Below, piece by piece: positions 1-64,000 of a stretch of 64,000 nucleotides of DNA. The position numbers were made by a program, and so were the translations under genes. The stretch's first letter is position 1. Every line of letters begins with the position of its first letter. The stretch spans positions 109,664,582-109,728,581 of the forward strand of contig NC_079213.1 in assembly GCF_029633865.1 (NCBI RefSeq), in the 5' to 3' direction. Origin of the DNA: Lampris incognitus (taxonomy: Eukaryota > Chordata > Actinopteri > Lampriformes > Lampridae). The notes under the pieces are model-generated. The model saw nothing but the letters and a program-made list of their open reading frames with translations, did no database searches and had not been told where the DNA came from.

Positions 1-45
1 CAGACCCGTTAGCTAGGGGCTAATGTGTCTTATTAGTAGTTTACA
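1..45 (-). repeat. Solo LTR end, tRNA-like LTR family 1, cut by window edge
   Basis: The first 45 bases match 38115..38158 almost base for base, including the terminal GTTTACA. That copy is one end of a 135-bp solo LTR, so this is the 5' end of the same LTR in minus orientation. The rest lies outside the window. Confidence 0.6.
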
Positions 46-95
46 CTGATAATGTAATAGTTTTGACTGATAATGTAATACTATGTTCAGTTTCA
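46..95. repeat. Two copies of an ACTGATAATGTAATA motif
   Basis: The motif occurs twice here and, in reverse complement (TATTACATTATCAGT), about ten times at 3868..4138. The two arrays face each other across the integrase pseudogene, so they may be the repeated ends of one DNA transposon. This is inference; no target duplication was found. Confidence 0.5.
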
Positions 96-577
96 GTCCA
101 GAGTTCTACATTTTGTGTTTTAAGAAATTAAGAACGTTATATACATTGGATTTGAAATGATTAGGTTGAAGTGCAGACTTGGAGCACCATACAGCCATAT
201 GCACATGGGCAGAAATTCAGGGACATGCAACTACATCCTGGTCTTATTGAGTGGGTGACTACCTGCTTACGTAAGGATTCAGAATCCCAGGTCAGATCAG
301 CTTCTGGGCAGCACTGGAGACCCCAGGTAACTGTGCTCTAAACCTTCCCCTTTACTATCTATACCGCGGATTTCCAACAAAACACTGCCTCATGAAAATA
401 ACCGCAATCCAAGAAAACAACTTCCAGCAACACTTCATTCATTTCAAGTGACATAGTGGTCAGTTGACATATCCTGTCATACTGATATGTTATGACACTT
501 TCGGCATAAAAATGACATAGTACTTGCGACAATTGTCGTTCTGTCTGTTCCTCATCTAACTACGTATAAAGGCAGGC

Positions 578-1005
<428 letters not shown>

Positions 1006-1017
1006 TAGCTACATTGA

Positions 1018-1095
1018 TGAAGCCTCTTGGATGAGAGGCAAACGTCTTCACGGATATATACCAAGTCCAGTTGCACTTGATTCAATTCCTTTGGA
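1018..1095 (+). mobile_element. 78-bp retroposon fragment with 12-bp target duplication
   Basis: The segment starts near GAAGCCTCTTGGATGAG and ends TTTGGA(TA). It matches the right arm of the fold-back element at 49594..49886. It is flanked by TAGCTACATTGA at 1006..1017 and 1096..1107. A 10-13-bp duplication of variable length indicates target-primed retrotransposition of a heavily 5'-truncated copy. The source family was not identified. Confidence 0.7.
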
Positions 1096-1259
1096 TAGCT
1101 ACATTGAAGTTTGAAGTTGCATCGAAGTTAGCTGCATCGCAGCATTGGTGTTCTTTTCACTGAAGTTTTCTTTTCACTTAGCAAGGTATTAGGGTATGAA
1201 ATGTCACATCATCAATCCCTGCATATTTCTGTAGGATATCAGAAAGGGTTGATAGGATA

Positions 1260-1373
1260 TTCTTTGAGACAAGCATACATTGCGCGCTTCAAGCGAATGT
1301 GTTGGAAGTGCAAACAAATGCTTCTTGCGTGGATTTATATGGCCAAATGCCAGTATGTTTGTCTCAAAGAATG
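1260..1373. repeat. Short inverted repeat, arms about 22 bp
   Basis: ATTCTTTGAGACAAGCATAC on the left pairs imperfectly with GTATGTTTGTCTCAAAGAAT on the right, about 70 bp away. Partial direct duplications such as GAGGATAAAGTGGTAG also recur here and at 1562..1577. No function is proposed. Confidence 0.5.
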
Positions 1374-1860
1374 AGGATAAAGTGGTAGCATTCAGGCTAG
1401 AGTTTTTTATTGACTACATGCTATGTTAGGCTACGTGCTAGTTAGAAGTTGATGCTAATGCTTGTAGATGCTAAATTCTTATCACATTAGCCAAGGCTAG
1501 GCTACTTCTTTAATAACTTAAGATTCTATATAGTATACCAGAAAGGAGTTTGATAGGCCATGAGGATAAAGTGGTAGACGAGATTTTTTTATTGGCCATG
1601 TGTTACATGCCAATTAGAACTTGATTATGTTTTCAGTTTACATTAAACAAATACGATTGTTTATGTCGGCATACAAAGAAGCCAGCCTGTAAAAATGTGT
1701 TTGGATAACACACTACCGTACTGTTTTGAAAAGTTTGCATTAAGACAAAGGAAAAGATGACATTGAACGTTTATTTCACAGAATTGGCCCGATGAGGCTT
1801 CTTGGACTGATTTTGCTCCTGGCCCTCTGGCCCATGTGCATGGGTTATGGTCATTGACCA

Positions 1861-3012
1861 ATGGATGAGGAGAGCGACGATGTCATTCTCAAATTGTTGA
1901 AAAGCGAGTTCAATGTCCCGGTTGCAAGGCGAACAAGAGTACAACGCAAAGCTATAATCAGGTTTTGGAGGAACAGAGACCAGTTTTCCTTGGATGATAA
2001 TGGCCAGACTGTCCTTTTTAATGGAAATATTGTCGTGTAGAAAGACTCTACCCCAACACTGGTGAGGAAAGGCTTAGAGGAAACAAAAGGCTCTTTGCCA
2101 AGAAAACTCACGGCGTGGCTTAGAGAATACTACACAGGCATTAGTGAGGACAAGATTTTGGGTGCTCTAGATACATCCAGTCAATACCAACACCTTCAGG
2201 CCAGATTTGTGAACAAGCCCATCCTGAAGCCAATCAGGGCTAAGAGCGTACAGACCAGACACCAGATTGATCTTGTGGATATGAATAAATGGAAAGTATG
2301 GTATGGCAAAGCCACATATAGATATATCCTAACAGTGCAAGACGTCTTCAGTAGATATATCATATTTCAACTCTTGGCATGGATGCTACCTCAATTGTTT
2401 CAACCACTGAAGGATACCGTGAGGACTTACCCATATTAGTTCTTGGCCACATTGCAGAAGGGCATGGGGATCACTATGTCAGCCTTAGTGGTCCTGTCAG
2501 TTCCTACGTATTCAGGAGGCGGAATTGCAAAGGATCCCAGACGCACTGAACCAAGGCCAGCATGTGAATTAGAAGTTAATGGTGGTTCTATTTGTGACAT
2601 TCCTTTGGTTAGTGCCCCTGAATCTCCTATCAATGTGTCAAATTCTGACATAGCATCCCTGGTCACCCTACCGGAGGAAAATCTGGAACTAATCATCAAG
2701 CTCACCCTTGAGATGGACATGAGCATGTTAGGAACATTCAGTAGGGTTTCTCGTCTTTTCAGACATCTATCCAGATCGTCCCTACCTTGTATCTTTGTTT
2801 GAGATGCATTGGCTATCACTCTGAAATTGGACCAGGAAAATGAACCTACTATCAGTATGATAAAACTATACAAAGCATCTGGTCGAAATAGTGGCTTGGC
2901 ACTTCGACTCAAACAGTTCTTCTCTAAACACTCAGAATGGATGAAAGTGTGGCTTGTGCTTAAAAATCTCAAATTTGGTAGATATCAAGTGAAAGATATA
3001 TACTGGAAATAG
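1861..3012 (+). pseudogene. Decayed transposon integrase (rve/DDE type)
   Basis: One frame runs from the ATG at 1861 to the TAG at 3010..3012, interrupted by TAG at 2038, TAG at 2437 and TGA at 2800. The middle part (about 2266..2382) reads HQIDLVDM then YRYILTVQDVFSRYI, the pattern around the first catalytic Asp of rve-type integrases of Ginger, IS3EU or Maverick-like eukaryotic elements. The second Asp and the Glu are absent: similarity stops after the FQLL motif. A different frame at about 2382..2560 reads LVLGHIAEGHGDHYVSL, so an internal deletion or frameshift probably fused two parts of a longer protein. The element is dead. The superfamily is not certain. Confidence 0.6.
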
Positions 3013-3097
3013 ATCAGATGGGCGACTTTTCTATTCTATTATAGAGTATGGAAGGCTCAACTAGAGAAGGGACTAAGCGAGAGTGATGAATATGGAT

Positions 3098-3315
3098 ACT
3101 GTTTAAAGTCATTCACTGTTAAATTACTGTTTAAAGTCATTCGCTGTTAAAGGTATAAAATGACTATTTTAAGTCACTCACTGTTAAAGGTGAATGACTT
3201 TAAACAGTCAATGTTTAAATTTAATGATTGTTTAATGCCATTCACTGTTAAAGGTATAAATGACTATTTAAAGTCATTCTCTGTTGAAGCTATAAAAATG
3301 GCTGTTTAAAGTCAT
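3098..3315. repeat. Degenerate minisatellite of CTGTTTAAAGTCATTCACTG
   Basis: At least five copies of a unit containing GTTTAAAGTCATTCACTGTT, one of them inverted (GAATGACTTTAAACAGTC at 3192..3210), so the tract can fold on itself. It lies just after the integrase frame. Confidence 0.8.
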
Positions 3316-3563
3316 GTTACACTGTACAGGGTACATTTACAATCGTTGTTGACGAGATTAGTTGAGACGTTACTGTAGCCTAAATGGCTGTTTTGATTAG
3401 ATTGACTTGCCCTGTCATGTTATGTTGAGTTCAACATTCTGTTCAGTGGGCTGTTGTAACTAAATAAAAATATATAAAACAAGTACGGTTAAGTCTGGCT
3501 TCTTACTCGGCATAGCACATTTATAGAATTAAATTCCTGTCTCTAACATATCAAAAAAATAAT

Positions 3564-3641
3564 AATTGTGGTATAGGCTATTGCAATTCTGCACCAGTAG
3601 GTGGCATAACTGAACGAACTGCAATAGCCTAGTCCACAATT
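3564..3641. repeat. Imperfect hairpin, arms about 25 bp
   Basis: AATTGTGGTATAGGCTATTGCA pairs with TGCAATAGCCTAGTCCACAATT around a loop with CACCAGTAGGTGGC. The form resembles a small MITE, but no target duplication is visible. Confidence 0.6.
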
Positions 3642-3867
3642 ACATCAGCTTTATTGCCTTGACAGGCACTCAGCAGTTGTATTATTTTCCCGCGCTTGCC
3701 AAAACAATTAGGCTGTGCGCTCACAGACATTTGACAATACCATTCTCAACGCAAAGTGAGGCTAACAGGAAATAAATCACCAGGGGTGTAAAAAGTACCC
3801 AGCGGTAGACCTGTAGACTTGAAAACTTTACATTTCATAGAAAAAAGAAAAAGCAGTTAAAAAAAAA

Positions 3868-4138
3868 ACATTATTACATTATCTGTCAAAATGTTACATT
3901 ATCAGTTTTGGAGGGAAAATTACCCACCTGAAAATATAATAAATTCCAAGTAATGTAATAAGTTATTACATTATCAGTTAAAAAAAGTATTACAATATCA
4001 GTCAGGACATTTTATTACATTATTGGTCACGTTATTACATTATATGGTTGTATTACATTTTCGATCAAGTGAAGTGAAAATTGTATTACATTGCCAGGTG
4101 TTAATACATTATCAGAAAATTATTACATTATTAGGTGC
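3868..4138. repeat. Array of about ten TATTACATTATCAG motifs
   Basis: Irregularly spaced variants of TATTACATTATCAGT; one copy near 3949 is inverted. It mirrors the two copies at 46..95. Sub-terminal repeats of this kind are common at ends of eukaryotic DNA transposons, so this is the candidate right end of the integrase element. Confidence 0.55.
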
Positions 4139-4189
4139 TACAAGCCCTGCATTTTGAGGGCAGCAAACTTGAGATGGAATGTACGGTTT

Positions 4190-5758
4190 AAGGAGATCAA
4201 ACAGGTATGATGGGGGCAAGCCTGTTTAGGATTTTATAAGTCAGCAGAAGCACCTTGAAATCTGATATTTCCTCAGATAGTTCCTCTGATACTTCCTCCA
4301 CTGGCTTCCTATCCATATACAATATAGATAGGAAGCCAGTGGAGGAAGGCAGGAATTAGTGTGATATGGTCAAAATTCCTTGTTTTAGGATTCTAGCTAC
4401 AGCATTTTGAACCATCAGAAGACTTTTAGTACTAGCTTGTGGCAGACCTGAAAACAGAACATTACAGTAATCAAGTCTGGAAGAAGCAAATCCATATATT
4501 AGAGTCTCTGTGTCAGCCATGAACAGGAAAGAATTAATTTTAGCTACGTTACGTGACTGAAAAATAAAGCAGTCTTGGTAATTTCTTTAGTGTGCTTATC
4601 AAAAGAAAGGCTGGGATCAAACGTAACACCAAGATTTTTGGCTGTCTCACTTTGTGAAATCACAGAGTTGTCGATTGTTATTGTTGCTTGATCAAATTGA
4701 TGTCTGTGTCTAGCAGGGCCAATGACCAGTATCTCAATTTTATCTGAATTTCAAAGCAGGAAATTTAGTGGCATCCAATTTTTCACAGCAGCCAAGCAGG
4801 CCTCTAAATTAGTCATTTGAGTACGATCATCAGCCCTTATAGGCACATACAGCTGAGTATCATCTGCATAGCAGTGGAAATGTATTTGATGACTGCGTAT
4901 AATTTGGCCAAGAGATCAAATATAAAGAGAGAACAGTACAGGTCAAGAACTGAGCCCTGGTGTATGCCACATTTAATGTCACAGAATTTTGATGTAATAT
5001 TATTATAGCTAACACAATGTGTTCTTCCAGATAAGTATGACTTAAGCCAAGAGAGAGCTAAGCAAGAGACGCCAAAATTACAATTCATTAGCTCTAATAG
5101 TTTACAGTGATCAGTGGTGTTATTGGCTGCACTGAGGTCCAGTACTAGAAGCACAGAGGTGGAATCAGAGTCCATAGCTAGTAGAAGATCATTCACCACC
5201 CTAGTCAGAGCAGTTTCAGTGGAGTGACAGGCCCGGAAAGCTGATTGAAAAGGTTCATGTAGATAGTTTTATTCTATATGGGTTGAAGTTGTTGATACAG
5301 AACTCTCTCTAGTACTTTACAAAATGGAAGATTAGAGACTGGTCGGTAGTTATCAAGAGACCCTGGGTTGAGGTGCAGTTTCTTAAGTAGTGGTTTGACT
5401 ACAGCTGTCTTAAAACTGCTGGGAACAGTGCCAATAACAAGTGATAGATTAACAACGTCTAACATTTTAGGTCCCAGGAAAGGGCAGAGAGCATTCAAAA
5501 GTTTTGCTGGTAAAGATCAAGTAGGCAAGTAGTTGGTTTAGAAGTCAAAAGTATCAAGAGAGACAGTGTCAAAAGCTGTAATAACAGGGACTATCGGTGA
5601 CTCGTTGTATAGATATGAATTTGGTGAGATGGGATCTGCAGGAGTAGCTGGTGTTGAAGAACTAATTTTGTTTATGATCTCATTAAACTTATTGCAGAAA
5701 AAGTCTAGAAACTCATGGGCCGTGAATGGTGAGCAGCTAACAGATGGTTGCTTTTTAG
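4190..5758 (-). pseudogene. L2-clade LINE, reverse transcriptase half (broken)
   Basis: Minus-strand frames carry L2-type reverse transcriptase. At 5274..5498 are AVVKPLLKK and NYRPVSNLPF, the start of the RT domain. At 4837..5199 are LDLSAANNTTDH (motif A, first Asp replaced), SWLKSYLSGR and GIHQGSVL (motif B). Downstream to about 4190 the frame resumes with the acidic ADD-type motif region and the C-terminal HWLPI. Several stops and frameshifts show it is dead. It is the 3' half of one LINE whose 5' half lies at 7028..9400; an RTE element at 5775..7011 splits the two. The clade comes from the motif set, not a search. Confidence 0.8.
4292..4348. repeat. 22-bp inverted repeat at the L2 3' end
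   Basis: CTTCCTCCACTGGCTTCCTATC at 4292..4313 recurs inverted at 4327..4348. The right arm encodes the L2 HWLPI motif on the minus strand; the left arm is an inverted copy, so the LINE 3' end was locally folded back or rearranged. Confidence 0.75.
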
Positions 5759-5774
5759 TAAATTTAGCAATGGT

Positions 5775-7011
5775 CTACTACTACTTTCGGCTGCTACCGT
5801 TAGGGGTCGCCACAGCGGATCATCCGTTTCCATTTCTTTCTGTCTTCTGCATCTTCCTCTGTCACACCAGCCACCTGCATGTTCTCCTTCACCACATCCA
5901 TAAACCTCCTCTTTGGCCTTCCTCTTCTCCTCTTCCCTGGCAGCTCCATATTCAGCATCCTTCTCCCAATATACTCAGCATCTCTCCTCCACACATGTCC
6001 AAACCATCTCAATCTTGCCTCTCTTGCTTTGTCTCCAAACCGTCCAACCTGAGCGGTCCCTCTAATATACTCGTTCCTAATCCTGTCCTTCTTCGTTACT
6101 CCCAGTGAAAATCTTAGCATCTTCAACTGTGCCACCTCCAGCTCTGTCTTTTCGTCAGTGTCACTGTCTCCAAACCATATAACATAGCTGGTCTCACAAC
6201 CATCTTGTAAACTTTCCCTTTAACTCTTGCTGGTACCCTTCTGTTGCAAATCACTCCTGACACTCTTCTCCACCCACTCCACCCTGCCTGCACTCTCTTT
6301 TTCACCTCTCTACTGCACTCCCCGTTACTTTGGACGGTTGACCCCAAGTATTTAAACTCATATGCCTTCGTCACCTCTACTCCTTGCATCCTCACCACTC
6401 CACCGTCCTCCCTCTCATTCTGTCTTGCTCCTACTGACTTCCATTCCTCTTCTCTCCAGTGCATACCTCCACCTCTCCAGGCTCTCCTCAACCTGCACCC
6501 TACTCTCGCTACAGATCACAATGTCATCCGCGAACATCATCGTCCATGGAGACTCCTGCCTGATCTTGTCCGTCAACCTATCCATCACCATTGCAAACAA
6601 GAAAGGGCTCAGAGCCGATCATTGATGTAATCCCACCTCCACCTTGAACCCATCTGTCATTCCAACCGCACACCTCACCATTGTCACACTTCCCTCATAC
6701 GTATCCTGCACCACTCCTACATACTTCTCTGCAACTCCTGACTTCCTCATACAATACCACACCTCCTCTCTCGGCACTCTGTCATAAGCTTTCTCTAAAT
6801 CTACAAAGACACAATGCAACTCTTTCTGGCCTTCTCTATACTTCTCAAACAACATTCTCAAAGCAAACATCAAGTCTTATTTATGATCCGCATATTTGAT
6901 TTGGCAAAGATTTTTCGCCGGATGCCCTTCCTGACGCAACCCTCCCCATTTGTCCGGGCTTGGGACCGGCACTGAGGATGCACTGGCTTGTGCATCCTCA
7001 GTGGCTGGGTT
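5775..7011 (-). mobile_element. RTE-clade LINE copy 1, internally deleted, 16-bp target duplication
   Basis: Flanked by TAAATTTAGCAATGGT at 5759..5774 and 7012..7027, an exact 16-bp duplication inside the older L2 LINE. Minus-strand frames show RT motif A (VDLEKAYDRVPREE, near 6800), motif C (MMFADDIVIC, near 6520) and the C-terminal stretch RGTAQVGRFGDKAREARLRW (near 5960-6040); the 3' end is at 5775. The far end (about 6890..7011) is the family's 5' UTR: its reverse complement reads GTCAGGAAGGGCATCCGGCG then TTTGCCAAATC, as at 24220..24300. The endonuclease and early RT are missing. The copy therefore keeps both real ends but has a large internal deletion. Premature stops make it non-coding. 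Confidence 0.88.
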
Positions 7012-7027
7012 TAAATTTAGCAATGGT

Positions 7028-8270
7028 GTCAAAGAGAAATCTGGGATTATGCTTATTAATATTGATTAAGCAGGAGAGCTATGCTGCATTCAGAGCAGCT
7101 AAAGCCCACCTGTATTTCAATAAACACTCATGCCGAGATAGGTAAAAAACTTCCAATTTTGATTTTCCTCATGTACGTTCCAGTCTCCTGCAGGTCAGCT
7201 TAAGAGCACGTGTCTCATCATTAAACCAGGGTGTAGACCTCTTTAGTCGCCAAGATCTGGTAGTGAGAGGTGCAGCTGAATCGAGGAGACTAAACAGGGC
7301 CACATTCAAGGCACTAGTGAAATTCTCAATGGCGCCAGTCTCTACAGTGAAAGGAGCCAAGACTTCAGGCAGCTGCTGGCAGCTACAGTGGAGGGACCAA
7401 TGTGGCGAATGGCAGTGACATCTGTGCCGATATTAACAGCACAGGGCAATAATGCTTCAAATTTAATTAGAAAATTATTTGACACAGCAGATGTGGTTAG
7501 CAAGACAGTCAGATCAGAAACAGCCATCCCTTTAGATAAAACCAAATCAAGGGCGGTACCACTGCAATGAGTCGACTCTTGAACAAACTGAGTGAACCCG
7601 AAAGTATCAACAAGTGCCAGAAAGGCTTTACTTGGAGGATCAGCAGCCTTATTCAGATGAATATTGAAATTTCCCAAGAATTAGAATCTCATCAGGATGA
7701 GTAACAAGACCTGATGTAAATTCTCAAAATTCTTCAAGGAATAGTGAGTACGGGCCAGGAGTTTGATAGAGTATCACAGTCTGGACTGAGCCGAGTCTGT
7801 TCGTGGCTGAGGGAGATGGACTTAGAATAAGAGCCTCAAATGGAATTTGGATTCAAGTTTAGAAGTTAAATGGAAAACACACTTAAATATTAAGGTGACG
7901 CCCCTACCTTGTTTATTTGCTCGAGCTACATGGGCATAAAGTATAGTCAGGTGGGGAAGCATCATTTAAGGGAAGGAAAACGTTTGGCTTCAGCCATGAT
8001 TCACATAACCCGATAACATCAAAACTACGATGTGCAAGAATCAGATCATTTATTAGTACGGCTTTGATAGACAGTGATCTGATATTTATGAAACTGAATT
8101 TAAGCATCTTGTTGAAGTGATCAGTAGTAGGCAGAACTTTAGAACTACAAATAAATGAAATATTAATTGGAATTAGACACCTTGTATTATTAGTTGACAA
8201 TTTTGAAGAATACATTCTTTGAATGATATATGGTCACACTCTTGATAACATTAGATGTTTGGTTCTGTAG
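7028..8270 (-). pseudogene. L2-clade LINE, endonuclease part of ORF2 (broken)
   Basis: Minus-strand frames at 7913..8215 read FSFINIRSLSIKA and VIGLCESWL, the start of the APE-type endonuclease. At 7342..7677 follow GNFNIHLN (the usual GDFN motif, Asp changed to Asn) and STHCSGTALDLVLSKG, typical of fish L2. At 7169..7360 is the linker with STPWFNDETRALK. Frameshifts separate the blocks. It joins the RT half at 4190..5758 once the RTE insertion is ignored. Confidence 0.8.
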
Positions 8271-8479
8271 ATTATGAGGTACTTCGTTGCATATTTCACC
8301 ACCACCAGTGGTAGGATTAGATTATTAGATTATTGTGAATCACACATTTAGGAGAGGAGAGCTCGGGAGCAATAGAGCCGGGTAGGGAGACGGTCTCAAT
8401 TTTACAGACCAAACTGTCAATTTGATAATCTATGAGAAATTCCCTGACTAAACATATTAACTAAACTAGTTGACTCCAC

Positions 8480-9400
8480 ATCCGCACTAGGTTTTAACCT
8501 AGCGGGCTCTCTAATCACCTGCAATCTGCTGAACAATAGGTTCCTAGTGTTAAACTAAACGTAGACAGCTATCTGTATTGCTAGACAAAAAAGTGGCACC
8601 ATCCCCAGTAGGGTGAATGCCGTCCACTTTCAGCAGGTAAGGGCGGCCCCAGAAAGAAGGCCGGTTATCAACAAAACCGAATCCCTGTTCGCTGCAGTAA
8701 CGAACCAGCCAGTGGTTCACTGAGGTGAGCCTATACTGTACATCTCATCGTTACCCCTCATGGGTAAGGGATGAGAGGCAATTAATCGATGTTGACACAT
8801 CTCTCTGGCCAACTCGAGTGTTCTGACTGGTATATAAGGTATCAAGCTCAACTTGAATGGAGTGCCAGCGAGAAGAGGTAGGTCGTTAACCGAGATTTAA
8901 AAGTCTCTAGGGTCTGAGCAGCAGATCTCATGTGTACTGGTAGATTGTTCCAGAGATCAGGGGCAGCAGCCCCTGCAAAGGCTCTGTCGCCCCTGTTCTT
9001 AAGCCTGGATCTGGGAACGTGTAGGAGCATCTGGTTTGCTGACCTGAGTGCTCTGACTGGTGTGTGATGATGTATTAGCTCAGATAAATAAGGGGGTGCC
9101 GGCCCATTTAAAGACTTAAAGACAAGTAATAAAATCTTAAACTGGATCCTAAAAGAGACAGGAGGCCGGTGAAGGCGCTGTGCTGACAGTAGCGGTGCTG
9201 TGTGACTGGGTTCTCCGATTCCCCCTCTCTGATGCCAGCACCCTAAGATCCTCCTCTGTGTCGGAGAGACTCTGGCCGCGGGTAAACAGTGAACCAAGGC
9301 TGGCGAAGCTAATCTGATATTGCGGGTAATGGAGTCTCCTATCACTAGCGTCCGGTGCTTTAGTCTGTCGACGGGGGGGGGGGGGGGGAGAGGCACCTGT
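8480..9400 (-). pseudogene. LINE ORF1 with GDS/SGNH esterase motifs, split by a fragment
   Basis: On the minus strand, the segment near 9300..9400 reads RLKHRTLVIGDSITRNI, the GDS serine block of the SGNH-hydrolase-like ORF1 found in L2 and CR1 LINEs. At about 8590..8640 it reads KVDGIHPTGDGATFLSSN, with the DxxH catalytic pair. Between them sits a foreign L2 3' end (8846..9195). Frameshifts near 9260 and stops near 8760 show it is dead. Position and strand make it ORF1 of the L2 LINE that continues at 7028..8270. Confidence 0.7.
8846..9195 (-). mobile_element. 5'-truncated L2 3' end nested in ORF1
   Basis: The minus-strand frame reads FRIQFKILLLVFKSLNG, LSELI, VPRSRLKNRGDRAF and DLWNNLPVHMRSA, the conserved C-terminus of L2 ORF2, ending SRLTTYLF. 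It interrupts the esterase ORF1 of the larger LINE, so it is a later insertion of a related LINE. Exact limits and target duplication are uncertain. Confidence 0.75.
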
Positions 9401-9449
9401 TTCAGCTCTCCCTGGCCCGGGTGTCACTTTACTCAGTGGCTCTCCCACT

Positions 9450-11206
9450 CAGAGGCAACTGAGTGTACATGTCATACGCAGCCTCAATTGGATACCAGAC
9501 CTAATGCGATGAGCATTTGCATGTGTGGGCTTGCCCGTGTCCGTTTTTCACGACCAATCCAAAAGTACAAATCTTACCTCCCGTTATGTCCTCACAATGA
9601 AATGGTGAGAAACGGCATGAGTGGATTTTTTTTCCCTGTGCCTATTCAGGCATCCGTTGGTTTCAAAGGTTACGGATGAACCCAAGCTGACATGTGAATA
9701 CACTCCCCGCTTCTCAAGCCTCTGCTTTCGCCTCTCTGCCGGGGCCTTTTGCTGTGCTTCACACCAAGCTCGTGTACCTCCTAACATAGCGCCTGATCGA
9801 TATGTTACTGCAGGACTGTCAGCGGCTTACCTGCCATTTACATTCCGACCAGCCGGGCTGACATTCTCCCTTTAGCAGCAGTAGCCGGCTGCTCGGCCGG
9901 CGGAGTTTTCACTAAATTGGAAATCACTGGGGTTGACATCAGAGGCGTATTAATAAACTCAAACCCTCGTCCTTTTAAAGGTTAGGGCCCATGTCTCCCA
10001 GACAAAGATTAGCCGCAGCTGCAACTAAATGAAGGGGTCGGTATCCCCCTCCCAGCAACGAGTCAGTTATCCAAATGGCACGGTAAAACCCTGCAAGGCT
10101 ACCCTGGCAGTGTGCCAGTCTCCTACCTCATGCACGTGGCACGGCAAAACAGGGGGGTGCAAATCCAAATCGTCTTTTGTCTTCAATCTCAGGAGTCTTC
10201 AAATGGTTCTTGCGGTCTTGCCCATTTGATTCTCACGCCTCCAGCTCCCCCCGCTGTGGGGAGAAAAAAAATCATCCTTGAACAACCTTAGAGGTCAAAC
10301 ACAAGGATGTGGCGCACAACGACTTCAACTCTTTCACACCGGAGACCTTTAAAACCTGTCGTGAAATATATTAACTGGGTATTATTTGGTGTGGCGTGAC
10401 TTTCAGTCTATCCTGCAAACTGATCTGAAAGATCTCGAGCTTCTCTTTATTGCATCACTTGAAATGCCCTCAACCACCGGAGCAAATGTTTTCCCCTCCT
10501 CCGCTTCACTCCGCTCCCTCGCCGTCGAGGGCTGTAACGCTCATAATAGCTTGTCAGTGCACCCGTTTTGATCTATCTGCTGTTTTCAAAAACAGCCGGT
10601 TCACAGGCTGTTCCCGCTAAGACCCAGGAGGGGGAACAGTGCGCCCGTAAAGGTGGGCTTGCAGAATTAGTAGACGGAGGGAGCGGTGAGATTGACACTC
10701 GTCACATCGGAGATAAGACTATCTTGAGTTCTGACTGGCATCCCGGCGTCACATTCGAAGGCCTTATCCCCAAGCTGCTTCTCAAAAAGGCTCTGTGCGC
10801 GCGCTGTAAAGGCTCCCCAACGTTCACGCCGCAGATAGAAACCGTGCAGAATTCGTCAGGTTTTGAGGAATCCGCTACCAAGCTAACGGCAAACCGTTTG
10901 GAGCAGGAAATCATCGGGACCCTGATCCGCATGCACACAAAGGAGTTTACGGCCTGGGTAGCCTTCAATTGGGGGCTGTAGCGTTTCTGTGCCATTAATC
11001 CCTGGTGAGGATAACCTCTTTGGTCTCCTCCTCCTCCTCCTCCTCCTCCAGCGCTCTCGTGATGCTAATCTCGACGGTAAACCGCGACGCGCACACATTT
11101 AATGGCACAGTGGGACGTGGACAAGTGGCATTTCCCAGGCGGTGTGGATTTGAACGTGGAACTCTTTTGTTTCATGTTATTATATATCAGGTGCAAGTTC
11201 TGACGG
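9450..11206. other. Non-repetitive block, no gene recognised
   Basis: Apart from a poly-G tract at its left edge (9373..9388) and a (CTC)n run at 11027..11051, no repeat family was recognised. An open frame at 10568..10981 (+) has no recognisable domain and is probably chance. Stretches at 9900..10080 and 10680..10990 look unique and could be conserved non-coding DNA, but that cannot be tested here. Confidence 0.4.
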
Positions 11207-11207
11207 C

Positions 11208-11345
11208 GCCATCCATCCATCCATCCAAACCGCTTATCCTGCTCTCAGGGTCACGGGGGATGCTGGAGGAGCCTATCCCAGCGGTTGCTGGGCGACAGGC
11301 TGGGGAGACGCCCTGGACAGGCCGCCAGGCCCATCACAGGGCCTG
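11208..11345 (-). mobile_element. 3' fragment of the CCATCC-tailed tRNA-SINE
   Basis: Starts with CCATCCATCCATCC, then AACCGCTTATCCTGCTCTCA, the 3' half of the same SINE seen whole at 42607..42980. The tRNA head is missing. Confidence 0.85.
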
Positions 11346-11618
11346 AATGGAAAGATCTGAAATGTTTTGCCACGGGTGGGTTTTCTCCGAGAAATAGCTG
11401 GAAGCTGCTGTTCTGGCGGGTTAAGAGAGATGGCCCGCGTGATTAATATTCCCTTTCAAGAAACGGGAAATGCAGCAAGTCTTCTTCATCACGTCCTGTC
11501 CTGTTGCACTTCTCCCAAGATAAGATGGGGAGTCTTGTCTGACACGTTGTTGCCTGGAAACCCGTTTCTTCGCCTCGCGCTTTGCAGTGTTTCATTATCG
11601 TTCAGTGTGGTCTTTAAG

Positions 11619-12051
11619 GGCGGGCGGGCGGGGTAGCGTGGTGGTCTATTCCGTTGCCTACCAACACGGGGATCGACGGTTCAAATCCCCCGTGTTACCT
11701 CCGGCTTGGTCCCTGCAGACACAATTGGCCGTGTCTGTGGGTGGGAAGCCGGATGTGGGTATGTGTCCTGGTCGCTGCACTAGCGCCTCCTCTGGTCGGT
11801 CGGGGCCCATGTTCCTGGGGGGGGGGGGATAGCATGATCCTCCCACGCGCTTCGTCCCCCTGGTGAAACTCCTCACTGTCAGGTGAAAAGAAGCGGCTGG
11901 CGACTCCACATGTATGGGAGGAGACGTGGTGTAGTCTGAAGCCCTCCCCGGGTCAGCAGAGGGGGTGGAGCAGCATCCGGGACGGCTCGGAAGAGTGGGG
12001 CTACTTGGCTGGATACAATTGGGGAGAAAAAAGGGGGGGGCAACAAAATAA
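11619..12051 (+). mobile_element. tRNA-derived SINE, full copy with 15-bp target duplication
   Basis: The head at about 11629..11710 has an A-box-like GTAGCGTGGTGGTCTATTCC and a B box GGTTCAAATCC, followed by a conserved body (ACACAATTGGCCGTGTCTG) and an A/G-rich tail ending ACAAAATAAA. Flanks are AGTGTGGTCTTTAAG (11604..11618) and AGTGTGGTCTGTAAG (12052..12066), a 15-bp duplication with one mismatch. Related copies are at 30007..30414 (minus, full) and 22825..23009 (3' part). The Pol III boxes are SINE promoters, not a tRNA gene. Confidence 0.9.
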
Positions 12052-12444
12052 AGTGTGGTCTGTAAGTGCTTTCATTCTACCTCTCTTGACCTCATATTAC
12101 CTCATTTCCTGTGAGGAGGAAGCACAGTCGATAGTAACAATACTTCAGCAGGTGCAAATAGGACACTTTTTTACCTTATGTTCTGCTTTGTCCAACTTGG
12201 CAACCTATTTCCCACCTATCTGCCCTAAGCCTGTAGGATTATCAAAGACCCCTGCCCCCCCAACTGTGGACTGTTCCATCTGCTACCGTCAGGCGAGCGG
12301 TACCGCGGCCTCAAAGCCCGGACCAGCAGGCTCCACAACAGCTTTTTCCACCAAGCAACCGGGCTTTGGAAGAAAGACCATTAAAGACACTAAGCCTGGT
12401 GCCGGACTGGTGGTGCTGACTTGTGGTCTTCAGCCGGTCATCAG

Positions 12445-12533
<89 letters not shown>

Positions 12534-12543
12534 GTAGCTTGGC

Positions 12544-12954
12544 CAGTGTTGTAGTCGAGTCACTAAACCTCGAGTCTGAGTTGAGTCTCGAGTCCCCAGT
12601 GTTCGAGTCCGAGTCATCAAGGTTGAGTCTGAGTCGAGTTCCAAGATGGGTTCCATTGCTGCACTCTGGCACCGTAAAAAAGCTGACGTACAAATAATTA
12701 TTATAATTAGAAATTAATATAGCTATTAATATCTTATGCCAATTTATTAGGGCCTTTTACCCAAAACAAAACAAAAAACAGTCTTTACCAATTAACAAGT
12801 CCGAGTCCTCATCTCCAACTTTCGAGTCCGAATGCAGTCAATGCTCGAGTCCAAGTCCGAGTCCGAATGCAGTCAATGCTCGAGTCCGAGTCCGAATCAT
12901 CAGTGCTCGAGTCCAAGTCGAGTCCGAGTCCTGGATTCGAGTACTACAACACTG
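12544..12954 (+). mobile_element. Non-autonomous hAT-like element, copy 1 of the triplication
   Basis: Ends CAGTGTTGTAGT and ACTACAACACTG are inverted, and the element is flanked by AGCTTGGC at 12536..12543 and 12955..12962, a perfect 8-bp duplication as for hAT. Inside are two arrays of the GAGTCC(AA) hexamer around an AT-rich centre (AAAGCTGACGTACAAATAAT). No coding capacity. Confidence 0.85.
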
Positions 12955-13010
12955 AGCTTGGCATATACACATATGCGTCCAACTACACACACACATGTAT
13001 TAAGGCTGGG

Positions 13011-13047
<37 letters not shown>

Positions 13048-13057
13048 GTAGCTTGGC

Positions 13058-13512
13058 CAGTGTTGTAGTCGAGTCACTAAACCTCGAGTCTGAGTTGAGT
13101 CTCGAGTCCCCAGTGTTCGAGTCCGAGTCCAAGTCCGAGTCCCCAAAGAAGAGCCCGAGTCCGAGTCATCAAGGTTGAGTCTGAGTCAAGTTCCATGATG
13201 GGTTCCATTGCTGCACTCTGGCACCGTAAAAAAGCTGACGTACAAGTAATTATCATAATTAGAAATTAATATAGCTATTAATATCTTATGCCAATTTATT
13301 AGGGCCTTTTACCCAAAACAAAACAAAAAACAGTCTTTACCAATTAACAAGTCCGAGTCCTCATCTCCAACTTTCGAGTCCGAATGCAGTCAATGCTCGA
13401 GTCCAAGTCCGAGTCCGAATGCAGTCAATGCTCGAGTCCAAGTCCGAGTCCGAATCATCAGTGCTCGAGTCCAAGTCGAGTCCGAGTCCTGGATTCGAGT
13501 ACTACAACACTG
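13058..13512 (+). mobile_element. Non-autonomous hAT-like element, copy 2 of the triplication
   Basis: Same ends and same 8-bp flanks (13050..13057 and 13513..13520). The left GAGTCC array has gained CAAAGAAGAGCC-type units relative to copy 1. Length is 455 bp. Confidence 0.85.
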
Positions 13513-13568
13513 AGCTTGGCATATACACATATGCGTCCAACTACACACACACATGTATTAAGGCTGGG

Positions 13569-13601
<33 letters not shown>

Positions 13602-13611
13602 GTAGCTTGGC

Positions 13612-14223
13612 CAGTGTTGTAGTCGAGTCACTAAACCTCGCGTCTGAGTTGAGTCTCGAGTCCCCAGTGTTCGAGTCCGAGTCCAAGTCCGAGTCCCCAA
13701 AGAAGAGTCCGAGTCATCAAGGCTGAGTCTGAGTCGAGTTCCAAGATGGGTTCCATTGCTGCACTCTGGCACCGTAAAAAAGCTGACGTACAAATAATTA
13801 TTATAATTAGAAATATAGCTATTAATATCTTATGCCAAATTATTAGGGCCTATTACCCAAAACAAAACAAAAAACAGTCTTTACCAATTAACAAGTCCGA
13901 GTCCTCATCTCCAACTTTCGAGTCCGAATGCAGTCAATGCTCGAGTCCAAGTCGAGTCCGAATGCAGTCAATGCTCGAGTCCGAGTCCGAATGCAGTCAA
14001 TGCTCGAGTCCAAGTCCGAGTCCGAATCATCAGTGCTCGAGTCCAAGTCGAGTCCGAATGCAGTCAATGCTCGAGTCCAAGTCCGAGTCCGAATGCAGTC
14101 AATGCTCGAGTCCAAGTCCGAGTCCGAATGCAGTCAATGCTCGAGTCCGAGTCCGAGTCCGAATGCAGTCAATGCTCGAGTCCAAGTCGAATCCGAGTCC
14201 TGGATTCGAGTACTACAACACTG
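13612..14223 (+). mobile_element. Non-autonomous hAT-like element, copy 3, expanded right array
   Basis: Same ends and flanks (13604..13611 and 14224..14231). The right array of GAATGCAGTCAATGCTCGAG units is expanded to about eight copies, making this the longest of the three at 612 bp. It shows continued minisatellite expansion after triplication. Confidence 0.85.
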
Positions 14224-14285
14224 AGCTTGGCATATACAAATATGCAAACAACTACACACACATATACACATGTATTAAGGCTGGG

Positions 14286-14320
<35 letters not shown>

Positions 14321-14324
14321 TGTG

Positions 14325-15600
14325 TTATTGTTCCTGCTTTTTTGTGCTGTGTTGTTGTTATTTCGCTGCTTGGCCGAAACTGGAGAATTTTGCTCTCTCG
14401 GACTTTTATAACGAGACGGAACCGACACAGAACCTTGAAACTCCCCGCGACGCTCTTCCCGGGCTTTTTCCCCATTTCTCCCCTCCCGGCGGGGGCTCCT
14501 TTTCTCGCGGAGTTCTTCCTCATCTTCATCGGTGATGTAGCTGTAGGTGGTGTCGTTTTCTGTGTCAACCTGTTTTCGCTCGGGGGCCACGTGAAGCCCG
14601 CCGAGACCGAAGCTGTGATGGAGAGGAGTATAAATAAACCTGACTCCTTACTTCCCTCGGTGTTAATTACCCCGCGCGCGCGCGCGGGGGGGGGGTGCGT
14701 GAGTGCGCGCGCGCGCGTGTGTGTGACGTCACCGTATTACTTCAAGCTTGTTAGTAGAAATTCCCACCATCCTGACAACCTCTCGCCAAGAAGTAGCTAG
14801 TTTAAAACGCGTGTATCTAATTAAATTGCGTCTACTTTGCACCTCAATGGAGAATGTGAGAGAAACCTAGGCGGCACGAACCCCCTCGGAGCTCTTCCTC
14901 CTCACTTTGTCTTTTTGTGTCTCCCCCTCTCTCCCTCCCCCTCCCTCTCTCTCCGTGCTCTGCCGTATGTAATGAGCTAAGCAGTGGAGTGTAAGCAGCT
15001 TCTAAGATAATGAGGCGCGGTTCCCCTGGGAGTCAATATGGGCTCACAACTTTAATATACCATTACTTTCTGCCAGCAAATGAAAGGCTAGAGAAGGAGA
15101 GCTGCATGGTGCTCAAGGAGCAACGGGAGCTGTCCCTGCCTTCATCTGACCACGCAGCAGTTGTGATCCCTGCAAAACTCCACCGTTTGGTAGTTGGGCA
15201 ACACCGTTGGCACCGACCAATTTGAGGGACCCCCCCCCCCCCTCAGATGCATCCTGCGTCTGCGGCGGCTGCAGAAAGCGCCACGTGGAACACGACACGA
15301 GATGACTTGTCGACACGGGTGCGCACGTGTAGACAGCGCGCATGGGTGGCATTACGGTTGGGGACGGCTCGGCAGGCCCTCCTCAGCGCTGGGACGGGAC
15401 GGCCGAGGTGGATTTCTACGTAACGGCCTCGTTATTCCACTTGGAGGCCGGGCACGCTCAGGCTGAAGTAATGAGCCCCCCCTCCCTCACTAGCTGGCGA
15501 GTATTCCCTTTTTTTTCAAGAGGGCGCATGATGGATTCGTCCTGATTATAAGTGCTGTTTAGATACGCCGTCAGCGGGCTCCTGTAAATGTCCAGATTTC
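14325..15600. other. CpG-rich unique block with promoter-like motifs
   Basis: GC-rich and visibly rich in CpG, unlike its neighbours. It contains a CACGTG E-box (14588..14593), TATAAATA (14629..14636), alternating (CG)n/(TG)n runs (14670..14724) and a full CRE (14724..14731). Segment 14960..15110 looks unique. No exon was recognised. It may be a promoter, a CpG island or conserved non-coding DNA. Confidence 0.4.
14724..14731. promoter_or_regulatory. Full palindromic CRE (TGACGTCA)
   Basis: Perfect 8-bp CREB/ATF consensus directly after an alternating CG/TG tract in a CpG-rich block, about 95 bp downstream of TATAAATA. Motif match only; occupancy is unknown. Confidence 0.45.
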
Positions 15601-15864
15601 CATTTCCATTTCGTTTTTTTTTTTTTTGTCGATTTCTTCAACTCATCTATAGAACCGCATCCGTGCAGCATTCAAGGCCAACGAGTACCTGTACCCGTAT
15701 AGTACATGCAACCCGATACCTTGATTGCTCAGAGTTACCACTTAGAGGCAACATTTCAACTGAAGTAGTGACGTGGTTTGAAATAACAGGATTTCGGCAA
15801 TATCCGGGTGGAGGTTTTTTTGTTCTTAGTGCTCAATTTAAAATGACGGGGTGGCAGAAGCTCA

Positions 15865-16080
15865 GGAGGCAGAGAGCAGGTCATCTTGTAATTCACCCTG
15901 CAGAAGTGTTGAGGTGTCCCTCAGCAAGGCACCTAACCTCTAACTGCTTCCGATGAGGTGTTTGTTACCTTGCGTGGTTTCACACCACCGCCGGTGTATG
16001 ACAGTACACGTGTTTGGGTGAATGTGCATTAATTATAAAGCGCCTGGGAAAAACGCACTACATATAAATACAGTCCATTT
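15865..16080 (+). mobile_element. 3' portion of a common fish SINE/LINE-tail repeat
   Basis: Contains CCCTCAGCAAGGCACCTAAC and ends AAAGCGCCTGGGAAAAACGC then ATATAAATACAGTCCATTTA, the typical tail of a widespread fish retroposon. No target duplication was identified. Confidence 0.65.
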
Positions 16081-16084
16081 AAAG

Positions 16085-16164
16085 TATACTGCTGGAATAG
16101 GCTCCAGCATCCCCGCGACCCTGAGAACAGGATAAGTGGCTCAGCTAATGGATGGATGGATGGT
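16085..16164 (+). mobile_element. 3' fragment of the GGATGG-tailed tRNA-SINE
   Basis: Reads AGGCTCCAGCATCCCCGCGA then CCTGAGAACAGGATAAG and ends (GGAT)n. Same family as 42607..42980, opposite strand. Confidence 0.8.
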
Positions 16165-16320
16165 TACTACCAGAGTAGTGATGCTCTACTTCCTGACCTA
16201 AAACAAGCATATTGAACCATTTTCAATGTCTTCCTTTGTGAGTTTTCTATCTGGATGTGTTGCTAATACCATAAAAGACGTGTTCCAATAGGAAAGCATA
16301 GACATTTATGAAAGAAAAAT

Positions 16321-16561
16321 GGTAACCCTGTAATTTATAGGCCTTTAATTTCATAGTAATTGTGAATAAATTGCGAAGAAATTATGTAGTAATGTGAAGA
16401 AATTGCTGCAATAATTCCCCATTATTCTACTACAACTTGTCATTTTATTGATTTTACTTCACTGTTATTTCTTAGCAAGTTCTTCACAATTACCACATAA
16501 TTTATTTGCAATTTCCTCACACTTATGATGTAATTGATGGTCTGTAAATGATAGGGTTACC
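16321..16561. mobile_element. hAT-type MITE with 8-bp target duplication
   Basis: Ends GGTAACCCT and AGGGTTACC are inverted; the similarity continues inward through AGAAATTATGT(A/G)GTAAT-type sequence. Flanks are AGAAAAAT (16313..16320) and AGAAACAT (16562..16569), one mismatch. AT-rich, 241 bp, non-coding. Confidence 0.85.
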
Positions 16562-16569
16562 AGAAACAT

Positions 16570-17165
16570 TCTGATAAAGCAAACGGCTGAACAAAAACCT
16601 AGCTGTCTTTAATGGCGTTACACTTACTCAGATGTTGGTCTCAAACGAATTAATATGGTGCGATAAAGGCGCTTGCGTGACTATTTCTAAAGTAAACGAC
16701 GCCTTTGTCAGTGTATGACTGCATCATAAGTCTGCATATGTACCAGTGGATCAATCCCCAGTCCAAAGCCCTGCACATTACAATTAATGCATGTAGATAA
16801 TTTATGTTCTGTTTCAGCAGCATTGGCAGTAGAGGTCTTATGCACTCATGATGAAAGGCCGCCATGTCTCTCTGCCAGATTCCACTGACAGTATTGCTGC
16901 CAACACGAAAAAGCTCCCATGGTACAATATGCCACCATTGTGTTTCATGTAGGTTGCAAAAACTCAGTAGGAGCAAATCACTGCTTCATCATAAGAAAAA
17001 GAAGAAGAAAAAGGCAAAATATATTTGTCCTGATGTCAATTTTGGGGAAAATTGGATGATTTTTTTGGAATTTTTCTGTAAGCTGCCTGTTTTGTGGTAG
17101 ATTTAACCACGTTTTGGTGTTTTTCCAAGTTATGTTGTATCCTTGATTTGGATTCTAGTCTCATT
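16570..17165. other. Unique AT-rich sequence, no gene seen
   Basis: Two overlapping open frames around 16650..16976 are short and without known motifs. A purine run (AAGAAGAAGAAAAAG) lies near 16996. Nothing else was recognised. Confidence 0.4.
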
Positions 17166-17480
17166 TGAGTTACTCAAATCAAATCAATTTTATTTGTATA
17201 GCCCAATACCACAAATTACAAATATGCCTCAGCGGGCTTAACAGCAACACAGCATCCTGTCCTTAGACCCTCTCATCGGATGAGGAACAACTCCCTAAAA
17301 AAAACCCTTTAGCAGGGAGAAAACATAGGAAGAAAGCTCAGGGAGAGCAACAGAGGAGGGATCTCTCTCCCGAGACGGACAGCGTGCGATGGATGTTGTG
17401 TTCACTCAATTTACACAATACAGCATTGAAAGAGGAGAACAGAATTATAATGGACAAAACATTTACTCACCACATTGTAA
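17166..17480 (-). repeat. Fish LINE 3' UTR fragment
   Basis: Begins ATCAATTTTATTTGTATAGC and continues with CAGCGGGCTTAACAGC and ACCCTCTCATCGGATGAGGA, a common repeat in fish genomes. A shorter relative is at 34790..34880. The RT part is absent. Confidence 0.7.
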
Positions 17481-18294
17481 AGGTTCACTTCACATAAGGT
17501 ACAACGGACACTAAACAGTGTCGTGTTGTTGGCTTGGCTCGGCACATAGGACAGACATGTGCATCACTTTATTTCTAGGGAGTGACAGGTAGCATGGCTA
17601 TTGTCATGTCTGCAAACCGATTTTGTGTGCATCGTGTGCATTGCGTGCTCTGTGACCAACAGAGTGCTCCAGCCTGCCTGTGTTTAATACAGTGATGCAT
17701 AGCTAAAATGAAATCACAGGTAATTGATGACCTCGACTTTCGCCTTTCCGGCTCCTGTTCCCCGAGAGAAAGTCGCACCGTTTATGTTCCCTCCGTTCGC
17801 ACGACAAGAGATCCTCGAGCCGTCTCGCGCTATGTTCGTTGCCCCCGTTGCGTGAGCTAAAGTGCCATTCATGTCCGTGATCTGGCCCTTGTGCAGGCAT
17901 CCGTAAGCAGCCTCCCTCTGCGTGTGTCATGTGTGGAGCGTGGGGGCTTAGCTGTCTTGGAGCTCCGCTGGTGTGAAGCCCAGGGCGCCCGCCTGCCACC
18001 TGGGTCCCCAGCACAGCAGCAACGTGACGGATATCACGGCTGTCTGGCCCCAGGCCCCTTCAGACGCCTGATGGATACCCTTACACGGGCTTCCGCTTGT
18101 TTTGCATGAGGGGGGGGTGGGGGTGGGGGGTGTTACCGTGGCACACCTGGGGGGGACCCTAATTAGCTTGTCATCAAAGTGCCCGGAAATATGATGAGTG
18201 TGTTTACAAATGCAAGCTTACAGTTTCCAACTCTTTCTTTCAAGCGCACACATCCTGTACACAATCTCGAACACACAATCAATCCTGTCCACGA
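17481..18294. other. Unique sequence, no gene seen
   Basis: A moderately GC-rich block with poly-G runs near 18110..18135. No coding pattern was recognised. Confidence 0.4.
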
Positions 18295-18312
18295 CCGGGC
18301 GCGTGCGCGCGC

Positions 18313-18357
<45 letters not shown>
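18295..18357. repeat. (CG)n/(CA)n compound microsatellite
   Basis: GGGCGCGTGCGCGCGCACAC leads into a pure CA run. The alternating purine-pyrimidine tract could adopt Z-DNA; that is inference. Confidence 0.95.
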
Positions 18358-18358
<1 letters not shown>

Positions 18359-19321
18359 CTGATGCTGAAAGCACTTTAAATCACGTGTCTTTGCCCTGGC
18401 CGGTATATTTAAGCATGTAGCCCATCATTTACTATATATTAATACCTCCCCCGTCTCAGTGGAGGGTAGGACGGCAGGCTCAATGGTCGGCGCTGAGGCA
18501 GGTTGGGGTGGTGCAGATCCTGGGGGGGTGGGGGGGGTCAAGGGGGACGTGTCCCCTCCAACTTCTGAAAAACATGAAGTTGCCCCCCCCCCCCATAAAT
18601 TATTTCTAAATAAATTATGTAATTGAAAAAAAATGTATCTAATAGAATCATAAATCAGATTTCCATACCGGATCGGTCGAGGCCCGGGTTAGCAACGACT
18701 GCCACCAGTGCTGTTGGCCTGCAGGGTGCTGGTGGAAACTATGCTACTGTTAGGCGAAGGAGAAGGAGAGGGAGAAGGCATGTCCAGGGGCAGCGGGAGA
18801 GGAGGAAGGGCAGGAGCGTGGAGGAGAGCGTCGTCAGTAAATCTGAATGTTGGCACTGTGACTGGTAAAGGGAGAGAGCTGGCTGATATGATGGAGAGAA
18901 GGAAGGTAGGCATACTGTGTGTGCAAGAGACCAGGTGGAAGGGGAGTAAGGCCAGGAGTATCGGAGGTGGGTTCAAACTCTTCTACCATGGTGCGAATGG
19001 GAGGAGAAATGGGGTAGGGGTCATTCTGAAGGAAGAGTATGTCAAGAGTGTGCTGGAGGTGAAGAGAGTGTCAGACAGAGTGATGAGTATGAAGCTGGAA
19101 ATCGAAGGTGTATTGCTGAATGTTATCAGCACATATGCCCCACAAGTTGGGTGTGAGATGGAAGAGAAAGAAGAATTCTGGAGTGAGTTGGACGACGTGG
19201 TGGAGAGGGTACCCAAGGAGGAGAGAGTCGTGATTGGGGCGGACTTCAATGGGCATGTTGGTGAAGGGAACAGAGGTGATGAGGAGGTGATGGGTTGGTA
19301 TGGTGTCAAGGAGAGAAATGT

Positions 19322-20230
19322 CAAGTCAAGCCAATTAGGTTTTATTTGTCCCCAGAGGGGTAATTGTTGTGTAGCAGTGGCAACATTTAAACACACAAAC
19401 ACTCCACAGAACACATAAGGCAAATAAATACAAATAAAGACAACATGTAGTGAGGAGAACAAAGCCAGCGAAAAGCAACGCAACAGTAAACAGTGTGAGC
19501 AGTGTTTATCAAGGTGGAGCTGGTGGTACCTCTTACTATTGGAGTTTAGCAGTGAAATGGCTGAGGGAATGAAGGAGTGTTTGTACCTGTTGGTTTTGAC
19601 TACTGGGTATTTGAAGCGGGAACCAGAAGGCAAGGTCTGAAACTCTAGGTGTGTGTGTTTGTGTGTTTGTGTGTGTGTGTGGGGGGGCTGTCAGACGGGA
19701 TGGATTCTGCTTTCCTTAACATCCGCTTGTTATATAAATCAGAGAGACTTTTCTGTTGGGTACCTGTGACACTACTGCAGACCTTGAGCACTTTTGTTAG
19801 TGCATTTTTCTGTTTAAGATTGAGAGAGGCGTACCGAATCAATAAAAGATCCCTAGAACAAAGTCATCAGGGCCCTGTCGACACCGAACTTAGCCAGCTT
19901 CCTCAGACAAAAAAGGCACTGCTGGCTTTTTTTGCATAGCAAATTGGTATTACAATCAAAGTTCAGCTTGTTATCAAGTATAGTGCCCAACTACTTGTAT
20001 GACTCAACAATTTCAACTTCATGACAGGACTAAATGCAAAGAGTCAAGAGTATCAAGTGAACTCGCTAGTTTACACTATGGGAGACTTGAAGATGTGCCT
20101 AGTAAAAGGTCAACGTTATGCCTTGGTCTCCAGTCCATTCATTACTAATATAAGTGCTATAAAGTACAAGACAATGACCATTAATCTTAGTTTTGACTGG
20201 GTTGGTGGGATTATGTCTAAAGTCAATCCC
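19322..20230 (-). mobile_element. 5'-truncated Rex1/L2-like LINE 3' end nested in the RTE LINE
   Basis: On the minus strand it reads LPSGSRFKYPVVKTNRYKHS and SFIPSAISLLN, the C-terminus of a fish Rex1/L2-type LINE protein, followed by a 3' UTR ending CTTGACTTGACA. The host LINE is interrupted between its NV and EGQM codons; AATGT occurs at both edges (19317..19321 and 20231..20235). A (GT)n run lies at about 19650..19680. The upstream part to 20230 is LINE sequence with no intact frame. Confidence 0.75.
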
Positions 20231-21232
20231 AATGTTGAAGGACAGATGGTGGTGGATTTTGCGAAAAGGGTGGAAAGGGCTGTGGTGAATACATATTTCA
20301 AGAAGAGGGAGGAACACAGGGTGATGTACAAGAGTGGAGGAAAGTGCACACAGGTGGACTATATCTTATGCAGGAGGCGCGATCTGAAAGGAATTGGAGA
20401 CTGCAAGGTGGTGACAGGGGGAACGTAGCTAGGCAGCATCGGATGGTGGTCTGTAGGATGACTTTGGAGACCAAGAAGAGGAAGCGAGTAAAGGCAGAGC
20501 CAAGGATCAAATGGTGGAAGTTGAAGAAGGGAGACTGTTGTGTGGCGTTCAGGGAGGAGTTAAGACAGGCACTGGGTGGTAGTGAAGAGTTGCCGGATGG
20601 CTGGAAAACCACTGCAGAAATAGTGAGGGAGACAGCTAGGAAGGTACTTGGTGTGTCATCAGGACAGAGGAAGGAAGACAAGGAGACTTGGTGGCGGAAT
20701 GAGGAAGTACAGCAAAGTATACAGAGGAAGAGGTTGGCAAAGAAATGGGATAGTCAGAGAGATGAAGAAAGTAGACAGGAGTACAAGGAGATGCAGCCTA
20801 AAGCGAAGAGAGAGGTGGCAAAGGCAAAGAAAAAGGGGTATGGCGAGTTGTATGAGAGGTTAGACACTAAGGAAGGAGAAAAGGACTCATACTGATTGGC
20901 TAGACAGAGGAATTGAGCTGGGAAAGATGTGCAGCAGGTTAGGGCGATCAAGGATAGAAATGGAAATGTGCTGACAAGTGAGGAGAGTGTGTTGAGAAGG
21001 TAGAAGGAGTAGGTTGGGGGGCTGATGGATGAAGAAAATGAGAGAGAGAATAGAGAGAGAGAGAGAAGGTTGGATGATGTGGGGATAGTGAATCAGAAAG
21101 TGCAGTGGATTGGCGAGGATGAAGCGAGGGCATCTATGAAGAGGATGAAGAATGAAAAGGCAGTTGGTCCTGATTACATTCCTGTGGAGGCATGGAGGTG
21201 TTTAGGAGAGATGGCAGTGGAGTTTTTAACTA

Positions 21233-21611
21233 TACTTAGCACAAAAAGTAAGGAAATGTGTGTTTGGTAGATTATTTCTTTGTTGTAACAATGCTTCTTG
21301 GCAATACATCTTATAGCATTGGAAAGCCTGTTTATTTCCCTTTTAAATGGGGCCACATTTGTGAGGAACATGCATTTGTGGGATGAGCAGCAGAGCTGAG
21401 TATGTGGGTTGCACCCATGAAAAATGTGCCAAATCTTCTCTGCCAATGCCAAGCAGCTTATTTTGCTGCTGCTATTGACTCTTGTTTTGAGCTTCTGGTA
21501 CCCCAGGTGCTGACAATCAGGTGCCTGATATAAGATTTATTGCCAAGAAGCATTGTTACAACAAAGAAATAATCTACCAAACACAAAATTCCTTCCTTTT
21601 TGTGCTAAGTT
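21233..21611. mobile_element. Mariner-type MITE with TA duplication, nested in the RTE LINE
   Basis: Terminal inverted repeats of about 75 bp start (T/A)ACTTAGCACAAAAAG at both ends. TA flanks both sides (21231..21232, 21612..21613). The host LINE without the insert reads AACTAGATTGTTTAAC, matching the uninterrupted paralogue at 32893..32908 (AACTAGACTGTTTAAC). A second copy is at 49557..50130. Confidence 0.88.
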
Positions 21612-22824
21612 TAGATTGTTTAACACAATCTTGGGAAGTGAGAGGATGCCTGAGGAGTGGAGAAGAAGCATACTGGTACCGATTTTCAAAAGTAAGGGCG
21701 ATGTGCAGAACTGTAGCAACTGCAGAAGTATAAAGTTGATCAACCACAGCATGAAGATATGGGAAAGAGTAATAGAAGCTAGGTTAAGAGAAGAAGCGGT
21801 GATGATCAGCGAGCAGCAGTATGGTTTCATGCCGCGAAAGAGCACCACAGATGTGATGTTTGCTTTGAGAATGTTGATGGAGAAGTATAGAGAAGGCCAG
21901 AAAGAGTTGCACTGTGTCTTTGTAGATTTAGAGAAAGCATACGACAGGGTGCCGAGAGAGGAGGTGTGGTATTGTGTGAGGAAGTCGGGAGTTGCAGAGA
22001 TGTAGGAGTGGTGCAGGATATGTATGAGGGAAGTGTGACAGTGGTGAGGTGTGTGGTTGGAATGACAGATGGGTTCAAGGTGGAGGTGGGATTACATCAA
22101 GGATCAGCTCTGAGCCCTTTGTTGTTTGCAATGGTGATGGACAGGTTGACGGAAGAGATCAGGCAGGAGTCTCAGTGGACTATGATGTTTGCAGATGACA
22201 TTGTGGTCTGTAACGAGAATAGGGAGCAGGTTGATGAGACCCTGGAGAGGTGGAGGTATGCACTGGAGAGAAGGGGGATGAAAGTCAGTAGGAGCAAGAC
22301 GGAATACATATGCATGAATGAGAGGACAGTGGAATGGTGATGATGCAAGGAGTAGAGGTGACTAAGGCATATGAGTTTAAATACTTGGGGTCAACTGTCC
22401 AAAGTCATGGGGAGTGCTGCAGAGAGGTGAAGAAGAGAGTGCAGGCAGGGTGGAGTGGGTGGGGAAGAGTGTCAGGAGTGATTTGTGACAGAAAGGTACC
22501 AGCAAGAGTTAAAGGGAAGGTTCACAAGAAGGTTGTGAGACCAGCTATGTTGTATGGTTTGGAGACAGTGGCACTGATGAAAAGACAGGAGGCGGAGCTG
22601 GAGGTGGCAGACTTGAAGATGCTAAGATTTTCATTGGGAGTGACGAAGAAGGACAGGATTAGGAACAAGTATATTAGAGGGACCGCTCAGGTTGGACGGT
22701 TTGGAGACAAAGCAAGAGAGGCCAGATTGCGATGGTTTGGACATGTGTGGAGGAGAGATGCTGGGTATATCGGGAGAAGGATGCTGAATATGGAGCTGCC
22801 AGGGAAGAGGAGAAGAGGTCGGGC

Positions 22825-23009
22825 GTCCCTACAGACACAATTGGCCGTGTCTGCTGGTGGGAAGTCGGATGTGGGTATTCGTCGTCCTCTGGTCGGTCGG
22901 GGCGCCCCCGGATCGGCAGAGGGGGTGGAGCAGCGACCGGGACGGCTCAAAAAGAGCGGGTAATTGGCCAGATACAAGTGGGGAGAAAAAAGGGGGAAAC
23001 ATTTTTAGA
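22825..23009 (+). mobile_element. tRNA-SINE 3' part with internal deletions
   Basis: Matches 11719..12035 from CAGACACAATTGGCCGTGTC to the tail GGGGAGAAAAAAGGGG, but lacks the head and about half of the body. It sits exactly where RTE copy 2 breaks off. Confidence 0.8.
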
Positions 23010-24186
23010 CCGGTGCCTGGGGAGAGATTCCTGCGCTGGAGCACTGGTAGCGATGTGCTTCATGTCAACCAGTAAACTCGGCCTTTGATTGGTCAAAATT
23101 AAAAGTTAGGGTGTGGTTAGGGTTGGCCAATCAGAGGCAGTTAAATCTGAAGTTGTTTGGAAAAACGATAGGCGTGATTGCTGAAGTAGCGGCGGAGTAG
23201 TTTCTGGTGCTCCAGAGAAACGAGCACAAAACCGCCCAGACCCACGTGGCGGCTGGTGCGAGTTACTAACCGCCCCTTCACGGGTCCTGCATGAGTCGGT
23301 GATGGACCACAATTTGCGACGCGTAGCCCGCAGCGGCAGTTGCGCAGCACCGTGGGAAAAAGAAACCCGGTGTTCAGAGGAAGGATTGAAAAAGAAGAAG
23401 AAGAAGAAGAAGAAGAAGAAAGAAAGACAACAATCGACGATGAGGGCAAACATCGGTGTAGCTTTTTCCTTGGAGAGTGCTGAGAGAAAAGAAGGGACTG
23501 AAGGCTGACAGATGTCACCTTACTGCTTTTGGACGGGTTGGTATTCGTAAAACATGCGGAGTGAGCTGTGTAGCTCTTACCTTTACTCCACCTAGATAGT
23601 CGCCTGTACTGGAACGGCGGCAGTGTCTTCGTATTTCTGCAGTTATTTTGTAACTATTAACTAAGTGGCCGTCGACAGTGTTTGCGCAATTCCTCTCACT
23701 GCCAGAAGGGGGAGCCCAAGAGTTACGCAGTGCAAATTCAAGCCTGATCATAAGGTAGGCCACTGTAAAAAAAATGGCCACTAGGGCGCGCTCGAAGCAC
23801 AGTAAGGCCTAAGTCTAAAATGAATGGGAGTCAATGGGCGAATTTCACAGAATCAACTATTGCAAATTTAGGGAATTATCTTTCTATATTTGCTCATTCC
23901 TGCAGAGACTAGTAGAAAGAAACATATCAAATGCAACTGAAATGTGACATATTTTAGAAAATGGAGCTTTTATAATCTTCCTGTATGAGCGGAGTCCTCA
24001 TGTCAGACACATACTTGTTGAAGTGTTGGTTTTGATTATGTGTTCAACCAATCAGCACAGTTTAGCCTCACGGCTACGGTAGCTAGCTTCCAAAAGAAAA
24101 TGTATAGACTCAAGCGGCCTTGTTAACCGCTGAAGCTTGGTGTTTAGATAGCACCTTCCAGAGCCTAAAAAACAACCACAAAAGAA
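23010..24186. other. Mostly unique block; (AAG)n and CCAAT/CTCF-like motifs
   Basis: Holds GATTGGTC (about 23090) and GGCCAATCAG (about 23125), i.e. facing CCAAT boxes, an (AAG)n run (23389..23423), and two similar sites, CCAGAAGGGGGAGC (about 23701) and CCACTAGGGCGCGC (about 23778), that resemble the CTCF core. No exon was recognised. Confidence 0.35.
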
Positions 24187-24200
24187 GATTCAGGGCTGTG

Positions 24201-24459
24201 CTCAGGCGACAGGCATGGTTGCAAGTCCATGAATGCTGGGTTAGGGTTAGTGGCTGTGTCAGGAAGGGCAGCCCACGTAACATTTTGCCAAATCAGTAAG
24301 CGGATTGACAAGACCATACCAGATGGGTCGAGGCTCCATACCGGATCAGTCGAGGCCTGGGTTAACTGGTGCTGTGCCCTCACAGGGTACCGATGGAAAC
24401 GGTAATATCCACTGTGGTGACCCCTGAGAAACAGGGAATGAGCAAAAAAGAAGGAGAGG
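24201..24459 (+). mobile_element. RTE-derived non-autonomous element with 14-bp target duplication
   Basis: Joins the RTE family 5' UTR (GTGTCAGGAAGGGCA, TTTGCCAAATC, CATACCGGATCAGTCGAGG) directly to the family's 3' end (GTGGTGACCCCTGAGAAACA) and an A-rich tail. Flanks GATTCAGGGCTGTG (24187..24200) and GATTCAGGGTTGTG (24460..24473) differ by one base. It has no coding part, so it behaves like a SINE built from the two ends of the LINE. Confidence 0.85.
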
Positions 24460-24473
24460 ATTCAGGGTTGTGG

Positions 24474-25358
24474 TGTCACATAAAGTACGTTTTCAGCCAA
24501 GCGGCCTTGTTTCAGCCCGCCCATTCATTTTGCATGCTGTGTACACTTACCAGAGACAGAGGGTACTCACAAATGACTCCACCATAGACACATGTTTTTT
24601 TTTCTTCTCCGCTTTCAGTTTTTAAATACACTCGGTGGGAGAAAATCTTTCAAGAAGAACAAATTGAGAATCCTCTCCCCCCCCCTCCTCTTTCTTGCCC
24701 ACCACCAGGACAGTTGTCCCCACCAGACCCTTTGAAATTTGGAATTTTCAATTACTTTACACTGGAGGCAGAATAAGCAGGAATGAAAGCGAGAGACATG
24801 GCGCTCCCGTCTCTAATGAACCCCACGGCATCGTCTCTGCTCTCCGGGGCTCGGCCTCCGTAGCAGCTGCCCTCGCTGTCAAGATGACTGCGCTGCAGCC
24901 CCACAGACCAGCGGTGACAGCCGTAGCGTGCCCACTTTGAAGCCCAGAGTGCAAAAGGAGGCCAGATAAATGAAGACCTGCTCACCTCCCTTCCGCCGCC
25001 ACATCCAACACCGTGTCCGCTTCTCCCGGCCTCTGCACAGGGTGGAGAGGGAGTCTAATGAGCACGATTCTCGGGGCAACTTTTACTCGAGCCGGTCGTC
25101 AACGCTCCCCCCCCCCCTCCACCCACGCGCACGCACGCCCTATTCTTCAGTGCTCTGCTTCAGAGGGGGAAAGCGGAGGAAAGATGAGAGGAGCATGGTC
25201 GAGAGAGTCATAGATGCCTGTTTCCAAATGGACAGAAGTGATGAGAAAGAGAGCACGAGATCTGCGGCCTAGTTGAGAAACGGACAAGGTAGAGTGTGCA
25301 CATTTGAGTGGGTATCTGTGTGTGGGTGGGCGGATGATTGCACACATGCACACGTGTT
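24474..25358. other. Unique sequence, no gene recognised
   Basis: Poly-C runs near 24675 and 25110 and otherwise balanced, non-repetitive sequence. Open frames at 24695..24940 and 24970..25272 lack known motifs. It could hold conserved non-coding DNA. Confidence 0.35.
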
Positions 25359-25448
25359 CACACACACACACACACACACACACACCTCTGCATGCATGCA
25401 CACGTGTGTTTACACACACACACACACACACCTCTGCATGCACACGTG

Positions 25449-25491
<43 letters not shown>

Positions 25492-25682
25492 CTGCGTGCA
25501 TGCACACGTGTGTTTACACACACACACACACACACACCTCTGCATGCACACGTGTTTATACACACACACACACCTCTGCATGCACACGCGTGTTTACACA
25601 CACACACACACACAACTCTGCATGCACACGTGTGTTTACACACACACACACACACACACACCTCTGCGTGCATGCACACGTG

Positions 25683-25721
<39 letters not shown>

Positions 25722-26140
25722 CTCTGCATGCACACGTGTTTATACACACACACACACCTCTGCGTGCATGCACACATGTTTACACACATACACACACACA
25801 CACCTCTGCGTGCACACGCATGTTTACACACACACACACACACACCTCTGCGTGCATGCACATGTGTTTACACACACACACACACACCTCTGCATGCACA
25901 CGCATGTTTACACACACACACACACACACCTCTGCATGCACACGCATGTTTACACACACACACACCTCTGCGTGCATGCACACGTGTTTACACACACACA
26001 AACACACACACACACACCTCTGCGTGCATGCACACGTGTTTACACACACACAAACACACACACACACCTCTGTGTGCATGCACACGTGTTTAAACACACA
26101 CAAACACACACACACACACCTCTGTGTGCATGCACACGTG

Positions 26141-26179
<39 letters not shown>

Positions 26180-26198
26180 CTGTGTGCGTGCACACGCG
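25359..26198. repeat. CA-rich minisatellite, about 18 units
   Basis: Each unit is CCTCTGC(A/G)TGCATGCACACG followed by TGTTTA and a (CA) run of variable length; about eighteen CTCTG starts were counted. Interruptions such as (CAAA) mark the right third. All long His/Thr or Cys/Val reading frames here are artefacts. Confidence 0.95.
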
Positions 26199-26204
26199 TG
26201 TGTC

Positions 26205-26810
26205 ACCGAGAATGACAGGAAACAGAGCCGAGAAGCGCAGGCGAATATCAAATGTAATGTTGCTGAGCTAAATTAGGTTCCCTCTCCTCCCCAAACAGTC
26301 ACCGGGGTTGTTTGCCTGCTAGCCGGTGAGATTAATTAATGTTTGCCTGCTTAAAATCCCCACCGAGGGTCTGCCCGAGGAGAAGACGTCGAATGCTTCT
26401 TCATTTGTGCCGCCAGAGCTCCAGGGAGGAGGGGTGATGCGAATCAGCTGTATCAAGGGCAGACGCTCCATCACAATTATAACAAGCTGTCCGCGGGCTG
26501 CGTCTGTACCTGCGGCACTTCAGACAGGCCGCCACTAATAAACCCGCGCCCCCTTCCGGTCGACTGCAGGGGGGGGGGGCGTGTGACGCTAACCGGAGCC
26601 GTGCGGCCACGCCTGCACGGGCCCGCTGTGGTCCGACACAGCGAAACGACCCCTCATAACGGGAGCGTTGGGGGGGGGGGGGCTTGGCTTATCCGTGTCA
26701 GCGGAACGTTTAAACGGTGACGGATAGGCGCAATTTTTGGGGGTCGGTTTGCGAGGGCCCATGTTGCTTTGCGTCTCCTACGGGCGAAGAGGAAATACAA
26801 TTATCGACTC
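26205..26810. other. Unique, GC-rich on the right; no gene seen
   Basis: A direct repeat TGTTTGCCTGCT occurs twice near 26309 and 26340. Poly-G runs lie at about 26568 and 26671. No coding exon was recognised. Confidence 0.35.
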
Positions 26811-27764
26811 TACAACGCAACCACATAAAGTGCCGCGGCCGGGAGGCGAACCCGTGTCGCCCGCACCGCAGGGGGCGTCGCTAACCGCTAGACTAAAGGG
26901 TCAGACCCGCCAGCGGCCAGCCTGTCCTCTTATCCATGCACGTTACACTACCCCCCCTCCTCCCCCTCCTTCGGGAAGCGCGTCCCCGCTATCAGCTCCT
27001 TCACGCCTCAGGAGGTCATAGGCTTCCGATGGCCTTACGGTCTTCTCCTCATCCCACTTCTGACACCAACGTAGCGAATTCGGGGGGAACAACGCAACCA
27101 CAGGAAGTGCCGCGGCCGGGACGCGAACCCGCATCGCCCGCACCGCAGGGGTTATCGCTAACCGCTAGACTAAAGGGTCAGATTCGCCAGCCAGCGGCCA
27201 GCGTGTCCTCTTATCGATGCACGTTACATTACCCCCCTCCCCCTCCTTCGGGAAGCGCGTCCCCGCTATCAGCTCCTTCACGCCTCAGGAGGTCATAGGC
27301 TTCCGATGGCCTTACGGTCTCCTCCCCATCCCACTCCTGACACCAACGTAGCGAATCCGGGGGAACAACGCAACCACAGGAAGTGCCGCGGCCGGGACGC
27401 GAACCCGCATCGCCCGCACCGCAGGGGGCATCGCTAACCGCTAGACTAAAGGGTCAGATTCGCCAGCCAGCGGCCGGCGTGTCCTCTTATCGATGCACGT
27501 TACATTACCCCCCTCCCCCTCCTTCGGGAAGCGCGTCCCCGCTATCAGCTCCTTCACGCCTCAGGAGGTCATAGGCTTCCGATGGCCTTACGGTCTCCTC
27601 CCCATCCCACACCAACGTAGCGAATTCGGGGGGACAACGCAAGCACAGGAACTGCCGCGGCCGGGACGCGAACCCGCACCGCAGGAAACATCGCTAACCG
27701 CTAGACTAAAGGGTCAGACCCGCCAGCCAGCGGCCAGCGTGTCTTCTTATCCATGCGCGTTACA
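26811..27764 (-). mobile_element. Head-to-tail array of a miniature LTR element (TRIM-like), LTR family 2
   Basis: Reading the minus strand, the order is LTR-internal-LTR-internal-LTR-internal-LTR. The LTRs lie at 26811..26947 (outer end lost), 27070..27228, 27347..27504 and 27616..27764. They start TGTAACG(T/C)GCAT and end GAATTCGCTACG. Internal parts of about 110-125 bp begin TGGTGTCAG(A/G)AGTGGGAT next to the LTR, a primer-binding site fitting a leucine tRNA 3' end, and end in a purine tract (CTTCCCGAAGGAGGGGG) before the next LTR; the internal at 27505..27615 has lost most of the primer site. Each LTR holds a tRNA-like core: A box TAGTCTAGCGG (matches TRGYNNARNNG) and a B-box-like GGTTCGCGTCC, which the 27616..27764 copy has partly lost. 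No coding capacity. Such arrays arise by unequal recombination between LTRs. Confidence 0.88.
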
Positions 27765-29034
27765 GTACTAATGTGAAGCCGGCTCCGGTCTTAACCGCAG
27801 CCCCCACGCTCGCATGTCTCTGGGAGAGAAGCTACGAGCTTACTCCTGGGGCTCATTTCCTCTCTGCTGTGTTTGCGTCCCGAGGTGGATTTGTCTGTCC
27901 GTGGCCCCCCCCCCCTCCTTTAGATTTCTCCGCCGGAAATGCGTTACGCATCAAAAGCAAGCAGACCGAACACGGGCTGTGCGCCACGCATGACGCTATT
28001 TTAAGAGAACAAACGAAAGCGAGGCCCCCCCCCCCCCCCGAGGCGGGGAGGAAGCGGGAAGTAACGTCTTAACACTGCTGCTGCTGCTACACAATAAGCC
28101 CCCACAATAAGCCCATCGCCCTGCACGGGTCTAACGCCCACACGGCGTCTTTTTTGAACGGGGGGGGGGGGTGCTGGGTCCAAAACAAACGCTGTGTCGG
28201 GACCAGCGAGAGAGCCCCCCCTCCCCCTCCTCCCCCTCCCCCCCAGCTGGCGTTGCTTAACAGCATTTCCGGTGCTTGACTTTGTGCACGCTGGGCTCCG
28301 GTGAAAGGCATTTCCTGTATTTCAGAAGCGCGTGCTGCCCGTTTCTGAACCGCGCATCTCAAACGCGACCGTGCAATGCGGTTGGGTCACTCGGACCCGC
28401 AGCAGACTTGTAGAGTTGTTCGGGTTAATGCTGCTGGGGGCGGGGTGGGGGCGCGGGGGGGGGCACTTGTGCGTGTTTATTGACTCTGCCAGGCCCCGTG
28501 GACACAAAAGCGGCTGTGTTTCGAAGAGGAACGGTTTCGTTTTGCAGGAGGCCTCGCGCTTCTCGTCATTCATCTTTTGGTTTGTGCACCTTTTTTTTTC
28601 CTGGAGAGGAGAGAGGAGAGAGGGGAGAGGGGAGAGGAGAGAGGAGAGAGGGGAGGTAATGATGGTTTGGAGAAATAGGTGTTTGCAAGATGCACAGCGA
28701 TGAGCTGATGTATGTCTGATGGTGCCTCTGGATCCTGTCGCTGTGCCATAAATCCTTTTGTCAGGAGGCTCCATGGGGGGAAGCTGACCCGGTAACAAGC
28801 ATCGGGAATCGTTATATAGCAAACCATCTGATCTTCTCACCCAGGGTCTCGTTTGGTTGCGCCGTTTATTTATTTATTTATTTTGTGATCCATAACTGTG
28901 GAACAGCTTTTTCCTTAATCTTGGAATGTCCAATCAGTCATAGTCCTGGGGTCTCATCTCAAAGCTTAGGGTTCAGCATTCTTTTCTTGGGTTTATTGTT
29001 TTACCTGATTTATATCTACTCCTCTATTTCCGGA

Positions 29035-29035
<1 letters not shown>
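27765..29035. other. GC-rich unique block with poly-G/C and GA tracts
   Basis: Poly-C/G runs at about 27906, 28026, 28160 and 28435..28465, a (CTG) run near 28078, and a GA-rich tract of GAGAGG units (28601..28657). Several could form G-quadruplexes. No exon was recognised. Confidence 0.4.

Positions 29036-29106
<71 letters not shown>
29036..29106. repeat. (GT)n microsatellite
   Basis: About 35 GT units without interruption. Confidence 0.97.
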
Positions 29107-29108
<2 letters not shown>

Positions 29109-29139
29109 GTTAGTGTAGATAGCGGGACCGAAAACTAAA

Positions 29140-29574
29140 GCACTTATGATCCTAATTCTTTTTGGAGGTGGTAGGTATTGTCTCAGAGAGTAAGGGGAAA
29201 AAATCTCAGAAAATTAAAATTATGCATAATTTATGCATAAATATGCAAAAGATGCATTTTTCTAAAAATGGCTAAAAACCACTTTTCTCGGCATTTCAGA
29301 TGATTCTGAGCATCTTTGATTTTTTTCACCTATATAAAAAAAAAATTTCTGGGACTTAGAAATATTTTGGCATTATGCAAAATAGATGCATTTTTGCAAA
29401 AATGCACTAATGATCCTAATTTTTTTGGGAGGTGGTAGGTAGTATTCCAGAGAGGACCAGAAAAATAGCAGAACATTAAAATAAGTATGATAATTATGCA
29501 TAATTATGCAAAATATGCATTTTCTAAAAATGGCTAAAACCACTTTTCTCGGCATTTCAGATGATTCTGAGCAT
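29140..29574. repeat. Direct duplication of a 170-bp AT-rich unit
   Basis: Unit A (29140..29314) and unit B (29405..29574) share CACT(T/A)ATGATCCTAATT, GGAGGTGGTAGGTA, repeated ATGCAT/ATGCAAAAT motifs and the end CTCGGCATTTCAGATGATTC. The ~90-bp spacer also has ATGCA motifs. No coding potential. Origin unknown. Confidence 0.85.
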
Positions 29575-29710
29575 TTGGGGGGAGGGAGTTGGAGTGGGGG
29601 GGGGGTTTAGGGGCAGGGGGAAGGTGGTTAGCTGGCAGGATGAAGAGGAGGGAGATTTAGACGGGTGGAGAACCAAACCGCTACATTGTAGTGGGGTTCT
29701 TCTAGTATTG

Positions 29711-29964
29711 CAGTGTTTCTCAACCCAGTCCTCGAGGACCCCCCCCCCCTATCCTGCAGGTTTGCATTGTAACCCTGTATAGGTAGCCCTGCTTGTACTT
29801 ACTCGACCAATCATCTCGCAGCACTTAATTATGCAAGGTGTGCAACATCTGACAAAATTCATTGCTGATTGGTTGAATAACTACAAACAGGTACCTATTC
29901 AGGGTTGCAAAGAAAATATGCAGGATAGGGGGGGGGTCCTCGAGGACTGGGTTGAGAAACACTG
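29711..29964. mobile_element. hAT-type MITE with long inverted ends
   Basis: Begins CAGTGTTTCTCAACCCAGTC and ends with the near-perfect inverse GACTGGGTTGAGAAACACTG, preceded by GGTCCTCGAG; arms are about 35 bp. Flanks (TAGTATTG / CTCTATTG) match at five of eight bases, an eroded 8-bp duplication. A related end is seen at 36880. Confidence 0.85.
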
Positions 29965-30006
29965 CTCTATTGAGTCTATTCTACCTTTTATTTATTTATT
30001 TTTGTG

Positions 30007-30414
30007 GTCCCCCCCCCCTTTTTTTTTCCCCTCCCCAATTACATCCAGCCAATTACCCCACTCTTCCGAGCCGTCCCCAGTCGCTGCTCCACCCCCTCTG
30101 CCGATCCGGGGGAGGGCTGCGGACCACCTCATGCCTCCTCCCATACACGTGGAGTCGCCAGCCGCTTCTTTTCACCTGACAGTGAGGAGGATCCTCCCCA
30201 GTTTCCCCCTCCTCCTCCCCGGAACAGGTGCCCCGACCGGCCAGAGGAGGCGCTAGTGCAGCAACCAGGATACAACATACCCACATCCGGCGTCCCACCC
30301 GCAGACACGGCCAATTGTGTGTGTGTGGGGGCGCCCGACCAAGCTGGGGGGTCACACGGGGATTTGAACCGGCGATCCCCGTGTTGGTAGGCAGCGGAAT
30401 AGACCGCCACGCCC
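30007..30414 (-). mobile_element. tRNA-derived SINE, full copy
   Basis: Reverse complement of the family at 11619..12051: the head at the right edge reads GGCGTGGCGGTCTATTCCGC then GGTTCAAATCC; the tail is the poly-C/poly-T run at the left edge. A target duplication was not clear because the left flank is T-rich. Confidence 0.88.
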
Positions 30415-30611
30415 TGTTTTTCTGTAAATATTATTGTATATTCTATTGTACATTTTCTTTTCCCTCTCTGTGAAGCACTTCCTACACTCTGTTTAGTACT
30501 ATTATGGAGAGGCATCAAAACTAAGTGGAGACTAATAAATAATCCCCCGGAGCAGCTTTAATCTAACACCATGAACGATGTATAATTTTCCCACAATGCT
30601 GAATCTGACCG

Positions 30612-30621
30612 TCTCGCGAGA
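30612..30621. promoter_or_regulatory. TCTCGCGAGA palindrome (BANP/ZBTB33-type motif)
   Basis: Exact 10-bp palindrome known as a CpG-promoter element in vertebrates, inside GTCTCGCGAGACGTCCGACG. A CCCACAATGC site lies about 25 bp upstream. Binding is not shown. Confidence 0.45.
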
Positions 30622-30634
30622 CGTCCGACGCCTT

Positions 30635-30684
30635 GACGGATTACAAATACTTTGTGCCGCCGCAGGAAGTATTTGTAATCCGTC
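30635..30684. repeat. Perfect 18-bp hairpin, 14-nt loop
   Basis: GACGGATTACAAATACTT at 30635..30652 is exactly inverted at 30667..30684. The loop is GC-rich. It starts 13 bp after the TCTCGCGAGA motif. Could be a MITE footprint, a structured RNA or a regulatory palindrome. Confidence 0.85.
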
Positions 30685-32064
30685 CAGCTGTTCAGCATAT
30701 GTGGCAATGGATCAAGCACCTGTCCCCCCCCCTCCCTCCCCCTCCCTCCCATCCTGCGCCCAAGCCGCCGTGGCTCTTATCCGGCGGACAGTTACAGACG
30801 ACCGTGCATCCGGAGGCTGATGCAGATGATGAATGAAGAGCCGTGCACCATGTTTCCCCGTTCTCCTTCCCTCTCCATCCCTTGATGTCTCCAGAGGATG
30901 GGCGTGGCGTGGGGGGACTCTTATTAACCCGCCGTACGTCAACACAGCCTGTCCGGCGGTTGAGAACACTCTGTCCCCGGTTAGGTAAACCACCAAAACA
31001 TCAAACATTTCCAACTCCGTATTTATTTTATACTCGCTTCCTTTTACCCATCTGAGTTTGTCGTCACCCCCCCCCCCCCTTCTTTCATCCGTCTTGCCGT
31101 TCAGACAGGGAAAGCCGGGCCGGGGATCTTCAGAGCCGGCAGAGCAGCGCTTTGCCATCCTTGACAAGGGCCTCGGCGAAGGGAGCGAAGCACACGGGGA
31201 GAAACATTTACTCATGCTGTTTGCAGCAAAGAGGATGGGCTCCACCGCTCCGGCTGCCTTTGATTGTAGTCCTATCTAGGCCAGCGCAAGACACTGGAGA
31301 CTTCACTCCCCCATCTTCGTTTGCATGGATGAAAAGGAGATGGGAGGGGGGAGGGGCCCAACAGTAACCAATGTTTTGGCCTTTCAGCAAATCTGCGTGA
31401 GAGTTGCTCGGCAGACTTAAGAAAGCAAACGACTCTTAGACGGCTGAAACTTGTTTCCTCGTCGTTTCCTTGTTTCGGCGTTGATGTTGAGGACAACGGG
31501 GGGGGGGGGGTTAAGGAGGCGGCCTCTTGGCTTCCGCTCGCCCAAACGGTGTCTGGAGCTAAACGGCCCGCCTGAGTGATCACCGCACCGAGGCCGGTTT
31601 GCACTAATGTGCATCCGGGTGTGGGACAGTACATCCTCACGCCCTTTGTGTAAAATGCCAGAGTCTCTTCACTGAACGGACTCTCGCCGAACAGTCACAG
31701 CAAAGGGCAAAAACAGAGACACTCCGTCCACCCATTTCATCCATTCTAGAGGGTGCAGACCTACCCAGATTTTGGTCATGCTGCGATGACTGAAGTGGTC
31801 ATGCAAATGCCTTTATCTCGTTTTCAACATCAGGGTGAGGTCTCTCCGGCCCTCTCTGTAGTTCTGCAGACTGGAAACTTTCAAATTCAACAGTGACGAA
31901 TGATGTGAGCACTCTGCAACTGCAAAATTGCCCCTTGCCAGCAAGATGGCGGGGCTATAGTTAAATATCCAGCTTTGAAAGGTCACACCGCCCATGCCAT
32001 CAGTCCAATCTAGACCAGATTTAGTAATTATATATTCATCATGCATTCATCTGTACTAAATTGT

Positions 32065-32236
32065 CCCTAGGTGTGTGTGTGTGTGTGGAGGGGGGGGGGG
32101 GCTGTGATGGCCTGGCAGCCTGTCCGGGGTGTCTCCCCGCCTGCTGCCCAGTGACTGCTGGGAGAGGCTCCAGCATCCCCGCGACCCTGAGTGCAGCATA
32201 AGCGGTTTGAATAATGGATGGATGGATGGATGGTGA
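32065..32236 (+). mobile_element. 3' half of the GGATGG-tailed tRNA-SINE
   Basis: Reads CAGTGACTGCTGGGAGAGGC, TCCAGCATCCCCGCGACCCT and ends (GGAT)n. A GT/poly-G run is included at 32071..32101. Confidence 0.85.
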
Positions 32237-32598
32237 GGTTTTACTCGATGCATTCAGAACCTGATTAGAACCCCGAGATTTTCACCCTTTTGGTTCTCAC
32301 TCTCTTTTGGTTTTTAAACCCGAGCATGTCATGGGGAAGACATCAAACGCACCCTGGTACGAAAACACGAGCTGATGATGGCGTCGTCGGTTCTCATTTG
32401 CTGTGTTGTCAGCTAATTTTCTAGTGACACCAAAAACGAAACTGTTTGCAGCCGGTTAACGTGATGGAAATCCTTTGCACAGGCTTCGGGGCAGAGCGAT
32501 GGAGGGAAGCGGTAAATACGTCGTTTACGTAAAGAACACAGCGATGATGCAAAGGCTCAGGCAGACGCGGCTATTAGAGCAACTGCATAACCAATATC

Positions 32599-32760
32599 CA
32601 GGGGCGTGCACAGACTTTTTGAGGGGCTGTTGTCCCACCCTGAAAAAACTGCCCCCCCCCAATTTAGTTTTCACCCATCAGCAGGTACCTGGATGGTGTA
32701 AAATATGGTCATTTAACTAACCACAAAACAATTTGTAAATTGTTTAAAATTTGAACACAT
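32599..32760 (+). mobile_element. Possible hAT-end fragment
   Basis: CAGGGGCGTGCACAGACTTT resembles a terminal sequence common in fish hAT elements. The other end and target duplication are not seen; RTE copy 3 begins at about 32761. Confidence 0.35.
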
Positions 32761-33895
32761 CAGAAAGTGCGGTGGATTAGCAAGGAGGAAGTGAGGGCAG
32801 CTATGAAGAGGATGAAGAGAGGAAAGGCAGTTGGTCCTGATGACATACCTGTGGAGGCATGGAGGTGTTTAGGGGAGATGGCAGTGGGGGTTTTAACTAG
32901 ACTGTTTAACACAATCTTGGAAAATGAGAGGATGCCTGAGGAGTGCAGAAGAAGCATACTGGTACCGATTTTCAGGAACAAGGTCGATGTGCAGAAGCTA
33001 GGTTAAGAGGAGAGGTGACGATTAGCGATCTGCAGTATGGTTTCATGCTAGGAAAGAGCACCACAGATGTGATGTTTGCTTTGAGAGTGTTGATGGAGAA
33101 GTGTAGAGAAGGCCAGAAGGAGTTGCAGAGTGTCTTTGTGGATTTAGAGAAAGCATACGACAGGGTGCCGAGAGAGGAGGTGTGGTATTGTATGAGGAAG
33201 TCGGGAGTTGCAGAGAAGTATGTAGGAGTGGTGCAGGATACGTATGAGGGAATTGTGACAGTGGTGAGGTGTGTGGTTGGAATGACAGATGGGTTCAAGG
33301 TGGAGGTGGGATTACATCAATGATTGATTCCTTGATGTAATCCCCTTTCTTGTTTGCAATGGTGATGGACAGGTTGACAGACGAGATCAGGCAGGAGTCT
33401 CCATGGACTATGATGTTTGCAGATGACATTGGGATCTGTAGCGAGAGTAGGGTGCAGGTTGCAGAGAGCCTGGAGAGGTGGAGGTATGCACTGGAGAGAA
33501 GAGGAATGAAAGTCAGTAGGAGCAAGACGGAGTACCTATGCGTGAATGAGAGAGTTGAAGACGCTAAGATTTTCATTGGGAGTGATGAAGAAGGACAGGA
33601 TTAGGAACGAGTATATTAGAGGGACAGCTCAGGTTGGACGGTTTGGAGACAAAGCAAGAGAGGTAAGATTGAGATGGCTTGGACATGTGTGGAGGAGAGA
33701 TGCTGGGTATATTGGGAGAAGGATGCTGAATATGGAGCTGCCAGGGAAGAGGAGAAGAGGATGGCCAAAGAGGAGGTTTATGGATGTGGTGACGGATGAC
33801 ATGCAGGTGGCTGGTGAGACAGAGGACAGGAAGAGATGGAAACGGATGATCCGCTGTGGCGGCCCCTAACAGGAGCAGCTGAAAGTAGTATTTGT
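32761..33895 (+). pseudogene. RTE-clade LINE copy 3, 5'-truncated with internal deletions
   Basis: Begins within the RT region (AVGPDDIPVEAW near 32830), keeps motif A (VDLEKAYDRVPREE, 33140), the motif B start (GLHQ, 33315) and motif C (MMFADDIGIC, 33410), then RGTAQVGRFGDKAREVRLRW and the 3' end with GGAGCAGCTGAAAGTAGT. Deletions remove about 70 bp near 32993 and about 250 bp near 33548. At 33310..33346 the LINE carries a palindrome (GATTACATCAATGATTGATT continuing to its inverse) in place of motif B. Its uninterrupted sequence at 32893..32908 serves as the empty site for the MITE at 21233. Confidence 0.85.
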
Positions 33896-34244
33896 AGTAG
33901 TTTTACATTTTAACATATTATTGCAGATATAGTGTCTTATAAATGAGCTTAAGCAGCAATATGAGTTTGATTCTAAAAGATATGTACCTGTATGCTGAGC
34001 ACACCGTTTCAACATGGAACAATGGTCTTCATTTAATAACTCGTGAGAGACAGCAGAAGCTGGTATGTAAACTCTTCAAACTTTGAGGAAACATTTTTGA
34101 AACCAAAAAAGTGAAAACCACAATATTCAAACTTCAAACAAACACTCTGAACTCAGATGATTATGAGTTGATATTGTATATGCTATCATGTTAAGTAAAA
34201 ATTCAAAAGTAGATTCTGGTCATTGGAAACTTGATATAGAATAC
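33896..34244. other. AT-rich spacer, nothing recognised
   Basis: No repeat, gene or motif was recognised. Confidence 0.4.
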
Positions 34245-34616
34245 AGAATATAATAGAATACTCTTTATTTATTAGTCATTTTGTACATACGTACATACAA
34301 ATTAAATTCACTCTGCAGTCAACCCATCCTAGCTGTGTAGCTAGCAGCAGTGGGCAGCCGCCGTGCGGCACCCAGGGTCCAACTCCAGTTCTTTCTTCCT
34401 CTTGCCTTGCTCAGGGACACAGACAGGAGTATTAACCCCAACATACATGTTTTGATGGTGGGAGGAAACCGCAGTGCCCGGTAGAAACCCACGCAGATAT
34501 GGGGAGAACATGCAAACTCCACACAGAAAGGAGCTGGGGCGGCCTGGGGTTCAAACCCAGGACCTTCTTGCTGTGAGGTAACCGCGCTAACCACTGGGCC
34601 ACCATGCCACCCGTAT
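34245..34616 (-). mobile_element. tRNA-derived SINE, second family (TCTTTATT tail)
   Basis: The head at the right edge reads GGTGGCATGGTGGCCCAGTG then GGGTTTGAACCCC on the minus strand, a tRNA A/B-box pair. The left edge is the tail AATAGAATACTCTTTATTTA. Same tail family as 62585..62775 and 45031..45082. The central GGTTTCCTCCCACCATCAAA region is shared with the CCATCC family. Confidence 0.82.
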
Positions 34617-34789
34617 ATACTTCATGGTATCATCCAAACCCAAGTATTTGATTGTACTCATATGGCCATGAACGAATACCTTGAATTGTGTGGATTACCA
34701 TGGCAAACATGTCTGTCAATGAAATGTCCAGAGACAATGCTATGAAGACAGCGCCAGGCAAACTGCTATCATATTCATTTCAATCCAAT

Positions 34790-34880
34790 TCCATTTTATT
34801 TCTGTAGCGCTTTAACAAAGCGTTTCTCACTTCACAGACATACACGCACTTTAGAGAAAAACAACTTAAGGCATCTTTAA
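34790..34880 (-). repeat. LINE 3' UTR fragment
   Basis: CCATTTTATTTCTGTAGCGC and following bases resemble the family at 17166..17480. Short and isolated. Confidence 0.5.
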
Positions 34881-36030
34881 GTTTGAGGCATCAACACACT
34901 AGCCCCGTTACAATAGCAAGGCTATTGTAACGGGGGCAGTCCTATGGTGTTCTATCCTGGTCAGCCTGCTGCACGCCCGTCACTCTCATCATTAGCTCTG
35001 CGTTGTGTTCTATTTTCGGTGGGGTCCCAGATGTTGTGGGGGGCCCTCAGTCTCTCATCCTCATCATCATGATCAAGGAAGGAGGGGGGACACACAGGAC
35101 TCTATTTGGCCCACCTTGCCATTTATTTTGGTTTCCAACCCTTCGACAAACGTCCAGTCCTCCAGCTGGAGCGGTGTTTCTTACGGACGTGGGGGTCGAA
35201 GTTCAACCACTGCCCGGACTCCACTCGTGTGCGTTAGAAGGAGAAACCGTCCACGGGACTCCGATGTAAGAAAGGATAAACAAGTATTTTATCCCACAGC
35301 TTGCAGTATCTTCTTACAGGGATACTCAAGGTTACGTTCTCCTCAACCAGCAGAACTGTGCTACCGTAAGAAACACGCGTGGCTCGGCTCGATCGCTGCT
35401 TGAGACTCCTCCCACAAAACCAAAAATGGCCTCTCCCGCGTTCCCTCTTCCGTGTACCCACAAGACCTCTCTCTTAAAGCGACAGTACACGTATATGACG
35501 GTCGTTGTAAAACATACATAAAAGTAAATAATGACATAAAATAAAATGTAGTAAACACAAATAACAGCACACAGACAGGATTTGGTGATATTTCATACTC
35601 AAACAAAATAAAATAAAAACATTAATTTTAACCTGGTTACTCTATGATGACAAGGTCTACTCAAGTATTCCAGCCTGCAAACCCTATTTGTGGCCCTACA
35701 ACACCACCCCCACCAACCCACACATTTCATATTTCAAATGACTGCGCATCCTCCTCAGGGTTTCACAGCTGAAATCAGCTTCATAAAAAAAATAATTGGT
35801 TCTTCTACATCAACAACAGCATGACTTAGAATTTTGCAAGAATAACTACAGTTGTTGGTGAAAGCAGCCGAGAATGACTCCTTCGGGAACAACACACTGA
35901 TATTTGAACAAAACCTACATCGAGTTCGCTTTGTGTAAAATGACTCGTTTCGCATAAACACCGAGTGCTCTTACAAGGTCATTTTGTGTTGCACCGGAAA
36001 GGTGAGACACTTGGGGTCTTGGCTTCTTTT
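34881..36030. other. Possible solo LTR; otherwise unique
   Basis: At 34911..34940 CCCGTTACAATAGC is inverted as GCTATTGTAACGGG. From TGTAACGGGG (34927) to GTGGCCCTACA (about 35701) the block starts TG, ends CA and has AATAAA-like signals near 35605, as an LTR would, but no primer site or target duplication was found. A weak call. Confidence 0.3.
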
Positions 36031-36039
36031 TTGCTTCTT

Positions 36040-36600
36040 TTACAATTTCATTTAGCAGACGCTTTTATCCAGAGGGATGTACGTCTGAGAGTTAACACAA
36101 CACAAGCAAGAATCTAGGCAGGAGACAGCAACTCAAGTAAAAACTAGATTCAAGTCCAATAGGACATCGGTGTCAACAGGCAGTGCACAAAGGCAAAGGT
36201 GCATAGAAGTGATTTTTTTATGCATTTGTTTATTTTTAATACCATCAGGTGTGGAGGTGTTTGAGAAAGAGCTGGGTCTTTAGCTGTTTGTTAAAGATGG
36301 AAAAGAGCTCGGCAGATCGAATGGAGTTTGGTAACTCGTTCCACCACCGGGGAACCACAGAAGACAAGAGTCTGGCTAGTGACTTAGGGCCCCGTTGTGG
36401 CGGAAGGGCCGGGGGCCTTTCACTGGCAGAGCGTCGTGAGCGGGGCTGAGTGTAGACCAGAATGGGGGAGTTCAGGTAGGAGGGAGCCGTTTTAGTTGCT
36501 GTTTTGCAAGCGAGCATTAAGGTTTTGAATTGGATACGGGCAGCTCCTGGGAACCAGTGGGGGGATAGGAACATCACAGCATGCAACACTCTAGTTAATG
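36040..36600 (-). pseudogene. LINE 3' end, 5'-truncated
   Basis: The minus-strand frame 36245..36589 reads AARIQFKTLMLACKTATKT, APSYLNSPILVY, SVVPRWWNELPNSIRSAE and NKQLKTQLFLKHL, the conserved C-terminus of a fish L2-like LINE ORF2. The 3' UTR to about 36040 contains AGACGCTTTTATCCAGAGGG. The upstream RT is missing. Confidence 0.8.
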
Positions 36601-36879
36601 GTCGCCCCTGTTTGCATATGAAACTGGTCGTTGGTTCCGGACGTTATGCCACTGTATTGTACTGTATAGTTTATAAGGGTGGGGATACCTGCAGTCAGTG
36701 TAGACTGGAGGTCACTTAGATGATGATGAAACGTTTCTGTCCATAAACGTTGTGTCCAGATGAACTGATTCAGCCTTCTTTGAAGCTAACATGAGGGAAG
36801 CTAACATGAGAGAAGCTAACGTTAGCTTCTTTCATATCGAAACCACAATATTGCCTTTTTGTGCTGTCATGGTGCAAGC

Positions 36880-37485
36880 CAGTGTTTCTCAACCGGGGGT
36901 CCGCGGACCCCTAGTGGTCCGTGGTGTAATTGCAAGGGGTCCGTGAAAATAAAATATCTTTTAAAAAAAGATCCTATGACATTTATAGAAATAGGATTAT
37001 TTTACTCAAATATGACTGAGACCTTTATCTACCTAAACTATAAAGGGTAACAGGACTTTTTTCTCTAATTACATCTGTTTCACAAGTGTAATTTATTGTA
37101 TTTTAATAAGAGATCTCGCTCCCGTTTGCATTGTTAAAAGTTACTGCATAAGAATTCTGTTGTTACATATATCTGAAAGTTACTGAATACATATTCTGTT
37201 TTGTTACATATATCTGAAAGTTACTGAATACATATTCTGTGTTGTTACATATATCTGAAAGTTACTGCATAAGAATTCTGTTTTGTTAACTATATCTAAG
37301 TTACAACTGAAAGCTCTTATTTTTGCCCCAAAGAGTGAATAAATGCTATAATGCAATTTAAAATGCAGTTTCTACTGTTTCTATCAAATTGCAACCCCCC
37401 TCCCCCAAGATCAGGTGGCGGGGTCCTCAGGGTATATCAGAAATACGCAGGGGGTCCAGGACCCCAAAAAGGTTGAGAACCACTG
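36880..37485. mobile_element. Non-autonomous hAT element with 8-bp duplication
   Basis: Ends CAGTGTTTCTCAACC and GGTTGAGAACCACTG are inverted. Flanks are GTGCAAGC (36872..36879) and GTGTAAGC (37486..37493). The interior includes GGGGTCCG repeats and 3-4 copies of a ~47-bp unit with GTTACATATATCTGAAAGTT (37141..37315). The insertion sits at the first bases of the solo LTR at 37487. Confidence 0.9.
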
Positions 37486-37486
37486 G

Positions 37487-37633
37487 TGTAAGCTACTAAA
37501 AAAAAGACTCACTGGCCAAAGGGCCAGGAGATCGGCCTCTTTGGTCGTGCGGTTAGCGATGTCGCCTCCCGGTGCAGTACAACACTGGTTCGAATCCCGC
37601 AGCGGGCGGAAATATGCTCGTTGCTCGGTTACA
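37487..37633 (+). mobile_element. Solo LTR, family 1, with tRNA-like core
   Basis: TGTAAGCTACTAA to GCTCGGTTACA, 147 bp, TG...CA ends. The core has TTGGTCGTGCGGTTAGCG (A-box-like) and a perfect B box GGTTCGAATCC 40-45 bp downstream. It aligns end to end with the reverse complement of 38024..38158. No LTR target duplication was recognised. Confidence 0.72.
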
Positions 37634-38023
37634 GTAGCGCAATATTGCACGACGTGATTGCAGACACGGTAAACTGCGCATTGTTTGGAAGTACACGTCG
37701 TACATGTTTATTCACACTGGTTATGCCATTCATTGTTAATCATTTCCACCACTTCAAAAGGCTCACCCAGAGCCCTCACGCAATGTCCCCCATGTTTGGA
37801 TGCTACATGACAGGGGGCATAGGGCATCGCTTTACGTCACTTTTTCTTTTTTTTATGGCTCTGGGCCGCCCCATCTCTCTGTGTCCCACGGAGACGTGCT
37901 TGTCAGAGAGTAATAAATATGGCGCTTTTATTTGGTCTAACTTCAGCAATTATGGGCTACCTGTATTTATGCAGCCACAACAGCAAAGAATAAATAATAA
38001 AATCTAAAAAAAAAAATTATATA
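37634..38023 (+). other. Unique sequence ending in AATAAA and an A tract
   Basis: Ends with AATAAATAATAAAATC followed by about ten A residues (38007..38016), the look of a polyadenylated transcript copied into the genome. No reading frame with a known domain was found. A retrocopy is only one option. Confidence 0.3.
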
Positions 38024-38158
38024 TGTAACCGGTTATTTTCTCGCCCGGTGCGGGATCCGACACGGGGTGTACTGCACCACAAGGCGACATCACTAACCGC
38101 TCGGCTAAAGAGTCAGATCCGTTAGCCAGGGGCTAACGTGTCTTATTAGTAGTTTACA
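38024..38158 (-). mobile_element. Solo LTR, family 1
   Basis: On the minus strand it runs TGTAAACTACTAATAAG to ACCGGTTACA, 135 bp, with CTTTAGCCGAGCGGTTAG (A box) and GTGTCGGATCCCGC (degraded B box). Flanked by TATATA on both sides, so the insertion was into a TA tract. Confidence 0.75.
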
Positions 38159-38167
38159 TATATATAT

Positions 38168-38317
38168 TGTAACGTGCATGGCTAAGTAGACACGTTGGTC
38201 CTTGACTAACGGTTTAGGCCCTTTAGTCGACTGGTTAACGTTGTCGCTTGCGGAGTGGGAGACACGGGTTCTCGTTCTGGCTGTGGCGGTTCCGGGCTGC
38301 CCCTTAATTCGCTACTA
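38168..38317 (+). mobile_element. Solo LTR, family 2
   Basis: TGTAACGTGCATGGCTAAG to AATTCGCTACTA, about 150 bp. Diverged tRNA-like core (TTTAGTCGACTGGTTAACG; GGGTTCTCGTTC). TATAT on both sides is compatible with a 5-bp target duplication. It lies ten bases from the family 1 solo LTR in opposite orientation. Confidence 0.72.
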
Positions 38318-38326
38318 TATATAAAC

Positions 38327-39523
38327 TAGCGGCGAACCGTCAGGGCACTTTCATAAATATAATACAATCTGTTAATATCGCATTACATGTCGATTTCCAC
38401 TACACATTGGAATTAGGAAGGCTCGGCTTGCAATCTCTCGGCCAAAAAAAATCACCCAATCAGCTTTTCCCCTCCGTTGTAACCGTGCGAGAAGACTCCT
38501 CCTGCCAGCCAAATACGTTAGGCGTTAATACCGGATTGATAGATGACTCAACCAATCAGAGTTTGATGTGTAGCGGATGGGCGTATTCTTTTATACTTGC
38601 CCTGCGTCATAGGGCTTCCGCCGCATACAGCCTACGTCAGTGATTGTTCGGCCAATCAGCAGCAGCGCCGAGGTCTGTGGTCGAAACCTTTGTGGTTGCG
38701 TTCTGCAGCGCATCGCGGTTGTTGGTGGCTAACGTTAGCTAGCGTTTGTGTTTTCCATGTAGTTAGCTAAGCTAGCTAGCTAGCCGTGAAGGAGAACCAT
38801 GTCTCAAGGAGAACTCGTGGCTGATGTGGTGGCGGATGTATTAGTCACACCCTTTTCAGGACGATCGTTTGGGGAACAGCGAAGGCTTGTGGAGACGGGC
38901 CGACCAACCCCGCAGTGAGCGGCTCTGACCCGACCGGGGAAGGCGGGTGTGCGGCATTTCACTTGCGTAGCCGTGACAGTCCCGGTTTCCACGGCATCTG
39001 CTGAAAGGACATTTTCAGCACTTTAAAAGAATAAAACCGTATTCCGGGAAAACAACGGGACAGACGCGACTCACGGCATTGGCCGCCATTGCCACTGAAA
39101 AGGACATTCTGGTGGATTTAAAAGCCAAAGCGGTGCTCTATGACCGTGTGATCGACCGTTTCATCCAGAAAGAGAGGAGAATGGATTCTGTCTTCAAATA
39201 CACAACTCTGGTGAGTCACATGTATTGTTTTTTTTTTGTACAGTTAGTTGATTTACTTAATGTTTGATTGTTTTTATGCCCAGCGGCCCGGCCGGGACAT
39301 GCCCGGCGGGATGACTTCCGGTAAGGCTGTGCGTTACACCATGTCGCCACACGATGTCGCTGTTGTGAAAGTGAAACGTGTCCAATAACTTGATGATTGT
39401 GATGATTACCACTTTTGCGACTAAAACATTGTAGCGTGGCCATATGACGGCTGTCTTCGGGTAATTATGAGGTGGTGACGTCTTACCGAAGGCCAGGGTC
39501 AGAAATGCACGGTCCGCTACTGA
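38327..39523 (+). pseudogene. Internally deleted hAT transposase gene (ZMYM/hAT type)
   Basis: An ATG frame at 38799..38918 encodes 39 residues with VADVVADVLVTPFSGRSF, the N-terminal pattern of fish hAT transposases annotated as zinc-finger MYM-type-like. Only about 65 bp later the hAT C-terminal dimerisation domain appears: STASAERTFSAL (38990..39030) and, after a stop and a frameshift, AIATEKDILVDLK and RFIQKERRMDSVFK (39080..39200). The whole catalytic core is therefore missing. GTGAGT follows at 39211 and may be an old splice donor. Inverted ends AGCGG..ACCGT near 38331 and ACGGTCCGCT near 39511 may be the terminal repeats. Confidence 0.6.
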
Positions 39524-39575
39524 TATATATCTATATATATATAGATATATATGTGTGTGTGTGTATATGTATATT
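39524..39575. repeat. (TA)n/(TG)n microsatellite
   Basis: ATATATATCTATATATATAT followed by GTGTGTGTGTGTATATG. Confidence 0.9.
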
Positions 39576-39647
39576 TGATTGGACAATAGGTATTTCATGA
39601 GTGCTGATACTCATTCAGTATAACAGCACTGGGACTTTTAACCATAT

Positions 39648-40071
39648 TGTAACGTGCATGGATAAGAAGACACGCTGGCCGCTGGCTGGCGGGTCTGACT
39701 CTTTAGTCGAGCGGTTAGCGACGCCTCCTGCGGTTCGGGCGACACGCGTTCGCGTCCCGGCCGCGGCAGTTCCTGTGGTTGCGTTGTCCCCCGAATTCGC
39801 TACATTGGTGTCAGAAGTGGGATGGAGCGACCGTAAAGCCATCGGAAGCGCATGCGCCCTGAGGCGTGAAGGAGCTGATATGCTTAAGCGCGGGGACGCG
39901 CTTCCCGAAGGAGGGGGGTAGTGTAACGTGCATGGATAAGAAGACACGCTGGCTCGCGGGCCTGACCCTTTAGTCTAGCCGTTAGCGACGCCTCCTGCGG
40001 TGCGGGCGATACGGGTTCGCGTCCCGGCCGCGGCAGTTCCTGTGGTTGCGTTGTCCCCCGAATTCGCTACA
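39648..40071 (+). mobile_element. Complete miniature LTR retrotransposon (TRIM-like), LTR family 2
   Basis: Left LTR 39648..39804 (157 bp) and right LTR 39922..40071 (150 bp) both run TGTAACGTGCATGG to GAATTCGCTACA. The 117-bp interior starts with primer site TGGTGTCAGAAGTGGGAT (39806..39823), which fits a leucine tRNA 3' end, and ends with the purine tract GAAGGAGGGGGGTAG (39907..39921). It has no gag or pol. Each LTR holds an exact A box (TAGTCGAGCGG in the left copy) and a one-mismatch B box (GGTTCGCGTCC in the right copy), about 45 bp apart. The 5-bp flanks do not match, so it may be a remnant of an array as at 26811..27764. Confidence 0.9.
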
Positions 40072-40174
40072 ATGTGTATCACTCCGCCGCACAGGTGTTC
40101 TGTTAATAACCGTTAATTAGCCTACATTAATGGTCGTTATCAATATCAGATTGTAACAAGCTTGCACGGCAAAG

Positions 40175-40444
40175 ATGGATATATTTCCACACATAACATC
40201 CGAGTTAAATTGCGAATGGTCGTCAGAAGAGGACGGGGGGAAGGGAAGCTTAGATAGGCCCACTTCAGTGCACACCTCCCGGTGTGCTGGTATGACACCA
40301 GCCGGCCTAGACAAACGAGAGAAGAGCAAAAATGAAGCTAACGCCTTAAGGCAACCAACCTGGGCTTGGAACTGCTTCCAGACATGGCTGCGTCTCAAAA
40401 ATACAAATATCGACATTCAGTCTGTGGTGCTCTGTTTATATTGA
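40175..40444 (+). pseudogene. Crypton/KIAA1958-like gene, 5' coding piece
   Basis: The open frame begins MDIFPHITSELN and contains KSKNEANALRQPTW and WNCFQTWLRLKNTNIDIQSV, resembling the N-terminal SAM-like region of Crypton-derived tyrosine-recombinase-type genes (KIAA1958/DUF3504 relatives) in fish. It stops at 40442..40444. A matching downstream piece is at 41408..41557; an LTR fragment and a hAT MITE lie between them. Family call from memory of the motif; moderate. Confidence 0.45.
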
Positions 40445-40569
40445 TACTGTAGCATATCAGGATTTGGTAACCTAGCAACGAATGGAGGTGGGCTTTTGGG
40501 GGGTTTGGTCTGCGCGGCGAGCACCTAGTGTGAGTCGTGGGTGTAACAAAACAAAACAAAAAGGGCAAT

Positions 40570-40689
40570 AAAGCTCATCGATTGACCGGACATCGTGTCT
40601 GCTGGCCTCGTTATGGATCGAAACGCTTCAGAATACGGGTTCGCGTCCCGGCTGCGGCAGTTCCTTGTTCGTCCCCCGAATTCGCTACA
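40570..40689 (+). mobile_element. LTR fragment, family 2, 5' part lost
   Basis: Contains ACGGGTTCGCGTCCCGGC and ends CCCCCGAATTCGCTACA like the LTRs at 39648..40071. The A-box half is eroded. The hAT MITE that follows used its last bases (CA) as part of the target. Confidence 0.75.
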
Positions 40690-40695
40690 ATATTC

Positions 40696-41227
40696 GGTAA
40701 CACTTTAGTATGGGGAACGTAGTCACCATTAATTAGGTGCTTATTAGCATGCAAATTAGCAACATATTGGCTCTTAATTGGTCATTATTACGTACTCATT
40801 AATGCCTTATTCTGCGTGGCCTTATTATACAACCAGTAAGCCATTAACTATGAGTTTTCCCTCTATAACCTCAGAATTATTGCTTATTAGTAGTACCATC
40901 TCAATATGCTTTGCTTAGTATGGACTTTATAAGGTGGTAGTACCACAAGAAGAGTTATTCTCCCTTACTAACACTTAACGAATATGGTCTGTTCTTACAT
41001 AACAAAACACAAAACTACAAGTGTTCATAGTGTTAAATTACTCTAAATTAAGTTTTTGTTACTTAGAATATGTTCCCCATACTAAAGTGACATCTTGATC
41101 ATTACTAATTCACTAGTAATTAAGTTTTTTTACTTAGAATATGTTCCCCATACTAAAGTGACATCTTCATCATTACTAATTCACTAGTAATTACGTTTTT
41201 TTATGTTCCCCATACTAAAGTGTTACC
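40696..41227. mobile_element. hAT-type MITE with perfect 8-bp duplication, copy A
   Basis: Ends GGTAACACTTTAGTATGGGG and CCCCATACTAAAGTGTTACC. Flanks CAATATTC at 40688..40695 and 41228..41235. The right end carries about two extra tandem copies of a ~72-bp sub-terminal unit (TTCCCCATACTAAAGTGACA ... ACTAATTCACTAGTAATTA). The same family is at 57896..58356 in the opposite orientation. Confidence 0.95.
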
Positions 41228-41407
41228 CAATATTCGTGTTACCTTCTTGCACCACTAGGTGGTGCTATGCTAATACGCTGTTTCCTGTTTTGACGTGAAG
41301 AGAATGTAGTGATGGCTGCCTACATGAGCCTTGAGTTAAGTAAACATCCGTTCTAATGCGACCTGCCTCCTCGTGATTGTGCACCATCCAACACTACACC
41401 GCCCATT

Positions 41408-41557
41408 GAGAAGGCCGAGCTGAATACAGCCTTGAGGCAGTTTTATGGATCCATCCGGACCACTAAAGGGGAGCGCTATGGCATTTGTGTTCCGGTTGCC
41501 TGGCAACGGTCCAAGTTCAAGAGCGCAGTTGAACTATTTGTTGGCGGAGCTAAATAA
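41408..41557 (+). pseudogene. Crypton/KIAA1958-like gene, second coding piece
   Basis: The frame reads EKAELNTALRQFYGSIRTTK then GERYG, typical of the region after the SAM-like domain in Crypton-derived genes, and then diverges to a TAA at 41555..41557. It continues logically from the IDIQSV end of the piece at 40175..40444. The catalytic recombinase domain is absent. Confidence 0.45.
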
Positions 41558-41984
41558 ATGATTAAATAAACAAACAACCGTGATCTGTTGTCGCTGTTGC
41601 TGTTAACTAATACGTTTCGATTGCAGAACTGTTGTATAAAAGCAATATCACACTCGAGGTCGTGCTGTTGCGGCCTTGGGCCGAATCACAGCCGTGCTGC
41701 TATTCAGTATAACAGCGCTCCCTCTCGTGTGGTATTATTAAATATTTTTTCCTCCCCCTCCAGACTGGCGGCTCAGCCAGAGAGGGCAAATGGACCGGTG
41801 CTCGGCTCGGGCAACGTTAGCCCAGCATTGTGCACGTGACGCGTCCTTGCCAATATCCATGTGCACACTATAGTGAAATTATTGGCATAAACTGGAAACT
41901 TCTAATAATCAGATTTCTCATTTGCATGTTAACTTACTGACTGTTAAGTTTGTCAGGGCAGGTTAAGTTGCATAGCGGGTGAGA
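41558..41984. other. Unique spacer, no gene seen
   Basis: AT-rich to mixed sequence with no recognised feature. Confidence 0.35.
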
Positions 41985-42275
41985 ATGCAAAATAATCTTG
42001 GCATTACTGGACACATTTAAAAACAGGTTAAAAACCTTACTTAACACAGCCTACGGCTAAGTTTTTGGTGTGTGTGTGTGTGTTTCTTTGGTATATTTTG
42101 ATATTTGTATTTTCAGCACTAACACCTGCTGATACGCATATTCATTTTCTGTATTTTGCACTTTTATGATTGAGTTGCAATTGAATTGTCGTTTTATGTA
42201 AAGCACATTGTGTTGCCCTGTGTATGAAATGTATATATATATATATGAGGTTAATAATATATATATTGTGGGAGT
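41985..42275 (+). pseudogene. LINE 3' end with 3' UTR
   Basis: GGACACATTTAAAAACAGGT codes the typical LDTFKNRLKT C-terminus; the UTR contains GTAAAGCACATTGTGTTGCC and ends in a (TA) tract. A heavily truncated L2/Rex-type copy. Confidence 0.65.
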
Positions 42276-42606
42276 GCAGGAATGAGGAGACGGAGGGATC
42301 GAGTCGAGTTAATTCCGTTTACTCGCCACACAAAACGACACCGATACAGCACAATCTCTCGTGGCAACCAGCTAACAGCTAGGCAGTAGAAAACAGGGCT
42401 CCACCTCCTGGGAAACTCTAAGCAGTGCCTACATCAGCACTCTGAACGTCTTCCATAAAGGAGCAGCAGCCCCTGGTGAATCTACCCTCACTTGTGTATC
42501 ACATATACATTAGCAGCTGATGAGTGCGTGACTCACGAAACAGGCCCGTACTGCTATGTATTACAACTTTTTTCCTGCATCTGTATTGATATATATATAT
42601 ATATAT
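42276..42606. other. Unclassified sequence
   Basis: Starts GTGGGAGTGCAGGAATGAGG and has no recognised coding or repeat pattern; a (TA) tract ends it at 42587..42606. Confidence 0.3.
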
Positions 42607-42980
42607 CCATCGATCCATTGTCTTAACCGCTTGTCCTGCTCTCAGGGTCGCGGGGGTGCTGGAGCCTATTCCAGCAGTCATTGAGTGGCAGGCGGGGAGA
42701 CACCCTGGACAGGCCGCCATGCCACCACAGAGTCGACACACACACACACCATTCATTCCTAGGGACAATTTAGTACCGCCAATTCACCTGACTTACATGT
42801 CTTTGGACTGTGGGAGGAAACCGGAGCCCCTGGAGGAAACCCACACAGACACGGGGAGGGCATGCAAACTCCACACAGAGGATGACCCGGGATGACCCCC
42901 AAGGTTGGACTACCCCGGGGCTCGAACCCAGGACCTTCTTGCTGTGAGGCGACCGCGCTAACCACTGCACCACCGTGCTA
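42607..42980 (-). mobile_element. tRNA-derived SINE, CCATCC-tailed family, full copy
   Basis: On the minus strand the head reads TAGCACGGTGGTGCAGTGGT then GTTCGAGCCCC (B box), the body includes TTTGCATGCCCTCCCC, and the tail is (GGAT)n at 42607. Flanking TATATATAT on both sides suggests insertion into a TA microsatellite. Fragments of the family: 11208, 16085, 32065, 59877. Confidence 0.88.
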
Positions 42981-45193
42981 TATATATATGCACAGCTACA
43001 CTATGAATCTGGAGTACTGGGAGCTGAGAGGCATCACAAAGGCAATACTTCCCCTTCAGGACTGGAATCTGCCATTTAAAAAAGCATACTGACGAGGCGA
43101 TGCATGCAAACCAATCACACGCGGAGAGCACAGTTACTCTCCGCCATCCATATGCAGCGTGCCTCACATTGTCATATTTGCTTGTTCTCCTTTGCCTCTG
43201 AGAATTCTCTGTTATGGTAGTTTTGTTTTTTATGTACTACGTGTTCTTGGCGCTGTCATCCAAGGTTAGTCAGTCTCTCCCTTTTAAGCATGTGATATAG
43301 CTGTTTGTCACACTTGCCTCGCTAAGTCAACAGCAAAGGAACAACTCTTACGTAACACCAAAGAAACCAAAGGGAATTGCAAAGGAGTAATCTTATCCAA
43401 TGTCAACATAAAAGCTTCTTCTTCTTCTTTTTTGGGGAGGGGGGGGTATGCTTTCAGTCTTTTTTCATCTTTTCTTGATTCCTTTGAGACTGATTTTGAT
43501 GAAACCGTTTGATGTCGTTAAAAACTCTGCATAGTAATAGGGGGAAACCAGCTGTCAGGAGATGCAGAGGATTTCAGTGTTGGCGCAATAAACGTCTTGA
43601 GGTTCATAAGCATTCTGCATCAGCTGTTAAGGGCTTGCCCTGGCGTTACAGGGTGTTTTTCAATCTTTAATGGCTCTCTATACCATATGTTTTACATCAA
43701 CCCACACCGTTTCCAACAGTCTTATCTTAATGGCAGTATGTTGTACTAAAATGGATCCTCTAAATCCTAGTATGGCCCTTAAGACCAATTAAAAAAAATA
43801 ATTATGCCTTTTACAGTTGGCCTCACAAGCATCTGACATATGTGCAACATCATCAAGTCGTAACAACAGAAGTGAAGTTCAGGGAAATATGTGAAGTGGA
43901 TTTTTGGAAAACACAAAATGAACTGAAAACGGGTAGAGGGGGGACGGGAATAATATGCCGAGAAAACAGCAACACAAACGGCAACATTATCAACATGATC
44001 TTTGAATGCATTATAGAAAATAAACACGTTCTGCAACCCTAAGGATATAGTTCCTGCAGTGTGACCAGTTTTTAAAGAGTAGCTGCACTCTTCAGTATGT
44101 TTTCTGAATTATAAACAGATCTGCATGGCTTCGTTTTAATGAACGACGTCAGTGCTGGACGAAAGCTACGTTTATGTGCACAAATAATAATAATATCTAC
44201 ATTCTGAGTATTCTCCGTTGAATCCTAAGGGACTGACTGGGCGCAGTTTAATGAGCTAGATTGCAGCCTGAGTACCTTCTGTTTTTAACAGTGAAACATG
44301 TTGAGAAGCTGAGTTTCAGCTGTTTGAAACATCTTCAAGTTAATCATAAATTGTTCATGCCTACCCAGTCCATATTTCATAAAGGGTGCACATTTTCAGA
44401 AGTTGTTTTTCTCTCCCGTAACGGCATGGCGAGGGAGAAGGGTGCGCGTGCGTGCGCGCGGGGTCTGTCTTTTTGGATATTGGGCTGTTTCGACGTTCAT
44501 CCATCCCGTGTCAGACACGTGACACCGCTGATAAGATCCTGATGAAACACGAGGGGCGGATTGCTTTGCACCGGTGCATTGTGCCATTGTTATGATTATG
44601 TTGATTGGCTCAAGAGCCACCCCAAGTTACATTTTAGTTTACGCATGTGCCATTCTTATTCTGCCACCCTTGTCTGGGTTTTGACAAAACCAGAGGAAAT
44701 TGCTTGTCCAAGCATTGTAATCCGTTCGCCCCAAGAGGGGCCCCGTATTGTTTGTTCTGTCATGCATCTTGAATCTCGTCTCAATCTGATAATATTTTGA
44801 CTAAAGTTTGGAAGAATGAGGGCCTCTCATAACTGCACTATTTCATTTTCAAAATTATGAAGAGAGCGTGCTGCATTTGTTTGCCACTCGTTTGTCCATG
44901 TGCCATAGCATGACGTTTAAGGTACTGTAGATTATATTTTAATGCACCCGAAGCGAGAGATGCGTCTCACTCTCTGGCAATGTAAGAAACAAGACTAGGT
45001 CAAAACCTAGTATATGGCTGGACTGTGTAGAATAGAATGCACTTTACTAGTCATTTGTACAAACATACATTAAAATCAATTGGGTATCATGGGATAATCT
45101 ATGAAATCATGCTGGGGGACACGATGTCACTGAAATTTTCTTGTCTGGCACCACCAAGTTGTATCCAATGCATTCCTAGTCACGTTATCAAGA
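42981..45193. other. Mostly unique; one SINE-tail fragment
   Basis: AATAGAATGCACTTTACTAG at 45031..45082 matches the tail of the SINE at 34245. Short open frames have no recognised domains. No exon was identified. Confidence 0.35.
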
Positions 45194-45367
45194 TGCTGGC
45201 TTTAGCTGGTCTGGCCTCCCGGTAGAATGCCGGTCACTTACATATATTTGAAAACACAAAAACTATGGCGGTTAGGGTTAAGGTTAGGTTTAGGGTAGTT
45301 TTTGTGTTTTCAAATATATGTAAGTGACCGGCATTCTACCAGGAAGCCAGACCAGCCAAAGCCAGCA
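45194..45367. repeat. Long hairpin with telomere-like loop
   Basis: Arms of about 73 bp (45194..45266 and 45295..45367) are near-perfect inverses, including TTTGAAAACACAAAAACT and GGTAGAATGCCGGTCACTTA. The loop reads GGTTAGGGTTAAGGTTAGG then TTTAGGG, degenerate TTAGGG repeats. Probably a fold-back MITE; no flank duplication was found. Confidence 0.9.
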
Positions 45368-45569
45368 GAGTACCAGGTTGCATCACTACAGACTGTAATT
45401 AAAAATGATTTTTCTTTGAGATAGTCAATGAATGGACCCCATATGCTCAAGAATCTATTGGATGCTTTAGATTTATGGAAACGTCTTCTCTCTATCTGTA
45501 TGATTATGACCATTTCATTGAGCCATTTCTGAAAGCAGGGGGGTGAAGGTGTTTTCCAATCTGTTATGA

Positions 45570-47566
45570 TTATTTTTTGGCAGCTACCATGCCAACCATC
45601 AATGGCAATTGTCCCTCAGGTGTATAGCTTAAAGCAGTCTCTGAGCATCCAAAGAGTGCCAGTTCTGGATCAGGAGGAATGTCCCGTTCATAGACTCCGG
45701 AGCACTGAGGAGCTTCTTAACTACCACGGAGACTTCTGCCAGGGATATATGGGTGGGGCTTCCCCCGAGTCTTCAGACTCTACCTCCTCTACTGAGGACA
45801 TGTTAGCCAGGTTCAGGAGCTCCTCAAAGTGTTCTTTCCGCTGCCCGACAACAACCCCAGTCCCGGCGAGCAGTTCCCCTCCCCAGCTGAACACAGCCTG
45901 AGTCAGGCCTTACTTCCCCTTCCTGAGTCACCAGATGGTTTGCCAGAACTTCTTTGGGGCCAACCGAAAGTCCTCCTCCATAGTCCATAGCCTCACTGAA
46001 TTTCTCCAACACCCGATTTTTTGCTTTCATGACCGCCAAAGCCACAGCCCTTCTGGCCTCCCAGTATCTTTCTACTGCTTCAGGAGACCCCTGGGCCAGC
46101 CATGCCCAAAAGGCCTCCTTTTTCAGCCTGACAGCTTCCCTCACCGCCAGTGTCCACCAGCTGGTTCTTAGATTGCCACCTCAACAGGCCCCGATGACCT
46201 TATGACCACAACTTCTACCTGCTGCATCTGCAATAGTGGCTTTGAACATGGCTCACTCAGACTGCATGTCCCCAGCCTCCCTCGGGTTACACGAGAACTA
46301 CTTCCGGAGGTGGAAGTTGAAGACCTCACAGACAAGGGCCTCCACCAGACATTCCCAGTTCACCCTCACTACACGTTTGGGTTTGACAGGTCTGTCCAGT
46401 AGCCTTCCCCACCATCTGATCCAACTCACCACCAGGTGGTGATCAGTTAACAGCTCTGCTCCTCTCTTTACCCAAGTGTCCAAAACATATGGCCACAGAT
46501 CTGATGACATGACCACAAAGTATATCATTGATCTTCGGCCTAAGGTGTTCTGGTACCAAGTACACTTATGAACTACCTGATGTTCGAACATGATGTTTGT
46601 TATTGCCAATCCATGCCTTGTTCTTGTACAGAAGTCCAATAACAAGGCACCTCTCGGGTTCCAATTGGGGAGGCTGTTCCTCCCAATCACGCCCCTCTGG
46701 TTTCTGCATCGTTGCTCACATGAGCTTTGAAGTTCCCCAGCAGAACTATAGAGTCCCAAGGCGGAGCCCTATCCAGGATACCACCTAGAGACTCCTAGAA
46801 GGCCGGATACTTCAAACTGCTATTCGGTGCATAAGCACACACAACAGTCAGAGCCTTTCCCCAGTGGCTCACAATCATATAGAGGCAACCCTCTCATTCC
46901 CCGTGGAGAACTCCAACATAGCAGCGCTCAACCGGGGACTTGTGAGTATCCCCACACCCGCCCGGCGCCTGTCACCTTGGCCAACTCTGGAAAAGTAATG
47001 AGTCCAGCCCCTCTCCAGGTGTTTGGTACCAGAGCCCATGCTATGTGTGGAGGTGAGCCCAACTATATCTAGTTGGTACCGCTCCACCTCCCACACCAGC
47101 TCAGACTCCTTCCCTGCCAGAGAGGCGACATTCCATGTCCCGAGGACCAATCTGTGATGCCGGAAGTCGGCATGCCCCAGTCCCGGCCTTTGCCTGCCGC
47201 CCGGCCTGCATTCCACCCTACCCCAATGCTCATCCCCGTGTGTGGTGGGTCCACAGGGTGGTGGCTCCATGTTGTTTTTTCGGGCTGGGCCCAACCGGGC
47301 CCCATGGGCCAAGGCCTGACCACTGGATGCTTGCCGGCGAGCTCCCCTCCCAGGTCTGGCCCCAGGAGGGGGCAAGGTGCTGTAACGCTGTTGGTGTAAA
47401 TTCATTGGGTTTTTGGGGAATCGCTCTTAGTCTGGCCCCTTTCCCTGGGACCAATTTGCCTTGGGAGACCCTAGCAGGGGCTATTGCTCCCAACAACACA
47501 GCTCCCAGGATCACTGGGACAGACAAACCCCTCCACCACGTTAAAGTGACGATTCTCAGAGGAGAC
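45570..47566 (-). pseudogene. Non-LTR retrotransposon, endonuclease ORF (broken)
   Basis: Minus-strand frames in order: 46875..47405 (GTWNVASLAGKESELVWEVE, LDIVGLTSTHS, RRRAGVGILTSPRLSA), 46298..46759 ([58 protein letters not shown]) and 45824..46144 (REAVRLKKEAFWAWLAQGSP). These are the APE-type endonuclease and linker of a widespread fish LINE. The 5' UTR at 47405..47566 has GGCTATTGCTCCCAACAACA. RT is missing; frameshifts separate the blocks. The clade was not determined. Confidence 0.8.
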
Positions 47567-47589
47567 ACATAATGTCTCCTCTGAGAATA
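47552..47589. repeat. 16-bp hairpin at the LINE 5' edge
   Basis: ATTCTCAGAGGAGACA is inverted as TGTCTCCTCTGAGAAT around a 5-6-nt loop (CATAA). It sits exactly at the end of the LINE 5' UTR, so an inverted partial copy of the LINE end probably formed it. Confidence 0.8.
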
Positions 47590-47704
47590 TGACATATAAG
47601 ACAAGATTATAAAAATGACTGTGTATGATAGAATGGAGTATTTCAATTAATATATAAGATGTTGGGTGTCTATGTGGTAATATTACATATTTTTGCTATT
47701 TGTG

Positions 47705-48215
47705 CTTGGGAAAGAGTGTCAGGAGTGATTTGCAACAGAAGGGTACCAGCAAGAGTTAAAGGGAAGGTTTACAAGATGGTTGTGAGACCAGCTATGTTGT
47801 ATGGTTTGGAGACAGTGGTACTGACCAAATGACAGGAGGCAGAGCTGGAGGTGGCAGAGTTGAAGATGCTAAGATTTTCATTGAGATTGATGAAGAAGGA
47901 CAGCATTAGGAATGATTATATTAGAGGGACAGCTCAGGTTGGACAGTTTGGAGACAAAGCAAGAGAGGCAAAATTGAGATGGTTTGGACATGTGTGGAGG
48001 AGAGATGCTGGGTATATTGGGAGAAGGATGCTGAAGATGGAGCTGCCAGGCAAGAGGAAAAGAGGAAGGCCAAAGAAGAGGTTTATGGATGTGGTGAGGG
48101 AGGACATGCAGGTGGCTGGCATGACAGAGGAAGATGCAGAGGACAGGAAGAAATGGAAATGGATGATCCGCTCTTGTGACCCCTAATGGGAGCAGCTGAA
48201 AGTAGTAGTAGTAGT
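47705..48215 (+). pseudogene. RTE-clade LINE copy 4, 3' end only
   Basis: Starts in the C-terminal region (ARVKGKVYKMVVRPAMLYGL) and keeps MLRFSLRLMKKDSIRNDYI, RGTAQVGQFGDKAREAKLRW and ADRKKW-type end to 48186, then TGGGAGCAGCTGAAAGTAGT and (AGT)n. One stop at 47830. Same family as the copies at 5775, 18660 and 32761. Confidence 0.85.
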
Positions 48216-48229
48216 AGTTACTTAGAAAC

Positions 48230-49055
48230 AGGAGGTTTGATATAATTGTTCATTAGTGAAGTGTCTAGATTATTCCTTTTTTAAGAGTGGCTTGATGACT
48301 GCAATTTTCAGGGCCTATGGGAAGAAACCTGAGAGAAGAGACATGTTGACAATTTTCAGAAGGTCTGAAGCCAGACAATTAGAAACCTTTTTTGAAAGAG
48401 CCTCTTAGCAGAATATCAAGGAAGCAGGAGGAGGATGTCAAATGTTTTATAATGTCCTCCAATTTTTTATGGTTGATGGGATCAAATTGTGTCACGCTAT
48501 TTGAATTGATTTTAGGTAGACACAAGGACAACACATATACCTTAGACGGCCTGTCTAATTTTCCCAATTTTGTCACTGAAGAAGGAGGCAAATTCATTGC
48601 AGGCCCTGGTAGATAGAAATTCAGAGGCTACTGCCACAGGAGGGTTTGTTAGCCTGTCGACAGCAGCAAACAAAGCACGTGCATTATTATTGTTTTGGCA
48701 GTGATGTCAGAGAAGTAGAATCGCCTTGGATTTCTCAGTTCCAAATTATAAATGCGCAGTCATAATGAATAATAAGATGTTTTTTTTTCACCACCTGTGT
48801 TCTGCTTTACGGCATTCTCTTTTTTTTTCTTCTATTCTGACCAGCGTTGCACATCTCCATGAGGATCTTTTCTTACCAGAGACCACGTTCACCTTAGTGA
48901 GTGCAATGGTATCAATGACATTTGTAATTTTAGAATTGAAATTATCTACAAGCTTATTGACTGAGACCCAAGCGGGTGGGTGTGGAAGAGAAAGCCTGAA
49001 TAAATATTTCACTGGTGCTTTTTTTTAACTTAAACAAGCTTATTCTTTAATGGAT
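48230..49055 (-). pseudogene. L2-clade LINE, linker and start of RT (broken)
   Basis: Minus strand: NKLVDNFNSKITNVIDTIAL, KVNVVSGKKRSSWR (48788..49012), then LCLPKINSNSVTQFDPI and SSSCFLDIL (48379..48597), the stretch between endonuclease and RT in fish L2. It belongs with the endonuclease part at 50160..51085; MITE and retroposon insertions lie between. Confidence 0.78.
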
Positions 49056-49480
49056 CTGCAAATCTGTTTGAATTTCAAAAGAGAACGTTTGAGCCTCCTA
49101 CCCACGGTTGCCCCAGTGGCAAACATTATATGTTACAGGAACGCTACCAACCCAAAGAAATCTGTGTGCAGGAGGGGGAAAAAAATATCTGAAAGGGGAA
49201 AAAAAAACGGGACATAATGCCGTTCTCTTGGCTGGAGGAAAACTTCAAATTCTTCTGCTGCAGTTCCACTTTGCAGTAGGTGGCTATGACCACGCCCACC
49301 ACACAGCCCCGCCCCTTTCTTTCATATGACGCACAGGACAAAATAAACCCCACATACAAAAGGAGCTAGCCATGCCTCTGGCACTGGGTAACAAAATTAT
49401 AGATGACCAGATACGATTAGACACAGAAACCCCACTAGTGTATAAAATGTTAAGCCTATATTCAGCTTCTTGTTTTACAC

Positions 49481-49485
<5 letters not shown>

Positions 49486-49548
<63 letters not shown>
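49486..49548. repeat. (AT)n microsatellite
   Basis: About 30 uninterrupted AT units; reading frames of Tyr-Ile repeats are artefacts. Confidence 0.97.
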
Positions 49549-49556
<8 letters not shown>

Positions 49557-49557
<1 letters not shown>

Positions 49558-50130
49558 CTTAGCACAAAAAGTAAGGAAATTTGTGTTTGGTAGCATGTCT
49601 GTGAATGTTCTCATTCATCCAGGTCATGGTTATCCAAAGGAGTTGAATCAAGTGCAACTGGACTTGGTATATATCTGTGAAGACGTTTCACCTCTCATCC
49701 AAGAGGCTTCCTCAGTTTGTGCCTTTCTGACTAGACCAAGGCTCAGAAAGATCATCACCAGCCAGTCAGACTAGCTTGGTCTAGTCAGAAAGGCACGAAC
49801 TGAGGAAGCCTCTTGGATGAGAGGCGAAACGTCTTCACGGATATATATACCAAGTCCAGTTGCACTTGATTCAACTCCTTTGGATATTGTGTTTGGTAGA
49901 ATATTTCTTTGTTGTAACAATGCTTCTTGGCAGTAAATCCTATACCGTTGGAAAGCCTGTTTATTTCCCTTTTAAATGGTGCCACATTTGTAAGGAACAT
50001 TCATTTGTGGGATGAGCAGCAGAGCTGAGTATGTGGGTTGTGCCCATGAAAAATTTGCTAAATCTTCTCTACCAATGCCAAGCAGCTTATTTTGCTGCTG
50101 CTATTGACTCTTGTTTTGAGAAGCAGGTGT
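49557..50130. mobile_element. Mariner-type MITE copy 2, split by a retroposon
   Basis: CTTAGCACAAAAAGTAAGGA begins it and ATTTCTTTGTTGTAACAATG resumes after the insertion at 49594..49886; the body matches 21233..21490. The right inverted end is lost near 50130. Confidence 0.85.
49594..49886. mobile_element. Fold-back retroposon with 13-bp target duplication, nested in the MITE
   Basis: Flanks TTGTGTTTGGTAG at 49581..49593 and 49887..49899 are identical. Inside, the left half (ATCCAAAGGAGTTGAATCAA, GACGTTTCACCTCTCATCCA) is the inverse of the right half (CTTGGATGAGAGGCGAAACG, TTGATTCAACTCCTTTGGAT), with a ~25-30-bp centre near GATCATCACCAGCC. Variable-length duplication plus inversion suggests twin-primed retrotransposition. 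The single-arm relative is at 1018..1095. Confidence 0.85.
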
Positions 50131-50159
50131 GCTCAGGCAAAGGAATGATAAAAATGTGA

Positions 50160-51085
50160 GCTTGTCTTTTGTCTTTCGTCTTTTTGTACTCCTTTTTTTC
50201 CACTGCCGCTTTCAGTGATATGACGTTTTGTGATTACCTCTGAACATTTGTGTGCATGGAGAGAGAACTCTCGAAGAAAACACAGGAATGATCGGAAATA
50301 TCAACATCAGTCATCACAACCACATCACATGATCAGACCCCTAGAAATAATGAAGTCCAGAGTCTGCCCCTTGTTGTGTGTGGGCTCCGTCATGTGCTGA
50401 TTCAGTCCATAGTTATCAAGAACACAACACAGGTCTTTAGTTCCTCTGTCCTGGGGGTTGTTAAATCACCAGCAGTAACGACACAGTCAAAGGTCATACA
50501 GATTGCAGACAGCAGTTCAGTTAAGTCATCAAAAAAGTTTGCATTGTATTTAAAGGACCAATAGATATTTAAAACTATAACTTGAGAAGAGGAGTTCAGC
50601 TAAAGAACCACATATTCAAAAGAAGCAACATTTCCATGAGATATCTTTTTGCATTGGAGCAAATCATTAAACAAAATGGCAACTCCACCTCCTTTCGTAT
50701 CTGGTTTTGCTCACAAAACTGAATTTGGTTGGGGTTGACTCGACAAGAACAGTTGTGCTGTTATCTCGGTCTAACCAAGTTTCAGTTAAACACATAAAAT
50801 TGAGATTTAAATACATATATATATATTACCTTTTTCCTGCCAAAGACCGGATGTTTAGTAATGCTAAAGTTAGTGTGCTGAGTGTTGTCTGCCCAATTTT
50901 TAGCGACCGGCTGTGGCCGCTGGCGTACAACTGGAGTCAGATTAAATTAAATAAAGTAGCTGTGCACGTTGAGTACATTGTTCTTCCTGAAGCTGGTCAA
51001 AACAGGAATTGCAGACCCAGGAGCTGCTCCTCGCTGTCTGGGGTGGGCTGTATCAGCAGAAGTGGGTCCATACCCTGTAAGCAGA
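50160..51085 (-). pseudogene. L2-clade LINE, endonuclease part (broken)
   Basis: The reverse complement around 50340..50460 encodes DNYGLNQHMTEPTHNKGQTL then DFIISRGL, typical of the L2 endonuclease C-terminus. The region up to about 51085 is the N-terminal endonuclease and ORF2 start, full of stops. Same orientation as 48230..49055. Confidence 0.7.
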
Positions 51086-52373
51086 GGGAGACATGAGCTA
51101 GACATAACCACTACCTTTTGTAATTTTCATAAATCAAGTCCTATAAAACCTCATGAGAAACGCATGCCTTTTTCACAGGCTTCGGTGGAACTGAAAAACT
51201 AACTTAAATTTGGAAACCAAACACCTTACTTTTGTGTCTCTGTGCAAGATTGCAATGTCAAAGGGAAGCAACCATTTCTGGAGGCGAATTTGGAAGATGG
51301 TAGAACTGCCGTCATGATAAATTCAACAAAAGATGAGACGCATCACACACCATACACCCCTTTTTATCCTTTTTCTGAATGCGAGTAGGCGAAGACAGGC
51401 TGAAAACAAGTTCATGCTTACTCTTGATCACGCACACACATTTGTGACCCGTCTGTATGAGACACTAAAACATATATCCTATAGATCCATTTGAAGATAC
51501 CTTCAGGTAATAACAATAAAGTGTAAAATTAAAAAAAAATACACATTTTATAATTTGGACTATATTGTCAGTCCAACAACATAATAGGTTTTAATTTTTC
51601 CCATTTATTGGCCTTGTTGGGTTGAAGACCCATTTCTGAAAACCTTTATTTGGTAGCTCCATAGCGACACGTTTACAGCCATATTATCACAGGCGTCATT
51701 TACGCTGGGGACATGTCCTCACCACTTTTTGAAAGCCTTTAGTTAGTTGAGCCTAATAATGAATAAATTTACATTGGTGCCTGTCGCGTCATTAAGAGAG
51801 AAACCCAGCATGCTTGCTGATTGGTCAATCTAAATCAAAACACTTAGCGTTGCTGCTCTGCACTCTTTGATGTGTGACGCAACAGTGTAGCTTTATTTTA
51901 GACGTGAACACGCCCCCGGCGAGGTAACAGGGAGGTAACGTTAGAGCGATCCCCTGCAGTTGTCTTCCGCTCTGCAAGTTTGCCAACCGCAATCAAACTG
52001 AAAAGGAAGGAGCAGGGTTCACGAGTGAGACCTGTTAATAGAATAAAAATTCAAATTGAAGTTCAGTGGAACCTTAATGTCATCGAATAAAGGTCGCGTA
52101 GTCGTAATGAATTACGCTGTTATTGGCTTTTCATTCACATGTTTACTTTAGCAGAGGCCATGATGGGTGGAATTGTAGTCATGACCTTGGTTAGTGTAAT
52201 TTGGTGAGATGACCCTAGCAACACACGCACTAGCCAGCCATTTATACACACTTCTGTCTGCCACAGGAAACTGCATCGCTTTCAGAAGGTAAGCAAGCCA
52301 TTTATGAAAATAACCGTGGACACAAAAAACACAGCACTACATGGAGAGTGTTTAGTGGACCATGTGAAGGTAA
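51086..52373. other. Unique sequence and possible transposon flank
   Basis: GGGGACATGTCCTCACCACT at about 51708 resembles a fish DNA-transposon end seen also, degraded, near 18550. GCCACAGGAAACTG and CAGAAGGTAAGC at 52262..52295 look like a tiny exon between splice sites, but no coding context supports it. Confidence 0.3.
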
Positions 52374-55222
52374 CCCAGCAAACAAAAACGTCCCCAGCAC
52401 GTCCCCTAAAGGTCCTCCCCGAACGTCCGGTAAATGTCGTCGTGTAGCGTTTTCATGACGTCACGGGGACATTATTGCGGGACATTTTTTGTTTGTTGGA
52501 CGTTTTTTTGTTTACCTAACTTCCCGCAATAACATCCCCATGACGTCCTGGGGACGTCTAGAAGACTTTCCCTTAATGTCCCTGTCATGTCCGAACGTCT
52601 CGCAATAACATCCCCATAATGTCCCGGGGACGTCTAGAAGACTTTCCCCTAACGTCCCTGTAATGTCCTAATGTCCCGCAATAACATCCCCGTGACGTCC
52701 TGGGGACGTCTAGAAGACTTTCCCCAAACGTGCCTGCAATGTCCTAATGTCCCACAATAACATCCCTGTGACGTCCCGGGGACATCTAGAAGACTTTCCC
52801 CAAACGTCCCTGTAATGTCCTAATGTCCCACAATAACATCCCTGTGACGTCCTGGGGACGTCTAGAAGACTTTCCCTTAATGTCCCTGTCATGTCCGAAC
52901 GTCTCGCAATAACCTCCCCATAATGTCCCGGGGACGTCTAGAAGACTTTCCCCTAACGTCCCTGTAATGTCCTAACGTCCCGCAATAACATCCCCATGAC
53001 GTCCTGCGGACGTCTAGAAGACTTTCCCCTAACGTCCCTGTAATGTCCTAATGTCCCGCAATAACATCCCCGTGACGTCCTGGGGACGTCTAGAAGACTT
53101 TCCCCTAACGTCCCTGTAATGTCCTAACGTCCTGCAATAACATCCCCGTGACGTCCCGGGGAAGACTTTCCCCTAACGTCCCTGTAATGTCCTAACGTCC
53201 CACAATAACATCCCTGTGACGTACTGGAGACGTCTAGAAGACTTTCCCCTAACGTCCCTGTAATGTCCTAACGTCCCGCAATAACATCCCCGTGACGTCC
53301 TGGGGACGTCTAGAAGACTTTCCCCTAACATCCCTGTAATGTCCTAACGTTCTGCAATAACATCCCCGTGACGTCCTGGGGACGTCCAGAAGACTTTCCC
53401 CAAACGTGCCTGCAATGTCCTAATGTCCCACAATAACATCCCTGTGACGTCCCGGGGACATCTAGAAGACTTTCCCCAAACGTCCCTGTAATGTCCTAAT
53501 GTCCCACAATAACATCCCTGTGACGTCCTGGGGACGTCTAGAAGACTTTCCCTTAATGTCCCTGTCATGTCCGAACGTCTCGCAATAACATCCCCGTGAC
53601 GTCCCGAGGACGTCTAGAAGACTTTCCCCTAACGTCCCTGTAATGTCCTAACGTCCTGCAATAACATCTCCGTGACGTCCCGGGGACGTCTACAAGACTT
53701 CCCCCTAACGTCCCTGTAATGTCCTAACGTCCTGCAATAACATCCCCGTGACGTCCCGGGGACGTCTAGAAGACTTTCCCCTAACGTCCCTGTAATGTCC
53801 TAACGTCCTGCAATAACATTCCCGTGACGTCCCGGGGACGTCTACAAGACTTTCCCCTAACATCCCTGTAATGTCCTAACGTCCCGCAATAACATCCCCA
53901 TGATGTCCTGCGGACGTCTAGAAGACTTTCCCCTAACGTCCCTGTAATGTCCTAATGTCCCGCAATAACATCCCCGTGACGTCCTGGGGACGTCTAGAAG
54001 ACTTTCCCCTAACGTCCCTGTAATGTCCTAACGTCCTGCAATAACATCCCCGTGACGTCCCGGGGACGTCTACAAGACTTTCCCCTAACGTCCCTGTAAT
54101 GTCCTAACGTCCTGCAATAACATCCCCGTGACGTCCCAGGGAAGACTTTCCCCTAACGTCCCTGTAATGTCCTAACGTCCCGCAATAACATCCCCGTGAC
54201 ATCCCGGAGACGTCTAAAAGACTTTCCCCTAACGTCCCTGTAATGTCCTAACATCCCGCAATAATGTCCCCGGGACATTACGGGGACGTCTAGAGGACTT
54301 TCCCCTAACGTCCCTGTAATCTCCTCAGGACAATGTCCCGCAATAACGTCCACGGGACGTCTAGAGGACTTTCCCCTAACGTCCTTGTAATGTCCTCAGG
54401 ACAATGTCCCGCAATAACGTCCACGGGACGTCTAGAGGACTTTCCCCTAACGTCCTTGTAATGTCCTCAAGACGTTACAGGTGTGTCGGCTCTGAAGATG
54501 GGGTCGGCTTTGACCCACTTCCAAAAAAAAAAAACTTTGCCACTGGCCACTACAAAAATAATTACGTTCATTTACAAACTCAAAAGATCCAAACTTGTTT
54601 CTAAATTAACATAATAAAGAAACAAAAAGACCCCTTATGGCACGAAACAAACTTAAATCGCGACAGCGGTCAAAGGACTTTTTGCTACCGCCGCTTCAGT
54701 CACCCGACATTTAGCGTCCAACCCCTCTGGCTACCAACAATGGCTCCCCCTGCTGGGCGTCTCTCTCCAAGTTATATACCCAGCTGACGAGGGATTGCGA
54801 TCACCTGGGGTTTAACCAGCAGCTCCACAGGGGGAGGGGCTTTACCCGGAGAGGGGCATTTACACATACACACGGCACTAGGGCCGTAACACCCCCTCCC
54901 ATAACCAGCAGGGGTCGTGTGCAAAGGTGCACACCCAGCTTCTATCACACCAGAAATCAACGCAATCCATAACAAACAATAATATACACTATACAGTAAT
55001 AAACAGATTCATATATTACACTTCCTTTGAATACATTTGAAGGAATAACACAAGCGCAAAGGCATTTACCAAAAGCAAAATGAACGGCTGCGACAACAGG
55101 GACGTGCCGCAATAACGTCCCCCTTGATGTGGTGAAAACACTACACAATGACTTACTGGAGGTTCAGGGAGGACTTTCAGGGGACGTGCTGGGGACGTTT
55201 CTCTTTTTCTTTTTTTGCTGGG
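52374..55222. mobile_element. DNA element with ~110-bp inverted ends, filled by a minisatellite
   Basis: The left end (CCCAGCAAACAAAAACGTCC, CCAGCACGTCCCCTAAAGG) is inverted at the right end (CCTGAAAGTCC-type bases, GGGGACGTGCTGGGGACG, TTTTTGCTGGG), with similarity for about 110 bp. The interior is the 76-bp array (52500..54475) plus 600 bp of unique sequence. Clear flank duplication was not seen and no transposase is encoded. Superfamily unknown. Confidence 0.7.
52500..54475. repeat. 76-bp minisatellite, about 26 units, ACGT-rich
   Basis: Unit consensus begins GTCCTAACGTCCCGCAATAA and includes CATCCCCGTGACGTCC, TGGGGACGTCTAGAAGAC and TTTCCCCTAACGTCCCTG. Several units lack about 15 bp. Segment 52710..52910 recurs about 676 bp downstream (from 53386), so blocks of about nine units were duplicated. 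The last units (54260..54475) are a distinct, shorter variant. Reading frames through it are artefacts. Confidence 0.95.
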
Positions 55223-56000
55223 AAGACTGGTTCATTAATATGCTTTGCTGTTGTTAGCGTTTCGACTTTGTTGTCGTTAGCTGAGTTCAATGTGTATTTG
55301 CCCTCAACTGCTTGGGCTATTTTAATGGAGAGCATGCCTATGTTCCCTCAGCCCTATTTCACTGAACTTACCGAAACTGAACCTAACCTACCTTACCCTC
55401 CCTTAACCTGACTTAACCTCAAGCTCTACTCAACCTTAACCAATAGCTAACCTATTCGATAGCTGACCCACTGGGCTGAGGGGACACGGCTGACCCAACA
55501 TTTTAATGCTAGCTATCTATGCTAGCTAAAGTTGGGTATTACAGGCAGCAGCTGGCAGCAGGAAGCAGCTGGTGCTAGACAGCTAATGTTAGCTAAACTG
55601 GCTGTGTGTTACAGGTGACACTTTGATAAATATTGGTCTATTTTGTGTACAGTCACAGATCAATGTGTACAGTAAGGCCAGCCAATTTTCATATTGGTGA
55701 GTAAATAATGAATGAATGATGATTTATTTTGAGCGTGTAAATAAACAGGATATAACATACGGATAAGCCATTGCCAATAGTCTGAAGTGATCAACAAATC
55801 CACACATCAAACTCAGCAAACAAATCTCTGTATGCGTCAGATTATTTGTTACGTGGTGGAAAAGCAGTAGGAGGAAGTATACACTTATTTTTTCCTACCC
55901 CTTCTCACTTACTCTTAAGTTAAGTCAGCTACTATACATTTAAAATTCACTTTCCCCTGTGTAGTTCAAATTCAATGCAAGTTGTGCTGCACAATACAAA
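55223..56000. other. AT-rich unique sequence
   Basis: Contains degenerate CCTTAACC-type repeats near 55385..55450 and GCTAGCTA motifs. No gene was recognised. Confidence 0.35.
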
Positions 56001-56179
56001 GTCAATTACTGTGAACAATAGGAGAAAAAGAGAGAAAAAAACATCAAAACACGACAGAAAGAGAAAAACACGTCCTAATGTCATGTACCAAGAATAAACA
56101 GATCTCAGTGTTAAGTACAACCCAAATATCCACTCGGTGTCATAGGAGGAAAAATGAAAAAGAAAATGTAATAAGAAAT

Positions 56180-56650
56180 GTTTAGAGATAAATAAAACGT
56201 AGACAGTTAACACAACCTTCGTTAGCCCTATGTCTCTTGAAAATCAGACCTTTGTACTTCTTCTTGAATTGCAGGATGTTTGTGCATTGTTTGAGTTCCA
56301 TGCAGAAACTCTTCCACAAGTTTACCCCACAGATTGAAATGCCCAAGCCCTTCAAAGCTGTACGAACACATAATTTCTTGAAGTTTGATTTCCCTCTCAA
56401 ATTATATTCCCCTTCTCTATCTCGGAGTATGTTTTTTGTATATTACTCAGTAGTAGATTGTTTCTTGCTTTGAACATTATTTGTGCTGTGTTGCATTCTA
56501 TTAAATCCCTGAACTTCAAGCCAGTTGACTTTAAAAATAGCTTGTTGGTGTGTTCACTTTATCCTACATTATTAACTATCTTATGGCTCTTTTTTGTGGT
56601 ATACATAATGGTTGTAGGTTGGTTTTGTAGGTGTTACCCCATACCACCCC
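56180..56650 (-). pseudogene. LINE C-terminal fragment (broken)
   Basis: Minus frames read KSNFKKLCVRTALKGLGISI, CGVNLWKSFCMELKQC and NILQFKKKYKGLIF, the end of a widespread fish LINE ORF2; the adjoining GGTGTTACCCCATACCACCC belongs to the same family. No intact RT. Confidence 0.65.
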
Positions 56651-56663
56651 ACATTGATCGCTC

Positions 56664-57005
56664 ATTGAATAGCAAAATTGAAAAAGTGAAAATATTACCT
56701 GAAAAACAAAACGGAAAACACATATTGCTAATCTAACAAACGTACCAAGGCCTATAAAACGTGATGTGTATATATATATATATATGTATATATATAAAAC
56801 TGAAAATAAATATTGAAACAGTTCCAAACAACAACCGGAGCTTAAAAACTACTAGAACAACCAACGATCGGTTTTTAAACTCTATATTCTGTCAAGATAA
56901 ATACCCAAATGAGATATTAATGCACTGCATATGTTAGTACGTCTGTGAAGAAACAACTGACACCAAAATTAACATTTTAAAAACTTTAATACTATTTTTC
57001 AAACA
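56664..57005. repeat. Left repeat flanking the CARF-like gene (order Y-W-X)
   Basis: Three blocks, Y (56664..56768, AAGTGAAAATATTACCTG), W (56798..56838, AACAGTTCCAAACAACAACC) and X (56870..57005, GACACCAAAATTAACATTTT), recur in inverted form at 60060..60485. Read outward from the gene, the order is X-W-Y here and W-Y-X there, a cyclic permutation as expected for a tandem unit of about 340 bp. A (TA)n tract interrupts at 56769..56795. Confidence 0.8.
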
Positions 57006-57007
57006 AT

Positions 57008-59369
57008 TTAAAATCGCAGGTGTCCAACGCCTGTAAATACTGCAACACCTCGGTGGTAGTCATGCTGCGTCTCAAACGGCGGCTGTTGGCCGTATAGGTG
57101 CATCAGCCTTTGCTGCCATGTCTTCTGCAGGCAGAAGAGCAGCTTAGTGGAGGAGCCATCATCTTCTTCCTGACTGGGTCGGTATTTGATCTGGCAGTCA
57201 TGGAGTGCTGTCCACTAGCCCCTATAAATTCATATAAAGCTTGTCTTATTATAGGCATTGGCTTTGGTCACATCCTAGTTCAAACATATTCTACCTAATA
57301 TGGGGAGAGTGGCCTACATTATTCAGTGGCATGAAGGCTGAAGCTAAATGCAACCAATTTTGTTTCAGTTCTATAAAAACATCTCCTACCAACAGCTATG
57401 TTACCTGCAGATTGACTTGGTCAATGCTTGACTGTCTTTTGGTCTCCTTTGTCTTCCTGATTAGATTTCTGATGTCTTTATCAAGGGGGTAAAACCTCCT
57501 CCTTGTTGGCGGAGGGGGAGCCTCTCCTCTGAACAGCTCAGACACAAAGATCAAGATGTGTCTCCTGACTTCACTGACTTTCCTAGCACCAAACAAGGCT
57601 AACTTTGCAATGTGCCTCTGTATCCTGGGGTCCACTGACTCACGGACCTCAGCTGCCTAAAGCGAGCAACACATTATCATGTCTCTTTCAGAGAATCACT
57701 GGAACGCTTTGATTATGCAATTCTTCATATAAAAACAACAGATTTCTATGTCAGTCCTAAAAGTAAATGATGTAGGCATTGCAACTGACCTCTCCTACCA
57801 CCGGATGGTTTTTGTGCTCCTCGATCTCTGGGAAGCATGCAACATACTGCTCCTCAAACTTTACAGCCGAGGGGTTTGTTGCTAGTAGGAATTTTGGTAA
57901 CACTTTATTATGGGGAACATAAAAACACTTAATTACTAGTGAATTAGTAATGATCAAGATGTCACTTTAGTATGGGGAACATATGCTAAGTAACAAAAAC
58001 TTAATTTAGAGTAATTTAACACTATTAACACTTGTAGTTTTGCGTGTTGTTATGTAAGAACAGACCATATTCATTAAGTGTTACTAGGGGAGAATAACTC
58101 TTCTTGTGGTACTACCACCTTATAAAGGCCATACTAAGCAAAGCATATTGAGATGGTACTACTAATAAGCAATAATTCTGAGGTTATAGAGGGAAAACTC
58201 ATAGTTAATGGCTTACTGGTTGTATAATAAGGCCATGCAGAATAAGACATTAATGAGTACGTAATAATGACCAATTAAGAACCAATATGTTGCTAATTTG
58301 CATGCTAATAAGCACCTAATTAATGGTGACTACATTCCCCATACTAAAGTGTTACCGGAATTTTAAATGTTTGGCGCTCTCCGTCCTCTGTTTCTGCAGT
58401 TCCCCAGGTATCTGAAAAACAAACAATACTGAAGCAATCCTGCTTAAGAGGCAGTAAAATAGATAGGGCACTGTAAGAATAGGTTGTGCCTATTGATTAA
58501 ATATTAACAAAGAAAATAATTGAAAATACCTTGTGACCAGGGAATCTGATCAGATGGCCTACAAAGATTCTGGCTGGGCAGTCCAATTTCTTCGAATCCT
58601 GAAGAATACGTCTCCTCTCTGTACAAGAGTGGTCTGAGTGGTCTTCAAGCTAAGGAGAGATATGGAAAGAATAACATTACTGAAAATACACCCTGCATAA
58701 TGCCAGAACAGAAGTACAAAACCACTATTCAAATTGTTTATTTACATACCAGTGGTGGTTGTTGTTTTGTCTCCTTTATTTTTAATTTTTTTGTTTGTTT
58801 TTGTCTTTACCCTGGTGGCAAGGGTACACCTTCCTTCCTACTGCCACCATGAAGGGTACTCCATCAAACAGCACGTATTTGAGCGCCCACATTATTTTCT
58901 TCGATCCAGGTTTGGGATCTGTGAGTGAGTTGGCTAGAGTTCATCAGTGGCCTAATATTGCTATTACATTAACGTTAGCCAACATCAGCCATGTTCCTCA
59001 GAATATGCATGGACAGTGAGCACTTATTATATTTATTGTATTGTTGTATTTATTGCATTAATTGTATTTATGTATTATTATATTTACATCTGTTCGTCGC
59101 TTTGGATAAAAGCGTCTGCCAAATATAAGTAATGTAATGTAATAATGTAATGACAGTCTGTTGCTAGCCTAACGTATAACGTTAGATATAGTTGACTAGC
59201 ATTTAACGTTAGCTGACTATGACAACTCACCCTGCTGACCAACGACAGTTTGTCGTAACGACAAATTTCGCGAGTGTTTCCTCCCCCAATTTATTTTCTT
59301 TAAATTTCCCTCAAACAACTGATATGAAGGGAAACTTTGAAAGTAGCCGGTGTCTTCTTCTGCCGCCAT
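57008..59369 (-). CDS. Six-exon CARF/ALS2CR8-like gene, exon 4 split by a MITE
   Basis: Reconstructed by eye from GT/AG sites with matching phases: exon 1 59231..59369 (ATG at 59369, donor GTGAGT), exon 2 58811..58918, exon 3 58530..58642, exon 4 58357..58411 plus 57790..57887, exon 5 57405..57656, exon 6 57008..57190 (TAA). Without the MITE and one target copy, the total is 948 nt, 315 codons plus stop, no internal stop. Exon 3 has SKKLDCPARIFV and IRFPGH; exon 4 has TNPSAVKFEEQYVACFPEIE and EHKNHPVVGE; exon 5 has RKVSEVRRHILIFV and YPLDKDIRN. These match the pattern of the calcium-responsive transcription factor (ALS2CR8) domain, also found joined to MULE transposases in fish. Exon 6 has LLFCLQKTWQQRLM but ends before any catalytic core. 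The inserted 469 nt shift the frame, so this allele is probably broken unless the MITE is spliced out. Exon 1 and the exon 3 acceptor are the least certain. Confidence 0.6.
57896..58356. mobile_element. hAT-type MITE copy B inside exon 4, perfect 8-bp duplication
   Basis: Ends GGTAACACTTTATTATGGGG and CCCCATACTAAAGTGTTACC; flanks GGAATTTT at 57888..57895 and 58357..58364. It is the inverse of the element at 40696..41227, with one fewer sub-terminal unit. Removing it with one flank restores an in-frame exon of 153 nt. Confidence 0.95.
59030..59155 (+). mobile_element. LINE 3' tail in intron 1
   Basis: CGTCGCTTTGGATAAAAGCG then TCTGCCAAATATAAGTAATG, ending (TAATG)n: the common 3' tail of fish L2-like retroposons. 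Confidence 0.75.
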
Positions 59370-59691
59370 GTCTACTACCACAGACGCCTTCACCTATCGC
59401 CATGGCAACAAAATCCACCCGGCGAGTTTGAGAATTTGCATCACTTCCGTTGGTAGCTGTATCCTATCTAGCCACAGCCCTCCTGGTTGCTTATTTTACG
59501 TTGATCTGATATTGTTTTTCCCAGTCCCTTACCAAAATATCTAATAACAAAAAGGCCATGAAAACATCTCTCATCTTGGAAAAAAACATCAAACACATTA
59601 CAGAAATGACCTGCTTGATTTTACATTGTCTTTTTCTGAAAGAGTCCTAACATAGTGGCTCTTGTTATCATCGTCTGATCATCGACCTCAT

Positions 59692-59721
59692 AAAGGTTAA
59701 CACATTTTTGTGTTAACCTTT
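59692..59721. repeat. 13-bp perfect hairpin
   Basis: AAAGGTTAACACA is inverted as TGTGTTAACCTTT with a 4-nt T loop. It could be a short regulatory palindrome or a MITE remnant. Confidence 0.8.
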
Positions 59722-59876
59722 CCTTGTTTACGTATTTATTGCATTTTATTTCTTTTATTTCCCCTTTTTTTCATTGTGTTATATTTAGACTATAATTACT
59801 ACGTTTTAATGTTTTGACTCTCCCCTGTACTGAAACTCTGACATTGTATTGTTGCAATGTAAAAAACAAATGTACA

Positions 59877-59970
59877 TCCCCCGCTTGCCGCCCAATGACT
59901 GCTGGGATAGGCTCCAGCATCCCCGCGACCCTGAGAGCAGGACAAGCGGTTAGGATAGATGGATGGATCC
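59877..59970 (+). mobile_element. 3' fragment of the GGATGG-tailed tRNA-SINE
   Basis: ATGACTGCTGGGATAGGCTC, CAGCATCCCCGCGACCCTGA and tail ATGGATGGAT. Confidence 0.82.
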
Positions 59971-60059
59971 TATCATAATTTTTTGTGCAATTGATCTAAA
60001 ACTCGTTTTAATGCAAATATATGCAGTTTTAGGAACATTCAGGGCAGGTCTGTGTCTCT

Positions 60060-60485
60060 CTCTCTCTCTCTTTTTTTTTTTTTACAAATCCAAAACGGTC
60101 GAAATGACCGCCATGGTCATTCTTGTATTTTTTTTTATTATTTTTTTAAGTTTTGGTCGTTGTTTGGGACTGTTTTAATGGTTATTTTCAGTTCTCTCTT
60201 CTTCTTTTTTTTACATTTCACGTTTTATAGGCCTTGTTACGTTTGTTAGATTAGCAACATGTGTTTTTCGTTTTGTTTTTAAGGTAATATTTTCACTTTT
60301 TCAATGTTGCTATTCAAGTTTGACCATGTCTCTCTGAAGTTTGAATTGTTTAAAAATAGTAATATAGTTTTTAAAATGTTAATTTTGGTGTCAGTCATTT
60401 CCTAACAGACATACTAATATATGCAATGCATTAATAGCTCAACTGGGTATTTATCTTGAACTCAGATTATAGAGTTTATAAACTG
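60060..60485. repeat. Right repeat flanking the CARF-like gene (order W-Y-X)
   Basis: Inverse of the blocks at 56664..57005: W at about 60155..60195, Y at 60225..60330, X at 60335..60480, preceded by the degraded end of a further X copy. Inverted placement on both sides of the gene suggests long terminal inverted repeats of a DNA transposon that carries the gene. Confidence 0.75.
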
Positions 60486-60607
60486 GCAGTCATTTTGAAT
60501 GCTCATGGTAAACATGCCAGATTGTAGGAATACTGCTAATTTACATCCGGTGTCCCTAGGCAGGTCAAAGCAAAAAATAAAAACAGGCACACCACAACAC
60601 AATACAA

Positions 60608-61019
60608 TAACACTAAAAGGTAAAACTTTCTACGAAGCTTGCATCTATAACGCCCTATACGTGTAGCTATATGTAATTGTAAGATTCATTATAACCATGT
60701 ATACACCCTCACAACACCTCATAACCACCTTTATGATACATTATGTCAATTTAAAACGGATCTATGCAGTATAAATATGTCATCCTTAGCCTGTTTATCT
60801 GTCAAATGTCATAATGCATCATAGCCAACTTGTTTTGCTGAAGTTTTGTAGAGATGCATAATGAGACTTCAGTGCTATTTCACAGTCTTCAGCATAGCCG
60901 TTAGTCATTGTAATACACATTATAGGAAAGTTTGGGCGTTATAGGTGCAATAAATGCTTATAGGGCGTTATAGATGCTTAAAGGGCGTTATAGATGCAAG
61001 CTTCATAGAAAGTGTTACC
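60608..61019. mobile_element. hAT-type MITE with 8-bp duplication
   Basis: Inverted arms: AAGCTTGCATCTATAACGCC on the left, GGGCGTTATAGATGCAAGCT on the right, with extra GGGCGTTATAGATGC units near 60960..61000. Outer right end AGTGTTACC; the left end reads TAACACT with a small insertion. Flanks CAATACAA at 60600..60607 and 61020..61027. Confidence 0.82.
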
Positions 61020-61059
61020 CAATACAACATAATACAATGAAACACATAACACACAAGTG

Positions 61060-62130
61060 ATTGATATAATCAGCAGGACAAAGCTGGACTGAGCTCACAC
61101 CGATCAAAAATGGTCACAAATTTAGTGTAATTTGAGCAACTTTTTTTAAAATGGGCTTTAAAAGTGGGAAATGTGGGGCATTCCTTTTTTTTTTTTTGCA
61201 GTCTTGTCATTATCTGTAAAATATTGAGGGCAGCTTGGGCTTCTAGATCAGCTTCTAATAATACTATTAAACACGCCATATACCTTTGGGGTTGTTTTTA
61301 TTGGTCTCTATTTCTTTATTATAGTATTCCTTCTTGCATATCCTGATAATGTTAGTTAGCTTGGTTTTATATTTTTTATATTTTATTCCTGCTTCAATGG
61401 TTCTGCGCTTTATGAAATTTTTATAGAGCTTATTTTTTTATAACAAGTATTACATAGTCCTTTTGTGACCCATGGACTTTCTTCATATTTCCATTTCTGT
61501 TGAATTGTTCTATTGGGCGATTTTTTTTTATCATATAAGGATTGAAATATGTTTAGGAATGGATCGTGAGCTTTATTAGGGTCTTTTTCTTTGTATACTA
61601 TATGTTAGTAATTCATCTTTAAAAGCATTCATGGAGTCCTCTGTTCTTCCTCTTATACATTTAATGTTGTATGGAATGTTGTTCTTCCTAAAATTACAGT
61701 CATAGGCTATAAAAACTGGTAGATAGTCACTGATGTCATTTATTAAAAGCCCGCTCTCTGTGTGGCCTAATGTTTGTGAATATATTGTCTATTAAGGTGG
61801 CACAGTGTGGTGTGATTCTGCTAGGTCTAGTGATTTTAGGCTATAAACCCATACTATACATTGCATTAATGAACTCTTCTGTCTCATTGTGCTTATTTGG
61901 ATTTAACAGGTCCACATTGAAATCCCCACATATGAACGTATTCTTTTGTGTTGATTTTGAATACGTTTCTTCTACAGTCCTTAAATATTTCAATATTTGA
62001 TCCCGGTAATTGCATTCTTCTTTTTTTTCCAAACAGATTTCAATTGAGATACAGTCCAGCATACATAAATGAGTAGTTTTGGTAGCCCAAACCTTTACTC
62101 TGTTCGTTGTTTGCATTCGCCTCTTGGATA
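61060..62130 (-). pseudogene. Non-LTR retrotransposon, endonuclease and linker (broken)
   Basis: The minus frame at 61841..62116 reads NTFICGDFNVDLLNPNKHNE and EFINAMYSMGL, the endonuclease GDFN block of a fish LINE. Downstream to about 61060 the linker appears in pieces (SPWVTKGL, YNKEIETNKNNPKG, WRVLNSI-like) with many stops. No RT. Confidence 0.7.
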
Positions 62131-62584
62131 TCCTTCATCTATTCTAGGAACTGTAGTGCACTTGGCTGTCAGTGTGTAATGTCAGTATGTTTGGGGGCGA
62201 ATAATGGATGTCAGTTCTACCAGTGACAACCTTGTTGATGTCGGCACTGATGTCAGTATTTCTTGTTTCTAATGTGCTGCAATATGGCGTGGAGTAGCTA
62301 TATCCATAGGTCTAACACGGTCTCAGTATTTGAGAAAATGTGCATCGGTGGTGTGCTTGACAGACATATCTTAGACATGTTGGTTATGAGGCTTTCATAA
62401 ACTTTTTATTGTTTTACATGTCATTCATGTAATCAGGTTAACGTTATAGCATTGCAACACACATAAAAAAGCGATCCTTAAAGGGATGCCTTTTACCCCT
62501 ATCGGCAGTATATGGCCCACTGGAAAAAGGCATGAACGCGTTGAACCCATTGTCCCCAGCACTTTTCAAAACAAACTAACCCCC
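62131..62584. other. Unique spacer, nothing recognised
   Basis: No gene, repeat or motif was identified. Confidence 0.35.
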
Positions 62585-62775
62585 ATAGAATAGAATAGAA
62601 TATTCTTTATTAGTCATTTTGTACATACATACAAATGAAATTTACTCTCTGTATTTAACCCATCCTAGCTGTTTAGCTAGGAGCAGTGGGCAGCCGCCAT
62701 GCAGTGCCCAGGGACCAACTCCAGTAGGGACGTCGTCCTTAGCCAAAGGGCCCTTGCTGAGGTAAGGTGCTACCC
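62585..62775 (-). mobile_element. 3' part of the TCTTTATT-tailed tRNA-SINE
   Basis: AGAATATTCTTTATTAGTCA, AACCCATCCTAGCTGTTTAG and CAGTGGGCAGCCGCCATGCA match 34245..34380. The tRNA head is missing. Confidence 0.85.
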
Positions 62776-62793
62776 CTCTACAGCCTGCGGTTG

Positions 62794-62835
62794 CAGTTTA
62801 GCGTCTTACCCTGTCCTGGGTAAGACGCTAAACTG
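62794..62835. repeat. Perfect 18-bp hairpin, 6-nt loop
   Basis: CAGTTTAGCGTCTTACCC is exactly inverted as GGGTAAGACGCTAAACTG around TGTCCT. Located at the break point of the SINE fragment. Confidence 0.9.
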
Positions 62836-62975
62836 TACATATGCATATTGTTATAAGGTTAGAGTATTTCATGTGTCCACTATAACCTTATAACAATATG
62901 CATATTGTTATGAGGTTAGAGTATTTTACGTGTCCATGCATATTGTTATAAGGTTATAGAGTATTTCACGTGTCC
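62836..62975. repeat. Three tandem units with a palindrome
   Basis: GCATATTGTTATAAGGTTAG followed by AGTATTTCATGTGTCCA recurs three times. Between units 1 and 2, TAACCTTATAACAATATG is inverted as CATATTGTTATGAGGTTA, a 36-bp near-palindrome centred on ATGCAT. Confidence 0.85.
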
Positions 62976-62979
62976 ACTA

Positions 62980-64000
62980 ATGGCATAAATCATACACTCA
63001 TCATGCACGGAGCTGCTCTCAGTGGGTTTTGCCTCTGTGCTCACTTTTCACGTATGGACTGGGTGGAAATGAACCGTGACAATTAGCTGGAAGTCATCTA
63101 CAGCCAGCACACTGAATCAGCACCTCTGTTTTCTTTTTACACTCCTCAGAAACCAAATATCCTTGTTTTTTTCCACCTTCTGCTCGACTGCTAATCAATA
63201 TTCTCACCACTTAAAGCATTAATATCACATCTAATAGCCTCATCAGTGAAAGCGGATTGATTCTGGGGATAAACCTTGGACTTCCCGCTGAGCAGAGTGA
63301 TTGGGAAGAGATGCGCTCCGCTGAAGGTAATGAAATAATGTGCGTCAGGACTCTGAGCTGTTGCCACACTGTCTCATGAGCAAAGGGAGCAATATTAACC
63401 CTCTTCCCTCTCACACTTCCTCCTCCCACAAATCAAGAGAAAAAGCCAATGGAATTCTACCCGTAGACTCTTATGCCTTAATCCTAATTTCAAGATAAAC
63501 AAAATGGAAACCCTGCAAAGAAACCATGCAAGATTTACAGAAAACTTCTTTTCTCTGATTGTGGCTAATCTTGCTCCACAGCAAAGGGCTGCAGAGTCAA
63601 CCAGACCATATAAACTGATATATGATGATGTGTTTTGGTCACAGGGTTTTAGATATCATTACACACATACATACGTTGCATGACATATGGAAAAAAAGCA
63701 TAGGATATCATCTGACTTGTTGCGAATAATCTGTTTACCCGAAGATGTGGAGAGGCTACGTATGTAAAAACACCTGCCTCGCAAAGACGACTAACAAATT
63801 TTGCTTTTCTCAATGTGGTCCAGCCACACTAAATAGGAATTTGTTTATGTTAGGGGCATCTTCAGTGGACACTGGCCAAAATTATTTTGCAGGGGATCCA
63901 GCCAAAGCACAAAATCCATGATGTAGAAACAGAACACCACATTTCCCCACATATGCTGATCTGCTCACAGTAAATGCCACCAAACAGCACCATTTAATGT
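62980..64000. other. Unique sequence to the window end, no gene seen
   Basis: No repeat family was recognised. AT-rich homeodomain-like sites (AGCATTAATATC, near 63218) and balanced composition make 63060..63460 a reasonable place to look for conserved non-coding DNA. Short open frames have no known motifs. Confidence 0.35.

Follow-up and report, generated by a model that had tools for sequence, protein, structure and literature searches.

We found that positions 39648-40071 of the window, by which we mean the whole 64,000-nucleotide stretch of Lampris incognitus DNA analysed, hold a 424-bp element consisting of an LTR, an internal part and a second LTR. It is very probably an LTR retrotransposon of the TRIM type, without genes and non-autonomous, that belongs to the Helenus, or TRIMp3, kind and is abundant in a euteleost fish. 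The 5' LTR (39648-39804, forward strand, 157 bp, running from TGTAAC to GCTACA) and the 3' LTR (39922-40071, forward strand, 150 bp, without one 7-bp unit that the 5' LTR has) are 90% identical by BLAST, and both have TG...CA ends. Between them lies an internal part of 117 bp (39805-39921, forward strand), too small for any retrotransposon protein, which carries a primer binding site of the tRNA-Leu type, TGGTGTCAGAAGTGGGAT (39806-39823, forward strand), complementary at 18/18 bases to what we take to be the 3' end of tRNA-Leu(CAA), and a polypurine tract, GAAGGAGGGGGG (39907-39918, forward strand). Two LTRs of about 150 bp, a leucine-type primer site, a purine tract and an absence of coding DNA had all been claimed in the original prediction, and each was borne out. 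The flanks of the element, ATAT on the left (39644-39647, forward strand) and ATGT on the right (40072-40075), form an imperfect 4-bp target site duplication (TSD) in which three of the four bases match.

Insertion of the integrase type, with a 4-bp duplication, was observed directly among copies elsewhere in the host genome (1.48 Gb in 537 contigs). A search with the whole element gave 3143 first-look candidates, and the 40 that were scored yielded at least 45 genomic matches at 92-100% identity. We fetched 39 regions, covering 44 matches besides the window copy, and found perfect 4-bp TSDs at 28 of the 39 places, with none at 5 bp (0/39) and none for any of four offset controls (0/39 each). 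The perfect duplications were ATAT (17), ATAC (6), GTAT (3) and CTAT (2). All 28, in copies L009-L047, follow the pattern NTAY with a central TA, a narrow insertion preference; two perfect TSDs off this pattern, GTAG (L073) and GTTA (L084), occurred in a second sample of loci retrieved with the internal part as query. Three-LTR arrays were present at five of the 39 places, and the window itself contains a tandem array of the same family with four LTRs, the last incomplete, and three internal parts (26812-27764, reverse strand), a 3' LTR fragment (40633-40689, forward strand) and one solo LTR (38168-38316, forward strand). The solo LTR belongs to a divergent subfamily, S1, is 75.2% identical to the 5' LTR and lies in AT-repeat DNA between ATAT/ATAT flanks. 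Copies of this kind would have been reverse transcribed from a tRNA-Leu primer, with the proteins for copying and insertion supplied by an autonomous Gypsy-type element.

The two LTRs of a new LTR-retrotransposon insertion are expected to be identical, and several copies of this family have unlike LTRs. The internal-part query gave 41 matches; apart from locus L023, already in the first sample, and one partial match, these were read as 39 loci and provided 17 complete pairs. In L057, for example, a canonical 5' LTR is paired with an S1-type 3' LTR (79.5% identical, flanks ATAT/ATAT), and in L070 an S1-type 5' LTR is paired with a canonical 3' LTR (80.0%, flanks ATAC/ATAC); a similar mixed pair (77.7%, flanks ATAT/ATAA) was seen in L053, which falls outside the 17 pairs as one LTR is truncated. 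L057 and L070 share 95.4% identity between their S1-like LTRs, to which the S1-like LTR of L053 is 87.8 and 89.2% identical. With an S1 LTR as query, 30 loci of 40 matches were examined, comprising 17 single LTRs and six S1-internal-S1 copies (both classes partly incomplete), one canonical-internal-S1 hybrid (L094), three loci with one LTR and an internal part, and three arrays or complex loci, among them L113, which mixes both LTR types; within these loci, like pairs are the rule. In a third sample, of 20 loci picked from 40 matches, four pairs were mixed by best BLAST type (L120, L129, L130 and L136), the LTRs of L128, flanked by ATAT duplications, carried different alleles at each of the two diagnostic sites, and L119 and L123 had LTRs concordant at both. 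Among the papers listed by literature searches on unlike LTR pairs, we recognised none as relevant.

The LTRs also differ in the number of 7-bp units. In the first sample, the window copy included, the unit present in the 5' LTR of all 40 copies was missing from the 3' LTR in 26. A directional asymmetry, with a long 5' and a short 3' LTR, was considered and rejected, as the query copy itself has that pattern and as L079, which was sampled through its internal part and has a perfect TSD, shows the opposite order. L051 has more of the unit (28 and 35 bases), and this, together with the order in L079, indicates that the unit is a variable minisatellite. When the first and last LTRs were compared in the internal-part sample, window excluded, 21/14 bases were found at five loci (L052, L063, L066, L073 and L076, of which L063 and L076 are also in the first sample) and 14/21 at one (L079), leaving a weak excess of long 5' LTRs.

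To count discordance within pairs, we took 39 pairs found with the whole element and 17 found with the internal part, 56 in all, with the window pair excluded; copies with truncated LTRs (L053 among them) and repeat loci were dropped from the internal sample, and arrays were represented by their first and last LTRs. At the two transversion sites, the LTRs were discordant in 12/55 (site 62) and 12/51 (site 107) pairs, or 11/54 and 12/50 after removal of one locus that had been counted twice (L021, without a TSD, is the same as L063), and in 6/35 and 7/31 of the two-LTR copies with perfect TSDs. The remaining variable sites were discordant in 11/56 (site 20), 12/47 (site 41), 18/56 (site 77) and 9/54 (site 99) pairs, compared with 203/4686 (4.3%) at other sites; the hybrids L057, L070 and L073 are included both in the perfect-TSD pairs and in this baseline. 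Binomial p values against the baseline ranged from 0.004 to 1e-6 and are optimistic, as the copies are related and the diagnostic sites were selected for their variability, a bias in favour of discordance. Because sites 62 and 107 are both transversions, recurrent mutation is a poor explanation there. Agreement within pairs nevertheless exceeded chance, with kappa values of 0.49 (site 41), 0.53 (site 62) and 0.50 (site 107), and such values, at about one half, indicate that many pairs share a template. Over all 40 copies, LTRs differed on average by 4.3% within a copy and by 5.3% between copies.

Such pairs could have arisen either by template switching among co-packaged RNAs or by later gene conversion. 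Ectopic conversion after insertion, independent of the copying mechanism, stands at about even chances. Sites 62 and 107 were discordant in different copies, with only one copy discordant at both, and are unlinked across LTRs; this pattern points to exchange of short tracts, in favour of conversion. In addition, the three pairs that differed at 0-1 other positions had 0 of 15 diagnostic sites discordant, and over the 53 non-hybrid pairs discordance climbed, non-significantly, with pair divergence (11/69, 32/138 and 27/98; Spearman 0.18, p 0.21). However, the 33 non-hybrid pairs with two LTRs and perfect TSDs showed no such trend (7/40, 18/102 and 8/45; p 0.67), and the LTRs paired in L057 and L070 have an identity that is low for conversion. 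Alternatively, many TRIM RNAs may be packaged in each helper particle, and frequent intermolecular strand transfer would then give insertions born with unlike LTRs and sometimes LTR-internal-LTR-internal-LTR arrays. We put this forward only tentatively, as a rather unlikely account; its speculative basis is that an RNA of only about 0.4 kb might readily share particles and undergo such transfer. If it held, divergence within LTR pairs would be useless for dating, and promoter cores would be exchanged freely among subfamilies. Unlike pairs that arise at birth would break the assumption of LTR identity at insertion on which such dating depends, and would make intermolecular strand transfer in a miniature element readable from the genome.

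Each LTR contains a tRNA-like core. In the 5' LTR, an A box, TAGTCGAGCGG (39704-39714, forward strand), is followed by a B-box-like sequence, CGTTCGCGTCC (39747-39757, forward strand), with two mismatches to GGTTCGANNCC; in the 3' LTR, an A box that matches TRGYNNARNNG, TAGTCTAGCCG (39971-39981, forward strand), is followed by a B box with one mismatch, GGTTCGCGTCC (40014-40024, forward strand). The original prediction had assigned an exact A box and a near-consensus B box to each LTR at tRNA-like spacing. The spacing, with 32 bp between A and B, is confirmed, but the two boxes quoted were drawn from different LTRs of the window copy: the quoted A box belongs to the 5' LTR, whose B box is poorer, and the quoted B box to the 3' LTR, whose A box is a different one. 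We searched for A/B pairs separated by 20-60 bp, allowing no more than one B-box mismatch. The window has seven such pairs, five of which lie within this family's LTRs, whereas 40 dinucleotide shuffles of the window gave 0.15 on average. The 3' LTR reached this threshold, as did 2 of 5000 shuffles of it; the 5' LTR of the window copy itself falls short of it.

Pol III transcription from the LTR is somewhat more probable than not. Initiation would take place upstream of the A box of the 5' LTR and would continue by readthrough. The other reading, that the family is an ordinary TRIM with a Pol II promoter whose LTR holds a decayed SINE or tRNA fragment with no promoter role, seems rather unlikely to us. 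Among 85 LTRs (the window pair and 83 from the 39 genomic places), 77 have an exact A box, 77 have a B box that is off consensus at no more than one position and 79 retain GGTTC; the A- and B-box counts weigh against an ordinary TRIM. The A-box region is also kept in LTR-like copies within the window that represent more divergent tRNA-core subfamilies, with ends set by eye: one (37487-37633, forward strand) has a canonical B box, GGTTCGAATCC, that matches exactly, and another (38025-38158, reverse strand) has a tRNA-like core. On the other side, the copies share ancestry, and conservation within the family is thus weak evidence of selection; in addition, 84 of the 85 LTRs have C at B-box position 7, and only one has the consensus A. 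The refuting condition set by the original prediction, loss of the A/B-box match in the family consensus, thus gives a mixed result: the A box has been kept and the B box is off consensus at one position nearly family-wide. This C may weaken TFIIIC binding, and Pol III activity is plausible given both the conserved boxes and this departure.

The prospect that the core would fold as a tRNA was not upheld: ARAGORN called no tRNA, an Rfam search of the element gave no tRNA match at E<=10, and none of the minimum-energy folds of three LTR cores was a cloverleaf, results that favour the ordinary TRIM. Seven tRNA gene sequences were compared with the 5' LTR, the 3' LTR and one array LTR, using 300 shuffles each. 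Local similarity to the Asp and Gly genes was reached by 0/300 shuffles for all three LTRs, and that to the Glu gene by 6, 1 and 3 of 300; similarity to the Leu, Lys and Ala genes was not above shuffles. Nor was that to tRNA-Val-CAC (equalled by 39, 101 and 49 of 300 shuffles of the 5', 3' and array LTRs), a result that matters because Kojima (2024; PMC10886601) aligned fish Helenus with tRNA-Val-CAC. TTTT is absent from 39 elements, which carries little weight because it is also absent from 2559 of 5000 shuffled versions of the window copy. Judged from these alignments, boxes and folds, we take the core to be a promoter-like remnant of either a tRNA or a tRNA-derived SINE, and not a tRNA gene.

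A pair of tRNA-derived SINEs mimicking the LTR-internal-LTR order is extremely improbable: such SINEs are likewise short and non-coding with A and B boxes, and two more A/B pairs lie in the window outside the family, but SINEs have no LTRs, no primer binding site and no fixed 4-bp TSD, whereas this family has TG...CA ends, a primer site and purine tract in place, solo LTRs, LTR-internal arrays and the contradicting 4-bp duplications at 28/39 places. The two additional pairs, at 42972/42928 (reverse strand, exact in both boxes) and 34601/34557 (reverse strand), are possibly tRNA-derived SINEs.

The claim of a fish host is supported by a LINE in the window and by RAG1. Among 20 ORFs searched against Pfam, one family scored above its cut-off, a LINE endonuclease; this fragment (18693-19415, forward strand) matches fish LINE proteins, with the best named hits in catfish genomes, and a mobile LINE is no guide to host placement. 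The RAG1 exon of the genome was 88% identical to that of Lates, the best long named hit, and 85% identical to those of Cirrhinus and Aplochiton. In a tree of 18 RAG1 sequences, the host formed a clade with acanthomorphs and Lepidogalaxias (96), joined next by Aplochiton (96), and two cyprinids were set apart from the host clade (100); Ostariophysi were represented by cyprinids only, a low-identity catfish hit having been omitted. RAG1 thus appears to place the host among euteleosts, away from the sampled cyprinids, and its position outside Ostariophysi would rest on one gene and the accepted unity of Ostariophysi.

Several other features were seen in the window. A type-P1 twister ribozyme match (6936-7016, reverse strand) scored 53.3 bits, below the gathering score of 67.2, with E 1.6e-11 in a short search; its conserved core was aligned and it adjoins a dispersed repeat. 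A UnaL2-type LINE 3' element (59079-59132, forward strand) scored 48.8 bits against a gathering score of 55, and a weaker one lies at 36042-36095 (reverse strand). Self-comparison revealed, at 52515-54473, a long tandem satellite whose repeat period is about 76 bp, and a hairpin at 45217-45345 with a sub-threshold microRNA family match on both strands is probably a palindromic miniature transposon. An exact 25-base search of viral contigs gave no matches.

Helenus (TRIMp3) was defined by Kojima (2024; PMC10886601) as TRIMs with tRNA-derived LTR sequence, from fungi, animals and a plant. For vertebrates, Table 1 of that paper gives coelacanth, sterlet, paddlefish, cypriniforms, one catfish and milkfish as hosts; TSDs are of 4 bp in animals, and primers are His, Leu or Lys in vertebrates. 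The fish families include zebrafish LTR-11_DR, with 5575 LTRs and tandem arrays (PMC10886601). The same paper likens Helenus to Cassandra, argues for Gypsy-type help in animals and calls the Pol III promoter function unvalidated. Our literature search on Helenus and its kin had, among the matches listed, only this paper and a 2026 meeting report that mentions Helenus in passing (PMC12859917). By these published features, the Lampris element can with considerable confidence be classified as a TRIM of this kind: it has two LTRs and no coding DNA within 424 bp (<1000 bp), tRNA-like boxes in its LTRs at the frequencies given above, a Leu-type primer site, a purine tract, solo LTRs, tandem arrays and 4-bp TSDs, perfect at 28/39 places, with 0/39 of 5 bp and three of four bases in the window copy. 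It differs in the family-wide departure at B-box position 7, in a host absent from the vertebrates of Table 1, and in its unlike LTR pairs, of which the available parts of PMC10886601 make no mention. The original prediction was therefore right in reading, from anatomy and boxes, a fish TRIM whose LTRs have a tRNA-like core of the Pol III type, parallel to Cassandra, and wrong in supposing that the kind may be undescribed, since Helenus had been published with fishes included (PMC10886601). The element matches the published description, compared feature by feature, in a host outside Table 1; what may be undescribed so far is the lineage of this host, together with its unlike LTR pairs. TRIMs with tRNA promoters are thereby extended to a further fish lineage, in which they are apparently abundant, and this bears on their age and spread in fishes. 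Cassandra of plants similarly has a Pol III-type promoter in each LTR and forms LTR-internal tandem arrays (PMC7215508). Its LTR sequence is derived from 5S rRNA and its hosts are plants, whereas an Rfam search of the Lampris element gave no 5S match at E<=10. Ajax of nemerteans shares with it a small-RNA-gene promoter in TRIM LTRs and a tRNA-Leu primer, but is 5S-derived and has 5-bp TSDs (PMC10886601).
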